A DNA stretch of 64,000 nt, from the NCBI RefSeq assembly GCF_023721415.1, contig NZ_JAMQVC010000002.1:372001-436000 (forward strand), read 5' to 3'. The DNA comes from Galbibacter mesophilus. GTDB lineage: Bacteria > Bacteroidota > Bacteroidia > Flavobacteriales > Flavobacteriaceae. The notes under the pieces are model-generated. The model saw nothing but the letters and a program-made list of their open reading frames with translations. It searched no databases and was not told the origin of the DNA. Shown here one piece after another: positions 1-64,000 of the stretch (its first letter is position 1; each line of letters begins with the position of its first letter). A program made the translations under genes and the position numbers.

Positions 1-1203
1 TTTTAATCCGTTGTAAGCCAGCATCGGATTTATAGAGTATGCGCTGCAAAAAGCATTAAAGTTAAGTGAAAAATTTTGTTGGAAGCCTTCACCGTAAGGA
101 ATTTGAAAATAATTATTTAGTTTTTTATAAAGCAGTTTGATAAAATCTACATTAGGTAACGTTTTTATAAACTGATTTTTAAGCTGAATCTCGTCACTGT
201 TATTTTTTAAAATTACGGCTACCGCTTTTTCTCCATTTCTACCAGCTCTACCGGCTTCTTGGTAGTAACTTTCTAACGATTCAGGGAAATTAATATGGGC
301 AATTACAGAAACATTCGGTTTGTCTATACCCATACCAAAAGCGTTGGTGGCCACCATAACCGTTGTTTGGTCGGTTAGCCAAGCATCCAATCGCTTATTT
401 TTTTCTTCATTGGTAAGGCCTCCATGAAAAAAGGTGGCACTAATTCCTACTTTGTTCAAAACCTCACTGGTTTCCACGGTCGCTCTTCGGCTTCTCACGT
501 ACACAATGGCAGCGCCGTTATTTTCTTTCAGTATTTGTTCTAGTTTAAACAGTTTGTCCTCTGTATGAAAAACTTGATACGAAAGATTTTCCCTTCGAAA
601 GGATTTTTTTACTGTAACAGGTTCGTGAAGATGAAGGTTTTCTATAATATCGCCGGCAACCGTTTTGGTGGCAGAAGCGGTAAGTGCCATCATAGGAGTC
701 TCTGGAAAAAATTCTTTTAAAACACTGCAATTTCTATAGGCTGGCCTAAAATCGTTTCCCCATTGAGAAATACAATGAGCCTCGTCGATGGCGATGAGGT
801 TTACGTTCATGCTCTTCATTCGTTCTTGTACCAATTCCTGTTGAAGTCTTTCTGGAGAAAGATATAGGAATTTGTAATTACCGTAAATACAATTGTCCAA
901 CAAGGAGTCAACCTCTTCGAATTTTAGTCCGCTTGTAAGCGCAATTGCCTTTATCCCTTTGCTCTTTAAAGAATTTACTTGGTCTTTTATAAGTGCAATC
1001 AATGGAGAAACAACAATGCAAATACCTTCTTTCATCAAGGCAGGAACTTGGTAGCAAATTGATTTTCCACCACCGGTAGGCAGTAAAACTAACGAGTCTT
1101 TACCATCTACGGCAAGTTGGATTATTTCTTCCTGCGGTTCTTTAAATGAAGTAAAACCCCAATATTTTTGTAAAACTTCCTGAGGTTTTAGCATGGCATT
1201 CAT
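1..1203 (-). CDS. recQ: ATP-dependent DNA helicase RecQ (C-terminus outside window)
   Basis: This is a 3'-to-5' DNA helicase of superfamily 2 acting in recombination and replication-fork repair. The frame is open from the ATG at 1203 to the window edge (401 codons), so the C-terminal part is missing. Visible motifs are the Walker A region TGGGKS near residue 45, the Walker B/DEAH box in IDEAHCISQW near residue 138, and the helicase C-terminal motif EAGRAGRNG. The start MNAMLKPQEVL is preceded in frame by a stop at 1213-1215; a second in-frame ATG nine bases further in (MLKPQ) is an alternative. The QxxGR-type aromatic-rich loop (CISQWGNDFRP) is typical of RecQ rather than of other DEAH helicases. 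Whether zinc-binding and HRDC domains follow cannot be seen here. Confidence 0.95.
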   Translation of the reverse strand, partial: MNAMLKPQEVLQKYWGFTSFKEPQEEIIQLAVDGKDSLVLLPTGGGKSICYQVPALMKEGICIVVSPLIALIKDQVNSLKSKGIKAIALTSGLKFEEVDSLLDNCIYGNYKFLYLSPERLQQELVQERMKSMNVNLIAIDEAHCISQWGNDFRPAYRNCSVLKEFFPETPMMALTASATKTVAGDIIENLHLHEPVTVKKSFRRENLSYQVFHTEDKLFKLEQILKENNGAAIVYVRSRRATVETSEVLNKVGISATFFHGGLTNEEKNKRLDAWLTDQTTVMVATNAFGMGIDKPNVSVIAHINFPESLESYYQEAGRAGRNGEKAVAVILKNNSDEIQLKNQFIKTLPNVDFIKLLYKKLNNYFQIPYGEGFQQNFSLNFNAFCSAYSINPMLAYNGLK

Positions 1204-1232
1204 CGTGACAGATTTACGGTATTAATTCCGAA

Positions 1233-1775
1233 TTAAATTAAGGATAAATTTTTAAGTATAAAATCAGCTCTTTCCTCTACAGTTCCGGTAGGAACATCCT
1301 TTAAACCGTAGTCATATTTTTCATACGTTTCTTTCAAGTATTGGTGAATTTTTTTTGCCTGCTCAAAATTCTCGTAGCGTTCACTGTCAGACCTGTATAT
1401 TTCTTCCCATGGAGGAAGTAAAAAAACCAGATCATACCGGTAATTTTCACAAGCTTCATTGAAATAATTAGGATACTCATCCCCAGCATAGTCCATATAA
1501 GCAAGAACATCTGGAACACCGCGATCAAAAAAAACAGTCCCATGGAGCTTCTCAGCATCCTTGTGTTGTTGAATACGGCCTTCCAATAATTTTTTACTGA
1601 AGAGTAGGGAATCGGTTAGAAAAAGTTGCTCAATGCCCTTTTCCCTTGCTTCCTGGGTAACTTGTCTTGAAATTTCCAATATGCACTGGTGTCCATTTTG
1701 CTTTAAAAAGTCTATAACAGTAGTTTTTCCCGTTCCAGGACCACCAGTAATTACTATTTTTTTATTTCTGTTCAT
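1233..1775 (-). CDS. P-loop NTPase of the AAA_28 type
   Basis: This small (180 aa) nucleotide-binding protein has a Walker A motif GGPGTGKTT at residues about 10-18, an FFDRGVPD segment that resembles the Walker B region of nucleotide kinases, and a C-terminal EERADFIL helix. The family is usually annotated as AAA-family ATPase or predicted kinase; substrate and role are unknown. The reading frame extends upstream to 1910, but the 45 extra residues lie before a TACTTTTG -7 element at 1794-1801 (minus), so I chose the ATG at 1775, which directly precedes the Walker A strand. It lies just upstream of recQ on the same strand and could be co-transcribed with it. Confidence 0.8.
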   Translation of the reverse strand: MNRNKKIVITGGPGTGKTTVIDFLKQNGHQCILEISRQVTQEAREKGIEQLFLTDSLLFSKKLLEGRIQQHKDAEKLHGTVFFDRGVPDVLAYMDYAGDEYPNYFNEACENYRYDLVFLLPPWEEIYRSDSERYENFEQAKKIHQYLKETYEKYDYGLKDVPTGTVEERADFILKNLSLI

Positions 1776-1793
1776 GAGATTACATCCAAACTG

Positions 1794-1801
1794 CAAAAGT
1801 A
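1794..1801 (-). promoter_or_regulatory. -7 element for the AAA_28 NTPase gene
   Basis: TACTTTTG on the minus strand fits the Bacteroidota -7 consensus TAnnTTTG and lies 18 bases before the chosen ATG at 1775. No clear -33 TTG is seen at the normal spacing, so this is a partial match. It helps decide the start codon. Confidence 0.4.
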
Positions 1802-1972
1802 ACCAAATGATAACCGAATTAAAAATGAATGAATGCGAAGAAATTAATACTTCGGAATATTCTGGATTGGGCATGAAAGATTTTAAAAGTAGTCTCAAGT
1901 CGGCAATCACAATATTTCTTTAATATTCATGTATTCGTATAGAAGGAAACTGCTAAATTGATTCGTAAAACT

Positions 1973-1980
1973 TATCTTTG
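1973..1980 (+). promoter_or_regulatory. -7 element for the DUF493 gene
   Basis: TATCTTTG matches TAnnTTTG exactly, 19 bases before the ATG at 2000. It makes an upstream in-frame start at 1958 unlikely because that would precede the transcription start. No good -33 element is seen. Confidence 0.45.
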
Positions 1981-1999
1981 CACAAAACAAATTTGCTTT

Positions 2000-2290
2000 A
2001 TGAAGAGTAAAAAGGAAGTAGAAGAATTTTATATTAGATTAAAAGACGAATTAGATAGAACTACCCAATGGCCTTCCCTGTACCTTTACAAATTTATTGT
2101 TCCTACGGATGAGAAAAAGGTAAAACAAATAGAAACCATTTTTAACAATACAGGTGCTGTTATAACTACAAAAACTTCTTCCAACGGGAAATATACTAGT
2201 ATTTCTATAGAGGTTACCATGAACAGCGCCGATGCCGTAATTGATAAATATAAGGAAGTAAGTGTAGTAGAGGGTGTAATTTCTCTTTAA
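2000..2290 (+). CDS. DUF493 family protein
   Basis: A 96-residue protein of the DUF493 (YbeD-like) family, a small ferredoxin-like alpha/beta fold that resembles regulatory ACT-type domains. Family features seen are an N-terminal YIRLKDELDR helix, the strand WPSLYLYKFIVP, and the C-terminal pattern TSISIEV..ADAVIDKYKEVSVVEGVISL. E. coli YbeD lies next to lipoate synthesis genes, but here the neighbours are unrelated, so function is open. The frame extends to 1958, but the ATG at 2000 is preferred because of the -7 element at 1973-1980 and because the family begins near MKSKKEVEEFY. Confidence 0.85.
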   Translation: MKSKKEVEEFYIRLKDELDRTTQWPSLYLYKFIVPTDEKKVKQIETIFNNTGAVITTKTSSNGKYTSISIEVTMNSADAVIDKYKEVSVVEGVISL

Positions 2291-2295
2291 ATTCC

Positions 2296-2324
2296 TTTGA
2301 TACAGCGTAAAATTTGTTATTTTG
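2296..2324 (+). promoter_or_regulatory. Probable promoter of the DUF4290 gene
   Basis: TTTG at 2296-2299 is followed after 18 bases by TATTTTG at 2318-2324, close to the Bacteroidota -33/-7 arrangement. It lies about 55 bases before the TTG start at 2380. Confidence 0.4.
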
Positions 2325-2379
2325 CAAACATTAATACGTCTTGGACGTAAATATAACTTCATTTTAATAATATCATATT

Positions 2380-3027
2380 TTGATAGATACTTTAGAATAC
2401 AACAGCGAGCGACCTAAGCTCATTATACCTGAATACGGGCGACATATACAAAAAATGGTAGATTATGCCATTTCTATTGAAGATAAGGAGGAACGAAATA
2501 AAGTTGCTCAATCCATAATCGGGGTTATGGGGAACTTAAATCCACATTTACGGGATGTGCCTGATTTTCAGCATAAATTATGGGATCAATTATTTATAAT
2601 TTCCGATTTTAAATTGGACGTGGATTCTCCGTACCCAAAGCCCACAAAAGAATTGTTGGCTGAAAGACCAGAGCGTTTGGAGTACCCGCAAAACCATCCA
2701 AAATACCGGTTTTACGGTAACAACATCAAAAGAATGATCGATGTTTGTGTAAGTTGGGATGAAGGCGATTTAAAGGACGCTTTGAAGTTTACCATCGCCA
2801 ATCACATGAAGAAAAGCTATTTAAACTGGAATAAAGACACAGTGGAGGATGAAGTGATTTTTAATCATTTGTTTGAACTGAGCGATGGACAAATTAATTT
2901 AGCTAGGTTTGACGAAGATCTTGCGGAAAGCAAAAACCTTGTTCGAAGCAAATCTACCAGTAAAAATTCAAGAAATTCTGGCTCCAGAAAACACCACACC
3001 AAAGGAAGAAGCAAAAAACGATATTAA
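2380..3027 (+). CDS. DUF4290 domain-containing protein (TTG start)
   Basis: A 215-residue protein of the Bacteroidota-specific DUF4290 family, recognised by EYNSERPKLIIPEYGRHIQKMVDYA and by YRFYGNNIKRMIDVC in the middle. The last 35 residues are basic and low-complexity (SKSTSKNSRNSGSRKHH), which suggests nucleic-acid contact, but function is unknown. No ATG is available: the frame closes upstream at TAA 2368-2370, and the only plausible initiator before the conserved start is TTG at 2380 (ATT at 2377 is possible but rarer). It lies 18 bases upstream of murA and is probably co-transcribed with it. Confidence 0.85.
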   Translation: MIDTLEYNSERPKLIIPEYGRHIQKMVDYAISIEDKEERNKVAQSIIGVMGNLNPHLRDVPDFQHKLWDQLFIISDFKLDVDSPYPKPTKELLAERPERLEYPQNHPKYRFYGNNIKRMIDVCVSWDEGDLKDALKFTIANHMKKSYLNWNKDTVEDEVIFNHLFELSDGQINLARFDEDLAESKNLVRSKSTSKNSRNSGSRKHHTKGRSKKRY

Positions 3028-3045
3028 AAAGCCTACTTATCTTAC

Positions 3046-4356
3046 ATGGGAACATTTAAAATTGAAGGAGGACACCAATTAAAAGGAGAAATTACTCCTC
3101 AAGGTGCAAAAAATGAAGCCTTACAAATTCTTTGTGCTGTTTTATTAACAGATGAAAAGGTAACCATAAATAACATTCCAAATATTATTGATGTAAACAA
3201 GTTGATTGACTTGCTCGAAAATTTGGGGGTGAAAATCCAAAAACTCGGGAATGCATCCTATTCATTTGTTTCAGATGATCTTAATTTAGAGTACCTTCAA
3301 TCCGATCAGTTTAAAAAAGACGGTCGCGGTTTACGAGGTTCCATCATGATTGTTGGTCCGCTCTTGGCTCGCTTCGGAAAAGGCTATATCCCTAAACCAG
3401 GCGGTGATAAAATAGGAAGACGAAGGTTAGATACCCATTTTGAAGGGTTTATAAAACTGGGAGCAAAATTCAGGTATAACCGTGAAGAATACTTTTACGG
3501 AGTGGAAGCAAAGAAACTCAAAGGAACATACATGTTGCTTGATGAGGCTTCCGTTACTGGAACGGCAAATATTGTTATGGCTGCTGTTTTAGCGGAAGGA
3601 ACTACCACTATTTATAATGCGGCTTGCGAACCCTATTTACAACAACTTTGCTCTATGCTGAATAGAATGGGAGCAAAAATAAGTGGTATCGGTTCTAATT
3701 TGTTAACAATTGAAGGAGTTAAAAAGCTTGGCGGTACCGAACATACCATTCTTCCCGATATGATTGAGATTGGAAGCTGGATTGGTATGGCAGCTATGAC
3801 ACGTAGCGAATTAACTATAAAAAATGCAGGCTGGGATTATCTCGGTCAGATTCCAAATGTTTTTAGAAAACTTGGAATCACGATAGAACAGAAAGGAAAC
3901 GATATTTACATTCCTGAGCACAAAGATGGTTATGAGGTGCAGAACTTTATTGACGGTTCGGTATTAACTATTTCCGACGCTCCTTGGCCCGGATTCACTC
4001 CCGATTTACTAAGCATCATCTTAACAGTGGCTACACAAGCACGTGGGAGCGTTTTGATTCATCAGAAAATGTTTGAAAGTCGACTTTTCTTCGTTGATAA
4101 GTTGATAGATATGGGTGCAAAAATTATTCTTTGCGATCCGCATCGTGCTACCGTAATTGGTCACGACTTTAAATCTACCCTTAAAGCAACCACCATGACA
4201 TCTCCGGATATTAGAGCAGGGATTTCGTTACTGATTGCGGCACTTTCAGCCAAAGGGGAGTCTACTATTCATAACATTGAACAGATCGATAGAGGTTATC
4301 AAGATATAGATACCCGCTTAAAAGCAATCGGGGCTAAAATTGTTCGCGTTGATTAA
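3046..4356 (+). CDS. murA: UDP-N-acetylglucosamine 1-carboxyvinyltransferase MurA (Cys-to-Asp active site)
   Basis: MurA transfers enolpyruvate from PEP to UDP-GlcNAc, the first committed step of peptidoglycan synthesis in the cytoplasm. The 436 residues match family length. The N-terminal GAKNEAL motif carries the catalytic lysine (Lys22). GRGLRGSIMIVGPLLARFG leads into the active-site loop, which here reads PGGDKIGRRRLD: Asp121 (codon 3406-3408) stands where E. coli has Cys115. It is known that an Asp at this position keeps activity but prevents covalent trapping by fosfomycin. The gene follows the DUF4290 gene closely, an arrangement I take to be an operon. Confidence 0.96.
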   Translation: MGTFKIEGGHQLKGEITPQGAKNEALQILCAVLLTDEKVTINNIPNIIDVNKLIDLLENLGVKIQKLGNASYSFVSDDLNLEYLQSDQFKKDGRGLRGSIMIVGPLLARFGKGYIPKPGGDKIGRRRLDTHFEGFIKLGAKFRYNREEYFYGVEAKKLKGTYMLLDEASVTGTANIVMAAVLAEGTTTIYNAACEPYLQQLCSMLNRMGAKISGIGSNLLTIEGVKKLGGTEHTILPDMIEIGSWIGMAAMTRSELTIKNAGWDYLGQIPNVFRKLGITIEQKGNDIYIPEHKDGYEVQNFIDGSVLTISDAPWPGFTPDLLSIILTVATQARGSVLIHQKMFESRLFFVDKLIDMGAKIILCDPHRATVIGHDFKSTLKATTMTSPDIRAGISLLIAALSAKGESTIHNIEQIDRGYQDIDTRLKAIGAKIVRVD

Positions 4357-4444
4357 CTCACAAAATAAAATTTAAGAAAGCTGTCTAGCATTATGCATTA
4401 GCGCTTCGTTGAAGGTGTTAAAGGCAGCAAAAGATATTATAAAA

Positions 4445-4876
4445 CTACACGAAAAGTTCCTCATCGAGGGACTTTTTTCGTTTCATGATGGAGTCCATAA
4501 AATAATCGGCTTCATTTAAGGGTTCATAGAAAAATTGAGCTTCCGTTATTTTATCATTTTCCACTTTATAAAGACATAATTCTTCCATTTGGACCCTGCC
4601 GATATCAGCAAAGGTAGTATCACTGGTCATTTTTACCACGAAATAATGATCGGCCACCAAAGGTTCAGAAATAGAAAAACTGTGGACTTTTATAATATTT
4701 CCTTGGTTTATCAGAAATTCCTCAATAATTCGAGCCTTTCCTTCCGTAGTAATATCAAAAGAAGTTCTTTTCTCTTTACTGATTGCAAAATCGTCATAAA
4801 GTTCCTGATAGGCCTCTAAATGTTTTCCGTTTCGGCAAAGAGAAACCAATTGATGGGCTATTTTTTTTGTATTCAT
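4445..4876 (-). CDS. SnoaL-like / NTF2-fold protein
   Basis: A 143-residue protein resembling the SnoaL-like branch of the NTF2 fold: an N-terminal helical part (HQLVSLCRNGKHLEAYQELYDD), a KARIIEEF helix, then beta strands HYFVVKMTSD, MEELCLYKVENDKITEAQFFY. That strand order and the closing EAQFFYEP are typical. Such proteins bind small hydrophobic ligands or are enzymes of unknown substrate. The frame could begin at 4894, but a -7 element overlaps that codon, so ATG 4876 is the better start. It is convergent with murA and stands alone. Confidence 0.75.
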   Translation of the reverse strand: MNTKKIAHQLVSLCRNGKHLEAYQELYDDFAISKEKRTSFDITTEGKARIIEEFLINQGNIIKVHSFSISEPLVADHYFVVKMTSDTTFADIGRVQMEELCLYKVENDKITEAQFFYEPLNEADYFMDSIMKRKKSLDEELFV

Positions 4877-4891
4877 TGCTTTTAGTTTTTG

Positions 4892-4899
4892 CAAAACTA
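4892..4899 (-). promoter_or_regulatory. -7 element for the SnoaL-like gene
   Basis: TAGTTTTG on the minus strand matches TAnnTTTG and overlaps the upstream candidate start codon at 4894, so translation must begin at 4876. Confidence 0.45.
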
Positions 4900-5045
4900 C
4901 AATTGGTTTTAAATTAATAAGTTAGCTTTAGGTTAACACAGTTTTATATGTTTGAAAACTAGAAAATAATGACTTATGTAATTGAAGAAGTAAATTTCTC
5001 CCTAAAAATATGTAATTTTACAAACCATATATTTCCTTTAGTAAT

Positions 5046-5585
5046 ATGAGTCAAAAAGTCTTGCTTTCCGAGAAAGAAATCAACATTATACTTCACCGTT
5101 TGGCTTGTCAACTCATTGAGAATCATTTAGATTTTAAAAATACAGTTCTTATCGGTATTCAGCCGAGAGGTGTTTTTTTAGCAGAGCGTTTAAAAAAATT
5201 GCTTTTAGAAGAATATGCTATTCCTGATGTAAAACTCGGGTATTTGGATATTACTTTCTATCGTGATGATTTTAGGAGAGGAGACAAACCGCTGGAAGCC
5301 AATAAAACAAAGATTGATTTTTTGGTTGAAGATAAAAAAGTAGTTTTTGTAGATGATGTTTTATATACAGGAAGAAGCATACGCGCTGCGTTAACTGCAA
5401 TACAGTCTTTTGGAAGGCCGTTTGAAATTGAACTACTAACTTTAATTGATAGACGTTTTAGCAGGCACCTGCCTATTCAGCCCGATTACCGCGGAAGACA
5501 AGTAGATGCCATCAATCAAGAAAAAGTGAAGGTGATGTGGAAAGAGCAAGAAGGGGAAGATAAAGTATATTTGATAAATAAATAG
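5046..5585 (+). CDS. pyrR: Bifunctional PyrR: pyr regulator / uracil phosphoribosyltransferase
   Basis: PyrR senses UMP, regulates pyrimidine genes through mRNA in Gram-positives, and has uracil phosphoribosyltransferase activity. The 179 residues match the family. The PRPP-binding loop VVFVDDVLYTGRSIRAAL lies near residues 99-116, and the family motifs LIGIQPRGVFLA and YLDITFYRDDF are present. It begins the pyrR-pyrB-small gene-rnz run with only 7 bases before pyrB. I saw no clear attenuator hairpin in the 150 bases before it, so RNA-level regulation is not shown here. Confidence 0.95.
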   Translation: MSQKVLLSEKEINIILHRLACQLIENHLDFKNTVLIGIQPRGVFLAERLKKLLLEEYAIPDVKLGYLDITFYRDDFRRGDKPLEANKTKIDFLVEDKKVVFVDDVLYTGRSIRAALTAIQSFGRPFEIELLTLIDRRFSRHLPIQPDYRGRQVDAINQEKVKVMWKEQEGEDKVYLINK

Positions 5586-5592
5586 CTGCACG

Positions 5593-6522
5593 ATGAGCGA
5601 ATTAAGTGTAAACCACTTATTGGGAATTAAATATTTAAATGAAGCTGATATACAGTTGATATTTGAAACTGCAGATCACTTTAAAGAAGTAATCAATCGT
5701 CCGATTAAAAAAGTACCTTCCCTTCGGGATATAACCATAGCCAATTTGTTTTTTGAAAATAGTACGCGAACAAAGCTTTCTTTTGAATTGGCAGAGAAAA
5801 GACTTTCCGCGGATGTTATAAACTTTTCGGCAGCGCAATCATCCGTAAAAAAAGGGGAAACCCTTATTGATACTGTAAACAACATCCTTTCCATGAAAGT
5901 GGATATGGTTGTTATGAGACATCCAAATCCGGGCGCAGGCGTATTTCTTTCAAAAAATGTAAAAGCAAGTATTGTAAACGCAGGGGATGGGGCCCATGAA
6001 CACCCAACACAGGCGTTGTTGGATTCGTATTCAATTCGAGAGAAATTAGGAGATGTTGCGGGTAAAAATGTTGTAATTGTAGGTGATATTTTACACTCTC
6101 GGGTAGCATTATCCAATATTTTCGCTTTAAAACTACAAGGCGCTAATGTAAAAGTGTGTGGACCAAAAACATTACTTCCAAAATTTATTACCTCGCTAGG
6201 GGTAGAAGTAGAAACCAACTTAAGAAAGGCGTTGGAATGGTGCGACGTGGCAAATATGCTTCGTGTACAAAACGAACGTATGAATATTAGCTATTTTCCA
6301 TCAACGCGGGAATATACTCAACAGTTTGGTGTAAACAAGGCACTTTTGGATTCATTGGATAAAGAAATTGTAATTATGCACCCCGGACCGATAAACAGGG
6401 GAGTAGAGATAACCAGCGATGTAGCAGATTCTAAACAGGCTATTATCCTGAATCAGGTAGAAAATGGTGTGGCTATTAGAATGGCAGTAATTTATTTATT
6501 AGCTTCAAAAATAAAACAGTAG
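5593..6522 (+). CDS. pyrB: Aspartate carbamoyltransferase catalytic subunit PyrB
   Basis: PyrB condenses carbamoyl phosphate and aspartate in UMP synthesis. At 309 residues it has the usual length of a catalytic chain. The carbamoyl-phosphate motif FFENSTRTKLSFE is near residue 53, the HPTQALLD motif is in the middle, and MHPGPINRGVE lies in the C-terminal domain. It sits 7 bases after pyrR and 4 bases before the next small gene. No pyrI regulatory subunit gene is present in the window, so regulation is likely through PyrR. Confidence 0.96.
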   Translation: MSELSVNHLLGIKYLNEADIQLIFETADHFKEVINRPIKKVPSLRDITIANLFFENSTRTKLSFELAEKRLSADVINFSAAQSSVKKGETLIDTVNNILSMKVDMVVMRHPNPGAGVFLSKNVKASIVNAGDGAHEHPTQALLDSYSIREKLGDVAGKNVVIVGDILHSRVALSNIFALKLQGANVKVCGPKTLLPKFITSLGVEVETNLRKALEWCDVANMLRVQNERMNISYFPSTREYTQQFGVNKALLDSLDKEIVIMHPGPINRGVEITSDVADSKQAIILNQVENGVAIRMAVIYLLASKIKQ

Positions 6523-6526
6523 GATT

Positions 6527-6859
6527 ATGATAATTGATAGACAAGAGAATACCACCGTAATAACACAAGAAAACGTTTCTTTGGGTAAATTCATAGAGAA
6601 GCTTAAAGAATCGTATTCAAAGGTAGCCAAAGACAATCTAGTATTAAATCTCTTATCATTAAGCAATTTGTCTGCCAATGATTTAATGGAGTTTCTAGAG
6701 CTTTCCAGAGACCACCGAAGTAATAAGAAATCTTTTGTTATTGTAGCAGACAATATAAATTTTAATGAAGTTCACGACGATTTGGTGGTTGCGCCTACTT
6801 TAAAAGAAGCCTACGATATTATTGAAATGGAAGACATAGAACGGGATTTAGACTTCTAG
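6527..6859 (+). CDS. Conserved small protein encoded before rnz
   Basis: A 110-residue acidic protein with no catalytic motif that I can name. Its beta-alpha pattern (NLVLNLLSLSNLS, SFVIVADNINFNEV, VAPTLKEAYDIIEMEDIERDLDF) resembles a STAS-like or response-receiver-like fold. Homologues in this position in Flavobacteriia carry a misleading ribonuclease Z label because of their neighbour; no metal ligands for such activity are visible. It lies 4 bases after pyrB and 9 bases before rnz and is clearly in the operon. Confidence 0.75.
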   Translation: MIIDRQENTTVITQENVSLGKFIEKLKESYSKVAKDNLVLNLLSLSNLSANDLMEFLELSRDHRSNKKSFVIVADNINFNEVHDDLVVAPTLKEAYDIIEMEDIERDLDF

Positions 6860-6868
6860 GTTCGTTGT

Positions 6869-7786
6869 ATGGCAAATCTCAATAAACTACATATTTTAGG
6901 TTGTTACAGTGCTACACCTAGGGCTTTTACCAATCCAACGGCTCAAGCGCTGGAAATAAAAAACCATATTTTTTTAATAGATTGTGGGGAAGGAACACAG
7001 GTACAATTACGAAGACAGAAAATTAAATTTGTTCGCGTAAAACATATCTTTATTTCGCATTTACACGGGGATCATTTTTTTGGACTTCCGGGTTTGTTAT
7101 CTACATTTCGATTACTAGGCAGGGAAGCTCCCATTCATGTTTACGGTCCAAAAGGAATAAAAAAAGCGGTTACTACTATGCTAAAAGTCGGACATGCTTG
7201 GACAAATTTCCCTCTTTATTTTCACGAACTTGAATCGAATACTTCCGAATTAATTTTTGAAGATGAAACTGTAGAGGTTTACACAATACCGCTAAAACAC
7301 CGTGTTTATACCAATGGTTTTCTGTTTAAAGAAAAAGAAGGCGATCGCAAATTGGATGTGAACGCCGCAAACGAATATGGTATCGATACCGCTTATTTTA
7401 GGAATATAAAAAAAGGAAAAGATATTGTGTTGGAAAATGGGGAAGTGATTCCGAATGAAAAATTAACTTTAGATCCACCGCCACCAAAAAGCTATGCCTT
7501 TTGTAGTGACACATCCTATTCTGAAGAAATTATTCCAATTATAAAAGATGCTACTTTATTATATCATGAGTCCACTTTTTTAAGTGAACACGAGAAACTG
7601 GCCTTACAAACGGGGCATTCAACAGCAAAACAAGCAGCAATGATAGCTGGTAAAGCCAATGTTAAGAAGCTTATATTAGGGCATTATTCCACGCGATACA
7701 AAAATCTTGATGTTTTTCAGGAAGAGGCACATCAATTTTTTCCTAATGTAGAATTGGCAGAAGACGGAAAAGAATTTCTTTTTTAG
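6869..7786 (+). CDS. rnz: Ribonuclease Z
   Basis: This metallo-beta-lactamase-fold endonuclease trims the 3' trailer of tRNA precursors. Its 305 residues match the short (RNase ZS) form. The zinc motif ISHLHGDHFFGLPG is near residue 62, preceded by FLIDCGEGTQVQLRR; further ligands are in FCSDTSYSEEII, YHESTF, GHST and LGHYSTRY. It is the last gene of the pyrR-pyrB run, with 9 bases to the small gene in front. Confidence 0.96.
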   Translation: MANLNKLHILGCYSATPRAFTNPTAQALEIKNHIFLIDCGEGTQVQLRRQKIKFVRVKHIFISHLHGDHFFGLPGLLSTFRLLGREAPIHVYGPKGIKKAVTTMLKVGHAWTNFPLYFHELESNTSELIFEDETVEVYTIPLKHRVYTNGFLFKEKEGDRKLDVNAANEYGIDTAYFRNIKKGKDIVLENGEVIPNEKLTLDPPPPKSYAFCSDTSYSEEIIPIIKDATLLYHESTFLSEHEKLALQTGHSTAKQAAMIAGKANVKKLILGHYSTRYKNLDVFQEEAHQFFPNVELAEDGKEFLF

Positions 7787-7873
7787 ATTGAAAGTTTGCT
7801 TGAAAAATAAATACCTTTAAAGAAGGAATTAAATAACTTCATTAAGAATTAATTACACAAAATTAGAAAAGTA

Positions 7874-8527
7874 ATGGCAAATGAAAAGGATTTAAGTGAC
7901 TACCGAAAGGTTTATGAAAAACGGGCGCTTTTAGAGAGTGAAATACCCGACAACCCATTACAGCTTTTTCAAACTTGGTTTTATGAAGTTGATAAAAGTG
8001 ATGGGGTAGATGAGGCTAATGCTATGACGGTAACCACAATTGGTTTGGATGGTTTTCCAAAAAACCGTGTGGTACTACTTAAAAAATTTAATGAAGAAGG
8101 TTTTATCTTTTATACCAATTACGAAAGTGAAAAGGGGAAAGCTATTGAAGCAAACCCAAACATGTGTGCTTCTTTTTTTTGGCCCAATCTGGAACGTCAA
8201 GTAATCATAAAAGGAAAGGCCGAAAAAGTAGCCGAAAATTTATCCGATGGTTACTTTGAATCACGTCCAAGAGGAAGCCAGCTTGGAGCATTAGTTTCAG
8301 AGCAAAGTAGGGTAGTGGACTCAAGGGAAACTTTGGAAGATAAGCTTAAGGAAGCAGAGGAATTTTATAAAGACAAAGAAATCCCAAGACCCAATTTTTG
8401 GGGTGGATATATTATAAAACCAGTTTCCATAGAGTTTTGGCAAGGAAGACCCAACCGATTACACGACCGTATTCGTTATATCCTTCAAGAAGACTATAAT
8501 TGGAAGATTGAAAGGTTAAATCCTTAA
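7874..8527 (+). CDS. pdxH: Pyridoxamine 5'-phosphate oxidase PdxH
   Basis: PdxH is an FMN enzyme that oxidises PNP or PMP to pyridoxal phosphate. The 217 residues match the family. Visible are the N-terminal DNPLQLFQTWFYE segment, the FMN-binding stretch PKNRVVLLKKFNEEGFIFYTN, the SRPRGSQLGALVSEQS motif, and the C-terminal signature EFWQGRPNRLHDRIRY. It lies 87 bases downstream of rnz and may have its own promoter. Confidence 0.96.
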   Translation: MANEKDLSDYRKVYEKRALLESEIPDNPLQLFQTWFYEVDKSDGVDEANAMTVTTIGLDGFPKNRVVLLKKFNEEGFIFYTNYESEKGKAIEANPNMCASFFWPNLERQVIIKGKAEKVAENLSDGYFESRPRGSQLGALVSEQSRVVDSRETLEDKLKEAEEFYKDKEIPRPNFWGGYIIKPVSIEFWQGRPNRLHDRIRYILQEDYNWKIERLNP

Positions 8528-8622
8528 TTTTTAGTGCCTTTTATCGATTAATAAGACTTATTTCGGTTAGAATAAATTAAGAATTGTATATTACCAATGC
8601 CAAATCTTAATTTACAAAACCT

Positions 8623-9117
8623 ATGAATGCTTATGCGAAAGCTATAGCAGTTGCCCTGCTGTTCTATAGTTTTTCTTTTCTAAGTAGTTGTTCTGCTGAC
8701 AAAACTCAGGATGAAGTATATGTGGGAGCACCACAAATTTATCACGAGGTAGAGGATGAAATTCTGCTACTCATCAATCAACACCGTATTTCTAAAAATT
8801 TAGTTCCTTTAAAGAAACTTGAACTGGCTAAAGAGCAGGCCTCAAATCATTGTTCCCATATGTTGGAGGCAAATGAAGTTTGTCATCATTTTTTTGGTGA
8901 ACGTGAACGTGAATTAAAAAATAATGATGCCATTGCAGTCGGAGAGAATGTTGCTTTCGGTTTTCATACCGCCGAGGGAGTGGTTAATGCTTGGTTAAAA
9001 AGCAATTCGCACAGAAGAAACATTGAAGGTGATTTTACAGCTTCAGGGATTTCAGCAATAAAGGACGCAGAAGGTAACTTTTATTACACCCATATTTTCG
9101 TAAAAGAAGAAAATTAG
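8623..9117 (+). CDS. CAP/SCP-domain lipoprotein
   Basis: A 164-residue exported lipoprotein: the N-terminal stretch AVALLFYSFSFLSSC ends in a lipobox with Cys at about residue 23. The mature part is a CAP (SCP/PR-1) domain with the bacterial pattern EILLLINQHRISKNLVPL, ASNHCSHMLEANEVCHH, IAVGENVAFG, and NAWLKSNSHRRNI. The two His and Glu positions of the CAP cavity are retained. The family function in bacteria is not settled. It ends 17 bases from the convergent OmpA gene. Confidence 0.88.
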   Translation: MNAYAKAIAVALLFYSFSFLSSCSADKTQDEVYVGAPQIYHEVEDEILLLINQHRISKNLVPLKKLELAKEQASNHCSHMLEANEVCHHFFGERERELKNNDAIAVGENVAFGFHTAEGVVNAWLKSNSHRRNIEGDFTASGISAIKDAEGNFYYTHIFVKEEN

Positions 9118-9134
9118 GATTCATACATAGGGTA

Positions 9135-11036
9135 TTATTTCATTTTAAGTATTTTAAACTCGGTACGTCTGTTTTCTTGGTGTTCCGGCTCTTCACATTT
9201 AACGCCGTCTGAACAGCCATTGGTTAGCCTCCGCTCTCCATACCCTTCGTGTGCAATTACCCGCGTAGCATTTAAGCCCTGACTTACCAAGTAATCATAA
9301 GTGGCATTGGCTCGGTCTATTGAGAGTCTGTCGTTGTACGAAAGTGATCCACGGGAATCGGTGTGAGATTCAATTTCCATTACCATATCAGGATATTCTT
9401 CCGTTAGCAAACGCACTATTTTATCCAATTCCTTTGCTGCATCTGGACGGATATTGTATTTATCAAAATCGAAAAAAATAGTGTTGAGGTCGGCTAAAAC
9501 ACTAAGATCATCCACTGGAGACAGTTCCAAATTAACCACTAGTTCTTTAAGTTTTTTACCGATGTTTTTACTGCTGAATACTTTAGATTTATCCATATAT
9601 TTTTCGCGACTTCCCTTTATAGAGTAATCCTTTTCTCTTTCAATAAAAGTTTCGTAGTAGCCGTTGTTATTTGTTGATAAAGTGATAATTTCCTGATGAT
9701 TTTCGTCAAAGAGTTCAATTCTGGCGTTGGCAATGGGCTTGCTATTTATAGAATCGGTAACCACTCCTTTTAAAAGTAACGGTAAAACAGTTTCAAAAGC
9801 ATAAATATCGTCGTTCGTTGCAGCATTATTTCTATTTGAGGCTATGTAGCCGGAAAGTCCATCAGTATTCATAAAAAAGGAAAAATCGTCTTTTTTACTG
9901 TTAATCGGAGCTCCCATATTTACAATGGACGATATTTTATTTTCTTCGGAAGTTATAGTAGCGTAAATATCCAATAATCCTAAACCTTCGTGACCATCTG
10001 ATGAAAAGAAGAGGGTGCTCTCGGAATTAACAAAAGGAAATAACTCTTCCCCAGCGGTGTTGATAATCGGTCCTAAATTTTCAGGCTTTCCGTAAGTCCC
10101 ATTATTATTAATGGTTACTTTATAAATATCTGTTTTACCGTATCCTTCCGGCATATCAGAGGCAAAATAAAGTGTTTTTCCATCTGGGCTTAAAGCAGGA
10201 TGAGAAGTGGAATATGATTTATTGTTGAATGGTAACGGTACTATATTTTCCCATTTTCCACCAACATTCGTTGCTTTGTATATCTGTAGGTGGTTGATAC
10301 CTTTTTTATCCTTTTCATTTTGTTTATTTAAATAATTATTGCGAGAGAAATACAACGCTTTACCATCTTCTGAAATTGAAATAGGTCCTTCATGAAACTT
10401 CGTGTTGATTGCTCCCGAAAGTGGCTCGATTGCTGGAATGGAATCACTTAAATTAAAAGTGTATAAATCTAAAAAAGGTTGTTCGTTCCAGCTGTAAATA
10501 CGTTGTTCGGGACCGGATTCTTTTTTGGCACTCACAAAATAGACCCTATCACCAAACTGATACGCACCGAAGTCACTGTTTTTTGTATTGAAATTCACAT
10601 CTTTTAGTTCGTATGTTGGTTTGTTTTCCAGTGCATCTGGATTTTCGTCAATATGCTTTACTAATTTTTTTTTGCCACCTTCTTCTTTAAATTTTTCCAA
10701 CCATTTTTCAGCTTCATTATAATCTCCTAGAGAACGCAATACAATGGCATAATTGTAATAATAAGCATTGGGAATATCGGGTTGTTGAACTACTTTTTTA
10801 AAGTGCGGAGCAGCTTTTTCTGGATTCCGAAGCATAAAGTAGCAATCGGCTAACTTTCTATGCACATAATCGGTATTGAAGTTATGGGTTAATACTTCCT
10901 CGTAATTTTTTGAAGCTTTTATAAATGCAAACTTATTGAATTGTGCATCCGCCTTTTTCTGCTGAGCGTACTGGGAATTCAGTAAAAAAGGGATGAATAA
11001 AAAGAGAAGCGTCCTATATTTGAAAATCATATTCAT
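9135..11036 (-). CDS. OmpA-family protein with TPR and PD40 repeats (T9SS/gliding cassette)
   Basis: A 633-residue outer-membrane-associated protein. In order: signal peptide, TPR-like helices (about 25-115), PD40/WD40-like propeller strands (ALYFSRNN, TLYFASDMPEGYGKTDIYK, TLFFSSDGHEGLGLLDIY), a carboxypeptidase-regulatory-like beta sandwich (about 420-500), and a C-terminal OmpA peptidoglycan-binding domain (IFFDFDKYNIRPDAAKELDKI, SHTDSRGS). The layout is like PorE of the T9SS or the OmpA partners of SprF-type proteins. It is the third gene of the cassette with the PorP/SprF gene 11 bases upstream and the CHU_C giant before that, so I infer it anchors the surface protein assembly to peptidoglycan. 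Confidence 0.93.
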   Translation of the reverse strand: MNMIFKYRTLLFLFIPFLLNSQYAQQKKADAQFNKFAFIKASKNYEEVLTHNFNTDYVHRKLADCYFMLRNPEKAAPHFKKVVQQPDIPNAYYYNYAIVLRSLGDYNEAEKWLEKFKEEGGKKKLVKHIDENPDALENKPTYELKDVNFNTKNSDFGAYQFGDRVYFVSAKKESGPEQRIYSWNEQPFLDLYTFNLSDSIPAIEPLSGAINTKFHEGPISISEDGKALYFSRNNYLNKQNEKDKKGINHLQIYKATNVGGKWENIVPLPFNNKSYSTSHPALSPDGKTLYFASDMPEGYGKTDIYKVTINNNGTYGKPENLGPIINTAGEELFPFVNSESTLFFSSDGHEGLGLLDIYATITSEENKISSIVNMGAPINSKKDDFSFFMNTDGLSGYIASNRNNAATNDDIYAFETVLPLLLKGVVTDSINSKPIANARIELFDENHQEIITLSTNNNGYYETFIEREKDYSIKGSREKYMDKSKVFSSKNIGKKLKELVVNLELSPVDDLSVLADLNTIFFDFDKYNIRPDAAKELDKIVRLLTEEYPDMVMEIESHTDSRGSLSYNDRLSIDRANATYDYLVSQGLNATRVIAHEGYGERRLTNGCSDGVKCEEPEHQENRRTEFKILKMK

Positions 11037-11047
11037 TTGAAACTAGA

Positions 11048-11965
11048 TTAAAAATAGCGGGGGGATTTGTATTTTGAGTTTTTAAATTTTAATTCAAACA
11101 TCAGCAAAACTTCATGTGTTCCAGAAGTGTACGGTCGAATATCGGAAATAGGTTGTTCGTAGGTATATCCAATTCGCCATTGCGGGGTAATTTGAAAATC
11201 AATTAATACCGCTGCGGCATCATCCAATCGGTAGGCAAGTCCGAGCCACATTTTTTCGTAAAACAAGAAGTTACCGGTAAAATCATAGGCAAGAGGACTC
11301 CCGCTTGTAGCTTTTATCAAAAATGAAGGTTTAAATTTTATATTTTCAGTTAGCGGAAGTACGTAACCAGCGGTTAAATAATAACCAACCCTTTCCGAAG
11401 CTTCAAATTCTTCCTGTTTGTTATAATCGGTAGTGAAAATTCTCGGGGAAGATGCCCCAACATACCACCTTTCCGAATGCCAATAAATGCCCAGACCCAT
11501 ATTTGGGGTCCAATGATTGGAGATATCATTAAAAAAGGGATCATTTATAACGGTAGGGTCACCAAGAAATTCATCATCCAAACGGTACTGTGTGAACCCA
11601 GCTTTTAATCCGAAAGCTAATTGGGAATTAACTCCCGTTCGAATTGTATATGAAAAATCACCGTACAAATACGAAAAGCGCTCGAAGCCCAATTGATCGT
11701 TTATAAACGATAATCCCAGTCCTATTTTATCATTCCGAAGAGGAGAATTTATGGATACTGTAGTGGTTTTTGGTCCGCCATTAAAACCATTCCACTGACT
11801 TCTGTGAAGCGCTACAACACTTAAAGCCTCCCTACTTCCGGCATAGGCGGGATTAATGGAAATGGTGTTGTACATGTACTGCGTAAATTGCGGTAATTGC
11901 TGTGAAAATGCATGAAAGACACAAAATACAAATGCAAAAAGGGTCGTTTTTTTACTGTAATTCAT
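11048..11965 (-). CDS. PorP/SprF family type IX secretion membrane protein
   Basis: A 305-residue outer-membrane beta-barrel protein: signal peptide ending near AFSQQLPQ, then the family signature FTQYMYNTISINPAYAGSR, LHRSQWNGFNGGPKT, and a series of amphipathic strands ending with an aromatic residue (YKSPRYF). Members such as SprF in Flavobacterium johnsoniae are needed to export or attach one cognate type B surface protein. Here the likely client is the adjacent upstream CHU_C protein, with 9 bases between them. Confidence 0.95.
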   Translation of the reverse strand: MNYSKKTTLFAFVFCVFHAFSQQLPQFTQYMYNTISINPAYAGSREALSVVALHRSQWNGFNGGPKTTTVSINSPLRNDKIGLGLSFINDQLGFERFSYLYGDFSYTIRTGVNSQLAFGLKAGFTQYRLDDEFLGDPTVINDPFFNDISNHWTPNMGLGIYWHSERWYVGASSPRIFTTDYNKQEEFEASERVGYYLTAGYVLPLTENIKFKPSFLIKATSGSPLAYDFTGNFLFYEKMWLGLAYRLDDAAAVLIDFQITPQWRIGYTYEQPISDIRPYTSGTHEVLLMFELKFKNSKYKSPRYF

Positions 11966-11974
11966 AAAAACTGT

Positions 11975-14900
11975 TTATTTGGAGCTGGTTCCGGCGTAGA
12001 TATAACCTCGAATAGGGTCAAAGCCACTGTCTACAAGTGTTAGTGCGTAAAAGTATGTTCCTGTTGGAATTTGATTAGAACTTCCAATTCCGGTGTTACT
12101 AAATCCATTCCAATTATTTTTATAATCGTTGGAGCGATATACAATGGTGCCCCATCTATTAAACACTTCCAACTCCATTCTAAAGCCGCATTCATCCAAT
12201 CCACTTACGGTAAAATACTCATTGAAAGCATCTCCGTTAGGCGTAATGGTTTTTGAAATAACGATGTTTTCAATAGAGTTGCACGGTAAAACCACACACT
12301 CATCATGTACTTCGATATTTAGGGAAATGGCAAATCTATTCGGTTCGTTTGGTGTGTATAGAATTTCATATTTCCCTATTTCTGCGGAAGTCGGATTGAA
12401 GTTTCCATTATTTAAGTTGACATTCCCAAGAATGACTTCCCAGATTCCTTCGGAAGAATATAGTTCCGGAATTAATGTTTGTAAATTAATAGCGGCATCT
12501 TCCACGCAAACCCGAAGCGGAGCGATTGATGGAGGTGGAGCAGGACTTGGCATTGCCTGAACAAAAATGGTTTGTATAAAGATGGATTCATTACCGCAAT
12601 CGTCAGTTACCGTCCATGCTCTTGTAATTTCATAATCGATATTGTCTGATATAAAGTTGGAAATTTCCTCGAACTGTACTCCCAAATTTTCGTCACAATT
12701 ATCCTCGAAAAGAAGCTGTGGAACTTCAGGAACCTCTCCATCAAAAATGGTGATTTGCTCGTCAAGATCAGTAATTAGGCTAGGCGACTCCATGTCTTGA
12801 ATTGAGATAGTTTGTACATGTGATGCTTGATTACCAAAACAGTCTTCAGCAGTCCATTTTCGAGTAATCAGTATTTTACAGTTATCATCAGTTCTTTCTT
12901 CCGTGAATGTTACAGGAATAGCACTATTGCAGCCGTCTGTTGCGGTGAGCGAAATTGCTTCTGGAACTTCTCCACAGCTTGCCGTAATATCCTGCGGCAA
13001 TGTTTCCACAAATTCTGGTGCTTGGTTGTCTTCAATAGTAATGGTCTGCGTGTGTGAAACGGAATTATCGCTACAATCGGTGGCGGTCCATGTTCTTATT
13101 ACGGAAGTAATTCCGCATTCATTCTGATTGGTTTTTTCTTCAAAAACTACCTGGATATTTTCTTGGCAATTATCGATAGCGGTAATAGTTTCGGCTTGCG
13201 GTATTTCCGAACAAGCTATGGTAATATTCTGCGGTAACGGTTCCACAAATTCGGGTGCTTGGTTGTCTTCAATAATGATTGTCTGCGTGTGTGAAACGGA
13301 ATTACTGCTACAATCGGTGGCGGTCCATGTTCTTGTTACGGAAGTAATTCCACACTCATTTTGATTGGCTTGCTCTTCAAAAACTACTTCAATATTTTCT
13401 TGGCAATTATCAATTGCAGTAATGGTTTCCGCTTGCGGTATTTCTGAACAAGCTATTGTAATATCCTGCGGCAAAGTTTCTACAAATTCGGGTGCTTGGT
13501 TGTCTTCAATAGTAATGGTTTGTGTATGGGAAATGGAATTATCGCTGCAATCGGTGGCGGTCCATGTTCTTATTACGGAAGCAATTCCGCATTCATTCTG
13601 ATTGGTTTTTTCTTCAAAAACTACTTGAATATTTTCTTGGCAATTGTCGATAGCGGTAATGGATTCGGCCTGCGGTATTTCTGAACAAGCTATTGTAATA
13701 TCCTGCGGCAAAGTTTCTACAAATTCGGGTGCTTGGTTGTCTTCAATAGTAATGGTTTGTGTATGGGAAATGGAATTATCACTGCAATCGGTGGCGGTCC
13801 ATGTTCTTGTTACGGAAGTAATTCCGCATTCATTTTGATTGGTTTTTTCTTCAAAAACTACCTGGATATTTTCTTGGCAATTATCGATAGCGGTAATAGT
13901 TTCCGCTTGCGGTATTTCCGAACAAGCTATTGTAATATTCTGTGGTAAAGCTTCTACAAACTCGGGTGCTTGGTTGTCTTCAATAGTAATGGTTTGTGTA
14001 TGGGAAATGGAATTATCACTGCAATCGGTGGCGGTCCATGTTCTTGTTACGGAAGTAATTCCGCATTCATTTTGATTGGTTTTCTCTTCAAAAACTACCT
14101 GGATATTTTCTTGGCAATTATCGATAGCGGTAATAGTTTCCGCTTGCGGTATTTCCGAACAAGCTATTGTAATATTCTGTGGTAAAGCTTCTACAAACTC
14201 GGGCGCTTGGTTGTCTTCAATGGTGATTGTCTGCGTATGGGAAACGGAATTATCGCTACAATCAACGGCCTTCCAATTCCTGATAATGGATGTTTTACCA
14301 CATTCATTTTGTACCACACTTTCTTCGAAACAAACCTGAACATTGTCATCGCAACTGTCCACGCCACTTAAAAGCGGAGCATCGGGAACTTTCCCACAGC
14401 TCACCATAATATCTTGAGGCAGCGCTTCTACAAACTCGGGTGCTTGGGTATCTTCAATAGTGATTGTCTGCGTATGGGAAACGGAATTATCGCTGCAATC
14501 AACGGCCTTCCAATTCCTGATAATGGATGTTTTACCGCATTCATTTTGTACCACACTTTCTTCGAAACAAACCTGAACATTGTCATCGCAACTGTCCACG
14601 CCACTTAAAAGCGGAGCATCGGGAACTTCCCCACAGCTTACAGTAATATCCTGTGGTAAAGCTTCCACAAACTCTGGTGCTTGGGTGTCTTCAATGGTAA
14701 AGGTGGCTTTTGTTTTAATTTTATCGCATCCGTTGGAAGCCTTAAAGGTTACCTCAATAAATTTTGTGTTTCCGCAAATGGTTTCCCAAACACACTCATT
14801 AAAATTATTGCTCCATGTAATTTCATCACAGCCGCTGGATACTTCAGCATAACCATTATTGTCCAACCAATTTTGAAATTCCTCATCGGAGTTATCGTTA

Positions 14901-15793
14901 CATTCAGTAGCTTTTTTTTGCGCTTTTACATTAAAAGCCAATGGTTCAACTTCCGGAACGTTGAAAGTTGCAGAACAAGTTCGAACTTCCCCACAATCGT
15001 CTGTAGCTTTGTAATTTACCGAGACACTTCCGCCACAGGCATCGGGAGGCGTATTGTTATTAAACTCTTCGTTTACAGGACCGTTGCCTCCCTGATAATT
15101 AAATTTGCTTAGCCAATCAGTAAAAAGTGTATTTATTTCCTCTTGCGTTAAGCATTCTTCAACGGTCAAGGAAGAAGGGTGTTGAATTGAAAAATAAGCG
15201 CCATGGGATATTTTAACTTCTTCCTCGAAAACACATTTTCTATTATCTTTTACAAATACGTTATAAGTTCCTTCGGGAAGTTGGCTGAAAGTGGCGCTAT
15301 TCTGAAAAGTAGCACCGCCGTCTATTGAAAACTTATAAGGCGCATCGCCTCCTGAAGCATTAACGGTAATGGTTCCTTCGGAAGCTCCAAAACAACGATT
15401 GTCGGTTTTTTCAACTGAAACTTCAAAATTGTCGTATTTGCACACCGCATAGGTTTTTTTGAAAACCCGAGTTCCATTATCGTAAATTTTGAGAGTATAA
15501 TTTCCAGCACTTAATCCAAATTGATTTTTCGCGCTTGGGTCTAAACCACTGCCATTGTTGGTCGTCCATTCGAAGCGAAGCGGACCCGTATAATCGGTTA
15601 CAGTTAATTCAATAGCGCCATCGTTGCTCGACTGCCCGTTTAGCACGCAACTAATGTGAGTAATATCTGCCTTTACCTTGCAGAAAAGAGCAGTGTTTTC
15701 TGCAATTCTATCTTCGTCTACTACAAAAGTAGTCGCGTAGTTTAAAAAGGGAAAACAATATAAAAGAATGTAAAAAAGATTTAGTAATTTCAT
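11975..15793 (-). CDS. Giant repeat surface protein with CHU_C / T9SS type B sorting domain
   Basis: A 1272-residue secreted protein. It starts with a signal peptide (MKLLNLFYILLYCFPFLNYA), then SprB-like repeats (about 50-200; GASEGTITVNASGGDAPYKFSIDGG), Cys-rich HYR-like domains, and a tandem array of eight 79-residue HYR-like repeats (about 368-1000) each opening with QAPEFVE and carrying four or five Cys. The end is the gliding-motility-associated type B sorting domain (ITPNGDAFNEYF, NRWGTIVYRS, TGTYFYAL, GYIYAG). Upstream ATG 15826 is rejected because a -7-like TATCTTG lies at 15824-15830 and the signal peptide begins at 15793. It is likely an adhesin exported by the T9SS with the PorP/SprF partner. 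Confidence 0.94.
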   Translation of the reverse strand: MKLLNLFYILLYCFPFLNYATTFVVDEDRIAENTALFCKVKADITHISCVLNGQSSNDGAIELTVTDYTGPLRFEWTTNNGSGLDPSAKNQFGLSAGNYTLKIYDNGTRVFKKTYAVCKYDNFEVSVEKTDNRCFGASEGTITVNASGGDAPYKFSIDGGATFQNSATFSQLPEGTYNVFVKDNRKCVFEEEVKISHGAYFSIQHPSSLTVEECLTQEEINTLFTDWLSKFNYQGGNGPVNEEFNNNTPPDACGGSVSVNYKATDDCGEVRTCSATFNVPEVEPLAFNVKAQKKATECNDNSDEEFQNWLDNNGYAEVSSGCDEITWSNNFNECVWETICGNTKFIEVTFKASNGCDKIKTKATFTIEDTQAPEFVEALPQDITVSCGEVPDAPLLSGVDSCDDNVQVCFEESVVQNECGKTSIIRNWKAVDCSDNSVSHTQTITIEDTQAPEFVEALPQDIMVSCGKVPDAPLLSGVDSCDDNVQVCFEESVVQNECGKTSIIRNWKAVDCSDNSVSHTQTITIEDNQAPEFVEALPQNITIACSEIPQAETITAIDNCQENIQVVFEEKTNQNECGITSVTRTWTATDCSDNSISHTQTITIEDNQAPEFVEALPQNITIACSEIPQAETITAIDNCQENIQVVFEEKTNQNECGITSVTRTWTATDCSDNSISHTQTITIEDNQAPEFVETLPQDITIACSEIPQAESITAIDNCQENIQVVFEEKTNQNECGIASVIRTWTATDCSDNSISHTQTITIEDNQAPEFVETLPQDITIACSEIPQAETITAIDNCQENIEVVFEEQANQNECGITSVTRTWTATDCSSNSVSHTQTIIIEDNQAPEFVEPLPQNITIACSEIPQAETITAIDNCQENIQVVFEEKTNQNECGITSVIRTWTATDCSDNSVSHTQTITIEDNQAPEFVETLPQDITASCGEVPEAISLTATDGCNSAIPVTFTEERTDDNCKILITRKWTAEDCFGNQASHVQTISIQDMESPSLITDLDEQITIFDGEVPEVPQLLFEDNCDENLGVQFEEISNFISDNIDYEITRAWTVTDDCGNESIFIQTIFVQAMPSPAPPPSIAPLRVCVEDAAINLQTLIPELYSSEGIWEVILGNVNLNNGNFNPTSAEIGKYEILYTPNEPNRFAISLNIEVHDECVVLPCNSIENIVISKTITPNGDAFNEYFTVSGLDECGFRMELEVFNRWGTIVYRSNDYKNNWNGFSNTGIGSSNQIPTGTYFYALTLVDSGFDPIRGYIYAGTSSK
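12798..14694 (-). repeat. Eight tandem 237-bp units coding HYR-like repeats
   Basis: Units of 237 bp (79 codons) repeat head to tail inside the CHU_C gene. Units 1-2 form one subtype (SGVDSCDDNVQVCFEE), units 3-7 another (AIDNCQENIQVVFEE), and unit 8 is divergent. Units 3 and 4 are identical in protein and nearly so in DNA, which indicates recent duplication or gene conversion. Confidence 0.9.
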
Positions 15794-16063
15794 TCTGCTA
15801 ACGGTTAATCGTAAGCAGTTAAGCAAGATAAATTTGGGGTAATTTATCCCGATAGTCTTCAGTAGAAATTAAAAAAAACGAGTAGTTCTGTAAGTGATAT
15901 TTTGGGTTGATTTCTTACACCTAAATTCTAAAGAAATCTAATCTTGTAGAAAAAAACATGTTAAAATGTCCTTAAAATCGTTGAGATGAAAATTCATTTT
16001 TCTGAAGCGGATAAGAGGTAATAAATTAACGTTGAATAACATAGCGTAAAAATTTTGTAGCAT

Positions 16064-16549
16064 ATGAAGAGTTTAACATTAATGCGACACGGAAAGTCGT
16101 CTTGGGATTTTGAAGTGAGGGATAAAGACAGGCCTTTGCAAGAACGTGGCGTGAATGATGCCATTTTGGTGGCGCAAACAGTTAAAGTAAATCTTACAAC
16201 TCCGGATATTATTTTTTCGAGTCCGGCCGCTCGTGCTTTGCATACCTGCATGATTTTTGTTCGAGAAAGTAAATTGGACTTATCTAAGGTGAAAATTACA
16301 GAAGAATTATATGATTTTGATGGTGATTCGGTAATTACATTCCTTAAAAGTTTAGATGAACGCTATAAAAATGTTATGATTTTTGGTCATAATCATGCTT
16401 TCACGTCAATTTCTAATATCTTTGGTAACAAATCCATTGATAATCTCCCTACAGCAGGACTTGTAACCCTACATTTTGATGTAGAAAAATGGAGTGATAT
16501 CAAACAAGGAACAACAGAAAAAATCATTTTTCCAAAGCAACTTAAATAA
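16064..16549 (+). CDS. SixA-type histidine phosphatase
   Basis: A 161-residue phosphoglycerate-mutase-like phosphatase. The catalytic RHG motif is in LMRHGKSSWDF at the N-terminus, followed by DRPLQERGVNDA, the second Arg/His region SSPAARALHT and the late catalytic His in IFGHNHAFT. SixA in E. coli dephosphorylates phosphohistidine. Here the gene is followed with no gap by ppk and ppx, so I infer a role in polyphosphate or phosphohistidine turnover. Confidence 0.9.
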   Translation: MKSLTLMRHGKSSWDFEVRDKDRPLQERGVNDAILVAQTVKVNLTTPDIIFSSPAARALHTCMIFVRESKLDLSKVKITEELYDFDGDSVITFLKSLDERYKNVMIFGHNHAFTSISNIFGNKSIDNLPTAGLVTLHFDVEKWSDIKQGTTEKIIFPKQLK

Positions 16550-18655
16550 ATGAACGAAGTTAAAAATCAGTATATAAACAGAGAAATTAGTTGGCTACAC
16601 TTTAATGCCAGAGTACTACAGGAAGCAGCAGATAAATCAGTTCCATTAATTGAAAGACTTCGTTTTTTAGGAATTTTCTCCAATAACTTAGATGAATTTT
16701 TTAAAGTGCGCTACGCCACTGTTAAGCGTATTGCATTATCCGGAAAAACTGGAAAGAGCGTTTTAGGGGGTACCCGCGCTAAAGATTTGATGGAGGATAT
16801 TACCCAAATTGTAATTAACCATCAAACCGAAAGTCTAAAAATTCTTCGGGATATCGAAAAGGAATTGGAAGGACAAAATATCTTTAGGGTAAAAGAAGAT
16901 GAAGTCACGCCTGTTCATAGTGAATTTATAAAAAACTACTTTTTTGAAATAGTGAGTCCTGCTTTGGTGACTATTATGCTAAGTGACTTAGATGAACTTC
17001 CTAATTTAAAGGATAGTGCGGGTTATTTGGCGGTTAAAATGGTAATGAAAGAACAAAAACCTAACGAAGGGGTGAAAGGTATTTTTGTGCCTAAATCCAA
17101 ACAGGTTCGTTATGCTTTGTTGGAAATTCCTAAGACTATAGAACGCTTTGTGGTTTTACCAAGTCAAGGGGATAAGCAGTACATTATCATTCTAGATGAC
17201 CTTATACGATATTGTATGGGGAGTATCTTTAATATTTTCGACTATGAGTCGCTTTCCGCGCACATGATAAAGATTACAAGAGATGCTGAGTTGGATATCG
17301 ATAGCGACTTGAGTAAAAGCTTTATGGAAAAAATCTCCTCGAGTGTTAAAGGTAGACGTATAAGTGAACCTGTACGATTTGTGTACGATAAAGAGATAGA
17401 TAAGGACACCTTGAAGTTCTTAAAGGATAAAATGGGCATAGATAACACCGATAGTGTTATTCCTGGCGGTAGATATCATAACCGACGAGATTATATGGGC
17501 TTTCCAAGCCTCGGTCGTGCCGATTTAATGTATAAAAAGTTTCCGCCGCTTCCGGTAAAAGGACTTACCAACGACGGAAGTTTGTTTGAAGCCATTGCGC
17601 AGAAAGATTACTTGCAGTACGCGCCTTATCACACATTTTCTAATGTGATTAAATTCTTACGTGAAGCTGCAATCGATCCAAAAGTAAAATCTATTAAAAT
17701 CACGGTTTATCGATTGGCAAGTAATTCGCAAGTGGCTAGTTCGCTTATCAATGCGGTAAAAAATGGTAAAGAAGTTACTGTACAAATAGAATTGCAAGCT
17801 AGGTTTGATGAGGAGGCAAATATAGAATATGCTGAACAGCTACAATCAGAAGGGGTAAAGCTTATTTTTGGAGTACAGGGACTGAAAGTACACAGTAAAA
17901 TATGTCTAATTGAACGTGTAGAAAACGAAAAAATTAAAAGATACGGATTTATAAGCACTGGAAACTTCAATGAATCTACTGCTAAAATTTATACTGATTA
18001 CACTTTATTCACGGCGCATCAACCTATTTTAAAAGAACTGAATAAAGTTTTCGATTTCTTCGAAACGAATTACAAAATAAACAAGTACAAACACCTTATA
18101 GTTTCTCCACATTACACAAAAAAGGTTTTTACAAAGCTTATCAATCAAGAAATTACTAATGCAAAAGCTGGAAAAGAAGCGTACATAAAGATTAAAATGA
18201 ACAGCTTTACCAGTTATAAAATGGTGGACAAGCTTTATGAGGCAAGCAACCACGGCGTTAAAATACAATTAATAGTTCGTGGCACCTGCTGTTTAATACC
18301 TGGTGTGCCAGGAATGAGTGAAAATATAGAAGCTATAAGTGTGGTAGATAGATTTTTAGAGCATCCACGACTTTTCATATTTGCCAATGGAGGCGATCCT
18401 AAATGTTATATTTCTTCTGCTGATTGGATGACAAGAAACCTTGATTTTAGGGTAGAAGTAGGTTGCCCTATTTATGATGAAGACATAAAGAAGGAAATAA
18501 TAGAAACTTTTGAAATTTGCTGGAAAGATAATGTGAAAGCAAGGGTGTTTTCTGAAAGACAGGACAATGCATATCGAAAAGAAAAAGGAGCCAAATTTAG
18601 GTCACAATTTGAAACGTATGAATACTATTTAAAAAAGCAAATTGTAAAAGAATAA
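16550..18655 (+). CDS. ppk1: Polyphosphate kinase 1
   Basis: PPK1 reversibly polymerises the terminal phosphate of ATP into polyphosphate. The 701 residues match the family. The N-terminal domain opens with INREISWLHFNARVLQEA, then FSNNLDEFFKVR. The two catalytic histidine regions of the PLD-like C-terminal domains are present (GLKVHSKICLIE and RFLEHPRLFIF), with SSADWMTRNLDFRVEV after them. The ATG follows the sixA-like stop codon directly; ppx follows after 16 bases. Confidence 0.97.
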   Translation: MNEVKNQYINREISWLHFNARVLQEAADKSVPLIERLRFLGIFSNNLDEFFKVRYATVKRIALSGKTGKSVLGGTRAKDLMEDITQIVINHQTESLKILRDIEKELEGQNIFRVKEDEVTPVHSEFIKNYFFEIVSPALVTIMLSDLDELPNLKDSAGYLAVKMVMKEQKPNEGVKGIFVPKSKQVRYALLEIPKTIERFVVLPSQGDKQYIIILDDLIRYCMGSIFNIFDYESLSAHMIKITRDAELDIDSDLSKSFMEKISSSVKGRRISEPVRFVYDKEIDKDTLKFLKDKMGIDNTDSVIPGGRYHNRRDYMGFPSLGRADLMYKKFPPLPVKGLTNDGSLFEAIAQKDYLQYAPYHTFSNVIKFLREAAIDPKVKSIKITVYRLASNSQVASSLINAVKNGKEVTVQIELQARFDEEANIEYAEQLQSEGVKLIFGVQGLKVHSKICLIERVENEKIKRYGFISTGNFNESTAKIYTDYTLFTAHQPILKELNKVFDFFETNYKINKYKHLIVSPHYTKKVFTKLINQEITNAKAGKEAYIKIKMNSFTSYKMVDKLYEASNHGVKIQLIVRGTCCLIPGVPGMSENIEAISVVDRFLEHPRLFIFANGGDPKCYISSADWMTRNLDFRVEVGCPIYDEDIKKEIIETFEICWKDNVKARVFSERQDNAYRKEKGAKFRSQFETYEYYLKKQIVKE

Positions 18656-18671
18656 AATTCCATAGAGGTAC

Positions 18672-19583
18672 ATGAGGATACGAAAATTTGCAGCTATCGA
18701 CATAGGTTCCAACGCCATTCGGTTATTGATAAATAATGTAATTGAGTATGAAGAAAAGGCAGCACAATTCAAGAAAAGCTCTTTGGTTAGAGTCCCTGTG
18801 CGCTTAGGTCAAGATTCTTTTACGGTTGGGGAAATCTCCAAGCAAAATACCGAACGAATGGTAGATACCATGAAAGCTTTTAAATTTTTAATGAAAGTTC
18901 ATGGTGTTGAAAAATATATGGCTTGTGCTACTTCTGCTATGCGAGAGGCCAATAATGGAAACGAATTGGTGGATACAATTAAAAGTAAATCGGGGATAGA
19001 AATAGAGATTATTGATGGAAAAAAAGAAGCCGCTATCATTGCTTCAACCGATTTACACACATTGATTGATAAAGATAAAACCTATCTGTATGTAGATGTT
19101 GGCGGAGGAAGCACCGAGTTCACTATTTTTAGCAATGGTAAGATTGTAGCTTCCAAATCCTATAAAATTGGGACGGTACGTTTACTTAATGAAATGATTT
19201 CCGCAGAAACGTGGAAGGATATTGAAAAGTGGATTAAAAGTCACTCTAAAAAGTATAAGAGTATTGAAATTATTGGTTCCGGAGGCAATATTAATAAGCT
19301 TTTTAAAATGTCTGGTAGAAAACCGGGCGAACCGTTATCGTATATTTATTTAAACGCTCAGTATCAGTTTCTACAGGAAATGAGCTACGAAGACAGGATT
19401 TCCGAACTGGGTTTAAATCCGGATAGAGCCGATGTTATTATCCCCGCTACCCGAATTTATCTTAATGCGTCTAAATGGAGTGGCGCCAAGCGTATTCATG
19501 TTCCTAAAATCGGACTTTCGGATGGTATTATTAAGTTGCTCTACAATTTGGAAAAAGAGAACAGTATCTACGCTGAAATGTAA
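18672..19583 (+). CDS. Ppx/GppA-family exopolyphosphatase
   Basis: A 303-residue phosphatase of the actin-like ASKHA fold that removes terminal phosphate from polyphosphate or converts pppGpp to ppGpp. Phosphate-binding motifs AAIDIGSNAIRLLI, VDVGGGSTEF and IGSGGNINKLF are intact. The protein is about 200 residues shorter than E. coli Ppx and lacks the HD-type C-terminal domain, as in many bacterial short Ppx proteins. Placement after ppk supports exopolyphosphatase. Confidence 0.92.
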   Translation: MRIRKFAAIDIGSNAIRLLINNVIEYEEKAAQFKKSSLVRVPVRLGQDSFTVGEISKQNTERMVDTMKAFKFLMKVHGVEKYMACATSAMREANNGNELVDTIKSKSGIEIEIIDGKKEAAIIASTDLHTLIDKDKTYLYVDVGGGSTEFTIFSNGKIVASKSYKIGTVRLLNEMISAETWKDIEKWIKSHSKKYKSIEIIGSGGNINKLFKMSGRKPGEPLSYIYLNAQYQFLQEMSYEDRISELGLNPDRADVIIPATRIYLNASKWSGAKRIHVPKIGLSDGIIKLLYNLEKENSIYAEM

Positions 19584-19593
19584 TTTCCCGGTC

Positions 19594-19620
19594 ACTTCAA
19601 GTATGGTTTGTTACTTGAGT
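19594..19620. terminator. Bidirectional terminator between ppx and DUF3307 gene
   Basis: A hairpin pairs 19594-19603 (one bulged T) with TACTTGAGT at 19612-19620, between two convergent genes 37 bases apart, followed by a short T run on the plus strand. Confidence 0.4.
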
Positions 19621-20334
19621 TTAAGCGGTAAATAATCCAGATACAAAAAGTAAAGAAGTTACAATAGCAATCCCAAAGCTTAGCAAAGTACCTATAAGAA
19701 TGTATTCGGTAAGCTTTCTATCCTTGGCTTCTGTTAAATCGCTAAATCTAAAAATGGATTTCGCAGCAATTAAAAAGCCTACGCCTTCCCAATGATTGGT
19801 GGCTATAAAGGTGAAAACCAATAAACGCTCCAGCATTCCAATATATTTTCCAGCATTTTCTAAAGAATCCCCAGAGTCCATTTCTGTTTTTGGGGTGTAG
19901 ATGGAAATGAGTGTTTTTATTATAATGGAAGTGGGATGGGTTAAAAATATAATTGCACTTAAAAGTAGCCATGTATTGGAGGGAAATATTTCACTGAAAA
20001 TTATATTTTCAGAAGTCTGCCAAAAGCAAATTGCACCAATTACTAAGATATGTAATAGTTGGTCCAAGAAGAAAAACAGTCTTTTGGTCTTTGGTGTTTG
20101 TAAGGTGAGTTTTGCTGCATCGATAATAAAATGGGTAGCCCCGATGATGAGTGGAATATACCAAAGACTAAAATCCCAAACAAAAAGAAATGCCAATAGC
20201 ACATGAATTAAAACATGTATGTAGAGTTTCCCTGACCTTGCTTTTTTCTCTTCTTTTTCAGCAACCCATTTCTTGGATTGAAAAGTGAAATCTCCCAATA
20301 AATGGGCAAGAAACAATTTTAAAAACAATTCCAT
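19621..20334 (-). CDS. DUF3307 membrane protein
   Basis: A 237-residue integral membrane protein with about six hydrophobic segments. The N-terminal DUF3307 domain shows the family pattern LAHLLGDFTFQSKKWVAEKEEKKARS then HVLIHVLLAFLF and HFIIDAAKL; the His and Asp residues in the membrane are conserved in the family but function is unknown. It is downstream of the SatD-like gene on the same strand, a pairing seen in other Bacteroidota, with a 109-bp gap that carries two perfect palindromes. Confidence 0.88.
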   Translation of the reverse strand: MELFLKLFLAHLLGDFTFQSKKWVAEKEEKKARSGKLYIHVLIHVLLAFLFVWDFSLWYIPLIIGATHFIIDAAKLTLQTPKTKRLFFFLDQLLHILVIGAICFWQTSENIIFSEIFPSNTWLLLSAIIFLTHPTSIIIKTLISIYTPKTEMDSGDSLENAGKYIGMLERLLVFTFIATNHWEGVGFLIAAKSIFRFSDLTEAKDRKLTEYILIGTLLSFGIAIVTSLLFVSGLFTA

Positions 20335-20348
20335 TTTTTTACTTTTTA

Positions 20349-20361
20349 CTCACTTAGTGAG
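20349..20361. promoter_or_regulatory. Palindrome just before the DUF3307 start
   Basis: CTCACTTAGTGAG is a perfect 13-bp palindrome (6-bp arms, one central base) 15 bp upstream of the ATG at 20334. The position fits an operator or a structure in the leader. No protein that binds it is identified. Confidence 0.4.
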
Positions 20362-20410
20362 ATTTATAATCTTAATAACCGTTTTGCAAGTTTCTCTCAC
20401 ACATATCTTT

Positions 20411-20429
20411 CCTGCAATAATATTGCAGG
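20411..20429. promoter_or_regulatory. 19-bp perfect palindrome in the satD-DUF3307 gap
   Basis: CCTGCAATAATATTGCAGG has 9-bp arms and one central base. There is no T run on either side, so it looks like an operator or RNA-processing hairpin rather than a terminator. Confidence 0.4.
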
Positions 20430-20443
20430 TTTACTCCTCGGTG

Positions 20444-21052
20444 TTACAAACTACTTATTTTTTCGCGGTACATAATATCCAATTCCATAATTTCTTCAAA
20501 AGAAGCTCTCTTTAGGCGTTCGCTTACAGCACTTTGTTTAATTCCTATTAAGCTTCCTAATTCCTCTTGAGATAACGTGGGGCTTTCCAAAGATACTTTC
20601 ACAATTTCTGCGGAACTGGCTGTCCAATTATCCATGGCAATTAAAGCTAACTTAAAATACAAGTTTAACTCTTTATTTACTGCGCTATTGTCTGTTTGAA
20701 TGGCTAAATTCGTTTTTAACGGTTTTAGGTTTTCAAATAATTCTCCCGAATTTAAAAACGCACTCCCGTTCGATTCTGAAATTTTCTCACCTTCATGGGT
20801 TTTATCGCCTATACCAATAGACATGCGTACATCTAGTCCTTTTATGCTCTTTATGGTAGCTTTTATTAAAACGGCTGCTGAAAAAGCAAAGTACACATCT
20901 TTGATTTCTACTTGAAAACTGTCCCCACGATATATTTCCCAAAACTTTTGGTTTCCTGAAATACCACTGAATACTTCTTTCAATGGAATCAGCCATTCTT
21001 CAGGATTTTTTTTCCTTGAGTTTATAATATCGCCTGTAATTACACTTGTCAT
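20444..21052 (-). CDS. SatD-family protein with C-terminal HTH
   Basis: A 202-residue protein beginning SVITGDIINSRK, the SatD-family signature. The middle has VYFAFSAAVLIKATIKSIKGLDVRMSIGIGDK, a pattern like nucleotide-cyclase-type folds, and the C-terminus is a helix-turn-helix (LSQEELGSLIGIKQSAVSERLKR, about residues 158-180). It therefore could be a sensor-regulator. It stands upstream of the DUF3307 membrane gene and directly behind a four-site palindrome array at 21073-21176, which suggests autoregulation. The ligand is unknown. Confidence 0.85.
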   Translation of the reverse strand: MTSVITGDIINSRKKNPEEWLIPLKEVFSGISGNQKFWEIYRGDSFQVEIKDVYFAFSAAVLIKATIKSIKGLDVRMSIGIGDKTHEGEKISESNGSAFLNSGELFENLKPLKTNLAIQTDNSAVNKELNLYFKLALIAMDNWTASSAEIVKVSLESPTLSQEELGSLIGIKQSAVSERLKRASFEEIMELDIMYREKISSL

Positions 21053-21072
21053 AGTCTTTTGAAAAACTTATA

Positions 21073-21176
21073 TACCGGCTTATAGCCCGATTTGCAAAAA
21101 TATCGGCTTAAATACCAATATTTATAATTATTGGGTTAATAGCCAATAAAATCAAATATCGGGTTTTAAGGCGATA
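21073..21176. promoter_or_regulatory. Four 20-bp palindromic sites at exact 28-bp steps
   Basis: Sites at 21073-21092 (TACCGG-N8-CCGATT), 21101-21120 (TATCGG-N8-CCAATA), 21129-21148 (TATTGG-N8-CCAATA) and 21157-21176 (TATCGG-N8-GCGATA). Each is 20 bp, each starts 28 bp after the last, and the 8-bp spacers between them differ. GGSTT follows the left half in all four. The array begins 20 bp upstream of the satD-like ATG and overlaps its promoter, so it is probably the operator of the HTH protein. Confidence 0.75.
21095..21102 (-). promoter_or_regulatory. -7 element of the satD-like gene inside the palindrome array
   Basis: TATTTTTG on the minus strand fits TAnnTTTG, lies between the first and second palindromes and 42 bases before the ATG. 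No -33 TTG is seen at ideal spacing; the second site occupies that region. Confidence 0.45.
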
Positions 21177-21206
21177 AAAACAAATTAAAAATAGGATAAG
21201 AGCATC

Positions 21207-21752
21207 TTATAGGTTAATCTTCACATTGTAGCCTTCCAGTTCATGGATAAGTTCGTTTACCGTGTAATCCAATTGATTAGAGTATTCATGGCGTTCTTTG
21301 CGTAATTGGTTCCGTTTTATACTTTTAAAAAAACGTTTCAAATCTTGTTCAGATTCTAGTATGAGTCCGGGCACTTTAACGCTCTTTCCATTATCATCCT
21401 TCGCAACCATGGTAAAATAGGAAGAATTACAGTGTTTCACCGCACCGGTTTGTATATTTTCCGCCTCTACACGAATACCAATAACAATAGATGTATTTCC
21501 CACAAAATTTACGGAAGCTTTCATAGTAACCAGTTCGCCAATTTCTATAGGCTTTAAAAAATCAACCGTATCTACAGAAGCTGTTACACAATACGACCCA
21601 GAATGTTTGGAGGCACAGGCGAACGCAATTTGATCTAAAAGCGATAAAATAAACCCTCCGTGAATTTTTCCACTAAAATTGGAATGGGAGGGAAGCATTA
21701 ATTCAGAAATTTCTACACGTGAGGCACTCACGGGTTTAAGTTTTGGTGTCAT
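21207..21752 (-). CDS. Hotdog-fold acyl-CoA thioesterase
   Basis: A 181-residue thioesterase of the YciA/acyl-CoA hydrolase branch. The hotdog helix and catalytic area read SNFSGKIHGGFILSLLDQIAFACASKHSG, with the conserved HGG and the acidic LLD, followed by VDTVDFLKPIEIGELVTMKASVNFVGNTS. Substrate chain length cannot be told. The C-terminal 45 residues are charged and helical. It is a lone gene upstream of the SatD pair, separated from it by the palindrome array. Confidence 0.92.
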   Translation of the reverse strand: MTPKLKPVSASRVEISELMLPSHSNFSGKIHGGFILSLLDQIAFACASKHSGSYCVTASVDTVDFLKPIEIGELVTMKASVNFVGNTSIVIGIRVEAENIQTGAVKHCNSSYFTMVAKDDNGKSVKVPGLILESEQDLKRFFKSIKRNQLRKERHEYSNQLDYTVNELIHELEGYNVKINL

Positions 21753-21853
21753 ATATTTTTTTAGTTGGTGGTTATGCTCAATTATTCTGGAATTATTAGA
21801 TTATGGCCATGAGTACTATTGTAATTATTTAAAAATACAGCACATTTTTTAGA

Positions 21854-21951
21854 CTATAAGTAGTTGCGTAGGTTAAGGGTTAGTAAGTAGATACCAACTG
21901 AAAGTTTGCGAGCATTCTCACAGGTAGGTGGTGACGCACTATCACTTATAG
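21854..21951. other. Structured non-coding element behind the HTH-protease operon
   Basis: Outer arms CTATAAGT (21854-21861) and ACTTATAG (21944-21951) are perfectly complementary, and just inside them TGCGT (21865-21869) pairs with ACGCA (21934-21938). The 64-base interior contains two further small hairpins, AACT-GAA-AGTT (21896-21906) and TGCGAG-CATT-CTCACA (21907-21922, one C-A mismatch). No long T run follows. The element lies 20 bases past the 3' end of the accessory operon and looks unlike its AT-rich surroundings. Confidence 0.55.
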
Positions 21952-21971
21952 CTGATGTTCTGTATGGTATT

Positions 21972-22508
21972 TTATTTTTCGTTCATTCTGTTAAAAAAAG
22001 GATTGCTCGAGTCATCATTTATCTGATGTCCGTAACCGTATTTTTCGTTTAATTGGTAAAGTCTCAAATATAAATCTACGTAATCTTGGGAAGTCAAAAC
22101 CCAATCGGATATAAGTTTTGCCATTTCATTCATGTCTTCTGCATAAGTCATTCTAGAGTCACTACCTCTTGTTCCATCTGGTTTAAGCGCGACACCTCGA
22201 TTTAAGAAAATCAACTTTTCTTCATGGATAATTTTTCTCTGCTCTGCGAATTCTTTACCTTTTGGCAAATATTTTAACAATAGATTTTGGATTCCGTTGT
22301 AGAACAATGAGTGTTTTTCCTCCGGATTGTCAAATTTCTTGTCAATTAGTTCTTTCAGTTCGTCAATTTCTTTTAATTGACCATCCTCAATATTAATACT
22401 TAACTGTTTGCCTTGTTGTTGTTTTGCCCTTTGAAGTATCTCAAGCTTCTCAATATTTTTCAGTTTTTCTAGCTCTAAATCTTTAGCAGATTTTTTCTTG
22501 TTGTCCAT
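21972..22508 (-). CDS. Unknown partner protein of the HTH-ImmA/IrrE gene
   Basis: A 178-residue soluble protein that I do not recognise. The first 75 residues are strongly charged and predicted helical (KDLELEKLKNIEKLEILQRAKQQQGK), followed by a more globular part with HSLFYNGIQNLLLKYLPKG, GVALKPDGTRGSDSRMTYAEDM and a C-terminal helix SQDYVDLYLRLYQLNEKYGYG. No signal or membrane segment. The ATG is one base after the stop codon of the HTH-protease gene, so the two are co-translated and probably work together, possibly as target, antitoxin or substrate of the protease. Confidence 0.7.
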   Translation of the reverse strand: MDNKKKSAKDLELEKLKNIEKLEILQRAKQQQGKQLSINIEDGQLKEIDELKELIDKKFDNPEEKHSLFYNGIQNLLLKYLPKGKEFAEQRKIIHEEKLIFLNRGVALKPDGTRGSDSRMTYAEDMNEMAKLISDWVLTSQDYVDLYLRLYQLNEKYGYGHQINDDSSNPFFNRMNEK

Positions 22509-22509
22509 A

Positions 22510-23727
22510 TTACTCGACTATTTTATTTAATTCAAATATTTCTTTAATAATTTTCGCTTTTTGTGGGATTGAATCTGTCTCCCAAACTAAAGGAGATAAT
22601 CTCTTAACGGTTTCATCTATTTCTGGAAAATGTTGTCTGTATGCCTTCCAGTAGTTCTTGTTATGATTATAGTACATATCTATCTGAAAAGCACGATAAA
22701 CAAAGCATTTATGAATATTATTCTTTTTTGCAATTTGATTTACCATTAATTCATTATTGATGTGAGGTTTAATAAACCTTAAAAGGTTAGAGTCAAAAAA
22801 GAACTCTTGAGCAAAATCATCTGCGTTCTTCTCGTTTATTAATAACAAATCTGGTTCTCCCGTTAAATGATATCCTTGAGACAAAATACTTTCAAAGTCA
22901 AATAAAACGTGATATAGTTCGTGCAGTAATGCGTACCAGATAGTTGCATAATTCTGATTCAAATCAGTTAGGACTATGCAGGGTTTTCTATTTACAGCAA
23001 AAGTCGCTCCTCTAAACTGAGAAGTAGTTAGTTGTCTTTGAAAACAAACAGTTACTCCAATACTGTACAAAGCTTGACATACTGTTAACAATCCTTTTTC
23101 AATATCTTGAGTGTATGGTTTAATCTTGGGAACTATTTCTTTAAGGTTATTTCGATTATAACTATTTGGGTTTGAGATTCTTTCAAAAATCATATAAGCT
23201 GATGAAATTGAAAAATACCGCATCTTATCAGCGAAATTCCTTTTTGTGGAGCTATAAAGAATCATATTTAATTTTGAAGCATAGTCCTCATATTCTCTTA
23301 TCGATTCAAACCCGAAGAAATCCAATAAGTTTTTCTTGATCTCGGATGAATCAGATTTCGAGTTTATTAAACCAACTTTGCTTAATCTATCGATATCAAA
23401 ATTTTTCTCTATGAATTGAAAATCATTAGAAGTTTCCAGCTTTTTAATTTTATCACTTTGTTGATTTGCAATTAAAAATACTATTAAGTCCTTTAAGTTG
23501 ATGTTTAGAAAATCAGATATTTTCAGTACATTGAATAAGTTAGGATGCTTTATCGAACCATCAAGAATTGGATTAACCGAATTTTTGTCAAGTCCAATTA
23601 AGTTGAAAGCTTGGTTTTCGCTAATGTTTAATTCTTCTATTTTTTTTTCAAAAACTTCACGTGGATTTATAAAATCCTTCGTTCTGAAAGATTCTTGAAG
23701 TAGGTTTGATATTGAAAAGTCATTCAT
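22510..23727 (-). CDS. XRE-type HTH fused to ImmA/IrrE metallopeptidase
   Basis: A 405-residue protein. Residues about 20-85 look like an XRE-type DNA-binding fold (NISENQAFNLIGLDKNSVNPILDG). The centre and C-terminal half is an ImmA/IrrE (DUF955) zinc peptidase domain with HELYH near residue 269 in WYALLHELYHVLF and the downstream acidic helix NEKNADDFAQEFFF that supplies the third ligand. Relatives cleave phage repressors or stress regulators, and related pairs act in toxin-antitoxin and phage defence. Two palindromes flank its promoter. The operon interrupts core genes (thioesterase and rmuC), which suggests acquisition. Confidence 0.85.
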   Translation of the reverse strand: MNDFSISNLLQESFRTKDFINPREVFEKKIEELNISENQAFNLIGLDKNSVNPILDGSIKHPNLFNVLKISDFLNINLKDLIVFLIANQQSDKIKKLETSNDFQFIEKNFDIDRLSKVGLINSKSDSSEIKKNLLDFFGFESIREYEDYASKLNMILYSSTKRNFADKMRYFSISSAYMIFERISNPNSYNRNNLKEIVPKIKPYTQDIEKGLLTVCQALYSIGVTVCFQRQLTTSQFRGATFAVNRKPCIVLTDLNQNYATIWYALLHELYHVLFDFESILSQGYHLTGEPDLLLINEKNADDFAQEFFFDSNLLRFIKPHINNELMVNQIAKKNNIHKCFVYRAFQIDMYYNHNKNYWKAYRQHFPEIDETVKRLSPLVWETDSIPQKAKIIKEIFELNKIVE

Positions 23728-23732
23728 TTATC

Positions 23733-23799
23733 AGGAAAATTTTCCCAAATATAATAGTATTTTTTGTTTGCACCCACACTTTTATGGGAAAATTTTCCT
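23733..23799. promoter_or_regulatory. Twin inverted operators and -7 element of the HTH-protease operon
   Basis: GGAAAATTTTCC occurs at 23734-23745 and again at 23787-23798. With flanks, the sites are the same 15-mer in opposite orientation (23733-23747 and 23785-23799); their centres are 53 bp apart, about five helical turns. A perfect -7 element TATATTTG (minus) at 23746-23753 abuts the first site, and the ATG at 23727 follows. The layout is that of an autorepressed promoter. Confidence 0.75.
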
Positions 23800-23839
23800 A
23801 AAATATTATAAATATGGAATGCAGCATAGTTATTTGTAA

Positions 23840-25192
23840 CTATCTATTCTCAGGCGATTGCAATTCTTCTAAATCCTCATCTTCAGCAGCTCTTTTTATC
23901 CATTTCTGGTCAATTTGTTTACTTGCCTTTGCACCTAGTTTTTTCAATTTTTCAACACGCCCCAAAAGGTTTCCTTTTCCTGTAAGTTTTGTCATGGAAC
24001 TACTGTACGAGTTTTGCACTGTTTGCAGTTGTTTTCCTACTTTCTCCAAATCATCCAATAGGTTTTTAAACTGATCGTAGAGGCGTCCCGCTTGGGTAGC
24101 AATGTCCAATGCATTTTTATGTTGCTTATCGTTTTGCCACATGCTATCAATTGTTCGCAACGTAGCTAAAAGGGTAGAAGGTGTAACAATAACGATATTT
24201 TTTTCAAAAGCTATATTATATAATTGCGGTTCTTGCTGGGATGCAATGGCAAAAGCAGGTTCCATGGGGATAAAAAGTAGCACAAAGTCCGGACTTTCAA
24301 TTTTGTACAAATCATGATAGTTTTTTGCACTTAATTGGTCTACGTGCTTCTTTATGGAATTTACGTGCTCTTTTAATAATGCAGGCCTTAAATCTTCATC
24401 TTCTTCATTAACATAACGTTCGTAAGCAATTAGCGAAACTTTAGAATCGACAATCATTTTTTTATTGTCTGGTAAATGAATAATTACATCGGGAAGTACG
24501 CGCTTTCCTTCTTCCGTAGTAAAACTATTCTGAACGGTATACTCACTCCCTTTTTCCAGTCCAGATTTTTCCAACACTCTTTCCAACACCAATTCGCCCC
24601 AGTTTCCTTGCATTTTGGTATCTCCTTTTAACGCTTTGGTTAAGTTGGAAGCCTCTTTGGTAATTTGTTGGTTGAGGTCTTTTAGATTCCGCAATTGCTC
24701 CTGTAAAGCGGAATGTCGGGTGATACTTTCTTTGTTGCTATCCTCTACGCGTTTTTCAAAAAGTTGAATTTTCTCTTGTAACGGATTCAATATGTTTTTG
24801 ATATTCTCTTTATTCTGAAGCGTAAATTTTTCAGACTTTTCCTCTAAAATACGATTGGCGAGAATTTGAAAATCCTTGGTGAATTTCTCCTGAAGCTTTT
24901 CTACTTCAGCCTTTTGTTCTTTATTTCTTTCCAAAAGGTTATCAAAATCTACTTCTTTTCGAGACAGCTGTATCGCCAAGGCATCTTTTTGCTGACGAAT
25001 TTCCTCTTTTGCCGCAGTTTCTTTTTCAATAGTAGCCCTTAAAGAGGCTATTTGTTGCAGCAGTTGTTGTTCTTGAGTGTCAAAATTATTCTTCTGATTG
25101 CTATTTTTTAGTTTTTGGATATAGATACCAATAAAAATTCCAAAGGCAGCAAAAATAAAAGCAACAAGTATTAAAAGAAGATTTTCAGTCAT
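23840..25192 (-). CDS. rmuC: DNA recombination protein RmuC
   Basis: RmuC limits DNA inversions and recombination at repeats and has a restriction-nuclease-like core. The 450-residue protein has an N-terminal membrane anchor (LLLILVAFIFAAFGIFIGIYI), a long coiled coil (about 30-160) and the conserved core with GNWGELVLERVLEKSGLEKGSEY, RVLPDVIIHLPDNKKMIVDSKVSL, ESPDFVLLFIPMEPAFAIA and the DSMWQNDKQHKNALDIA segment. The C-terminal acidic tail (AAEDEDLEEL) is common. It is upstream of, and on the same strand as, the accessory operon, but 113 bases with two operators separate them. Confidence 0.96.
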   Translation of the reverse strand: MTENLLLILVAFIFAAFGIFIGIYIQKLKNSNQKNNFDTQEQQLLQQIASLRATIEKETAAKEEIRQQKDALAIQLSRKEVDFDNLLERNKEQKAEVEKLQEKFTKDFQILANRILEEKSEKFTLQNKENIKNILNPLQEKIQLFEKRVEDSNKESITRHSALQEQLRNLKDLNQQITKEASNLTKALKGDTKMQGNWGELVLERVLEKSGLEKGSEYTVQNSFTTEEGKRVLPDVIIHLPDNKKMIVDSKVSLIAYERYVNEEDEDLRPALLKEHVNSIKKHVDQLSAKNYHDLYKIESPDFVLLFIPMEPAFAIASQQEPQLYNIAFEKNIVIVTPSTLLATLRTIDSMWQNDKQHKNALDIATQAGRLYDQFKNLLDDLEKVGKQLQTVQNSYSSSMTKLTGKGNLLGRVEKLKKLGAKASKQIDQKWIKRAAEDEDLEELQSPENR

Positions 25193-25337
25193 TATATGTA
25201 TTTTCGTGAAAATTTATACCAATTATTGAATTGGTAAATGAGTTTTATAAATGAAATGTAAAGATAAAAGAATCGCTTCAAATGAATGTCTTTTAAGGAA
25301 AATTTGAACGTACTCATACAAAAAAATTGGTTTCGGA

Positions 25338-28136
25338 ATGTTTTTTCAGCTATATCCAAGAATAGTTATTTTTTTAGGGATTGTTTTTTACTCGTTCTTT
25401 CTGAATGGTCAAAGCCAGCCGCCCATACATAATTTCAATGTTCACGATTATAAAGCGGGGATACAGAATTGGGGCATTACCCAAGGGAAAAAGAATATTT
25501 ATGTAGCCAATAATGAAGGTTTATTGGAGTTTGACGGTAAAGTTTGGCGATTCTATGAGCTACCCAACAAAACCATTGTTCGCTCGGTTGCTTATTTCAA
25601 CGGAAAGGTATTTACTGGGTCTTATGAAGAATTTGGTTATTGGGAAAAAACAGCAACGGGGAGCCTAAACTACCATAGCTTAAGTGCGCAGCTCGATTCA
25701 AAAGATATAGAAACTCAATCTATTTGGGGAATTTATCAGTTAAAGGATGCCATAATTTTTAAATCTTTCAGTAGTATATTCATTTATGAAAATGGTAGAA
25801 TTTCACTTTTAAAGCGAGAAAACACCGTTCTTGGAGGAAACGTAATTAATGATGCGTTTTATGTTTTTGCCAGAAACGAAGGCATTCTTAAATTGGACGG
25901 TGAGCAGTTGAGTTTGGTTCCAGAAACAAGTTTTTTAAAGGATTTTAAAGTACAATCCATAAACGCGTTTGACGGAAATAGGATTGTTATCGGGACTTCT
26001 TTAAATGGTTGTTTTATTTGGGAAAATAATCGTTTGAGACCTTGGCAACATCCATTGAATAAGGTTTTGAAGGAGAATCAACTAAATAAAATTACTGTTA
26101 CAAAGGATTTTGTTTTCTTCGGAACCATTAAGAATGGCGTATACGTTTGGAACCGTAAAACAAATCGTTATTACAATTTGAATGTAAAAAGTGGTTTACA
26201 AAACAATACGGTTTTAGGCAGCATTTATAATAATCGGGGGATATTATGGTTGGCGTTGGATAATGGAATATCTGCTGTCCCCATAGCCTTCGATGCCTAT
26301 TATTTAAACCCATCCAAGCAGGATATTGGCGGAGTTTATGATATGGTGGTTTATAATAATGAAACCTACATTGCTACCAACACCGGTGTGTATGTTAGCA
26401 ATAAGGAAGGTATAGAGTTTATTGAAGGGTCACAAGGCCATATTTGGGACCTTAGCTTAGTTGATGATGTTATTGTTTGCGGCCATAATTTAGGAACTTA
26501 CCAGATAAGAAATAAAAAGTGGGAACCAATATCGCAGGAAAATGGAGGCTATGTTTTTAAGCAAATCAGCCATTTGCCCGAAACATATCTTCAAGGAAAT
26601 TACTCTGGAATTACCCGTTATTCTAAAGAAAAAGATGTTTGGGCAACAAAGGAGGTTGAGGGAATTGACTTTCCTGTAAAGAAAATTGTTTTTGAAAAGG
26701 AATATACCGCATGGGTGGCACATACTTACAAGGGAGTATATCGAATTCATTTTTCAGAGGATTATTCTAAAGTAACTAAAATTGAAAAAGATTTCAATAG
26801 TCAATTTAAAAATGAGTATTTAATAAAACTGTTTTCCATTGCCGGTCAGGTGGCTTTTTATAATGAAGAAGAATGGTTTGTATACAATTCATTAGAACAA
26901 AAAATAGAACCTTTTACTTCTTTAAAAACGATTTTAGGAAAAGAAAAAGATGCCTACCCCATTACCGATGATGGTTTAAATCCGATTGTTTTTATAAAGC
27001 CTGATGGTTCTCTTTTTGTTCGGGAGACTTTAAATAACGATGAAACTCAGTTTTATTTACCCGTTCGGTATTACCAAAACCGACTGCTAAAGAATGATGA
27101 AAAAGCAGTGGCGGTGAGCGATTCTCTTATCCAGATTGCTCTGTATAATGATATTTTGGCGTTTAAAACCAATAGCATTGCATCCAAAACGGTAGAGGAG
27201 CAACCAACGATTAATCGGGTTTACAAAAACGGAATTCCTCAGAAACTGGATAGCGTTATTCATTTAAAACAAAGAGATACCATATTAATTGAAACTTCGG
27301 TTCCCTTACTTTCCAACAATTCTATTGTGTATTCTTTATCCAACGAAGAAACAAAGGGATTTGGTGATGCCGTTGATGGGAAGATTGAAATAACCAAATT
27401 ACCATACGGCACTACAGAAATTGAAATTCGAACTAAAGTGAAATCGGATATTTCAGAGAATGGAATAACCTTATCATTGGAAACCCGTAAACCTTGGTAC
27501 CTGGGTATGTGGGGAGGAGTTTTGCTGCTTGTTATAGTTGTTTTATTGATATTGGGCATATTTACGGTTAACAAGTATATGTTGATCCGGCATAAAAAAT
27601 ATTTAGAAGATCAGTTTGAGCATGAAAAAGAACTTAATAGGAAGGAAGAAGCGCTGCTCCACGAGAAAAAACTGAACGAAATACAAAAGGCTCAGCATGA
27701 AAAAGAATTGAAGGGAAAAACCAAAGAACTTGCCAATACGGCTTTGGAAATGACAAAGAAGAATGAGTTGTTGCTTAATTTAAAGGAAGAACTCAACTAT
27801 TTTAAATCGGAAATTATAGACAAAAGCAGGTACAATAAATTGTTGCGTAAAATTAATAGCAATATTAACAATGCGAACGATTGGGAAGTGTTTGAGTCTA
27901 ATTTTAATGAGATACACGATTCTTTTTTCAAAAGTCTAGTAAAGCAACATCCCGAGAAGCTTACCCCAAAGGACTTGAAACTTTGTGCTTATTTAAAAAT
28001 GAATTTATCCAGCAAGGAAATTGCGCCCCTTATGGGAATTTCCGTTCGTGGTGTTGAGATTCATCGCTACCGATTAAGAAAAAAACTGGAATTGTCTTCA
28101 GAACAAAATTTAAACGAATATTTAATGGGGGTATAA
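25338..28136 (+). CDS. Periplasmic beta-propeller sensor with LuxR-type HTH
   Basis: A 932-residue one-piece transmembrane regulator. Signal peptide (1-25), a two-component-regulator propeller region (about 30-640; NEGLLEFDGKVWRFYELPN, GVYVWNRKTNRYYNLN), a Y_Y_Y-like beta domain (about 645-715), one membrane helix (about 720-742, GGVLLLVIVVLLILGIFTV), a coiled coil (about 750-840) and a C-terminal LuxR-type HTH (LTPKDLKLCAYLKMNLSSKEIAPLMGISVRGVEIHRYRL). There is no histidine kinase or receiver domain. Proteins with this layout control polysaccharide loci in Flavobacteriia; here the likely targets are the divergent-facing T9SS protein gene and nearby genes. Confidence 0.9.
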   Translation: MFFQLYPRIVIFLGIVFYSFFLNGQSQPPIHNFNVHDYKAGIQNWGITQGKKNIYVANNEGLLEFDGKVWRFYELPNKTIVRSVAYFNGKVFTGSYEEFGYWEKTATGSLNYHSLSAQLDSKDIETQSIWGIYQLKDAIIFKSFSSIFIYENGRISLLKRENTVLGGNVINDAFYVFARNEGILKLDGEQLSLVPETSFLKDFKVQSINAFDGNRIVIGTSLNGCFIWENNRLRPWQHPLNKVLKENQLNKITVTKDFVFFGTIKNGVYVWNRKTNRYYNLNVKSGLQNNTVLGSIYNNRGILWLALDNGISAVPIAFDAYYLNPSKQDIGGVYDMVVYNNETYIATNTGVYVSNKEGIEFIEGSQGHIWDLSLVDDVIVCGHNLGTYQIRNKKWEPISQENGGYVFKQISHLPETYLQGNYSGITRYSKEKDVWATKEVEGIDFPVKKIVFEKEYTAWVAHTYKGVYRIHFSEDYSKVTKIEKDFNSQFKNEYLIKLFSIAGQVAFYNEEEWFVYNSLEQKIEPFTSLKTILGKEKDAYPITDDGLNPIVFIKPDGSLFVRETLNNDETQFYLPVRYYQNRLLKNDEKAVAVSDSLIQIALYNDILAFKTNSIASKTVEEQPTINRVYKNGIPQKLDSVIHLKQRDTILIETSVPLLSNNSIVYSLSNEETKGFGDAVDGKIEITKLPYGTTEIEIRTKVKSDISENGITLSLETRKPWYLGMWGGVLLLVIVVLLILGIFTVNKYMLIRHKKYLEDQFEHEKELNRKEEALLHEKKLNEIQKAQHEKELKGKTKELANTALEMTKKNELLLNLKEELNYFKSEIIDKSRYNKLLRKINSNINNANDWEVFESNFNEIHDSFFKSLVKQHPEKLTPKDLKLCAYLKMNLSSKEIAPLMGISVRGVEIHRYRLRKKLELSSEQNLNEYLMGV

Positions 28137-28140
28137 ATAA

Positions 28141-28245
28141 AAGATGTTTGGAAAATCGGTTTTTGAGGCTGTTTTCACTTATTCAAGCCTGTTTAGGCTT
28201 GGTAAATTTAAGAAAACGTAGCAAGCCAGATTTTCCAAACATCTT
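28141..28245. terminator. Long nested hairpin between convergent genes
   Basis: Perfect 17-bp arms (28141-28157 and 28229-28245) enclose a second stem GTTTTC/GAAAAC and an inner hairpin CAAGCC-TGTTTA-GGCTTG (28184-28201). A further CAAGCC at 28222-28227 could compete for the inner pairing. It probably ends transcription from both sides, though it is much longer than a usual terminator. Confidence 0.65.
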
Positions 28246-28259
28246 ATTGATTATAAAAC

Positions 28260-31200
28260 TTATTCCACAATTAATTTCTTTTGAATAACTTCACCAGTAT
28301 CCAACGCGACATTAATCATATAAATTCCTGGAATAAGGTCAGCGGTGCTAATAGTTGAACTACTTCCATTAATAGGGAATTTTTTAACCGTTAATCCCAT
28401 TAAATTCCATACCGCTACTTTTGCGTAATTACCAGTATGTGAAATGGTAACATATTCGCTGGATGGATTGGGATAAAGTGACACGTTTCCAGCTGTTTTA
28501 TTTTGCTGAAGCTTCACTGAAGTCTGAACATTTACAGGCGTAACGTTGTTTCCTGAAGAATTTTCAGTCAGAATCAAATTATCAATTACTCCATAAGCAT
28601 TGCTTGTTCCTCCTTTGAAATCAATATCTACTTGCGTTAAATCTTTCCATTCAAGAGATAAGGTTGTAAGTTGCTTTTTATCAAAATTATAAGTTGTTGT
28701 TACTGTACAACCATCGGCTTTATAACCGGTTACCGTGGCATCACCAATTCCACTCCAAAGCCCAGCGGCATAGTCTAGAGACTCTAAATCAAAGGTATTA
28801 CCACTGGTGTGGGTTATACGTATAATTCTGCCCCAATTTTTAGACTGCAGTACATTACTGCTAAAGCCATTGGTAGTGCCATAAACTAGGAAATTATTAT
28901 TGCCAGGCCCTATATCTTTAAATTTGAATCCAGAATCATGGATGTACTCTGTGCTTCCATAATCCCCAGTGGTAAGCTCTTCAAAATCCACAACAGTCGT
29001 AGGGTTGGAGTTTACCTCATCGCTTAGCAATGCAGTACCCAGCAGTGAAGGGTTTTGCCAGTTTAAATCCTGTTCCGACCACCATGAAAGTTTTCCTTTT
29101 CTATTGCCTCCTGGTGTGTCGTTGTCTGCAATCATAACATCTAAACCGATGTAATGTCCATCGGATGGATTTATACCCATATCACTCCAAGAAAGTGCTA
29201 TCTCTGCTTGATAACCATTGCTGGTAGTAGATTGAGCAGCCAAGGCATTTTCTATAGACATGGTTCCGCTGGCACCAACTAACGAAGAGGCATTGTAAGT
29301 ATAAACAATTTGCCTATCATTGGTATTGTAGCTGTCCGTTTTATCGTTGGTAGCATCAATATAAATTTCTATCCCATCATAGTTCCATATTTTGCTCGGA
29401 TCTTCAACGGGAACTAGTTCATTATCCATTACGTTTACTAAAATATAAAGATAATCTTCATCCCAAAGGAGTCTAAATGTGGCGTCAAGATCTGTTGAGT
29501 CGGAAACGGTTCCTAACGGTACTTTATCCATTGAAATAACTTCAGAAGCATTCCAAGAATCTTCAATCGTAGCGTCTATAAGAATCGGTGTATTCGTTTT
29601 ATTGGCCAATACTTTATCGACTTCCGTAACTGTTAAAGTAACGGATTCACTAATAACTGTACCGGAAGAATTGGACACTTCAACTTTGTAAACATTCCCA
29701 TCTTTCTCCAAACCGTTTTGTTGAATTAACAACTCAGAGCCGTTTTCTCCCGTTAAAGCTTCATCGTTTTCAAACCATTGAAATTGCATAGGTTGTTCCC
29801 CAATAGCGGTCACCTTGAAATTTGCGCCACTACCTTCGGCAACGACTACCGATTCCGGCTGTTTGGTAATGTAAGGCGCCACAATTTCACTATTATTTTT
29901 ATTTACTTCTTGCCAATCTTTTAGTGCCCTGTATTTGTAGGCTTCCAGCTCAGGTTGTCCAACATACTCTTTGGAACCCCATGCCATTCCTCTTCCGAAG
30001 GGATTAAAATGAACAAATTGGGGGAGAAGTTCCATATACGGGGCATTGGCATTTAAATATTGAATATACGCCTCGTACATCGCCGGATTTCGGCTAGCCA
30101 ATTCGCCGCTATTTGTAATATGTTGACCAGCCTCATAAGCAATCAATGGAATGTTCAAGCCTGATTCTGCTAAAATGGTGTAATGCTGAGCCACCATATT
30201 TCCAGCATTTTTGGCAGCTTCAATAATTTTGGACTCAATTTCGGGATCAGATCCGTTTAAATTCCCTCCAAAATAGGGAGCTATGGCATATTTATCGGGA
30301 TAAATTCCTGTTGGGTTTACTTGATCATCGGAGAGTGCATCGAGATGAACACGTGTTAACGCGGGTTGCCCAGCCCAACCGGAGAGAACCTTTACCACAC
30401 GGCTACTTTCACTGACATATACCGAATTAAAAATATTCCAAATCTGGGAAGCTCTATGCACATAGTACCTAAAACGTGCGTAATCAAGATCGTCAAACCA
30501 AGCATGACGAGGAAAATCTCCAGTTCCAAATCCGAGATTGGTTCCCATGTCATTGGCATAGGCTTCTGCTGCAAAGCCGCCCCAGACTTCATTCGAATAT
30601 TCAATGTATACTTTTAAATTCGGATCTAAATGCTGTTTTACCAAAGCAGCGAGTTCTGCAATGTAATTGTCATTGGCTGCGTGTGGAACGTTTATCCAAA
30701 AATCGGCTTGAACAATATTACACATCTTTATCATCCATTCAATAGCCATTCCTTTAATTACAACGATATTGTTTTTGTTGTAGTTCGGTTTTATCGTTTG
30801 GTTAGGGTCGTCTGGTTGGCGTCGATCGCTCCAGTTTTCAATCCAGTTGTTATTTGTGGAAAGCATGTCCATAAATCGGAGTACTTTGTAATGACTTATC
30901 TCATCTAAAAAGACCTGACTAAAAGGATTTGCAGAACCGTAATTGGCCCATTCTGCAGCGAAGTCAACATTATTTTTATATACCCCATGAGTTTCATGTC
31001 CTAGCCCAGCACCTATAGCCATTGCTCCAACAGCGGGTTGAAGTGTTTGCGTGGTAACATCAAAAGGAGCGCTGATTTCCGATTCATTTCCTAGTTTATC
31101 TTTTGCAAGAATAGTTATGGAATAGGTAGTTTGAGGAGACAACCCATAAACAATGGCATTTTCTTCATTAGTAACTGTCCAATCCTTTCCATTCACAAAA

Positions 31201-32585
31201 ATATTATAGGAGGCTAATCCAATACCATCATCAATAGAGGGACTCCAGCTTATCTCTGCATACGTAGCAGTGGTCTCATCAGCAGTAATATTTTCTGGAA
31301 TTGATGGTGGCGTAGTATCTAAATCTGGAGGAGTAACCGTTCCAAAGTCAAACCGACCAGTTTTCAATCGGTCATTATCTTGGTGACTTTCAAATTCATT
31401 GCCGCTTACACTTTCCCTTTCGTAAAGTAATGTCCAGTTTTGTCCATCTACAGAACCTTCGCAGCGAAAAGCTTTTAGATTTGTCCAGCTGTTTTCAGTA
31501 ATGGTAATTCCGGTAGGATAAAATGTGAAGTTTTTAAAGCGTAATGTTACCTCTTTGCCTTCTGGGGCATACCAATGTGTGTTAGCATCATTATCAAAAG
31601 CTTTATAGGGGCCATCAAAAGCATAAATATTATCATTGGAGCTCAAAATTTCTATTTCAGAATCTCCCGCCGCTGCTGTAATGGGATTTAACGGAAAGCT
31701 TTTGTCGCCCATGAGCCATCGGATTTCCTTGATTTGCTGATTCGCTCCAGTAGCAGTTTCGTCTAACCAAAACCTCACGTAGGTGTAACCCTGTGCCACC
31801 GCAGGCTCGCTTGTGGTAACAGAGATTGCTGTTTTTGGAGAGGCATTGTATTCAGCATCGTAGGCAATCACTTCTATATCATAGCTTGTTGAGGGCTCCA
31901 ATAGTGTCTTGGTAAATGATGTGGAAGAAGTAAAGCCAGCATTTACGCCATCAAAGAAAACTTGATAACCACTTATTTGTCCAGAATTATCGTTCACCGC
32001 AGGCCATGAAACCTCAATGCTATTATGAGTAATCTCAGAAGCGGTTGGATTTGGTGATGAAGGTGGGGTGTTATCAACCGTTACAGGTGCAAATCCAAAA
32101 TCAAATGCAGTTTCAAAATCTGCTGAAGTTAAATTGGGTTGGGAATTAAACAAGGTGGTCCAACCTGTTGCGGGATTATTGGTTCCTTCCACGCTAAACT
32201 CATACAGTTCGCTCCAACTGGGCTTTTTAATTCGAATTCCGGTTGGATAAATAACGTGATCTTTAAAATTAAGGGCAATAGTGTCTAAGCCAGCTGTTGA
32301 TCCACCCAAGTATTGAGTTTCATCAACTTTTTTGTCAAAAAATTCAGGATGTTTATGGCCGCCTTCAAAGGTCGCTTCTATGGAACCCGAGGATGAATTA
32401 ATTGGCAGTTTTGGGTAGATAATATCTCCATTTAACCATTCAATTTCATGAATATGGACTCCGGCAGTGTTTTGTTTGATTATCAATCTTACATATTGAT
32501 ATCCTTGTGTTTGGGCATTCGCCATCATGAGAAAACCCATAGCGAACAACCAAAACAGATTTTTCTTATTAAAAATAGTTTTCAT
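28260..32585 (-). CDS. T9SS-exported multidomain glycoside-hydrolase-like protein
   Basis: A 1441-residue secreted protein. In order: signal peptide (1-25), galactose-binding-like domain (about 27-160), FN3, second galactose-binding-like domain (about 262-410), FN3 (about 425-510), a TIM-barrel-like core (about 515-900), an Ig-like domain (about 902-990), a CBM9-like domain (about 992-1190), a beta domain (about 1195-1345) and a type A T9SS sorting domain (VSLYPNPSSEYVTISH to end). The core carries IEYSNEVWGG near residue 665 and LIAYEAGQH near 818, as the acid/base and nucleophile glutamates of clan GH-A. Relatives are often called cellulose-binding protein; substrate is unknown. Start 32585 begins the signal peptide; 32609 is an alternative. 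Confidence 0.85.
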   Translation of the reverse strand: MKTIFNKKNLFWLFAMGFLMMANAQTQGYQYVRLIIKQNTAGVHIHEIEWLNGDIIYPKLPINSSSGSIEATFEGGHKHPEFFDKKVDETQYLGGSTAGLDTIALNFKDHVIYPTGIRIKKPSWSELYEFSVEGTNNPATGWTTLFNSQPNLTSADFETAFDFGFAPVTVDNTPPSSPNPTASEITHNSIEVSWPAVNDNSGQISGYQVFFDGVNAGFTSSTSFTKTLLEPSTSYDIEVIAYDAEYNASPKTAISVTTSEPAVAQGYTYVRFWLDETATGANQQIKEIRWLMGDKSFPLNPITAAAGDSEIEILSSNDNIYAFDGPYKAFDNDANTHWYAPEGKEVTLRFKNFTFYPTGITITENSWTNLKAFRCEGSVDGQNWTLLYERESVSGNEFESHQDNDRLKTGRFDFGTVTPPDLDTTPPSIPENITADETTATYAEISWSPSIDDGIGLASYNIFVNGKDWTVTNEENAIVYGLSPQTTYSITILAKDKLGNESEISAPFDVTTQTLQPAVGAMAIGAGLGHETHGVYKNNVDFAAEWANYGSANPFSQVFLDEISHYKVLRFMDMLSTNNNWIENWSDRRQPDDPNQTIKPNYNKNNIVVIKGMAIEWMIKMCNIVQADFWINVPHAANDNYIAELAALVKQHLDPNLKVYIEYSNEVWGGFAAEAYANDMGTNLGFGTGDFPRHAWFDDLDYARFRYYVHRASQIWNIFNSVYVSESSRVVKVLSGWAGQPALTRVHLDALSDDQVNPTGIYPDKYAIAPYFGGNLNGSDPEIESKIIEAAKNAGNMVAQHYTILAESGLNIPLIAYEAGQHITNSGELASRNPAMYEAYIQYLNANAPYMELLPQFVHFNPFGRGMAWGSKEYVGQPELEAYKYRALKDWQEVNKNNSEIVAPYITKQPESVVVAEGSGANFKVTAIGEQPMQFQWFENDEALTGENGSELLIQQNGLEKDGNVYKVEVSNSSGTVISESVTLTVTEVDKVLANKTNTPILIDATIEDSWNASEVISMDKVPLGTVSDSTDLDATFRLLWDEDYLYILVNVMDNELVPVEDPSKIWNYDGIEIYIDATNDKTDSYNTNDRQIVYTYNASSLVGASGTMSIENALAAQSTTSNGYQAEIALSWSDMGINPSDGHYIGLDVMIADNDTPGGNRKGKLSWWSEQDLNWQNPSLLGTALLSDEVNSNPTTVVDFEELTTGDYGSTEYIHDSGFKFKDIGPGNNNFLVYGTTNGFSSNVLQSKNWGRIIRITHTSGNTFDLESLDYAAGLWSGIGDATVTGYKADGCTVTTTYNFDKKQLTTLSLEWKDLTQVDIDFKGGTSNAYGVIDNLILTENSSGNNVTPVNVQTSVKLQQNKTAGNVSLYPNPSSEYVTISHTGNYAKVAVWNLMGLTVKKFPINGSSSTISTADLIPGIYMINVALDTGEVIQKKLIVE

Positions 32586-32981
32586 TGTTAGTAGTTTTAA
32601 TGAAGTCATTCAAACTTTTTTCATTCGTTAAAAAATTATTCTTTAACGCCTATTTTTTGTCTTTTTTTCGGTCCGTAGCGCTGCTATGAAACTCAAAAAA
32701 GCCTTCAAATAGTCATAAAACATCTAATTTTCACTAGAAAGCGAAAAGTTTAAATCACTTCAATGTGTTGGTTTTATCGTAGCAACTAAAAATGTGCTTT
32801 AACTAATGGTTGTCCATTAGTTGGGTCATATGTAAGCTGGGGTGTTTTGTAAGCTTCACTTCATAGGCAAAATGTGTTTAATTAATATTTATTTAAGTAT
32901 GACTTTAGCGGTTTCTGTCATGGTGCTTAAATCCTTAAAAGCTCTTTTTTCAAAATTGTAATCTCTTTAGGCGGATAAGAA
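32586..32981. other. 396-bp gene-free stretch upstream of the T9SS glycosidase-like gene
   Basis: No coding frame is supported. It is AT-rich and must contain the promoter for the minus-strand gene starting at 32585. The one clear structure is a 22-bp inverted repeat at 32801-32822, listed separately. Confidence 0.6.
32801..32822. promoter_or_regulatory. Perfect 9-bp inverted repeat, operator candidate
   Basis: AACTAATGG-TTGT-CCATTAGTT is perfect in both arms and lies about 216 bp upstream of the glycosidase-like gene and 160 bp past the end of the phosphoesterase gene. No T run follows on either strand, so an operator is more likely than a terminator. Confidence 0.45.
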
Positions 32982-35192
32982 CTACTTTCCATTTAACCCT
33001 GGAGGGTATATCATTTCCTGTTCTATATAATGGTGTTCTCCCGCGATATGACCCATTTTAGGGTACCAAATGCCACCTTCAGGTTTTCGGGGAGTGGTAG
33101 GGGTAGATTTCGCGGTTTTGGTTAAGGAAACCTCATCAATATACATTCCTACCTGTTGGTCTATTCCTTCGTTCACCGTCCAAACACCCAACCATACCAA
33201 AATACTGTCTACTTTCAATTCAGAAAAAGACTCCTTTTTTTCATTAATCGATTGGTAATCTTTTGCAAAGGGTAGGGTAAGGTCATGCAGCTTACCAGGT
33301 TCAGCAGGGAGGTCAAAATGATGCGTTTTTACATTTTCGTACATACCAAAGCCTTTGGTAACACCGTAAAATATTTTGCCCGTACTGTATACTAGATTAA
33401 CGCAATTATAATCTTCGGAATAACATTCTAAAATGAGGAAAAAGCCGTTGTAGGAGTTCACATCAAACTTGCCCGATTCAGGTCTGTAGCGTATGTTGAG
33501 CGCTGGATTTGGCGAATTCCCCAAAGAAACCCTTTGGGCTACCCTGTTGATATGCTGTGGAAGCCTATCTTGCCCTGGTACATCGTACCCTCTTTTTCTG
33601 CTGAGAAGATAGAGTTGTTTTTTCCCTTCGGAAGTTTCCCTGATTTCGCAAATATTGGATGGATCTTTATCTTCATGATAGACGAATCTTTGATGCCAAT
33701 GTTGAAGCCCATTAGAAAAATCGTGATTTCTTATCTTTTCTTCACTTGGTAGTTCCCAAGGTTGGTTAAACCAAAGTGCATGCTTTTTATCATCAAACGC
33801 TGGAAAAGAATCGGGGTACGTAAACCATTCTTTAGTAACATGTTGGTAATGAACCTTAATGTCTTCTTGATCTATATCCACCACGCAGACACCTTGTTCT
33901 GGTCCACCAAAAAAGTCGGGTTCTCCAAACGCTCTAGGGCGGTATCCGGCAGCAGGTAAATTAATCATTTTAATACCTTTATAAGTAACAGCCGTTTTAA
34001 GCGATGCTTTTAGCGGGATATGCACATGACCACTAAAAACGTATTTCACATTACCGAATTTGGTTAATAGCTCCAACAACTGTTTTCGAACGCTCACGGA
34101 TTCCACATAACTGGTAAGCGGATCGATACCTATAGGATGAATGGGGACATGCTGAAAGAAAACAACAGGTTTTTCTTTATGCTTTTCTAAATCGTTTTCC
34201 AGCCAATCGAAATAATGAGGATAGTTCATCCAGAAATTCTTCCGAAGTGGGTCTGGCCACACTACGAAATGCCATTTTCCGACGTCAAAACTGTACAATA
34301 ACTTGTTACTACCGTTTATTCTTTTCTGACTATCAAAGTAGTTTTTCAGGTAGTCCTTTTTTTCCGAAGGAGAGAAATCGGCGTTGTATGGGGTTTCGTG
34401 GTTTCCAATTTCTAAAAACAAAGGCATTTTTAAAGGAGAAACCAACCTTTCCATATAGACGAAATTTTCTTCCTGTCCGATACTATCCACAAAATCACCT
34501 AAAATGATGGAAAAAGAAGGCTCGGGGGAAAGATTGTTGGTTAGAGCGACGGTGTCTTCTATAAAAGCATTGTGGATTTTCATTCGGGTTCGCTCATTTT
34601 TCGGGATTGATGGGTCGCCCCCTTGTAAATCGGCCAGAATGGAAAAACGGAATTTGTCTTGGTCTGCTATCCCAAACGCTGTACTGTCTAGTTTCCCAGT
34701 TTCTTGATAGCTCAAAATATTTGCGGTAAGCGCTTTTTCTTTGCCGAATGTAAGTTCGCTGTTGTTTAGAAGGTCGCCAACCGTAAAGGTGAACTTATCC
34801 CTGTTATAGGAAATGGTACAAGAAGTATTACTGTTTGGAGATTTCACCCAAAATACCACAATATCATAGTCCGAAGGATGCAACGAAATATTGGTTTGCT
34901 GTGATTGACTAACGTTACCATCAGAAGGCTCCAAGAAATAACCTTTTTGTCGGGTAATTGTTCCCGTGCCCTCTACTTGTATTGAAATTTTTGTTGAGCG
35001 TTTTCTGTTTTCATGGTTGGTACAGACCAATCTAATGGCAATTTCATCTGCTTCATTGGAAATTCGACTAAGGATACTTTTATGATAAACCGCTTCTGAT
35101 ATAGAAGGAAAACCATTTGGAAAGGCAAAAGTAGGAAGTAAGCCAGAGCCTACGCCGATACCCATGTTTTTAAAAAATTTTCTTCGTTTCAT
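32982..35192 (-). CDS. Tat-type secreted metallophosphoesterase
   Basis: A 736-residue calcineurin-like phosphoesterase. The N-terminus MKRRKFFKNMGIGVGSGLLP is a twin-arginine-like signal. After a beta domain (about 40-175) the metallophosphatase core shows ILADLQGG (Gln replacing the usual His of the D-x-H motif), ILGDFVDS, EIGNHETPY, FFQHVPIHP and VFSGHVHIPL. A C-terminal beta-sandwich with family-unknown role follows (about 500-736). The substrate could be a phosphomono- or diester. It is transcribed on the same strand upstream of the T9SS glycosidase-like gene. Confidence 0.88.
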   Translation of the reverse strand: MKRRKFFKNMGIGVGSGLLPTFAFPNGFPSISEAVYHKSILSRISNEADEIAIRLVCTNHENRKRSTKISIQVEGTGTITRQKGYFLEPSDGNVSQSQQTNISLHPSDYDIVVFWVKSPNSNTSCTISYNRDKFTFTVGDLLNNSELTFGKEKALTANILSYQETGKLDSTAFGIADQDKFRFSILADLQGGDPSIPKNERTRMKIHNAFIEDTVALTNNLSPEPSFSIILGDFVDSIGQEENFVYMERLVSPLKMPLFLEIGNHETPYNADFSPSEKKDYLKNYFDSQKRINGSNKLLYSFDVGKWHFVVWPDPLRKNFWMNYPHYFDWLENDLEKHKEKPVVFFQHVPIHPIGIDPLTSYVESVSVRKQLLELLTKFGNVKYVFSGHVHIPLKASLKTAVTYKGIKMINLPAAGYRPRAFGEPDFFGGPEQGVCVVDIDQEDIKVHYQHVTKEWFTYPDSFPAFDDKKHALWFNQPWELPSEEKIRNHDFSNGLQHWHQRFVYHEDKDPSNICEIRETSEGKKQLYLLSRKRGYDVPGQDRLPQHINRVAQRVSLGNSPNPALNIRYRPESGKFDVNSYNGFFLILECYSEDYNCVNLVYSTGKIFYGVTKGFGMYENVKTHHFDLPAEPGKLHDLTLPFAKDYQSINEKKESFSELKVDSILVWLGVWTVNEGIDQQVGMYIDEVSLTKTAKSTPTTPRKPEGGIWYPKMGHIAGEHHYIEQEMIYPPGLNGK

Positions 35193-35700
35193 TATATTCT
35201 ATAGGAGTATTTTATGCGTTTACTGGTATTGATGTTAAACTACCAAGTCCATGATTTTGGGAAAGAAATTATACGTAAAGCAATATTTTCTTTGTCAACT
35301 TTGGTAGTGTATTTTATTAAGTTGTTAATATAGAGGTATTTATTTATTAATATTGCCAATAAATAATCATTTTCTTATCAAATTATAAAATTTAATCAAT
35401 TATTGATTTTTTGTTGTTTCAGAAGCAGGATTTAAACCCTGTAAACCATTGGAGCATTACAGCATTACGAAAAAAATATGTTTTTCAGTTTAAGAGTGAT
35501 TAGAGAAACAGCAGTCTCACAGAATGTCATAAAACCTATCGTTTAGTTTGGCTTCCAATTTTTAAAGTACATCACGTATAGAGTAATTTGTATTTAAAAT
35601 TGAATATTTAATCATTTTAATTATGTTTTAATGAATTAAATAACTATTTATTGAGAATATATTTTATAAATTGGAGTTTTAACCTTAAAAACATAAAACA
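35193..35700. other. 508-bp gene-free divergent intergenic region
   Basis: It separates the minus-strand phosphoesterase from the plus-strand gene at 35701 and must hold both promoters. Very AT-rich. A 9-bp inverted repeat TTATTTATT-N9-AATAAATAA lies at 35340-35366. No ORF or RNA gene is supported. Confidence 0.5.
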
Positions 35701-36201
35701 ATGGCTTTAGACAATCTCATTAGTTTGGAATTTACACAAGAAGAACTCGAAGCATTACAGCAACATTTAAATGGAATTAAATCTATTTTAAAAGGTAAAA
35801 CAGTTAACCTAACCGCCGAAGAGCGTGGTCAATATGGGAGTATTGCCAATCAAAACAAACTTTTGGTAGACAAAGCCAGGGAATATATGCATAAGCACCC
35901 CAATTGGATACCACGTTTTTTAGATTTAGTGGAATTTGACCGTGATTATAAAACGCGTAAGGAAGTAGAGGGATTAGTGAAAGATGTACAGAATCTGGCG
36001 CAACAATTGGTGGATACCAAAACCTTGCTAGACCACGATAATTATTCCAATGCGCTAACTTTCTACCGTATGGTTCGTTACTTGGCTGGAGAGAATGAGC
36101 CGGGTGCTGGTACGGTTTATAACGATATGAAGGTGCTTTTTAAAAAAAGTAAAGCACAGCCAGAAGAAGGTGAGGACACCACCACTGATATTCCAATGTA
36201 A
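35701..36201 (+). CDS. Conserved hypothetical protein, helical
   Basis: A 166-residue soluble protein that I cannot assign. It is mostly helical (FTQEELEALQQHLNGIKSIL, YGSIANQNKLLVDKAREYMHKHP, RKEVEGLVKDVQNLAQQLVDTKTLLDHDNYSNALTFYRMVRYLA) and ends in an acidic tail (QPEEGEDTTTDIPM). Homologues are common singletons in Bacteroidota. It starts after an AT-rich leader and is followed by a long gene-free block, so no operon partner is apparent. Confidence 0.75.
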   Translation: MALDNLISLEFTQEELEALQQHLNGIKSILKGKTVNLTAEERGQYGSIANQNKLLVDKAREYMHKHPNWIPRFLDLVEFDRDYKTRKEVEGLVKDVQNLAQQLVDTKTLLDHDNYSNALTFYRMVRYLAGENEPGAGTVYNDMKVLFKKSKAQPEEGEDTTTDIPM

Positions 36202-36929
36202 AAGAAGGGCTTTTAGGGTCTTTATAGTGGCGCCAAGGGGTTTAGAGAGCATTAAAAGCGATTCCAATACCTTGGTAAGCGATAAGAACACACTTCTAAT
36301 TCATAATTTATCATAAAAGAAGGTCAGGATGAGGCTTCTTACTCATACAAAAGGGGGTAGGAAGCCTTATTTTATCAACTAAAAAGGTCATTTCTTCACA
36401 TAAAAGCGATAATGAATCACTTTTAAAGGATAAAATCATTGAACGAAGCATGTTTTTATCACTTCGGAAGATGTTTTAGGTACTTAAAAGGGGACTTTAA
36501 TGGCTTTTTACCCTCAAAAGCACGATGCAAAGCGATATATTTTCAGAAAAAAGGGTTGTTTTATGGCTTAAAAGTGAAAAAAATATCATCTATAAGTGAT
36601 AATAACAAGCTAAGAACGATGTCTATATCACTTCAGAAGGTGATAAAAACATTTGAAAGCGTCTATCAATGGTTTTTAATTATTCCGAAAAGAGATATAA
36701 AGCGTTGTTTTTCGGAAAAAGGGGGGGGGAAAGAGCGATAATATCATTTTTAAGAGGCGTAATCCGCTATTTTAAAATCAAAAAAAACAGCTATCAGCTT
36801 TACGTTAACTTAACAAATAGAAGGGTTGTTTTAAACAAATCGTTAAATGCCTTTATTTCCGTATTTCTTTACTACGTGTACTTCCACTTTATGGGTATTT
36901 GTAATTGAACACCCAATAATTTGGACGGT
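36202..36929. other. Gene-free block rich in related inverted repeats, with G9 tract
   Basis: No convincing gene. GCGAT recurs at about 36258, 36279, 36406, 36531 and 36735, and ATCACTT/AAGTGAT-like half sites recur, for example AAAAGCGAT paired with ATCACTTTT (about 36402-36424), and TATCACTTC-AGAAG-GTGATA near 36630-36650. A G9 tract sits at 36721-36729. The last 80 bases must contain the fecR promoter. Confidence 0.55.
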
Positions 36930-37877
36930 ATGGATGAAAAAACATTCAAAGAAATTTTAGAAAGATATCAAAAGGGAACGGCAACTAAAAAGGAGCTAAA
37001 ACTGCTTGAAGATTTTGAAAGCCATTTTTCGGATAGAATGGAAAAGGAGCAGCCATTTACTTCTCAATTACATAAAAGGCAAGTGCGCAATGAGGTCTTC
37101 AGAAAAATAAAGAAAGAAATTCAACCTACTTCCCCAACAATTAGTTGGTACAAAATAGTGGCCGGTTTGGCTTTGTTAATTGGTTTGGGTGCTTCCTATT
37201 ATTTCATCACTAAAAACACTTACAAAGTTAATTATATAGCGGTTTCCACTTCAGCAAACCAAACCAAAATACTAACCTTAAGTGATAGCAGTGTGGTTAC
37301 CCTAAACGAGAATAGTGCATTGGAATTTCCTAATGTTTTTTCCGAAGAAGAAAGGAAGGTTAAGCTTACCGGGGAAGCTTACTTTAAAATAAAGAAGGAT
37401 AAAAATAGCCCCTTTATTGTAGAAGCCAATGGAATAAAAACTACGGTACTGGGTACGCAATTCAACATCGATGCAAGTACCCATAAAGTAAATGTTGCTT
37501 TGGTAGAGGGTTCTGTAAAAGTAGAGGGGCTGGATGTAGATAAGAAATTGTTGCCAAACCAAAAAATAGAATTCGATTTAAAAAAGAAAAAAGTGCACTT
37601 ACAAAACTTCAGTCCGAAAGAAGAACTATGGTGGCTTACCGGTGAATTTGTGTTTTCCAATACGCCACTGGAGGAGGTCGTGCAGATTTTAGGGAAAAAA
37701 TTCAATAAAACAATAATACTAGACTCCAATAATACGGGGAAACTCTCCATTTCTGGAACCTTTAAGAGTAAAAACCTATCTGCAATTTTAAAAGCGGTTG
37801 CAGAAACACTGGAACTCGATTTTAAAAGAGTAGACAACGAAATACTAATCTATAAACCTAAACCAAACAGCCAATGA
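36930..37877 (+). CDS. FecR-family anti-sigma factor
   Basis: A 315-residue inner-membrane anti-sigma regulator. The N-terminal cytoplasmic part (LLEDFESHFSDRM) contacts the sigma factor; a single membrane helix follows (WYKIVAGLALLIGLGASYYFI, about 78-98). The periplasmic FecR domain has LTLSDSSVVTLNENSALEFPN, RKVKLTGEAYFKIKKDKNSPFIVEANGIKTTVLGTQFNI, and a C-terminal DUF4974-like part (VFSNTPLEEVVQILGKKFNKTI). The ATG at 36930 is preferred over an in-frame TTG at 36921. It precedes susC by 131 bases and likely receives the STN-domain signal from it. Confidence 0.94.
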   Translation: MDEKTFKEILERYQKGTATKKELKLLEDFESHFSDRMEKEQPFTSQLHKRQVRNEVFRKIKKEIQPTSPTISWYKIVAGLALLIGLGASYYFITKNTYKVNYIAVSTSANQTKILTLSDSSVVTLNENSALEFPNVFSEEERKVKLTGEAYFKIKKDKNSPFIVEANGIKTTVLGTQFNIDASTHKVNVALVEGSVKVEGLDVDKKLLPNQKIEFDLKKKKVHLQNFSPKEELWWLTGEFVFSNTPLEEVVQILGKKFNKTIILDSNNTGKLSISGTFKSKNLSAILKAVAETLELDFKRVDNEILIYKPKPNSQ

Positions 37878-37900
37878 TAGAATACTAATAAAAATAAAAA

Positions 37901-37924
37901 AAGGAAGTGCGCCAACACCTCCTT
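37901..37924 (+). promoter_or_regulatory. Leader hairpin between fecR and susC
   Basis: AAGGAAGTG (37901-37909) pairs with CACCTCCTT (37916-37924) with one A-C mismatch and a CGCCAA loop. It lies in the 131-bp gap before susC after an A-rich run and may set the different expression levels of fecR and susC. Confidence 0.4.
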
Positions 37925-38008
37925 ATAAGGAAATAATCTAAGCAAATTTTAAAAAGGATCCGTTAATCACAAATCAAAAAAAGCAATTGATTAAACCGAC
38001 ATAAATAT

Positions 38009-41000
38009 ATGAAAAAAAATACAGCAAACTGTTATAAACTGCTCATGCGCTTATCCACTTTTTACATTGTTATTACGCTGGGGTTGCATAGTCTTTTTGC
38101 CACAGAAATGAAAGGCCAAGCCTTGAGGGAAACCGAAATTGTTCTGGATAAAACAAGCTACGAATTAGAAGAACTATTTCGGGTAATTGAGAAGGAAACA
38201 GCCTATAGGTTTATAGTTTCTAAGGATAAGCTCAACTTAGGAGCATCCGTAACCGTTTTGGATACCAAAACAAACCTCCTCAACCTACTGGAACAACTTT
38301 CTAAAGAAGAAAAGTTGCGCTTTTACAGAGTAAATGACCTTATTAGCGTTTCTAGAATAAAGAAATATCCTATAAAAAAGCAAATACAGGTCTTCGAACA
38401 AATAACCATAAAGGGACAAGTAGTAGATAGCGAAGGAGTGCCATTGCCAGGAGCTACCGTACAGGTAAACGATGGCGCTGGTGTAGTAACCGATTTCAAC
38501 GGTGATTTTAGTGTGCAAGGTAAAAAAGGAGATTTGCTAACCATTACTTACATAGGATTTTTGCAACAAACCGTTACTGTTGATGATAGAAATTTCTACG
38601 AAATAACCTTGACACAAGATGTATCTGAGTTGGATGAAGTAGTGGTAACCGCCCTTGGTATAAAACGGGAAGAAAAGAAATTAGGGTTCTCCCAAGAAAC
38701 CGTAAAATCCGAACAGCTATCGCAAGCCATTCCCGTTAATTGGTCTTCCGGATTAAAGGGAAAAGTGGCAGGTTTGAACATTGTTTCATCTGGCTCAGGG
38801 CCTATCAATTCGCAGCAAATCATTCTTCGTGGAAATAGTTCTTTTGATTTGAATGGAAATTATGCTCTGGTTGTTGTGGATGGTGTACCGGTAAATACCG
38901 AAATGACAACATCCGGTTCCAGTTCTTCCTATTTAGGAGAAGGCTCCCCGATTGATTATGGAAATGCTATATCTGACCTTAATTTAGATGATATAGAAAG
39001 TGTATCCGTTTTAAAAGGACCTGGTGCAGCGGCACTTTATGGAAGCAGGGCGGCCAACGGGGTGTTAATGATTACCACCAAGTCTGGTAAAAACAGCACC
39101 GGTTTGGGTATTACCCTAAACACCAGTACTGCTTTTGATGTAATACAGCGCTGGCCTGATTGGCAGCATAAATACGGACAGGGAACTGGGAAATATTTTG
39201 ATGACGAAGGAAATCCTTATTATTCCTACGGGAGATCGGAGGATGGCGGGAATACAGGATCTACCAGTAGCGCTTGGGGACCAGAATTTAACGGCCAGAA
39301 TTATTACCAATATGATCCAACCCTTGAAGGTCAAGGAACTGAACGTACTTTATGGAGACCATATGAGGATAACCGAAAAGATTTTTGGAGAACTGGTATT
39401 ACTACAATAAATGATATTTCCATACAAGGTGGAGGTGAAAAAGGTTCCATGAGAGCTTCTATTGGGCATACCAAAAACGAATGGGTAATGCCGAATACAG
39501 GGTTTGAACGACTGGCAGCATCTGTTAATTCCAACTATAAAATCTCAGATAAAATTGATTTGGGAGCGGTAATTAACTATACCAATAGAACGAGTGATAA
39601 TTTACCCAGTACGGGGTACAACAATGGGTCAATCGCTTATTTTATGATTTTCCAAAACCCGAATGTAGATTTGGATTGGCTGCGTCCCATCTGGCAACAA
39701 GGGCAAGAAGATATTGCACAAATTCAACCCTTTAGTTCGTACATCGATAATCCGTACTTAATCGCTTACGAGTCGTTAAACACTTTGGAAAGCAACCAAA
39801 TAGTGGGGAATATAAATACCAACATTCATTTTAGTAAGTCCCTTAATTTATTACTGCGTACTTCTTTAAATACCTATCATCAAGATCGAGAGCAAAAACG
39901 ACCTTACAGTGTAAATAGATATGGAGAGGGGTATTACGGTACACAGGACATTTTTAAGCAAGAAATAAATAATGATTTCCTTTTAACGTATACCAAGAAA
40001 TTTTCGAAGAATTTTGATGTAAAAGCATCTGTAGGTGGAAACAATCGGGTTGTAAAACGCCGCAGTACAAATGCTTCAGTAACAGGTTTGGTAGTGCCTG
40101 GAGTATACAAATTGGCAAACGGTAAAAACACCCCATCCATATCTACTTCCGATAGTAATAAGGAAGTGAACAGTTTGTATGGCTTGGCTACGTTTTCCTT
40201 TAAAGATCAAATTTTTGTGGATGTTACGGGTCGTAACGACTGGTCTAGCACCTTGCCAAAAGACAATTGGTCTTTTTTCTACCCTTCAGTAAATACCAGT
40301 ATCATACTTTCTGACATGTTTAACTGGGAAAGTAAAACGTTGAATTTTTTAAAGTACCGTTTTTCTTATGCTGAAGTGGGGAACGATACAGATCCTTACC
40401 AAACAAGTAAATATTACAATAACAGCGATTTTTCGGCTTCGGCCACAGTGCCTTCAACCTTATACAATGCCAATTTAAAGCCAGAGATTTCAAAAAGTTT
40501 TGAAACAGGTATAGAAGCCCGTATGTTTGACGGAAGGGTAAACCTAGATGCTACTGTATATGAAATTACAACAGATAACCAGGTAATTCAGCTTGCCCTC
40601 GACAGAAACACAGGGTACAGTTCTGTATTTGTGAACTCTGGCGCTGTAAGAAACAGGGGTATAGAATTAACGTTGGATACCAAGATTTTCAATTCTAAAA
40701 AGTTTCAGTGGAATTCAACACTTACTTGGTCTAAAAACGAAGGACGGGTTTTCGATCTTCCCGATGAAGTAGATAACGAATTCAGAATAGATGAAGGAGG
40801 GAATGCATATATGATTGCAAAAGTAGGTGGTTCGCCAACAGCTATTTATGGATACGGTTTTGTACGTTCTCCCGATGGAGAAATTGTGTATGATGATGCC
40901 GGTTTGCCTGCTTATCCAGAATCTGGGGATTTTCAATACATTGGTGATGCTTTACCCGACTGGAGAGCTGGTTGGTACAACCAGTTTAAGTTTGGGAATT

Positions 41001-41491
41001 TTACAGCAGGTTTCACCTTCGATGGTCAATACGGAGGGATAATTTACTCCCAAACACACCATAAATTAACTCAACAAGGAAAATTAACATCCACTTACTA
41101 CGGAAGGGATACCGGATTTATAGTGGGTGACGGGGTTGTGGATAATGGCGACGGAACTTATTCGCCAAATACCACCGAGGTAGTTACTCCCGATTGGTAC
41201 AACCGCTATTACAGACGTGCCAATGTAGAATCTAATTCCTTTGATGCTTCTTACATAAAATTAAGAGAAGTAAGGCTCCAGTATTCATTGCCGAGAGTAT
41301 GGCTTCAGGATATGTTCCTGCAAGGGGTAGACCTTTCTATCTACGGAAGTAACCTTTTAACCATATCCGATTTTCCTATTTATGATCCAGAAACAGCAGC
41401 CTTAAATGGCAACAGAATTATGCCGGGTGTAGAAATGGGTCAAATGCCATCACCGGCTACTTATGGATTTAATGTAAAACTTAAATTGTAA
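38009..41491 (+). CDS. SusC/RagA TonB-linked outer membrane transporter with STN domain
   Basis: A 1160-residue TonB-dependent importer. Signal peptide (about 1-35), STN signalling domain (about 45-120), carboxypeptidase-regulatory-like domain (about 130-210; IKGQVVDSEGVPLPGATVQV), plug with LKGKVAGLNIVSSGSGPINSQ..LRGNSS and SVLKGPGAAALYGSRAANGVLMITT, then the barrel to a terminal Phe-free but typical TYGFNVKLKL strand. The STN domain and the fecR gene in front indicate trans-envelope regulation through an ECF sigma. It works with the SusD lipoprotein five bases downstream. Substrate is not shown by sequence; the linked phosphoesterase hints at a phosphorylated ligand. Confidence 0.96.
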   Translation: MKKNTANCYKLLMRLSTFYIVITLGLHSLFATEMKGQALRETEIVLDKTSYELEELFRVIEKETAYRFIVSKDKLNLGASVTVLDTKTNLLNLLEQLSKEEKLRFYRVNDLISVSRIKKYPIKKQIQVFEQITIKGQVVDSEGVPLPGATVQVNDGAGVVTDFNGDFSVQGKKGDLLTITYIGFLQQTVTVDDRNFYEITLTQDVSELDEVVVTALGIKREEKKLGFSQETVKSEQLSQAIPVNWSSGLKGKVAGLNIVSSGSGPINSQQIILRGNSSFDLNGNYALVVVDGVPVNTEMTTSGSSSSYLGEGSPIDYGNAISDLNLDDIESVSVLKGPGAAALYGSRAANGVLMITTKSGKNSTGLGITLNTSTAFDVIQRWPDWQHKYGQGTGKYFDDEGNPYYSYGRSEDGGNTGSTSSAWGPEFNGQNYYQYDPTLEGQGTERTLWRPYEDNRKDFWRTGITTINDISIQGGGEKGSMRASIGHTKNEWVMPNTGFERLAASVNSNYKISDKIDLGAVINYTNRTSDNLPSTGYNNGSIAYFMIFQNPNVDLDWLRPIWQQGQEDIAQIQPFSSYIDNPYLIAYESLNTLESNQIVGNINTNIHFSKSLNLLLRTSLNTYHQDREQKRPYSVNRYGEGYYGTQDIFKQEINNDFLLTYTKKFSKNFDVKASVGGNNRVVKRRSTNASVTGLVVPGVYKLANGKNTPSISTSDSNKEVNSLYGLATFSFKDQIFVDVTGRNDWSSTLPKDNWSFFYPSVNTSIILSDMFNWESKTLNFLKYRFSYAEVGNDTDPYQTSKYYNNSDFSASATVPSTLYNANLKPEISKSFETGIEARMFDGRVNLDATVYEITTDNQVIQLALDRNTGYSSVFVNSGAVRNRGIELTLDTKIFNSKKFQWNSTLTWSKNEGRVFDLPDEVDNEFRIDEGGNAYMIAKVGGSPTAIYGYGFVRSPDGEIVYDDAGLPAYPESGDFQYIGDALPDWRAGWYNQFKFGNFTAGFTFDGQYGGIIYSQTHHKLTQQGKLTSTYYGRDTGFIVGDGVVDNGDGTYSPNTTEVVTPDWYNRYYRRANVESNSFDASYIKLREVRLQYSLPRVWLQDMFLQGVDLSIYGSNLLTISDFPIYDPETAALNGNRIMPGVEMGQMPSPATYGFNVKLKL

Positions 41492-41496
41492 CAACT

Positions 41497-42930
41497 ATGA
41501 AAAAGATAATTTCATTATTTGGTATGGCAGCAATTATATTGATTACTGGCTGTACCAATAATTTCGATGAAGTAAATGAAGATCCAAACAGGATTGCAGA
41601 AATTAGTCCAGCTACCCTTTTAAATCCTATTATTTATGGGTTGGCTTCACACAATGCAGGGCGTAGCGATGCCATTACCTTTAATTTAATGCAGGTGTCC
41701 CTTCCGTTTCCAAGTATTTCCGGCGGGCTACATCGGTATGATGTAAGTCTCGGTATTGGGAATTCTTCATGGGACAATTATTACCGATGGTTGCAAAATG
41801 TAAAGGAAATGCGTTTGGCAGCAGAAGCAAGGGAAGATAAAAATTATACAGCCATTGCGCTAACACTAAATGCTTGGGTCTATTCAAATTTAACAGATTT
41901 ATACGGCCCAATACCTATGGAAGAGGCCGTTAGTGCTGAAGAGGGTATATTAAATCCAAAATTTGACAGCCAAGAAATGGTTTACCAAACCATTTTGGAA
42001 GATCTTAAAAAGGCAAATGAGCTGTACAATTTGGATGAAGCCATGGTGTATGAGCCGGATATTCTATTTGGAAATGATGTAGCTAGATGGCAAAAGTTCA
42101 CCAATTCCTTACGCATGCGTTTGCTTTTGAGAATATCCAACAGAGCAGAAACGGACGCCTATAACCGATTAAAAAATATTGTTGATAATCCATCACTAAA
42201 CCCTGTGTTTGAAAGTACAGAAGAAAGTGCCATTTTACAAGTTACCGGTGAAACCCCTAACGTCTCCCCATGGAGTAGACCACAAGACTTTAGGTTAAGT
42301 ACAAAATTGGCCTCATTTTTTATAGACAATTTGAATGCTTGGGAAGATCCTAGAAGACCTTACATTGCTACAGAGGCAGATATTGAAGGAGAAGATATTG
42401 GTTACAAAGGTATTCCCAGCGCTTACGCAGGCAACGATTCCCAATTTGAATACAATGCTTCGACCTTCAATATAGAACAGGTAGAAAACCCAATGAAAAT
42501 CTACTTGCTAACCTATTCTGAAGTAGCTTTCATTAAGGCAGAGCTCGCTCAAAAGGGATATTTACAAAATGCAGAGATGCACTATCAAAATGGTATTAAG
42601 GCTGCTATGGACCAATGGGAAATAGAACTGCCGGCTACTTATTTTGATAATCCTTTGGTAGCTTACAACGGTTCTTTGGAGCAAATTATGTTACAAAAGT
42701 ATTATGCACTGTATTTTGTAGATTACCAACAGTGGTTTGAGTATAGGCGAACTGGATTACCAGAATTACCTACTACGGAAGCGATGTTTAACAATGCAAA
42801 AATGCCTTCCAGATTATACTATCCAAGTGATTTGGCCATAGGAAATCCTTCAGGGTATGAACAAGGAGTAGAAATGCTCGGCGGACAAGATGATATTAAT
42901 ACCAAAGTTTGGTGGGATACAGTAGATTGA
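41497..42930 (+). CDS. SusD/RagB-family lipoprotein
   Basis: A 477-residue surface lipoprotein that caps the SusC barrel and binds the ligand. Signal with lipobox IILITGC (Cys19), then NNFDEVNEDPNRIAEI, which is typical of the SusD-like_2 family often linked to STN-type SusC. TPR-like helices include YRWLQNVKEMRLAAE and IALTLNAWVYSNLTDLYGPIPM; the C-terminal pattern LLTYSEVAFIKAELAQKG and YYALYFVDYQQWFEYRRTG is also family-typical. It begins five bases after susC. Confidence 0.95.
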   Translation: MKKIISLFGMAAIILITGCTNNFDEVNEDPNRIAEISPATLLNPIIYGLASHNAGRSDAITFNLMQVSLPFPSISGGLHRYDVSLGIGNSSWDNYYRWLQNVKEMRLAAEAREDKNYTAIALTLNAWVYSNLTDLYGPIPMEEAVSAEEGILNPKFDSQEMVYQTILEDLKKANELYNLDEAMVYEPDILFGNDVARWQKFTNSLRMRLLLRISNRAETDAYNRLKNIVDNPSLNPVFESTEESAILQVTGETPNVSPWSRPQDFRLSTKLASFFIDNLNAWEDPRRPYIATEADIEGEDIGYKGIPSAYAGNDSQFEYNASTFNIEQVENPMKIYLLTYSEVAFIKAELAQKGYLQNAEMHYQNGIKAAMDQWEIELPATYFDNPLVAYNGSLEQIMLQKYYALYFVDYQQWFEYRRTGLPELPTTEAMFNNAKMPSRLYYPSDLAIGNPSGYEQGVEMLGGQDDINTKVWWDTVD

Positions 42931-42948
42931 TATTGAAAAAATTAGAAA

Positions 42949-44526
42949 ATGAATAAAGTTATTACAGCTGTAGCATTGATAGTATCTATCAATGCTATGG
43001 CTCAAAATGAAGTGAAAGGAATCGTTTTTAACGATCTTAATAACAACGGTAAAAAGGACCGAAAAGAAAATGGAATAGCGGGCGTATCCGTTACCAATGG
43101 AGTGGAAGTAGTGCTTACTGATAAAGAGGGCAAGTATGAACTCCCGCTTGATTCGGATGCCATTATTTCTGTGATAAAACCATCTGGCTACAAGATTATC
43201 ACCAACGATGATAATTTAGCGCAGTTCTTTTACATTCATAAACCCAAAGGCTCTCCTGCATCTGAGTTCAAAGGGGTGAGCCCAACTGGAAAGTTACCAA
43301 AATCATTGAACTTTGGTTTGATTAAAACAGCCGAAACAGATGATTTTACAGCACTTGTGTTCGGAGATCCGCAACCTTACACCATAGAAGAAGTAGACTT
43401 TTTCGCTAAAGGAATTGTAGATGAACTAATAGGCGTTAAAGATATTGCTTTCGGATTGAGTATGGGGGATCTCGTTGGTAACGACTTATCACTTTTTAAT
43501 CCGTATATAAAGGCGGTGCAAAAAATTGGTGTTCCGTGGTATAATCTATTGGGAAACCACGATTTAAATTTCGACGCCACCTCTGATAAGTTAGCCGATG
43601 AAACCTATGAAGCTCATTTCGGACCGTCCAATTATGCTTTTAACCATGGAAAAGTACATTTTATAGTTTTAGATGATGTTCTTTATCCCGATCCAAGGGA
43701 TAGCAAAGGGTATTGGGGAGGCTTTACGGAAGATCAGCTAACATTTGTAAAAAACGATTTGAAGTTTGTGCCCAAAGACCATTTAATAGTATTGGCATTT
43801 CATATTCCAATAAGTGAACCAGATGGCGATTCTTTTGAAGATGAAAGCAGAAACAAGCTTTTCAATCTGTTAAGGGAATATCCAAATACGCTTTCCTTAT
43901 CAGCCCATACACATATCCAAAGGCAAGATTTCTTATCAAAGGAAGATGGTTGGCAGCAAGAAAAGCCACATCACCATTATAATGTGGGAACTACTTCCGG
44001 CGATTGGTATTCTGGAAAATTGGATGATAAAGGAATACCAACTTCCACCATGCGCGATGGTACTCCCAAAGGGTATGCATTTATTCATTTTAAAGGAAAT
44101 ACCTACAATGTAAAATATAAAGTGGCGGGGAAAAGTGAAGATTACCAAATGGAAGTATTTGCACCAAAAGTGGTAGAAAAAGACAAGCGTACCAAGGCAG
44201 GAATTTATGTTAATTTCTTCATAGGTAGCGAGAAGGATACTTTGGAATACCGCATTGATGGCGGGGAATGGAAAAAAATGCATTATGTGGAAGATTACGA
44301 CCCCTCTTATGCATCCATGGTATACCAATGGGACTTATCGGAAGAACTTATTTCTGGAAGACGTTCTTCCAACCCAATAGATTGCAAACATTTGTGGCGA
44401 GGAAGAGTAGATACAAGTTTGGGAATTGGCACCCATGAGGTGGAAATTAAAGCAACAGATATGTATGATAATGTATATACTGAAAAGACAAGTTACACCA
44501 TCGCGGTTCCTTCAGTAAAAAAATAA
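42949..44526 (+). CDS. Secreted calcineurin-like phosphoesterase, susCD-linked
   Basis: A 525-residue exported phosphoesterase. Signal peptide (1-18, SINAMAQ), an N-terminal beta domain of the metallophosphatase-N type (GIVFNDLNNNGKKDRKENGI, about 22-110), the catalytic core with LVFGDPQPY (Gln in place of the usual His), SMGDLVGND, LLGNHDLNF, AFHIPIS and SLSAHTHIQ, and the metallophosphatase-C domain (about 400-520). It is 18 bases after susD, so it is the last gene of the fecR-susC-susD operon before the terminator at 44559. I infer it dephosphorylates the ligand that SusCD imports or in the periplasm. Confidence 0.92.
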   Translation: MNKVITAVALIVSINAMAQNEVKGIVFNDLNNNGKKDRKENGIAGVSVTNGVEVVLTDKEGKYELPLDSDAIISVIKPSGYKIITNDDNLAQFFYIHKPKGSPASEFKGVSPTGKLPKSLNFGLIKTAETDDFTALVFGDPQPYTIEEVDFFAKGIVDELIGVKDIAFGLSMGDLVGNDLSLFNPYIKAVQKIGVPWYNLLGNHDLNFDATSDKLADETYEAHFGPSNYAFNHGKVHFIVLDDVLYPDPRDSKGYWGGFTEDQLTFVKNDLKFVPKDHLIVLAFHIPISEPDGDSFEDESRNKLFNLLREYPNTLSLSAHTHIQRQDFLSKEDGWQQEKPHHHYNVGTTSGDWYSGKLDDKGIPTSTMRDGTPKGYAFIHFKGNTYNVKYKVAGKSEDYQMEVFAPKVVEKDKRTKAGIYVNFFIGSEKDTLEYRIDGGEWKKMHYVEDYDPSYASMVYQWDLSEELISGRRSSNPIDCKHLWRGRVDTSLGIGTHEVEIKATDMYDNVYTEKTSYTIAVPSVKK

Positions 44527-44558
44527 TTGATTTTTGTTTTCAAAATAGTTTGATTGAT

Positions 44559-44597
44559 GCAGTGGCCCGGTAATTTGTATCGGGACATTGCTTTTTT
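44559..44597 (+). terminator. Rho-independent terminator of the susCD operon
   Basis: GCAGTGGCCCG (44559-44569) pairs with CGGGACATTGC (44581-44591) with one wobble and one mismatch, followed by six T residues. It separates the susCD operon from the sigma factor gene. Confidence 0.75.
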
Positions 44598-44634
44598 AAT
44601 AAAATTATGTTAGCATTGATTTTACTTTTATTTA

Positions 44635-45207
44635 ATGCGCATGGATTACTTTGGTGGTATGGGGCAAGAAGAAAAAAGTATAGTTTTTTCATTAACGAAA
44701 CGTATCAAAGAAAACGACGAGAAAGCGTTTCAAGATTTATTTAATTTATTCTGGGAACCCATGTTTAAAATAGCCATGGGTATCCTGCAAGATGAAGATA
44801 TAGCAAAAGATACACTTCAAGAAGTTTGGGTAGATTTTTGGCAACGAAGGATGAAGATTTCCAATTCTAATATAAAAGCGTATTTGAAGCAAGCGATAAG
44901 ATATAAGGCTTTCAATGAGTTAAGAAACCGCCCCCTCAATGATGTTCAGGCAGCGTTTATAGAGAATTTGGAAAACAATTACCAAACCGATGATTTGTTG
45001 ATTTTGGAGGAAACTCAAAATAATATTTCCGCTGCAATGGAAAACCTACCTAAACGCTCACGTGAGATTTTTTTAATGAGCAGGGAAGAAAATTTAAGCA
45101 ACACCGAAATTGCCAATCAACTGCACATTTCCAAAAGAACGGTTGAAACCCATATTTCTATAGCCCTTAAAAGCTTTCGAATGAAGCTTTCCTCTTTTTT
45201 GTGGTGA
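44635..45207 (+). CDS. ECF RNA polymerase sigma factor
   Basis: A 190-residue sigma-70 family ECF factor. Region 2 is FQDLFNLFWEPMFKIAMGILQDEDIAKDTLQEVWVDFWQRR; region 4 is MENLPKRSREIFLMSREENLSNTEIANQLHISKRTVETHISIALKSFRMKL. It is of the Bacteroidota type that pairs with FecR. In most such loci the sigma gene comes first; here it follows the susCD-phosphoesterase operon beyond a terminator. Three in-frame ATGs (44635, 44641, 44659) are possible starts; a TACTTTTA -7-like element at 44623-44630 would favour one of the later two. Confidence 0.93.
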   Translation: MRMDYFGGMGQEEKSIVFSLTKRIKENDEKAFQDLFNLFWEPMFKIAMGILQDEDIAKDTLQEVWVDFWQRRMKISNSNIKAYLKQAIRYKAFNELRNRPLNDVQAAFIENLENNYQTDDLLILEETQNNISAAMENLPKRSREIFLMSREENLSNTEIANQLHISKRTVETHISIALKSFRMKLSSFLW

Positions 45208-45271
45208 AAAGTATTTACAAAAAAAGTTTTCATTCACATTAAAAGTTTATCAATAAAGAAAAAGTCTTAAA

Positions 45272-45760
45272 TCAATTACCATTACAAGCGCCTTTGCTCC
45301 ATGAAACAACTCCACTACGCCTGGCTTGGCAAGGGTTGCTGTAGTTTGTACCGTTGCAACCGCAAACAGGATTGTATTCCATGGTACAAGGACCCTCACT
45401 CACTTTGGCGGGATCCACACAACCATTTAGTTTACCGGCAGAGCAGGAAAGAAATGCCAATAGCAATATTGGCATTCCTAAAAAGCAACAGGCCTTTAGC
45501 CATATTTTTCTATGAGATATTTTGGTGTTTCGGCTAGGTGTAGCATCTGGTAGTACTTCTATGGTAAGGTTATGTTGTTTGAGTATCTCTATTACTTGGG
45601 CAGGATCAAAAACCTTGTTGGGACTTTCCACTCGTAAAATTCGGTCGCAATCTTCTAAATCAAAATCAATAATGCACCCAGGAAACGCTTTTTTTAGTTG
45701 TTGCTCTATAAAAAGGGCATCTTTCTCTAAGTTGATGTTGGTTTTAAATACTTCAATCAT
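45272..45760 (-). CDS. Ferredoxin-like domain fused to lipobox and Kazal-type domain
   Basis: A 162-residue unusual fusion. Residues 1-75 resemble small HMA-like ferredoxin-fold proteins of Flavobacteriia that lack the metal Cys pair (IEQQLKKAFPGCIIDFDLEDCDRILRVES). Residues 85-108 form a signal-like stretch, KIWLKACCFLGMPILLLAFLSC, ending in a lipobox-like LSC. The C-terminus (about 112-160) is a Kazal-type inhibitor domain: GPCTMEYNPVCGCNGTNYSNPC and a final Cys. It may be a tail-out membrane protein, or a fusion of a cytoplasmic protein gene to a lipoprotein gene. No second start with a good signal is present inside. It stands next to the ArsR cluster by 10 bases. Confidence 0.75.
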   Translation of the reverse strand: MIEVFKTNINLEKDALFIEQQLKKAFPGCIIDFDLEDCDRILRVESPNKVFDPAQVIEILKQHNLTIEVLPDATPSRNTKISHRKIWLKACCFLGMPILLLAFLSCSAGKLNGCVDPAKVSEGPCTMEYNPVCGCNGTNYSNPCQARRSGVVSWSKGACNGN

Positions 45761-45770
45761 AACCAGGTAG

Positions 45771-46157
45771 TTAGCTGTTTTCTAAGACTGAAAGTATATT
45801 GCCTGCCGGGTCTTTAAACCAAGCAATGTTGGGGCCGGCATTAAACGAAATCCCTCTGTAGATACCTTTACTATCGGTTTTAGGTTCTTTGTAATGTTCA
45901 AAAACAACTCCTTTTTCCAAAAGATCGTTCACGGTATTGTCTATGTTTATCACAGGAAAATTTAGTACCGTAAAAGTAGCGGGTTGGTGGTTGGACTTTG
46001 GATATATGGTTACAGTATTGCCTCCCTGTAAATGAAGAGTTAAAGTTCCCATTTCCCCGTTATCTACTGGCAACCCTAAAATATCCTTATAGAACTTTTT
46101 AGCCTTTGGTATGTCATCTGTAGAAAAACTACTGAATGCATTTGATTTGTGTAACAT
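45771..46157 (-). CDS. VOC-family (glyoxalase/bleomycin-resistance-like) protein
   Basis: A 128-residue vicinal-oxygen-chelate fold protein: [27 protein letters not shown] at the N-terminus, [18 protein letters not shown], and [21 protein letters not shown] at the end with the conserved metal-site Glu and DPAGN. Substrate unknown. It is the last gene of the minus-strand cluster, 10 bases before the Kazal fusion gene and 140 bases after the SRPBCC gene. Confidence 0.9.
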
Positions 46158-46196
46158 AATGACGTTTTAAGTGGTTTGTTTATTTAGTATTTAGTT

Positions 46197-46217
46197 GTGA
46201 GTAATGAGTAGTGAGTA
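46197..46217. repeat. Three 7-bp direct repeats
   Basis: GTGAGTA, ATGAGTA and GTGAGTA follow without gaps in the space before the VOC gene. Short simple repeats of this sort often sit between genes in Bacteroidota; no function can be given. Confidence 0.45.
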
Positions 46218-46297
46218 AAAATACTTCCCGTACTTTTTCTCATTTCCTCTTTCACTTCTTACCTTCTTCCTTAGAAAGTTCGTACAAAAAAGGAGGC

Positions 46298-46711
46298 TTA
46301 CCCTTCTGTATAAAGCTTAAAGTTATTGATAATCGCCTGCCAACCGTCCCGTTGCATTTCGATAGGGTTTTGACTATCGGCCTCAAAAGTTGTTGTAATC
46401 TTGGTTTTATCATCTATTTCTTCAAAAATGGTAATTACTTGACGCCCATCAAGGAGGGTGTAGGAAATCTTTTCGTAAGGGGTGATTTCATTGTAGATTC
46501 CTTCAAAATCAAAACCAAAGCTACCATCTTTTGCTTCCATTCTCGATGTAAGTTTGCCGCCAACTTTCAAATCGTTTTCTGCTTTAGGGCAGTGCCAATC
46601 TGGGGAAGCAAAATTCCATTGCATAATGTGTTCTGGGGTGTTCCAATGATCCCATACCTTTACAGGGGAAGCATTTACGGTAGTAGTGATAGAAATATTT
46701 TTTGTTTCCAT
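46298..46711 (-). CDS. SRPBCC (AHSA1-like) protein
   Basis: A 137-residue helix-grip-fold protein: ISITTTVNASPVKVWDHWNTPEHIMQWNFASPDWHCPKAENDLKVGGKLTSRMEAKDGS is the activator-of-Hsp90-homologue pattern, ending with WQAIINNFKLYTEG. It binds a hydrophobic ligand or acts as a chaperone-like partner; role unknown. It begins two bases after the stop of the PhnB-like VOC gene and is in the ArsR cluster. Confidence 0.92.
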   Translation of the reverse strand: METKNISITTTVNASPVKVWDHWNTPEHIMQWNFASPDWHCPKAENDLKVGGKLTSRMEAKDGSFGFDFEGIYNEITPYEKISYTLLDGRQVITIFEEIDDKTKITTTFEADSQNPIEMQRDGWQAIINNFKLYTEG

Positions 46712-46713
46712 AG

Positions 46714-47139
46714 TTACTTAAAGTTTTCATTATAATTAACCATCCAACCGATACCGAATTTGTCGATAAAACTTCCAAAATAATCACCCCAAAATTGATC
46801 TTCCATAGGCATTTCAACAGAACCTCCTTTGGAAAGACCCTTAAATAATCTATCGGCTTCTTCACGACTTTCGGGATGAAGTGAGATATAATTGGTATTG
46901 CCCTTTACCAATGTATGCCCCATGGAGGGGATAATATCGGAAGCCATTAAAACAGTGTCTTTGCCTATGTTGAGGGATATGTGCATGGTTCTATTTCGCT
47001 CTTCCTCTGGAATATCGTTGCTCCCAGGCATGTCGTTCATTTTCATATTGGCGGTAAATTCTCCACCAAAAACCGATTGGTAAAAGCGGAATGCTTCTTC
47101 GGCATCGCCATCAAAATTTAAATACGGATTTACTTTCAT
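46714..47139 (-). CDS. PhnB-like VOC protein
   Basis: A 141-residue glyoxalase-fold protein of the PhnB/YjdN type: VNPYLNFDGDAEEAFRFYQSVFGGEF, then MNDMPGSNDIPEEERNRTMHISLNI, SDIIPSMGHTLVKGNTNYISLHPESREEADRLFKGL and DQFWGDYFGSFIDKFGIGWMVNY. The family has no settled reaction. Its stop is two bases from the downstream SRPBCC start, so the two are co-transcribed. Confidence 0.92.
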   Translation of the reverse strand: MKVNPYLNFDGDAEEAFRFYQSVFGGEFTANMKMNDMPGSNDIPEEERNRTMHISLNIGKDTVLMASDIIPSMGHTLVKGNTNYISLHPESREEADRLFKGLSKGGSVEMPMEDQFWGDYFGSFIDKFGIGWMVNYNENFK

Positions 47140-47269
47140 CTGTTTAATTTTATTGGTTAAATAATTCTTTAATAAGGGTGTTTTTTTTTCTTTTTCGCCT
47201 GTAAATGAGTTTGTAGATTATTTGTAGGAAACTCTCAATAGGCTCAATTTATTGTATAACAAACTGTTT

Positions 47270-47644
47270 TTATGCATGTTGGCTTATTTTCAGGTTGTAG
47301 ATGTAGGAAATGGCAAGGATGATACCCACTACAACGGGCATAACCATATACCCAACATTTTGGTCTACCGCCGCATGGCTAATAAAAGCAAAAAGCAAGT
47401 TGAAAGTTAATCCTGCATAGGCCCATTCTTTAATTTTAGGATGCAGCTTGGGAATCATAATCGCCGTTGCTCCCAGTATTTTGCAAAGTATTAATGTGTA
47501 CGCAAAATAATCTGGGTATCCTAAAGGTTTTGTGCCGGCGGTAGCATACTCTGGCGCAAACAGTAAAGTACCTAAGGGCATTATGCCTTCAAATATTAAT
47601 ATAACAGTGGTTGCAATCCAAAAAATGATTCTGTGTTTTTTCAT
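47270..47644 (-). CDS. DoxX-like membrane protein
   Basis: A 124-residue membrane protein with four hydrophobic helices (IIFWIATTVILIFEGIMP, YFAYTLILCKILGATAIMIP, WAYAGLTFNLLFAFISHA, VMPVVVGIILAISYIYNL), the DoxX layout. In SRPBCC/ArsR clusters this family is common, but its role is not known. It sits two bases after the SRPBCC gene upstream. Confidence 0.88.
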   Translation of the reverse strand: MKKHRIIFWIATTVILIFEGIMPLGTLLFAPEYATAGTKPLGYPDYFAYTLILCKILGATAIMIPKLHPKIKEWAYAGLTFNLLFAFISHAAVDQNVGYMVMPVVVGIILAISYIYNLKISQHA

Positions 47645-47646
47645 GA

Positions 47647-48153
47647 TTAGTTGTTTTGTAATAAGGATAAAAGTTCTTCTAGCTTTTCCAAAGTAGATTC
47701 CAAACCTTCTTTCATCCCCATATTTATTACTACCTCCAAATCTTCCAAAGATTTATAGGTTACCAGTGTTTCTACCATAGAGTTTTCATTAAGGTCAAAA
47801 AAATCAACCTCCCAAGTAGCACTTGGCAGTTCGGTGTTAAGTACTCCATTATCGTCGCAGAATCCATCGAGAGCCGTATAATGATCAATAGGATTTATTT
47901 TTATATAATCCATTCTGCCCCAATATTCAGGCCCTTCAGGATCTATCATGGCATACACCCAATGACCTCCCTCTTTAAAATCCATAGATTTGGTTTTGGT
48001 GGCAAAGGGTTTAGGCGCAAACCATTGGTCCAGTAATTCACTTTTGGTGTAGCAGTCCCACACCAATTGGCGGGTTGCATTAAACTCACGTTTTACAGTA
48101 ATGGTGTTTTTCTCTTTGTCGACAATAAAGTCAAATTTCACATTGGGTTTCAT
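47647..48153 (-). CDS. SRPBCC-domain protein
   Basis: A 168-residue AHSA1-like protein with KNTITVKREFNATRQLVWDCYTKSELLDQWFAPKPFATKTKSMDFKEGGHWVYAM and a C-terminal GMKEGLESTLEKLEELL helix. It follows the ArsR gene by 85 bases, and this ArsR-SRPBCC pairing is frequent. The ligand is unknown. Confidence 0.92.
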   Translation of the reverse strand: MKPNVKFDFIVDKEKNTITVKREFNATRQLVWDCYTKSELLDQWFAPKPFATKTKSMDFKEGGHWVYAMIDPEGPEYWGRMDYIKINPIDHYTALDGFCDDNGVLNTELPSATWEVDFFDLNENSMVETLVTYKSLEDLEVVINMGMKEGLESTLEKLEELLSLLQNN

Positions 48154-48238
48154 ATGTTATTATTTATTTTGGTTTTATTGGTAATACACAATGGCCTATT
48201 TACCGTATCTTCGAATTTGAAAAAGGTTACTAAGCATT

Positions 48239-48565
48239 TTATGGGTTGTTTTTATTAAATTTTGACAACAAATCATCCAATTGGTTAAAACGACTTTCCC
48301 ACATTTCCCTAAATTGATTCAGCCATTTATCTATTTCTTTCATCTTTTCAACCTTAATCTCATAATGAACTTCCCTTCCTTGTTGGTTGGAGGTTATTAG
48401 CTCACATTCGCTCAACACTTGTAGATGTTTGGAAATGGTGGGTCTTGCCGTATCAAAATTCTTAGCTATTGCACCAGCCGTCATAGATTGGGAGGCAAGC
48501 AGTACCAAAATAGCCCTTCTTGTTGGGTCTGCAATTGCTTGAAATGGATCTCTTCTTAGTTTCAT
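48239..48565 (-). CDS. ArsR-family winged-helix repressor
   Basis: A 108-residue HTH_5 repressor: [65 protein letters not shown]. No ELCVCDL-type metal Cys motif is present, so it belongs to the non-metal branch that accompanies SRPBCC genes. A perfect promoter and three overlapping inverted repeats lie directly upstream, which implies autoregulation of the arsR-SRPBCC-DoxX-VOC cluster. Confidence 0.94.
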
Positions 48566-48587
48566 AAATCTAAAATTTGTAAAATGA

Positions 48588-48628
48588 AGTCATTTGACTA
48601 CAAATATATATGTAGTTAAATAACTACA
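48588..48628. promoter_or_regulatory. Clustered inverted repeats, arsR operator candidate
   Basis: AGTCA-TT-TGACT (48588-48599), ACTACA-N8-TGTAGT (48597-48616) and TGTAGTT-AAAT-AACTACA (48611-48628) overlap each other. The last one has the form of known ArsR operators and lies between the -33 and -7 boxes. Confidence 0.7.
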
Positions 48629-48632
48629 CAAA
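48601..48632 (-). promoter_or_regulatory. arsR promoter (-33/-7)
   Basis: On the minus strand TTTG (48629-48632) is followed after 20 bases by TATATTTG (48601-48608), a full match to the Bacteroidota vegetative promoter, with the arsR ATG 36 bases further on. Confidence 0.7.
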
Positions 48633-48879
48633 TATTTTTTTACTTTTTTTTAAGCAATTGTTTGATAGTGAATCTATTCAGGTAACTTTAGAATCCATTT
48701 TATTCTTTGTTTCGATACCCTTGCATAAAAAAGGTTTGTACGGAATAACTAAGAAAAGCAGTTTGAAAACGATGAATTAGGGCGTGGAACAACAAAATGA
48801 AATGTTTTCCCAGTTTTGTAATTTATCGCAAGATGTGATGAATTCAATTAAATGTTTATTTTACTTTTAATTTATTTTT

Positions 48880-50529
48880 ATGATATTGCATGCAAATATG
48901 AGAGCGATGACAAAATCTAAAAACAGCCTATTTTATTTACTAAAAAAAGTAAATTTCTTTTGCATAGTAAGCATGCTTATAATTGGATGCAAAAGTGAAG
49001 TTTCAAAAGAAATAAAAGAGGAAAAGGTAAAACCAAATATCGTTTTTATTCTAGCAGATGATTTGGGAGCCCATGATTTGAGCATTTCCGGAAGCAATTA
49101 TTACGAAACACCCAATATCGATAAAATAGCGAAGGAAGGAACTATTTTCACGCAGGGTTATGCAGGGAGTAGAGTTTGTAGTCCATCCAGGGCTACCATT
49201 ATGTTGGGGAAATCGCCTGCGCGACACGGAATTACAGATTGGATTGGAGCGGCTTCCGGCGAGAATTGGAGAAAACATAAACGCAATGATAAACTGCTAC
49301 CGCCCGAATATGTTCACGCCCTTCCGGCAGCGGATACCACTTTGGCGGAAGCTTTAAAGGCTGGAGGTTATTCAACTTTTTTTGCTGGAAAATGGCATTT
49401 AGGCGAAGAACCTAGTAATCCAGAAAACAGCGGCTTCGATATAAACAAAGGCGGATGGGATGTAGGTAGTCCCAAAGGAGGTTATTTTTCACCTTGGAAG
49501 AACCCCAAACTACCCAATGAAGAACCCGGCGAGAACTTGTCCATGCGTTTGGCGAAAGAAACAAATAAGTTTATAGAGAGTAACAAAAGCAAACCATTCT
49601 TTGCCATGCTTTCTTTTTATGCAGTGCACAGTCCTATTCAAACATCGGAAGAAAAGTGGAAAAAATATAGAGAAAAAGCAGTAGCACAGGGAATTAAGGA
49701 ATCTGGATTTGAAATGGAGCGTGTATTGCCCATTAGAACACAGCAGGACAATCCTGTGTATGCCGGACTTGTAGAACAAATGGATGATGCCGTAGGCGCT
49801 GTTCTAGATAAGTTGAAAGAATTGGGAATAGAAGACAACACTATTATTGTGTTTACATCTGATAATGGGGGAGTGGCTTCGGGAGATGCCTTTTCTACGT
49901 CCAACCTTCCACTTCGTGGTGGTAAAGGTTACCAGTGGGAAGGCGGTATCCGTGAACCGTATTTTATAAAAGTACCATTCATAGAAAATGCCCCGAAGGA
50001 AATTGGCACCCCAGTAACCGCAGCAGATTTTTTCCCAACCCTAATCGATTTTGCAGGATTGAATCCTATGCCGAACCAAACAAAAGACGGAGTGAGCTTA
50101 AAACCGCTTTTTGAAAATGGCAAAATCTCAGAGAGACCTTTGTTTTGGCACTATCCCCACTATGGTAACCAGGGAGGGGAACCTTCCTCAATCATTCGAA
50201 AAGGGAATTTTAAGTTGATTCATTATTACGAAGATGGTAGGAATGAACTCTACGATCTCTCGGAAGATCCTAACGAACAGAATGATATTTCAGCAGAAGA
50301 AAAAGAGCGTGTTTCCTTACTGGAAAATGAATTAATGATGTATTTGAAGAGCACAAATGCCAAAATACCGACTAAAGACCCAAAATACGATCCGGAATTG
50401 GCAAAAGAAATCCATAAGAATAGGGTAGAGGTTCTTATGCCAAGGTTAGAAAAAGAGCGAAAAGAGATGTTGTCCAAAGACTATCAACCCAATGAAACAT
50501 GGTGGGATAGCAAAATAACGAAGGATTAA
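48880..50529 (+). CDS. Sulfatase (lipoprotein)
   Basis: A 549-residue formylglycine-dependent sulfatase of the S1 type. An N-terminal lipobox (SMLIIGC, Cys about residue 37) suggests a membrane-anchored enzyme. VKPNIVFILADDLGAHDL provides the metal aspartates; the modification motif is VCSPSRATIMLGK (C-x-P-S-R) near residue 102, followed by PARHGITDW. FAGKWHLG and VFTSDNGG complete the site, and ELYDLSEDPNEQNDIS is the usual C-terminal element. A start at 48907 (MTKSKNSLF) is an alternative. Substrate is not given by sequence; the rhamnosidase and GH140-like neighbours point to a sulfated polysaccharide. Confidence 0.95.
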   Translation: MILHANMRAMTKSKNSLFYLLKKVNFFCIVSMLIIGCKSEVSKEIKEEKVKPNIVFILADDLGAHDLSISGSNYYETPNIDKIAKEGTIFTQGYAGSRVCSPSRATIMLGKSPARHGITDWIGAASGENWRKHKRNDKLLPPEYVHALPAADTTLAEALKAGGYSTFFAGKWHLGEEPSNPENSGFDINKGGWDVGSPKGGYFSPWKNPKLPNEEPGENLSMRLAKETNKFIESNKSKPFFAMLSFYAVHSPIQTSEEKWKKYREKAVAQGIKESGFEMERVLPIRTQQDNPVYAGLVEQMDDAVGAVLDKLKELGIEDNTIIVFTSDNGGVASGDAFSTSNLPLRGGKGYQWEGGIREPYFIKVPFIENAPKEIGTPVTAADFFPTLIDFAGLNPMPNQTKDGVSLKPLFENGKISERPLFWHYPHYGNQGGEPSSIIRKGNFKLIHYYEDGRNELYDLSEDPNEQNDISAEEKERVSLLENELMMYLKSTNAKIPTKDPKYDPELAKEIHKNRVEVLMPRLEKERKEMLSKDYQPNETWWDSKITKD

Positions 50530-50544
50530 ATCTCAATAAACGGT

Positions 50545-51447
50545 CTAAATCCCCTTCTGTGTTGCACTTTCAATGAGGTGCTCCAACAAGTACTGTAATG
50601 GTTTTTGCCAGTTTGCATCCATATTGCCAGAAGTATCAAGGTTATGAGGAGACATGGCACTAAACTCTATTCCATGGTTTTCGCTGTCCTTTCTTTCAAC
50701 ATCGTAAAGTTGAATGAATATCTCCGTTTCCTTGGCATTGGAAGTTTTGTTAGGTGCTTTTTCTTCCGTACCGTAAAAATGATCTACTGAAGATTTTTGT
50801 TCTTTGTTAGATGCTACATTTTCATTCAATTCAGCAAATAGAATGTATTGTGTGCCGACTACTTTTTGTAAATCTTCAAAACTGGTTTCCTTTATTTGAT
50901 AATGTTTTATATCTGCTGCAATAAGCGCATCAATAGTTCTAGGCAAAGGCAACACTTTAATCCCTAATTGAGATTGTTTATTGGTGATAAAATCGGTTGC
51001 ATAAGCGGTAGATTTTGTTGATAGACTTTTAGAATATTCACCGGCTTGTTCGTAATAAAACGGAATAATAGCCACCGCATTTTGAATATAGTCCTTCTTT
51101 GGTGCAGCTTTGGGTTTTACGTTGGGCTTGGCTTTGACCGTCTCCCCAACAGCTTCTTCAGGGGAAAGTCCTATTTCTTCTCTTGGGTAGGGAGACTGTG
51201 TAGCAGTTTTGCTGGCATTTTTAAACTGTTGCGTTCTTCCACTGGCAAATACAATTTTTTCCAACTTATTTGTTTCCATATCGTATAAAGCAGTTTCGCC
51301 AGGATAGCTGTACGTAATTTTAGTGTCGGATACTTTAGTAACTTTTACCTGTAAAAGTTCTCCAGCAGTGGTAACCAAGACATCATTTTTCTGACTGAAG
51401 GCGGAAAGGCCCACAAACAAAAGGATAGTAATTAATAAATTTTTCAT
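50545..51447 (-). CDS. Secreted hypothetical protein
   Basis: A 300-residue exported protein: signal peptide MKNLLITILLFVGLSAFSQ, then a small beta domain seen in other Bacteroidota secreted proteins (NDVLVTTAGELLQVKVTKVSDTKITYSYPGETALYDMETNKL), a Pro/Lys-rich linker (KAKPNVKPKAAPKK) and a C-terminal alpha/beta part that resembles the nucleotide-free CsgG/curli-type fold only in pattern. I cannot assign a function. It is convergent with the sulfatase and separated by 15 bases. Confidence 0.75.
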   Translation of the reverse strand: MKNLLITILLFVGLSAFSQKNDVLVTTAGELLQVKVTKVSDTKITYSYPGETALYDMETNKLEKIVFASGRTQQFKNASKTATQSPYPREEIGLSPEEAVGETVKAKPNVKPKAAPKKDYIQNAVAIIPFYYEQAGEYSKSLSTKSTAYATDFITNKQSQLGIKVLPLPRTIDALIAADIKHYQIKETSFEDLQKVVGTQYILFAELNENVASNKEQKSSVDHFYGTEEKAPNKTSNAKETEIFIQLYDVERKDSENHGIEFSAMSPHNLDTSGNMDANWQKPLQYLLEHLIESATQKGI

Positions 51448-51702
51448 GATAGCAATTTTTAAAAATTAAGAATATGATATTGATTTTAATAGCCTTTTCG
51501 ACTTATAAAACGGTTGAAAATATACTAGAATGTGGAGTGGGTTAGCTTCTATTAAAATTAAGAAAAAATTATATCATTTCATAGGTGTAAATAACTGATT
51601 ATTAAATTTTTAACATTTTAAAATTTAAGTATGAAAGTTTTCGGAAACCTGACACTCTAAATTGTGTTTAAAGAGCATGCTTAAAAGTGGAGAAACACCT
51701 AT

Positions 51703-51719
51703 TCATATAGTCAATATGA
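51703..51719. promoter_or_regulatory. Inverted repeat upstream of the GH140-like promoter
   Basis: TCATAT-AGTCA-ATATGA is perfect in its 6-bp arms and lies 21 bp before the -33 box, a place used by activators. The AraC gene downstream is one candidate binder. Confidence 0.35.
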
Positions 51720-51740
51720 CTTTTTATTGAATAGATTCTT

Positions 51741-51770
51741 TTGTTCACACTAAATGGAATAGTATATTTA
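51741..51770 (+). promoter_or_regulatory. Promoter of the GH140-like/araC operon
   Basis: TTG at 51741-51743 and TATATTTA at 51763-51770 are spaced by 19 bases. The implied transcription start overlaps the ATG at 51775, so the later ATG at 51820 is the true start. Confidence 0.55.
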
Positions 51771-51819
51771 ACCAATGAATAACTCGAAAATGCGTCTAAC
51801 TCAACCTAAAATATTACAT

Positions 51820-53211
51820 ATGAGGCTTAATACTTTACTATTACTTCTTCTATTTTCAATTTCCTTGAACTCACAAGAAAAACAATTACCCTTATTGCAG
51901 GTAAGCGAGAACAAGATGTATTTGGAAACCACGAATGGTGATCCATTTTTTTGGCTGGGTGACACGGCATGGGAACTTTTTCACAGACTGTCTAAGGAAG
52001 AAGCTATTCATTACTTAAACGATCGGCAGCAGAAAGGGTTTACTGTGGTTCAAGCTGTAATTTTAGCTGAACTTAATGGCCTCACCGAGCCCAATGCCAA
52101 TGGCGACAAGCCATTAATCGGGCTTGATCCCACGAAAATCAATGAGCCTTATTTTGCTTATGTGGATGAAATTATAAAAGAAGCTGAAAAACGTGGTATC
52201 TACATCGCCTTACTACCAACCTGGGGAGATAAATTTAATTTAGCATGGGGAGAAGGACCTGAAATATTTACACCTGAAAATGCCGAAGTTTTTGGTGAGA
52301 TCTTGGCAAAGCGCTACAAAGATCAAAACAATTTAATTTGGGTTTTAGGAGGCGATAGATGGCCTGAAGATGATGAGGATAGGGAAATTATTCAAGGTAT
52401 GGCGGAAGGATTACTTCGTTTTGATAAAAACCATTTGATTACTTATCATCCAAATGGTGGTAAAAAAGCTCGAGATCTTTTCGAGAAGGATTGGATGGAT
52501 TTTGACTTTTTTCAATCGGGACACGACCGAACCGCAAAGGATTATAAATTCGTAACAGAAAGCCTTCAGTTAGAACCCAAGAAGCCAGTAATCAATGGAG
52601 AACCTCGTTATGAGAACCATCCCGATAGATTTAAACCTGAAGTTTATGGTTGGATGGACGACTCTGATGTACGTACATCTGCCTATTGGACATTCTTGGC
52701 GGGGGGTGCTGGCTATACGTATGGTACACATGATATTTGGCAGATGTTTGCTCCCAACCGAGCGCCTATCAACAAGGTGAGATCGTATTGGAAGACAGCT
52801 TTACAACTTCCTGGTGCTACTCACTTAGGATATGTGAAAAAAGTCTTCAATTTCTTTCCGTGGCACGCATTGGAGCCTGATCAATCAATTATTTTGGATG
52901 AGAATCCAGAAGATGAAACGCATATACGCGCAGCAAAAAGTCTTAGTGAAAAGTTTGCATTGGTTTTTACTCCATTTGGAAAGGAGATCGCCATTGATGT
53001 TGAAAAGATAAATCCCATCTTTAAAGCCGAAAAGGTTGAAACCGCTTGGTTTAATACAAGGGATGGAAAGCTTTACGCTGCCAAAGAGTTTAAAGCTACT
53101 GAGGGAAAAATGACTTTTTCACCTTGGTCGGTGGGCCGTGGAAGTGATTTCCTGCTAATTATAACCACAAAATCCAAAATGGATGCGTTTAAGAAGTATT
53201 TAGAAAAATGA
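51820..53211 (+). CDS. GH140-like (DUF4038) glycoside hydrolase
   Basis: A 463-residue secreted enzyme: signal MRLNTLLLLLLFSISLNSQ, then the DUF4038 TIM barrel of the apiosidase-type GH140 family. Family marks are GDPFFWLGDTAWELFHRLSKEEAIHYLNDRQQKGFTVVQAV, the likely catalytic Asp in WVLGGDRWPEDD and Glu in VINGEPRYENHP, and the C-terminal collagen-binding-like beta domain (HTRAAKSLSEKFALVFTPFG region). GH140 of Bacteroides hydrolyses apiose in RG-II; substrate here may differ. The upstream ATG at 51775 is excluded by the promoter. The stop overlaps the araC start by four bases. Confidence 0.88.
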   Translation: MRLNTLLLLLLFSISLNSQEKQLPLLQVSENKMYLETTNGDPFFWLGDTAWELFHRLSKEEAIHYLNDRQQKGFTVVQAVILAELNGLTEPNANGDKPLIGLDPTKINEPYFAYVDEIIKEAEKRGIYIALLPTWGDKFNLAWGEGPEIFTPENAEVFGEILAKRYKDQNNLIWVLGGDRWPEDDEDREIIQGMAEGLLRFDKNHLITYHPNGGKKARDLFEKDWMDFDFFQSGHDRTAKDYKFVTESLQLEPKKPVINGEPRYENHPDRFKPEVYGWMDDSDVRTSAYWTFLAGGAGYTYGTHDIWQMFAPNRAPINKVRSYWKTALQLPGATHLGYVKKVFNFFPWHALEPDQSIILDENPEDETHIRAAKSLSEKFALVFTPFGKEIAIDVEKINPIFKAEKVETAWFNTRDGKLYAAKEFKATEGKMTFSPWSVGRGSDFLLIITTKSKMDAFKKYLEK

Positions 53212-54071
53212 AACCCATACTGGAAAAAGTAAGGAATACTCCGGTAACTTCTTTTACCGTTTTTGAGTTTAAAGATTCTGTATTTGATGCTCCATGGCAT
53301 TTTCATCCAGAATTTGAACTTACTTATATTGTTTCCAGTAACGGGATGCGTTTTGTGGGGGATAATGTTTCAGAGTATGCTCCGAAGGATTTGGTGCTTA
53401 TCGGAAGGAATGTGCCGCACTGTTGGAAAAACAGCAAGGATACCGATCAAATCGCGCATTCTATTGTAATTCAATGGAACGCCGATTTTTTTGGGGATGA
53501 TTGGCTGGAGAAGAAGGAATTTTCAGCTATAAAAAAGATGTTATCCAAAGCCGAAAGAGGGTTTTCTTTTTCAGAAAAAGGCAAAGAAAAAACGATTCCT
53601 TTGATTACGGAAATGTTAACGCAAAACGATTTTGATCGGTTGCTAACGTTTTTAAAAGTCCTTCAGTATTTATCAAAAGATAGCCATGCGAAGGTATTAA
53701 CCGGTGTCAATTATGTGCCAACCTTCAACGAAATGCAAAATGAAAGAATACAAACTATTCAAAATTTTATAGAGAAAAATTACAGGAGAACCATCAATTT
53801 ACAGGAAGTTTCAGATAGTATTCATATGTCTAAGGAATCATTTTGTAGGTTTTTTAAAAATACTTTTCAAAAAACATTCATTTCTTATTTGAATGAATTT
53901 AGAATAAAAAAGGCTTGTAAGTTACTTATTGAAAGTGATGACCAAATTAAAGAGGTTGCCTATAAAACGGGTTTTGAAAGTCTATCATTTTTTTACCGAG
54001 AGTTTAAAAAGCACACGCAAACATCACCAGTTTCTTACAAAAAAAGATTTTTTAACAGTTATAAATTGTAA
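53208..54071 (+). CDS. AraC-family transcriptional regulator
   Basis: A 287-residue regulator with an N-terminal cupin (APWHFHPEFELTYIVSSNGMRFVGDN, LIGRNVPHCW) that binds a small ligand and two C-terminal HTH motifs (INLQEVSDSIHMSKESFCRFFKNTF and DQIKEVAYKTGFESLSFFYREFKK). The ATG overlaps the stop of the GH140-like gene (ATGA), so the two are translationally coupled. It probably controls the GH140/dioxygenase genes around it. Confidence 0.94.
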   Translation: MKPILEKVRNTPVTSFTVFEFKDSVFDAPWHFHPEFELTYIVSSNGMRFVGDNVSEYAPKDLVLIGRNVPHCWKNSKDTDQIAHSIVIQWNADFFGDDWLEKKEFSAIKKMLSKAERGFSFSEKGKEKTIPLITEMLTQNDFDRLLTFLKVLQYLSKDSHAKVLTGVNYVPTFNEMQNERIQTIQNFIEKNYRRTINLQEVSDSIHMSKESFCRFFKNTFQKTFISYLNEFRIKKACKLLIESDDQIKEVAYKTGFESLSFFYREFKKHTQTSPVSYKKRFFNSYKL

Positions 54072-54130
54072 TTGACAAAATTGTAGACTCTTGTGTTAAT
54101 ATAAAAGAATACAAAGGAAAGATTCTTACT

Positions 54131-54138
54131 TACTTTTG
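54131..54138 (+). promoter_or_regulatory. -7 element of the dioxygenase-isomerase operon
   Basis: TACTTTTG matches TAnnTTTG, 26 bases before the ATG at 54164. No -33 TTG is seen at the normal distance, which would suit an activator-dependent promoter. Confidence 0.4.
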
Positions 54139-54163
54139 AAGGACTAGTCAAAATTTTTATAAA

Positions 54164-55060
54164 ATGAATACTTCAAAAGACTTATCGAAAGTACACCATT
54201 TGCTCAGTAATTTATTTGAATGGCCGAACTTAGCCGAGGAGTGGGAACAATATAAATTGACGGATGATCAGGTGAATTTTTTCCATGAAAATGGATATTT
54301 ATCTAACGTTAAATTACTGGATGAAGAGCAAATAAAGGTGTTGAATAAGGAATTGGAGGAATTAATGGATCCCAAACACCCATTACATCATTTGTTTTAT
54401 GAATTTTCTTCCAATGAATCAACAGATCCCAAAAAGGTCATTTTCCACTCGTTGGGACATTGGCGAATTTCGGAAGGTTTTCATGATGTAAACTGGAATC
54501 CTGCTTTCGTGATGGCGGCTAGTCAATTACTAGGTGATAGATCGGTACGTTTTTGGCATGACCAGTTATTTTGTAAACCTGCGAAACATGGTGGGGTGGT
54601 AGCTTGGCATCAAGATTATTCTTATTGGACGCGAACCGTTAAAATGCAGCATTTAACCTGTTGGGTAGGTTTAGATGATGCCACGGTGGAGAACGGCTGT
54701 TTGCATTATATCCCGAAAAGTCATCAATGGGGTTTGCTGGATAAACCTGTTTTAACGGGAGAAATGGAAGGGCTGTTTTCAGTTCTGAATAAAGAACAGG
54801 TAAAAGCTTTCGAAAATGCGGTGCCTATAGAAATGAAAAAAGGGCATGCAACTTTTCACCACCCATTGATGGTACATGGTTCTTACGAAAATAAGTCGGA
54901 TCAGCCTCGAAGGGCATTTGTACTAAATGTTTTTGCGGATGGTACAAAATCCGCAACCAATGAACCTTTGCTTAATGGGGTACCGGCCTTTAAAGAAGGT
55001 GAGAAACTGGACGGACAGTTTTTTCCATTGTTGTTGAATCGAAAGGAATTGAATATATAA
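54164..55060 (+). CDS. Phytanoyl-CoA dioxygenase (PhyH) family oxygenase 1
   Basis: A 298-residue Fe(II)/2-oxoglutarate-dependent oxygenase of the PhyH family. The HxD metal motif is in VVAWHQDYSYW, followed by the family stretch LTCWVGLDDATVENGCLHYIPKSHQWG; the distal His is in HPLMVHGSYEN and the 2-oxoglutarate-binding Arg in QPRRAFVLN. Such enzymes hydroxylate or oxidatively demethylate small molecules. It is first in an operon with a sugar isomerase/epimerase and a second PhyH enzyme, so the substrate is probably a sugar or sugar derivative. The two PhyH proteins are related but not close copies. Confidence 0.9.
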   Translation: MNTSKDLSKVHHLLSNLFEWPNLAEEWEQYKLTDDQVNFFHENGYLSNVKLLDEEQIKVLNKELEELMDPKHPLHHLFYEFSSNESTDPKKVIFHSLGHWRISEGFHDVNWNPAFVMAASQLLGDRSVRFWHDQLFCKPAKHGGVVAWHQDYSYWTRTVKMQHLTCWVGLDDATVENGCLHYIPKSHQWGLLDKPVLTGEMEGLFSVLNKEQVKAFENAVPIEMKKGHATFHHPLMVHGSYENKSDQPRRAFVLNVFADGTKSATNEPLLNGVPAFKEGEKLDGQFFPLLLNRKELNI

Positions 55061-55095
55061 TTGTTCGTTCCAATAAATAAATAGAAATTTTTAAA

Positions 55096-55908
55096 ATGAA
55101 AATATCATATTATTATCCTATTTGGTCAATGCCAGCTATGTCGCTGGAGGAAGCGCTTGTGAAAATTAAGGAAAAGGGATACGATGGAGCCGAATATGCC
55201 ATGGGATTATCTTCGGATTTAACCGAAATAAAACCTTTATTTGAAAAAATAAGACTGAAACTATTGGCGCAGCATCCTTTGGCGCAAGGAGATACCTTTG
55301 AAGCCTATCGCAAAGATTATTTGGAACAGCTGGAGCAAATTGTGGCTTTAAATCCTACTCATATAAATTGCCATACTGGAAAAGATTATTTTTCTTTTGA
55401 AGAGAATCTGTCATTACTAAAAGATGCCGAAAAGTTGGTTTCTGGGACTGATATCTTGCTAACCCATGAAATTCATCGTGGACGATTCTCTTACAGTCCG
55501 ATGGCCCTTACTCCTTATCTTGAAAGTTTTGATGAAACAAAACTAACGGCAGATTTTTCCCATTGGTGTGTGGTAAGTGAGTCTCTTTTGGAAAATCATG
55601 CTCAGTATTTATCAAGGGCAATAAAAAATACGTATCATATTCACGCACGCGTTGGGAATCAGGAATCCCCGCAAGTAAATCATCCATTTGCTCCAGAACA
55701 CAAAGAAGCTTTAGATGTCCATTTACAATGGTGGCAGAAAATTGTAGATTCTTGCAAGAGCAGGGGAGTGGAGGAATTACCAATTACTTGTGAATTTGGA
55801 CCCGTTCCTTACTTGCAAGCCTTACCCTTTACCAATCAACCAGTGGCATCTATCTGGGATATTAATTTTGAAATGATGAAGTTCTTACAAAATAATTTAA
55901 AAGTTTAG
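55096..55908 (+). CDS. Sugar phosphate isomerase/epimerase (AP-endonuclease-2 fold)
   Basis: A 270-residue TIM-barrel protein of the xylose-isomerase-like family. Visible are YPIWSMPAMSLEEALVKIKEKGYDGAEYAMG, HINCHTGKDYFS, LLTHEIHRGRFS, ADFSHWCVVSES, YHIHARVGNQESP and ITCEFGP, which supply the acidic and His metal ligands. It lies 35 bases after PhyH 1 and two bases before PhyH 2. The exact isomerised sugar cannot be told. Confidence 0.9.
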   Translation: MKISYYYPIWSMPAMSLEEALVKIKEKGYDGAEYAMGLSSDLTEIKPLFEKIRLKLLAQHPLAQGDTFEAYRKDYLEQLEQIVALNPTHINCHTGKDYFSFEENLSLLKDAEKLVSGTDILLTHEIHRGRFSYSPMALTPYLESFDETKLTADFSHWCVVSESLLENHAQYLSRAIKNTYHIHARVGNQESPQVNHPFAPEHKEALDVHLQWWQKIVDSCKSRGVEELPITCEFGPVPYLQALPFTNQPVASIWDINFEMMKFLQNNLKV

Positions 55909-55910
55909 TT

Positions 55911-56651
55911 ATGGATATAATTTCAACAGAAGAACAGGAATTTTATAGGAAAAACGGGTATCTATTGCCGGAAAAGCAGCTATTTAGCCCACAGAAGTTT
56001 AATGATTTAAGGAATATTTTTGAGGAAACACTTCGAGAGAAAGGAAATAAAAATGCAGCTGACTTAGATGTACCTCATTTTTCAGATGAACTCCTATTTT
56101 CCTTTTTAATGGCAGATGAAGTATTAGACGTGGTCGAAAAAATTATCGGTCCGAATATTGGCTTGTGGAGCAGCCATTTTATTTCCAAAGAACCCTTAAC
56201 GGGCAAACGAACGCCTTGGCATGAAGACAGCGCTTATTGGGAGGGGCGTTTTGACAGTTTTGATAAAGTGGTTACAGTTTGGCTTGCCATCGACGAATCT
56301 AGCGTAGAGAACGGATGTATGGGTGTTGTTCCTGGAACGCACAAAAATGGCTTTTCCAATTATAAGGAAGTGGGCACGGAAACCTCAACGTTCGATAGTG
56401 AAATAAGTACAGAGGTAGATGACAAAGATGTAGTTTGGTTTGAACTCCAGCCTGGCCAATATTCACTGCATGATTCAAGGATTATTCATGGTGCAAAAGC
56501 AAATACCAGTACCAAGCGTCGTACCGGATATACCATGCGCTATTTCAGTACCGATTTAATTCTGAACAAAGAGCACCCTGGTAATAAAGGTCATAAAATC
56601 TATCATTGTCGCGGACTTAATCGCGGAGAGAATCCTTTAATTTATTTGTAG
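55911..56651 (+). CDS. Phytanoyl-CoA dioxygenase (PhyH) family oxygenase 2
   Basis: A 246-residue Fe(II)/2-oxoglutarate oxygenase. The metal motif is in RTPWHEDSAYWEGRF (HxD), followed by VTVWLAIDESSVENGCMGVVPGTHKNG; the distal His is in LHDSRIIHGAKAN and a binding Arg in STKRRTGYTMRYF. Its start is two bases after the isomerase stop. Residues beyond the core differ from PhyH 1, so the two enzymes may act on successive steps or on different substrates. Confidence 0.9.
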   Translation: MDIISTEEQEFYRKNGYLLPEKQLFSPQKFNDLRNIFEETLREKGNKNAADLDVPHFSDELLFSFLMADEVLDVVEKIIGPNIGLWSSHFISKEPLTGKRTPWHEDSAYWEGRFDSFDKVVTVWLAIDESSVENGCMGVVPGTHKNGFSNYKEVGTETSTFDSEISTEVDDKDVVWFELQPGQYSLHDSRIIHGAKANTSTKRRTGYTMRYFSTDLILNKEHPGNKGHKIYHCRGLNRGENPLIYL

Positions 56652-56697
56652 TATTCAACTAATGAAGATAACCTCTTTTTAAACGAGCTATTTTTTT

Positions 56698-56741
56698 AAA
56701 GCCCTAGAATACTCTAGATGTAGCGGATTCTAGGGCTTTTT
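56698..56741. terminator. Terminator between PhyH 2 and the FG-GAP gene
   Basis: A perfect 13-bp stem pairs 56698-56710 with 56727-56739 (AAAGCCCTAGAAT arms) around a 16-base loop, followed by T residues on the plus strand. It can serve both convergent genes. Confidence 0.8.
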
Positions 56742-56744
56742 AAA

Positions 56745-59700
56745 TTATTCTTTTATAGTTTCAAAGTTTTGTTTTTGGAAGACCTGTAAACTATCATTTT
56801 GTAATCCTATAAAAATCTTTTCATCTTTACCTTTCTTTAAGGATACAATACTTCTGGCCTCGGCGGGAACATCAAAGCCACTTTCTGAAATTGGTGTGGT
56901 TATAAAGTTATCAGAAGAAAATAACAAGCAATCGCCATTACCTGCATCAATACTTCCGGTAATAACCTCGTTTCCATAAAAATTCCCTACGGATAAAATG
57001 TCCATTTTTCCATCGGCATTAACGTCTGTTATATGCATGTCCATTATAGGAGCCCACTGCGCTTTATTGGGAAGTTCTTTTACTGAAAAAGAATTGTTTC
57101 CTAAATTTTCAATATAAACCGATGCCAATTGATAGGCCCTAAAAACGGAAGCTCCTTCAAGGAGATTATTATTGAAAACCTCATGTACTTGCATTTCCCC
57201 GTATTCCCTATAAGTATTTAAATAGCGTTTTAATCCTGGAAGTTGCCCTGTTAACGTTCCTCTTGGGTGCGCAATGTATTCTTTACCATCTATAAAATAG
57301 GTGAAAATAGGGTCTAAGGAGCCGTTATTGTCGTAATCTTTGGCATAGATGGAAATAGGTTCTTCTACGGAAGCTTCAAAAGGATTATTCAATCCCCAGT
57401 TTCCTACTACAAAATCTATATCGCCATCATTATCAAAATCAGCTGATTTTAGGGATGTCCACCATCCTTCTGTTTTTTCAAGTCCTTTAACGGATTTTTC
57501 CAGTGCTACTTTTCCCTTATTAAAGCTAAATACCTGAATTGGCATCCACTCGCCAACAAGAATTAGCTCTTTTTTTCCATCGTTATTAATATCTTCAGCA
57601 CTTGCACCGGTAACCATGCCCGGCGTAAGAAGTTGTGGAGCTACTTCTTTAGTTACATCCGTAAAATTTCCACCATCATTTTTTAGTAAATAAGAACGGG
57701 GGGATTTTGGATATTCATTGGCAAGAACTCTCCCGCCTACAAACAAATCTAAATCATCATCTTGGTCATAATCCCAAGGAACAACAATCTTACCAGCGCT
57801 TTCAATGGTCGGTAGAACATTTTTAGTAAGCGTGAAATTACCATTTCCATCGTTCTTATAAATTCGGTCTTGATAAAGCTTGGTATCATAATAATTCTCA
57901 GAACTACCACTTACGCAATACAAGTCCAAATCGCCATCGTTATCAAAATCAATAAAAAGCGCGCCGGTATCTTCTGCTTGAACATAGGTGCTGTCGGTTA
58001 TGAATCGTTCTTGAAATTCTTGCTGACTATTTTGAAGGTAAAATCGACCCTGAACTCCTTTTGTGCCGCCCACAAATAGATCTTCGTTTCCATCGTTATT
58101 TACATCACCAACAGCAAGAACAGGTCCATTTTTACTATAGGATCTGTAATGTAGTGGCCAATTTTTAAAATCGTCAAATCCGTTTTCTTTATGCTTATAC
58201 GTAAGGTCTTTTTCTTTGCTTGCAGTGAAATAGGTTTTCGTGGCTTTTTTATCAGAAATACTATTCGCTGGAACTATCCCTTTGCCTTTTTTCGGTTCCA
58301 ATGGCAATCGTTGGTTAACCTTAAGGTTGGTTAAAAGCTCTTGCTCATTATTTGGCCAAACGATTTTTAGGGAATCAATAATCTCTATATCTCCCAAACC
58401 AAAATGTAAGGTGGGTTCCATGGAGGACATATAACCTCTTTGTGGATTGAATTCGGCGTACTGATTTCCTTCCGAAGTAAATATCCACACTTTGGCACCG
58501 AGAGAAAAAACATTGGGCGGTAATTCTACTCTAAAATAATTGCCTTTTTCGCTGGCGTGATTTTCAAACAATAAAACAGGATCATCGATATTATTGGTTA
58601 CCAAATCGAGGTCACCATCGTTGTCGAGATCTACATACACACCGCCATTGGAAAATGAGGGATAATTCAAGCCCGCTTCAGCTGTTTCAACAGTAAATTG
58701 ACCGTTTTTGGCGTTTTTAAAAAAGAAATTACTTTTCTTAACGCCTTTCATTTGTTTAACTTGATCGAGCATTCTTTTTCGGCGTGCTTCCGGTGTTCCA
58801 AATGTGCTTCCTTGGTTTGTGAAATCCACAAAATCGAGATCGGTAATATCTTTTTTATATCCGTTCGTAATGTATATATCACGGAGGCCATCATTATCAA
58901 AATCAGCAATCAAGGGCGACCAGCTCCAATCGGTTTCTGCCACTCCAGAGAAATAACCTACTTCACTATATTGCTGGTTTTTATTGCTCAATTGCAGTAC
59001 ATTACGCACGTATTGCGGACTGTAACCCATTTCTAACGATCTGTTAAACCTACTGAAAGGAACACTTTCAAACATGGTTTTTTTCCGTAAGTTATCTTCT
59101 GGTAGCATATCCACTACTAAAAAGTCTGGAGCGGCATCGTTATTCAAGTCGGAAACATCAATTCCCATACTGTTATGACTCACATGCTTGAAATAGTCTT
59201 TTATTTTATTGGTAAATGTTCCATCTTGATTATTTACATACAGGACGTCGCTAGAGATGAAATCATTGGCCACATAAAGGTCCGGATAGGAATCGTCGTT
59301 AATATCAGTAACTACAACTCCCAAACTCCATCCTTCCGTTAAAATTCCAGCTTCTTGGGAAACATCCTTAAACTTGGGCAATCCATTCTCTTGAATGCCC
59401 AGATTTTGATAAAGTTTATCGGTACTTTTACCCTTTCCATCTGTTTTTTGACCAAGTGGATTATTTTTAGGGTATTCCTCCATAGAATTATTTATAATGA
59501 ACAGATCTAAATCCTGATCTTTATCGTAATCCAGCCAAATGGATTGTATACTATACGATGTATCTGCAAGACCTACTTCAGAAGATATTTCTTCAAAAGT
59601 TACTTTTCCGTTCTCTTTGGTGGTATTTACGTAAAGACGGTTTGGAGAGTCGTTAAACTCCTGATCGTGAACAGTGGAAACATAGATATCCGGCAGACCA

Positions 59701-60074
59701 TCATTGTTGATATCTACAATAGAAACACCCGTGCACCAAAATTTAGAACTCACGCCAGCGGATTCCGTTTCATCTTTAAATTTTAAATCCCCTTGATTAA
59801 TGTACAGTTTATTATCAACCATATTTCCGGCAAAAAAGAGATCTTGCAATCCGTCCCCGTTGAAATCACCAACGCCAACACCAGCTCCGTTGTACATGTA
59901 TTCATAATCTAAGATGTTCAGGGAATCGGTTTCGGTAATGGTATTTTCAAAAGTAAGTCTAGAATGACTTGTTTCAATTTTTGTAAAAAGGGTATTTTCC
60001 TTTTTATTGGAGTCACAAGAATTTAATAAAGCGCAAGATGATATAGATAATAGGAGGAATTTTTTAAAAGACAT
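56745..60074 (-). CDS. FG-GAP/VCBS repeat lipoprotein with ASPIC/UnbV domain
   Basis: A 1109-residue lipoprotein (signal with ALLNSC). Its body is a run of FG-GAP/VCBS propeller repeats with calcium-type loops (DFNGDGLQDLFFAGN, DINNDGLPDIYVST, DLDNDGDLDLV, DFDNDGDLDLYCV, DYDQDDDLDLFVGG), and an ASPIC/UnbV domain (GAKVWIFTSEGNQYAEFNPQRGYMSSMEPTLHFGLGD) near residue 540. Such CRTAC1-like proteins occur beside SusCD and PhyH genes in Bacteroidota; they may bind surface glycans. The ATG at 60074 is preferred since the signal peptide begins there. It is convergent with the PhyH operon. Confidence 0.92.
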   Translation of the reverse strand: MSFKKFLLLSISSCALLNSCDSNKKENTLFTKIETSHSRLTFENTITETDSLNILDYEYMYNGAGVGVGDFNGDGLQDLFFAGNMVDNKLYINQGDLKFKDETESAGVSSKFWCTGVSIVDINNDGLPDIYVSTVHDQEFNDSPNRLYVNTTKENGKVTFEEISSEVGLADTSYSIQSIWLDYDKDQDLDLFIINNSMEEYPKNNPLGQKTDGKGKSTDKLYQNLGIQENGLPKFKDVSQEAGILTEGWSLGVVVTDINDDSYPDLYVANDFISSDVLYVNNQDGTFTNKIKDYFKHVSHNSMGIDVSDLNNDAAPDFLVVDMLPEDNLRKKTMFESVPFSRFNRSLEMGYSPQYVRNVLQLSNKNQQYSEVGYFSGVAETDWSWSPLIADFDNDGLRDIYITNGYKKDITDLDFVDFTNQGSTFGTPEARRKRMLDQVKQMKGVKKSNFFFKNAKNGQFTVETAEAGLNYPSFSNGGVYVDLDNDGDLDLVTNNIDDPVLLFENHASEKGNYFRVELPPNVFSLGAKVWIFTSEGNQYAEFNPQRGYMSSMEPTLHFGLGDIEIIDSLKIVWPNNEQELLTNLKVNQRLPLEPKKGKGIVPANSISDKKATKTYFTASKEKDLTYKHKENGFDDFKNWPLHYRSYSKNGPVLAVGDVNNDGNEDLFVGGTKGVQGRFYLQNSQQEFQERFITDSTYVQAEDTGALFIDFDNDGDLDLYCVSGSSENYYDTKLYQDRIYKNDGNGNFTLTKNVLPTIESAGKIVVPWDYDQDDDLDLFVGGRVLANEYPKSPRSYLLKNDGGNFTDVTKEVAPQLLTPGMVTGASAEDINNDGKKELILVGEWMPIQVFSFNKGKVALEKSVKGLEKTEGWWTSLKSADFDNDGDIDFVVGNWGLNNPFEASVEEPISIYAKDYDNNGSLDPIFTYFIDGKEYIAHPRGTLTGQLPGLKRYLNTYREYGEMQVHEVFNNNLLEGASVFRAYQLASVYIENLGNNSFSVKELPNKAQWAPIMDMHITDVNADGKMDILSVGNFYGNEVITGSIDAGNGDCLLFSSDNFITTPISESGFDVPAEARSIVSLKKGKDEKIFIGLQNDSLQVFQKQNFETIKE

Positions 60075-60258
60075 TTGTTTAAACAATTAGTTATATGGTT
60101 AGTTTGTTAGTGTTGTTTTACAGAATTATCTTCCGTTTTTAAATATATATAATTCTAGCCTCTTTTTAGTAAAACATTTTATCATTTACTTAGCTTTAAT
60201 TTAATAATCTGCATATTATTAGTTCTTTTAAAATGAATATTTGAAGAGATATCAAAAT

Positions 60259-61203
60259 TTAATCTTCTTGCATCCAATTGATAAATAGGGAAGTCCAAGT
60301 GCTAACGTTTTTATTTTGCAGGCCTAAACCAAAACCATGACTGCCTTCTGGATAAATATGCATTTCGGTAGGAACGTTATTCTTTTTTAAGGCATTAAAG
60401 TAAGTGAGGCTATTTTCTACTGGAACTCCTTTATCATCTGCAGCGTGTACCAGAAAAGTTCTTGGTGTATTCCCATCTACTTGAAGTTGATTGGAATAAT
60501 GGTTAACCAGTTTTTCATCAGGAGACTCTCCTAACAAAGCATTTTTACTACCCTGATGTACAAAATCGTCTTTGAAAGATATAACCGGATAAATTAATGC
60601 TGAAAAACTGGGTTTAGCACTCAAAGAATCTGCTTCGTCTGTAGGTGTATACACCGATTCGTTGTAATGTGTAGAAAGTGTAGAGGCCAAATGACCGCCG
60701 GCAGAAAAACCTATTATGCCAATTTTATCTTTATTAATATTCCATTTTTCTGCGTTGTGTTTTACCAGTCGCATTGCACGTTGCGCGTCCTGCAATGGAG
60801 CTTTGTGTGGAGTAATAATAGATTTGGAAACGGGCAGTCGATATTTAACGATAATCCCAGCAATGCCTTTTGAATTTAGCCATTTAGCGATATCTTGACC
60901 TTCCCAATCATATGCCAATACATGATAGCCTCCGCCAGGGAATATTAAAACCGCTTCTCCCGTAGCATGCCTTGGTGAAGGTAAATACACATCTATTTGT
61001 GGCTTTTGAACATTTTTCAATAAAACGATATCTATATTTTCAGTAATTTCTTTTTCTTCTGAAGCGCGTTGATTGGGAACTTTCTTCCAGAGCGGTAATA
61101 CTTCATTTTGAGCAAAGCAATTCTGTAAAAAAAAGAGGGTTATTAAAATGAAAATCGGTTTTAGTATTTTGTATTGCGAAAAAGGTTTTATAAAAGTCTT
61201 CAT
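60259..61203 (-). CDS. Alpha/beta-hydrolase esterase, probable carbohydrate acetyl esterase
   Basis: A 314-residue secreted hydrolase: signal peptide ending near NCFAQ, then VDVYLP-type start, the oxyanion region IFPGGGYHVLAYDWEGQDIAKWLNSKGI, the nucleophile GFSAGGHLAS (Ser about residue 168), and the late Asp and His (VHAADDKGVPVENSL, YPEGSHGFGLG). The pattern is that of BD-FAE/acetyl-xylan-esterase-like enzymes. It follows the GH78 gene by 23 bases on the same strand, so it likely removes acyl groups from the same glycan. Confidence 0.9.
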   Translation of the reverse strand: MKTFIKPFSQYKILKPIFILITLFFLQNCFAQNEVLPLWKKVPNQRASEEKEITENIDIVLLKNVQKPQIDVYLPSPRHATGEAVLIFPGGGYHVLAYDWEGQDIAKWLNSKGIAGIIVKYRLPVSKSIITPHKAPLQDAQRAMRLVKHNAEKWNINKDKIGIIGFSAGGHLASTLSTHYNESVYTPTDEADSLSAKPSFSALIYPVISFKDDFVHQGSKNALLGESPDEKLVNHYSNQLQVDGNTPRTFLVHAADDKGVPVENSLTYFNALKKNNVPTEMHIYPEGSHGFGLGLQNKNVSTWTSLFINWMQED

Positions 61204-61226
61204 ACATTTTTGTTTTATAATTTGGT

Positions 61227-63584
61227 TTACGGTTGGTGTTTTATTTTCAGGTTATTTTTTCCAGGTTTTAAATTGTATTCTTCGTCATTAAAAGTAAATG
61301 TCCCTTCTAATCCCATAGGAAGTGTGATGGAGGCATGCAACCATTTTCCTTTGACATTATAACTGGTTTCAATCTTTCCTTTTGGATGTGGCATAGCTGC
61401 CGAAACTGTTTTTAGATTACCTAAATGCGGTTCAATGGAAACCGATTTAAATCCGATAGAAGCTGGTTTAATCCCTGCCACTAAACTTAAAAGATAATAG
61501 CTAGGGTGTGCGCTCCAGGCATGGCAATCGCTGCGGTCGTGGGATGCAAAACCTGTTTCCCCACAGGTAGTGAAGCCTCGGTCTATATACTCTTTCCAAA
61601 AGTCTAAATGGTCTAAAAATAAATGTTGCAAACCAGTTTTCTCCAAACTTTTAAAAAGAAAGAACGAAAAATACGAACTGGCATATTCAGTCAAATTTTT
61701 ATGATTCAACACTCTTTGTAGTAAAGCTTTTTGCTCTTCTTCGGGGATTACATCGCAAAGAATAGCTAAAATGTTGGTATGCTGTGAATATATTTCCTTA
61801 CCGAGTTCGTCCCTAAAAAGTTGCTTTTCCTCGTTCCATGCTGTTTTGTAAACGTTTTTCTTAATGGTGTTGGCTTGCTTTTGGTACTCTTTGGCTTTTT
61901 CATTTAAAGAAAGTTCTTTAAATAAATGTGCGGTACACTCCAAAGTATGCACATAATATAAGGTGAGCATTACCGAGTTGTTTATTTCGCCTGCTTCATT
62001 TTTACGTGGGATACTACCTTTACCAATGCTCCAGTCGATAAAATTCTGACTAACTACAGAGCCCAGAATGCCTGTTTCTTCATTTAAATGTCTTTCATAA
62101 TACCCTAAAACACCTTCAATATCGGCAGTAAACTGTTTTACGAAATCCTTATCGCCTCTCATTTTGTAATAATCATCGAGCGTTTGTATCCATGCCAGCG
62201 ACCAAGATCCCATATCGAAATCGAAACGGGAAGGATACGCACTTTTAAACAAGCGGGTTTCTTTGTTTTTACTTTGAGGGTAAAGTCTTAAAACCTCTCG
62301 AAGTAACCGGTCATCTGTAGTGTTGTAAGTTGAAATTGCTGAAATAGGCCTGTTGTCACCGCCATAGCTGAGCTGTTCGTAGAATGGAGTGTCGTAATAC
62401 GTTTCGGCAGAGCACATTTGTAGCGTGCGGTTGCTCATCTCAAAAATTTCGTTCAACGTTTGGTCGTTGCTTTCAAAAGTTGCCATCTCTTTGTAAGGGT
62501 ACCCAGAATACTCATTTATGAACGAATCAATTTCCAGCGGTTGTTCTTTGGTTTCTATTTCCAACTGAACATATCTAAAAGTTCGTTTCCATAAAGGTCT
62601 AAAAGTTCTTTTCGCAGCCCCGTCCGCTTTATAAATGTCCCATACGCCAAACATGGTTTTGCCGTTTACGGAATCCCGATGTGCCTTCAGATTTACCTCT
62701 TCATACAGAGCCTCTGCATACTTAATTTTCACAGTAGCATTTTCCCCTTTACTGAATGTAATTTCAGGATATCCCATAGTAAGCCTTTCAAAATCGAATA
62801 AAATAGTGGCTTTGGTTTGAGCCGGGATTTTCAGAGGTTGTTTTTCAGAAATAAAACTTTGCGATAATGGAATGCCAGTCGTTTTTCTAATTTTCTTCGG
62901 AAGCTGATTTTCACCCTTCATAAAAGGAATATTCCTAGGAACCAAATTCCATGGAGAGTTTCCGTAGAAAGCTAAAACTTGTGCATTATGCCAATTTTGG
63001 TCGTTAAAGTTGTTCTTTTCCCAATCCCAGGGGTATTTGCTGGCTGTCACATTATCTCCAGGACCGCAGGCATAAAATCCATAAAACCATTTGTCTTTAT
63101 GAATCATCTCGTAGTAGGAAATGGGCTCATAGGCTTCATTTTTGAAAGTCTTCCAACTATTATCGGTTATGATATTTTGAAAATTTTGATCTTCAGTATA
63201 AACATAAAAGGCAGTTTGCGATGATAAAAATGCCAGGGGTTTGTCAGCACCGCCGTTGTAAACCAAAGCAGCTAATAAATTTTCCCCGTTTTTAAGGTAG
63301 GGAGCAATGTCAACAACATCATATTTATAAGTTTTTAAATCCCCTTTTGCGGGTCCGTAGGCAACTCTTTCCCCATTTACAAAGAGATTATAACGGTTGT
63401 CTGCCGACACTTGAATTTCCAATTTACTAGGGACTTTCTCAATGTTGAAATTTTTTCTGAAATGATAAACTCCGTAGGTGTTAACATTAGCGGTTGGATA
63501 TGAAATCCATTTTCCTTTCTCTTGAGAATAAACGGTTGTAAAAGCAAGAACTATTAACAGTTTTACAAGTATTCTAATTTTCAT
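61227..63584 (-). CDS. GH78-like alpha-L-rhamnosidase
   Basis: A 785-residue secreted glycosidase: signal MKIRILVKLLIVLAFTTVYSQ, an N-terminal beta-sandwich (KLEIQVSADNRYNLFVNGERVAYGPAKGDLK), and an (alpha/alpha)6 barrel with the catalytic Glu in YYDTPFYEQLSYGGDNRP and with FDMGSWSLAWIQTLDDYYKMRGD. It ends with a C-terminal beta domain (SVSIEPHLGNLKTV). The layout and YEQL signature are typical for Bacteroidota GH78. It is 23 bases before the esterase gene and follows a partial sulfatase gene on the same strand. Confidence 0.9.
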   Translation of the reverse strand: MKIRILVKLLIVLAFTTVYSQEKGKWISYPTANVNTYGVYHFRKNFNIEKVPSKLEIQVSADNRYNLFVNGERVAYGPAKGDLKTYKYDVVDIAPYLKNGENLLAALVYNGGADKPLAFLSSQTAFYVYTEDQNFQNIITDNSWKTFKNEAYEPISYYEMIHKDKWFYGFYACGPGDNVTASKYPWDWEKNNFNDQNWHNAQVLAFYGNSPWNLVPRNIPFMKGENQLPKKIRKTTGIPLSQSFISEKQPLKIPAQTKATILFDFERLTMGYPEITFSKGENATVKIKYAEALYEEVNLKAHRDSVNGKTMFGVWDIYKADGAAKRTFRPLWKRTFRYVQLEIETKEQPLEIDSFINEYSGYPYKEMATFESNDQTLNEIFEMSNRTLQMCSAETYYDTPFYEQLSYGGDNRPISAISTYNTTDDRLLREVLRLYPQSKNKETRLFKSAYPSRFDFDMGSWSLAWIQTLDDYYKMRGDKDFVKQFTADIEGVLGYYERHLNEETGILGSVVSQNFIDWSIGKGSIPRKNEAGEINNSVMLTLYYVHTLECTAHLFKELSLNEKAKEYQKQANTIKKNVYKTAWNEEKQLFRDELGKEIYSQHTNILAILCDVIPEEEQKALLQRVLNHKNLTEYASSYFSFFLFKSLEKTGLQHLFLDHLDFWKEYIDRGFTTCGETGFASHDRSDCHAWSAHPSYYLLSLVAGIKPASIGFKSVSIEPHLGNLKTVSAAMPHPKGKIETSYNVKGKWLHASITLPMGLEGTFTFNDEEYNLKPGKNNLKIKHQP

Positions 63585-63630
63585 GGCGGTGATTGGTTTT
63601 TTATCTTTTTATTTGGTTGTATTTTTAAAT

Positions 63631-64000
63631 CTACTTTATGGAAATGGGTTCTTTTTTATTCTGAAAAACACGAAGGGGCTCCCCACCGTATTCTGCTCCT
63701 ACATCACGCGGTTCACAAAACCAAACCAGTTTGCCGACAGTGGTTAAGGTTTCTGGAACTTCTTTGGCATAAGGATGGGTTTTTATAAAGTGTTGCAACA
63801 TTTTTTGCTGCATGTTCGCCACTAAAGGAGCATTCTCCTTTTTGTGTGCTAAATTGGAGGTCTCTGTTGGGTCATTTTGTAAATCGTAAAGTTTATGATA
63901 AATACCAAAAGCGCCATTCCCAGTTTGGTAGCCCTGACCTAAATCCCTCTTGCCTGTTGAAAAAATGTACTTCCACTTCTTGGTAGCTACCATAGCTTTG
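63631..64000 (-). CDS. Sulfatase C-terminus (N-terminal part outside window)
   Basis: The frame is open to the window end (about 122 codons) and ends at 63631. The sequence MVATKKWKYIFSTGKRDLGQGYQ, YHKLYDLQNDPTETSNLAHK is the conserved C-terminal element of S1 sulfatases that reports nearby residues to the substrate. The true start lies beyond 64000, so catalytic residues cannot be checked. It lies 46 bases upstream of the GH78 gene and on its strand. Confidence 0.85.
   Translation of the reverse strand, partial: KAMVATKKWKYIFSTGKRDLGQGYQTGNGAFGIYHKLYDLQNDPTETSNLAHKKENAPLVANMQQKMLQHFIKTHPYAKEVPETLTTVGKLVWFCEPRDVGAEYGGEPLRVFQNKKEPISIK

Follow-up and report, generated by a model that had tools for sequence, protein, structure and literature searches.

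In the window, that is, the whole 64-kb stretch of DNA analyzed here, genes for a SatD-like protein and a DUF3307 protein are preceded by an intergenic region that contains four palindromes and a likely promoter and is bounded by satD and by a thioesterase gene (21207–21752, same strand, upstream). The features are as follows.

19621–20334, minus strand: gene for the DUF3307 protein (237 aa), the first gene after satD on this strand; Pfam DUF3307 (PF11750), 99.7 bits, E 1.6e-28
20444–21052, minus strand: satD-like gene (202 aa); N-domain (about residues 1–140) and C-terminal HTH with the recognition helix at 173–182
21053–21206, minus strand: intergenic region of 154 bp with array and promoter, from the list of open reading frames
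21073–21092, no strand: palindrome 1, TAYYGG-N8-CCRRTA with 1 mismatch, in the chain scoring 13.0 and closest to the satD start
21095–21102, minus strand: likely −7 box TATTTTTG (consensus TAnnTTTG, read by eye), between palindromes 1 and 2
21101–21120, no strand: palindrome 2, TAYYGG-N8-CCRRTA, exact match
21129–21148, no strand: palindrome 3, TAYYGG-N8-CCRRTA, exact match
21157–21176, no strand: palindrome 4, TAYYGG-N8-CCRRTA, 1 mismatch

The product of the satD-like gene (model pLDDT 97.9) matched the Pfam profile of SatD (PF16264) at 24.7 bits (E 2.1e-5; residues 5–185 on positions 4–197 of 211), which is under the gathering score of 29 bits, and is therefore designated SatD-like. The DUF3307 protein, which passes the gathering score of its own profile (23 bits), is all-helical by prediction (model pLDDT 92.8), and its residues H11, D15, Q19, H40, H68, D72, D91, Q92, and H95 were invariant or nearly invariant in an alignment of 43 sequences. 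This set of conserved His, Asp, and Gln residues is reminiscent of a metal site in a predicted membrane protein; over residues 2–105, there is a match to phrog_2470, a family of phage membrane proteins. Also on the minus strand, a protein encoded at 22510–23727 shows a weak N-terminal HTH match (E 0.015) and an HExxH motif (HELYH), presumably resembling HTH-metallopeptidase regulators; its gene is followed by that of a small protein (21972–22508, minus strand) with weak, sub-threshold Pfam matches only.

The initial annotation had described four 20-bp palindromes at a constant step with unrelated spacers and a −7-type element between the first two, and all of this was confirmed from the sequence: the palindromes start at 21073, 21101, 21129, and 21157, every step is 28 bp, the 8-bp spacers are unlike each other, and TATTTTTG occupies 21102–21095 of the minus strand, sharing two bases with palindrome 2. 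No clear −33 box was seen in this promoter at what we take to be the usual distance. Being just downstream of the predicted −7 box, palindrome 1 probably lies over the transcription start. As the gaps within and between the sites are both 8 bp, the direction of the half-sites alternates every 14 bp, so that perfect dyads are also found at a 14-bp offset. Lone TAYYGG-N8-CCRRTA sites are frequent by chance (34 in the 64-kb window at 2 mismatches or fewer, against 18 expected). When the whole window was scanned for chains, this array alone reached 6.5 or more, with a best score of 13.0, and the top chain score in 30 simulated 64-kb windows was 7.5. In the whole genome, TATYGG-N8-CCRATA with up to 1 mismatch occurred at 103 places, as compared with 36 for the reversed control; this roughly threefold excess of single sites counts against the autoregulator explanation favored below and is read neither as a sign of a wider regulon nor as a sign that there is none. 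Among the matches listed, five perfect single sites lie outside the array, one of which, with an AT-rich centre, is inside a 546-codon open frame (C2:51651). The array is real, and its recurrence in relatives is the strongest evidence for it.

SatD-like genes were found in 7/7 genomes of the genus, in 161 of 299 sampled genomes of the family, and in 60 of 196 and 106 of 395 genomes in samples of the order and phylum, respectively. The family and genus searches provided 154 loci (34 given directly and 120 fetched by place), a lower bound drawn from the places listed; the order and phylum searches added 41 further best-scoring loci, and 80 named loci, 40 chosen places from the phylum list, and 4 loci from a pattern search brought the total to 319. 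Removal of three loci without a usable SatD (L035, L036, and L148) and 24 identical copies left 292, near-identical ones being kept. A chain of palindromes above the threshold was present directly upstream of the satD-like gene in 256 of these 292 loci, which are not independent, the 256 weighing as about 64 by similarity. The corresponding numbers for control regions were 0/292 within genes, 1/292 downstream, and 13/1460 for shuffled upstream sequences. Outside the order, the array passed the threshold in 29 of 49 loci. Most arrays consist of 3–5 sites (115, 78, and 37 loci, together 230/256), and the 684 steps between sites were 28 bp in 583 cases, 29 bp in 89, and 27 bp in 12. For the initial 154 loci, a gap of 8 was the most frequent one between perfect 6-bp arms (306 upstream vs 15 in-gene). 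Sites were scored for TAT..ATA and dyad symmetry regardless of which bases occupy positions 4–6, so that half-sites built otherwise are missed, and TAT..ATA and the dyad owe part of their constancy to this selection. The absence of site and spacing from orthologous loci, which the initial annotation had named as grounds for abandoning its proposal, was not what we found. The search that it suggested, for the fixed motif TATYGG-N8-CCRATA, would have missed most of these relatives, in which the geometry is kept but the half-site is not.

Palindromic repeats with a constant step close to a start codon might also be hairpins of a leader RNA, or CRISPR-like or mobile repeats. We regard this as extremely improbable, since mismatches in the variable pairs showed no bias of G-T over A-C (99 vs 127 of 592), which is the expectation for a site in DNA, the spacers are short and nearly constant in length, and the half-sites track the recognition helix of SatD as described below. 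The neighboring gene recurs together with satD: of the 290 loci for which 500 nt or more of downstream sequence was available, 287 encoded a DUF3307-like protein, and its open frame lay on the same strand, starting −100 to +300 nt from the satD stop, in 275 loci. From this position close behind satD, the DUF3307 gene is probably under the same control.

The half-site differs among lineages, with CGG, CGT, CTG, TCC, TAC, TAG, CAC, and others at the variable bases (positions 4–6), while the outer TAT..ATA is 90–98% constant, a value partly demanded by the scorer, and the centre is AT-rich. The best tree of the N-terminal domain (193 rows) calls for at least 79 changes in the consensus half-site and at least 54 in SatD residue 178. 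Among 199 SatD columns, residue 178 ranked at the top for half-site positions 4, 5, and 6 alike, with z values of 6.6, 6.4, and 5.5, respectively, after correction for column entropy, and residue 175 ranked second for position 5; the ranking itself serves as a control, because shared ancestry inflates the other columns too. Q178 is associated with TATTAG or TATAAG (49/60), E178 with TATC.. (48/51), K178 with TATTCC (38/48), R178 with TATTAC (37/44), and N174-A175 combined with S, T, M, N, or G at 178 with TATCAC or TATCAT (19/21). Unlike helices may go with like sites, as in QSAVSQR and QGNISQG, both with TATTAG (QSAVSQR equally with TATAAG), and in QNTVSER and QSNISEG, both with TATC... Exceptions to the code include E178 with TATTGA, TATTGG, or TATAGA and K178 with TATTAC (3 cases beside 38 with TATTCC). 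In the window's genus, CGT was the commonest half-site for N174 proteins (4/4), and CGG, TGG, or TGA for S174-A175 proteins (3/3).

Among pairs of 30–60% identity in the N-domain, those with the same residue 178 differed at 0.77–0.98 of the 3 bases, as compared with 2.15–2.17 for other pairs. When half-sites were predicted for 193 rows with training rows less than 50% identical in the N-domain, residues 174, 175, and 178 together gave 85% of bases and 57% of complete triplets for the 75 of 193 rows covered, and residue 178 alone gave 64% of bases and 23% of triplets (183 rows), against baselines of 33% of bases with no residue and 44% with the best of 200 other columns. On well-supported branches of the tree, the three rules examined had 6, 5, and 3 independent pairs, too few for significance, of which 4.1, 4.4, and 1.7 went in the expected direction and 0.0, 0.0, and 0.1 in the opposite one (median p 0.125, 0.125, and 0.5); the control column 180 disagreed, with 0.1 pairs the same way and 0.9 the opposite way, of 4. 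These covariations between helix and half-site strongly support the proposal of the initial annotation that binding is due to the HTH protein SatD, and SatD very probably binds its own array. The array could instead be read by another DNA-binding protein, for which the product of 22510–23727 with its weak HTH match (E 0.015) is a candidate encoded nearby. The half-site, however, covaries best with the recognition helix of SatD, in a comparison that spanned the 199 SatD columns only, and another reader appears very unlikely to us.

The step also follows the protein. SatD-like proteins with S177 have 28-bp steps in 581 of 642 cases, and those with N177 or H177 have 29-bp steps in 40 of 42; likewise, a gap at residues 157–160, before the HTH, accompanies a majority step of 29 bp in 16 of 17 loci, as compared with 15 of 239 others. 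Much of this association may be shared ancestry, and it fits a step set by contacts between SatD molecules. Cooperativity would be likelier for the same reasons, namely, that the step is fixed and that it changes with the protein. If positions 4–6 are the reading core, its two copies within a site are separated by 11 bp, close to one turn of the helix and typical of HTH dimers, and those across the spacer by 17 bp; the 20-bp palindrome, rather than the dyad shifted by 14 bp, is therefore the likely dimer site. A step of 28 bp corresponds to 2.67 turns, and three units to eight turns, so that adjacent dimers would face different sides of straight DNA, which speaks against the explanation favored here. 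The distance between the −33 and −7 boxes was considered as the origin of the 28 bp. The element TTTG is enriched at phases 20–22 of the unit (62, 34, and 129 of 940 units vs 6.6 expected), and it occurs in at least two spacers in 69 of 256 loci only. Because TTTG is repeated in this minority of arrays only and the 29-bp arrays follow a protein subfamily, the step more likely comes from SatD than from the promoter.

The 36 loci below the threshold consist partly of loci with other half-sites (L297 and L146 at 28 bp; L313 and L317 at 29 bp) and partly of loci where no array was detected, such as six loci of the family f32 (L309, L310, L312, and L314–L316), L076, L179, L235, L294, L318, and others. 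One genome, G696, holds two satD-like genes: L297 has long perfect palindromes (AAATCAAC..GTTGATTT) in 28-bp steps, and L298 a weaker related pair. In L022, L009, L014, L019, and L023, palindromes of the TATTCC and TATCAC types are mixed in one array, with three of each in unbroken 28-bp steps in L022, a 27-bp step included in L019 and L023, and one weak TATCAC-like site only in L009. Such mixed arrays are perhaps operators caught during a change of specificity, or are served by two readers. Pairs of SatD-like and DUF3307 genes also occur on plasmids (L321–L324), including those of Vibrio and Salinivibrio, genera outside Bacteroidota. A conjugative plasmid of Vibrio lentus (L322) carries three TTAGCC-N6-GGCTAA palindromes with centres at −97, −69, and −41, i.e., 28 bp apart; a Segatella copri plasmid (L321) has perfect dyads only 31 bp apart, along with a weaker pair at a distance of 28 bp that has a gap of 10 bp; and no perfect dyads were found at the two Salinivibrio plasmid copies (L323 and L324). 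A Pseudoalteromonas locus (L325) has a single palindrome, its gene start not being established.

The −7 consensus of flavobacterial promoters is TAnnTTTG, according to the accessible text of PMC9723704. This motif was sought in the last 110 nt of the 256 array loci and was present in 159 and absent from 97. Its position was under or between the sites in 112 of these loci and beyond the array in 39 (20–26 nt past its end in 36 of these); in 3 others it followed the array by no more than 12 nt, and in 5 it was upstream. Since the array covers the predicted −7 box in most of these loci (112 of 159), repression, and hence autorepression by SatD, is the likelier effect of the array, as judged from the sequence. 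For the 36 boxes 20–26 nt past the array, whose last site abuts the −33 region, one might rather envisage SatD as an activator in a positive loop, its dimers recruiting RNA polymerase from upstream of the promoter. Against such activation, which we consider unlikely overall, a protein bound at the 112 loci and in the window would block the polymerase, and 50 of the 256 arrays reach to within 5 nt of the start codon.

Fold searches with the structure model predicted a palm fold of the nucleotide cyclase/GGDEF/Cas10 type for the N-domain of SatD. The matches include a cUMP synthase and a uridylate cyclase, and 3onq, which we take to be the structure of a PucR-like regulator, was low in the Foldseek list at rank 49; no GGDEF or cyclase Pfam match was obtained up to E 1 for the protein of the window. 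D8 and D44 are invariant in 92 sequences, and their placement in the topology, judged without residue-level superposition, suits metal-binding acids, being where we presume the two metal-binding acidic residues of the palm to lie. The invariance of these two predicted active-site residues points to a nucleotide-linked switch, which the predicted fold of the N-domain suggests as well. A more daring proposal is that the array serves as a scaffold, on which SatD molecules at 28-bp steps would pair their cyclase-fold domains into enzyme dimers, silencing the operon and switching the synthesis of a nucleotide messenger on or off; the target of this messenger would be the DUF3307 membrane protein. 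In class III cyclases, an active site is shared by two subunits. If the proposal were true, the cell would count SatD by a messenger made on the protein's own promoter; we consider it improbable.

Collectively, the finding is real and reaches far beyond the window, and the main interpretation of the initial annotation, that SatD is the binder of the array, stands. In the explanation that we favor and consider probable as a whole, the array would be the operator of an autoregulator, with one SatD dimer on each 20-bp palindrome; half-site positions 4–6 would be read by the recognition helix (S174, A175, and E178 in the window), and the outer TAT/ATA by something constant. Neighboring dimers would be held at the fixed 28-bp step dictated by SatD, which would favor contacts between them; once filled, the array of the window would lie over the −7 box and the adjoining region, and both satD and the DUF3307 gene would be turned off. 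Presumably, the N-terminal domain binds or turns over a nucleotide, loosening or tightening the grip on DNA. A function is hereby proposed for two uncharacterized families found together in Bacteroidota as well as on some plasmids, and their likely regulator is named. Moreover, each array locus holds both a reader (the helix) and a text (the array), and the set therefore amounts to a natural experiment with dozens of specificity changes under nearly fixed geometry, from which a recognition code is legible.

Among known systems, streptococcal SatD (PF16264) is similar in that the profile match, though weak, is nearly full-length and includes the HTH; satD of streptococci is tied to acid tolerance in the accessible text of PMC11323703, where DUF3307 and operators are unmentioned. 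The superfamily of GGDEF, class III cyclase, GTP cyclohydrolase III, and Cas10 palm domains shares the predicted fold of the N-domain, whereas the SatD-like protein is fused to an HTH and lacks a GGDEF or cyclase profile match, its fold being predicted only. Pycsar-type defence consists of a cyclase plus a membrane effector, comparable to the cyclase-fold protein beside a membrane protein found here. In PADLOC, however, DUF3307 had no match and SatD a weak one only (E 0.0064, over the HTH), and, unlike Pycsar, the SatD-like gene is single-copy in nearly every family genome with a match. PucR-type regulators such as MabR, described in the abstract text of PMC11617747 as having a GGDEF-like domain and an HTH, likewise join a GGDEF-fold domain to a DNA-binding domain and would provide a precedent for combining an HTH with the fold of a second-messenger synthase; no PucR profile was detected in the Pfam scan of the window protein, and an operator array of this kind was not found in that abstract text. 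The accessible part of PMC4886424 treats DUF2652, another cyclase-like family, and does not name SatD. The correlation of regulator residues with their sites has been used for the MerR family in Prot-DNA-Korr (PMC5045206, from its accessible text), the same kind of inference as ours, which concerns another family and takes protein and site from one locus.

Among the literature matches listed, which left most subscription journals outside, none described the array or the fold of SatD, and none presented SatD as a DNA-binding protein. Beyond the initial annotation, the new elements are the diversified recognition code, the step that follows the protein, and the cyclase-type predicted fold of the regulator. 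Autoregulatory tandem operators are found with HTH repressors such as phage repressors and the antitoxins of toxin-antitoxin systems. The SatD arrays resemble these in placing several palindromes over the promoter of the repressor's own gene, with a second gene probably co-controlled, and differ from them in having mostly 3–5 sites at one constant step, a half-site that has changed many times, and a regulator domain with a predicted nucleotide-cyclase fold.
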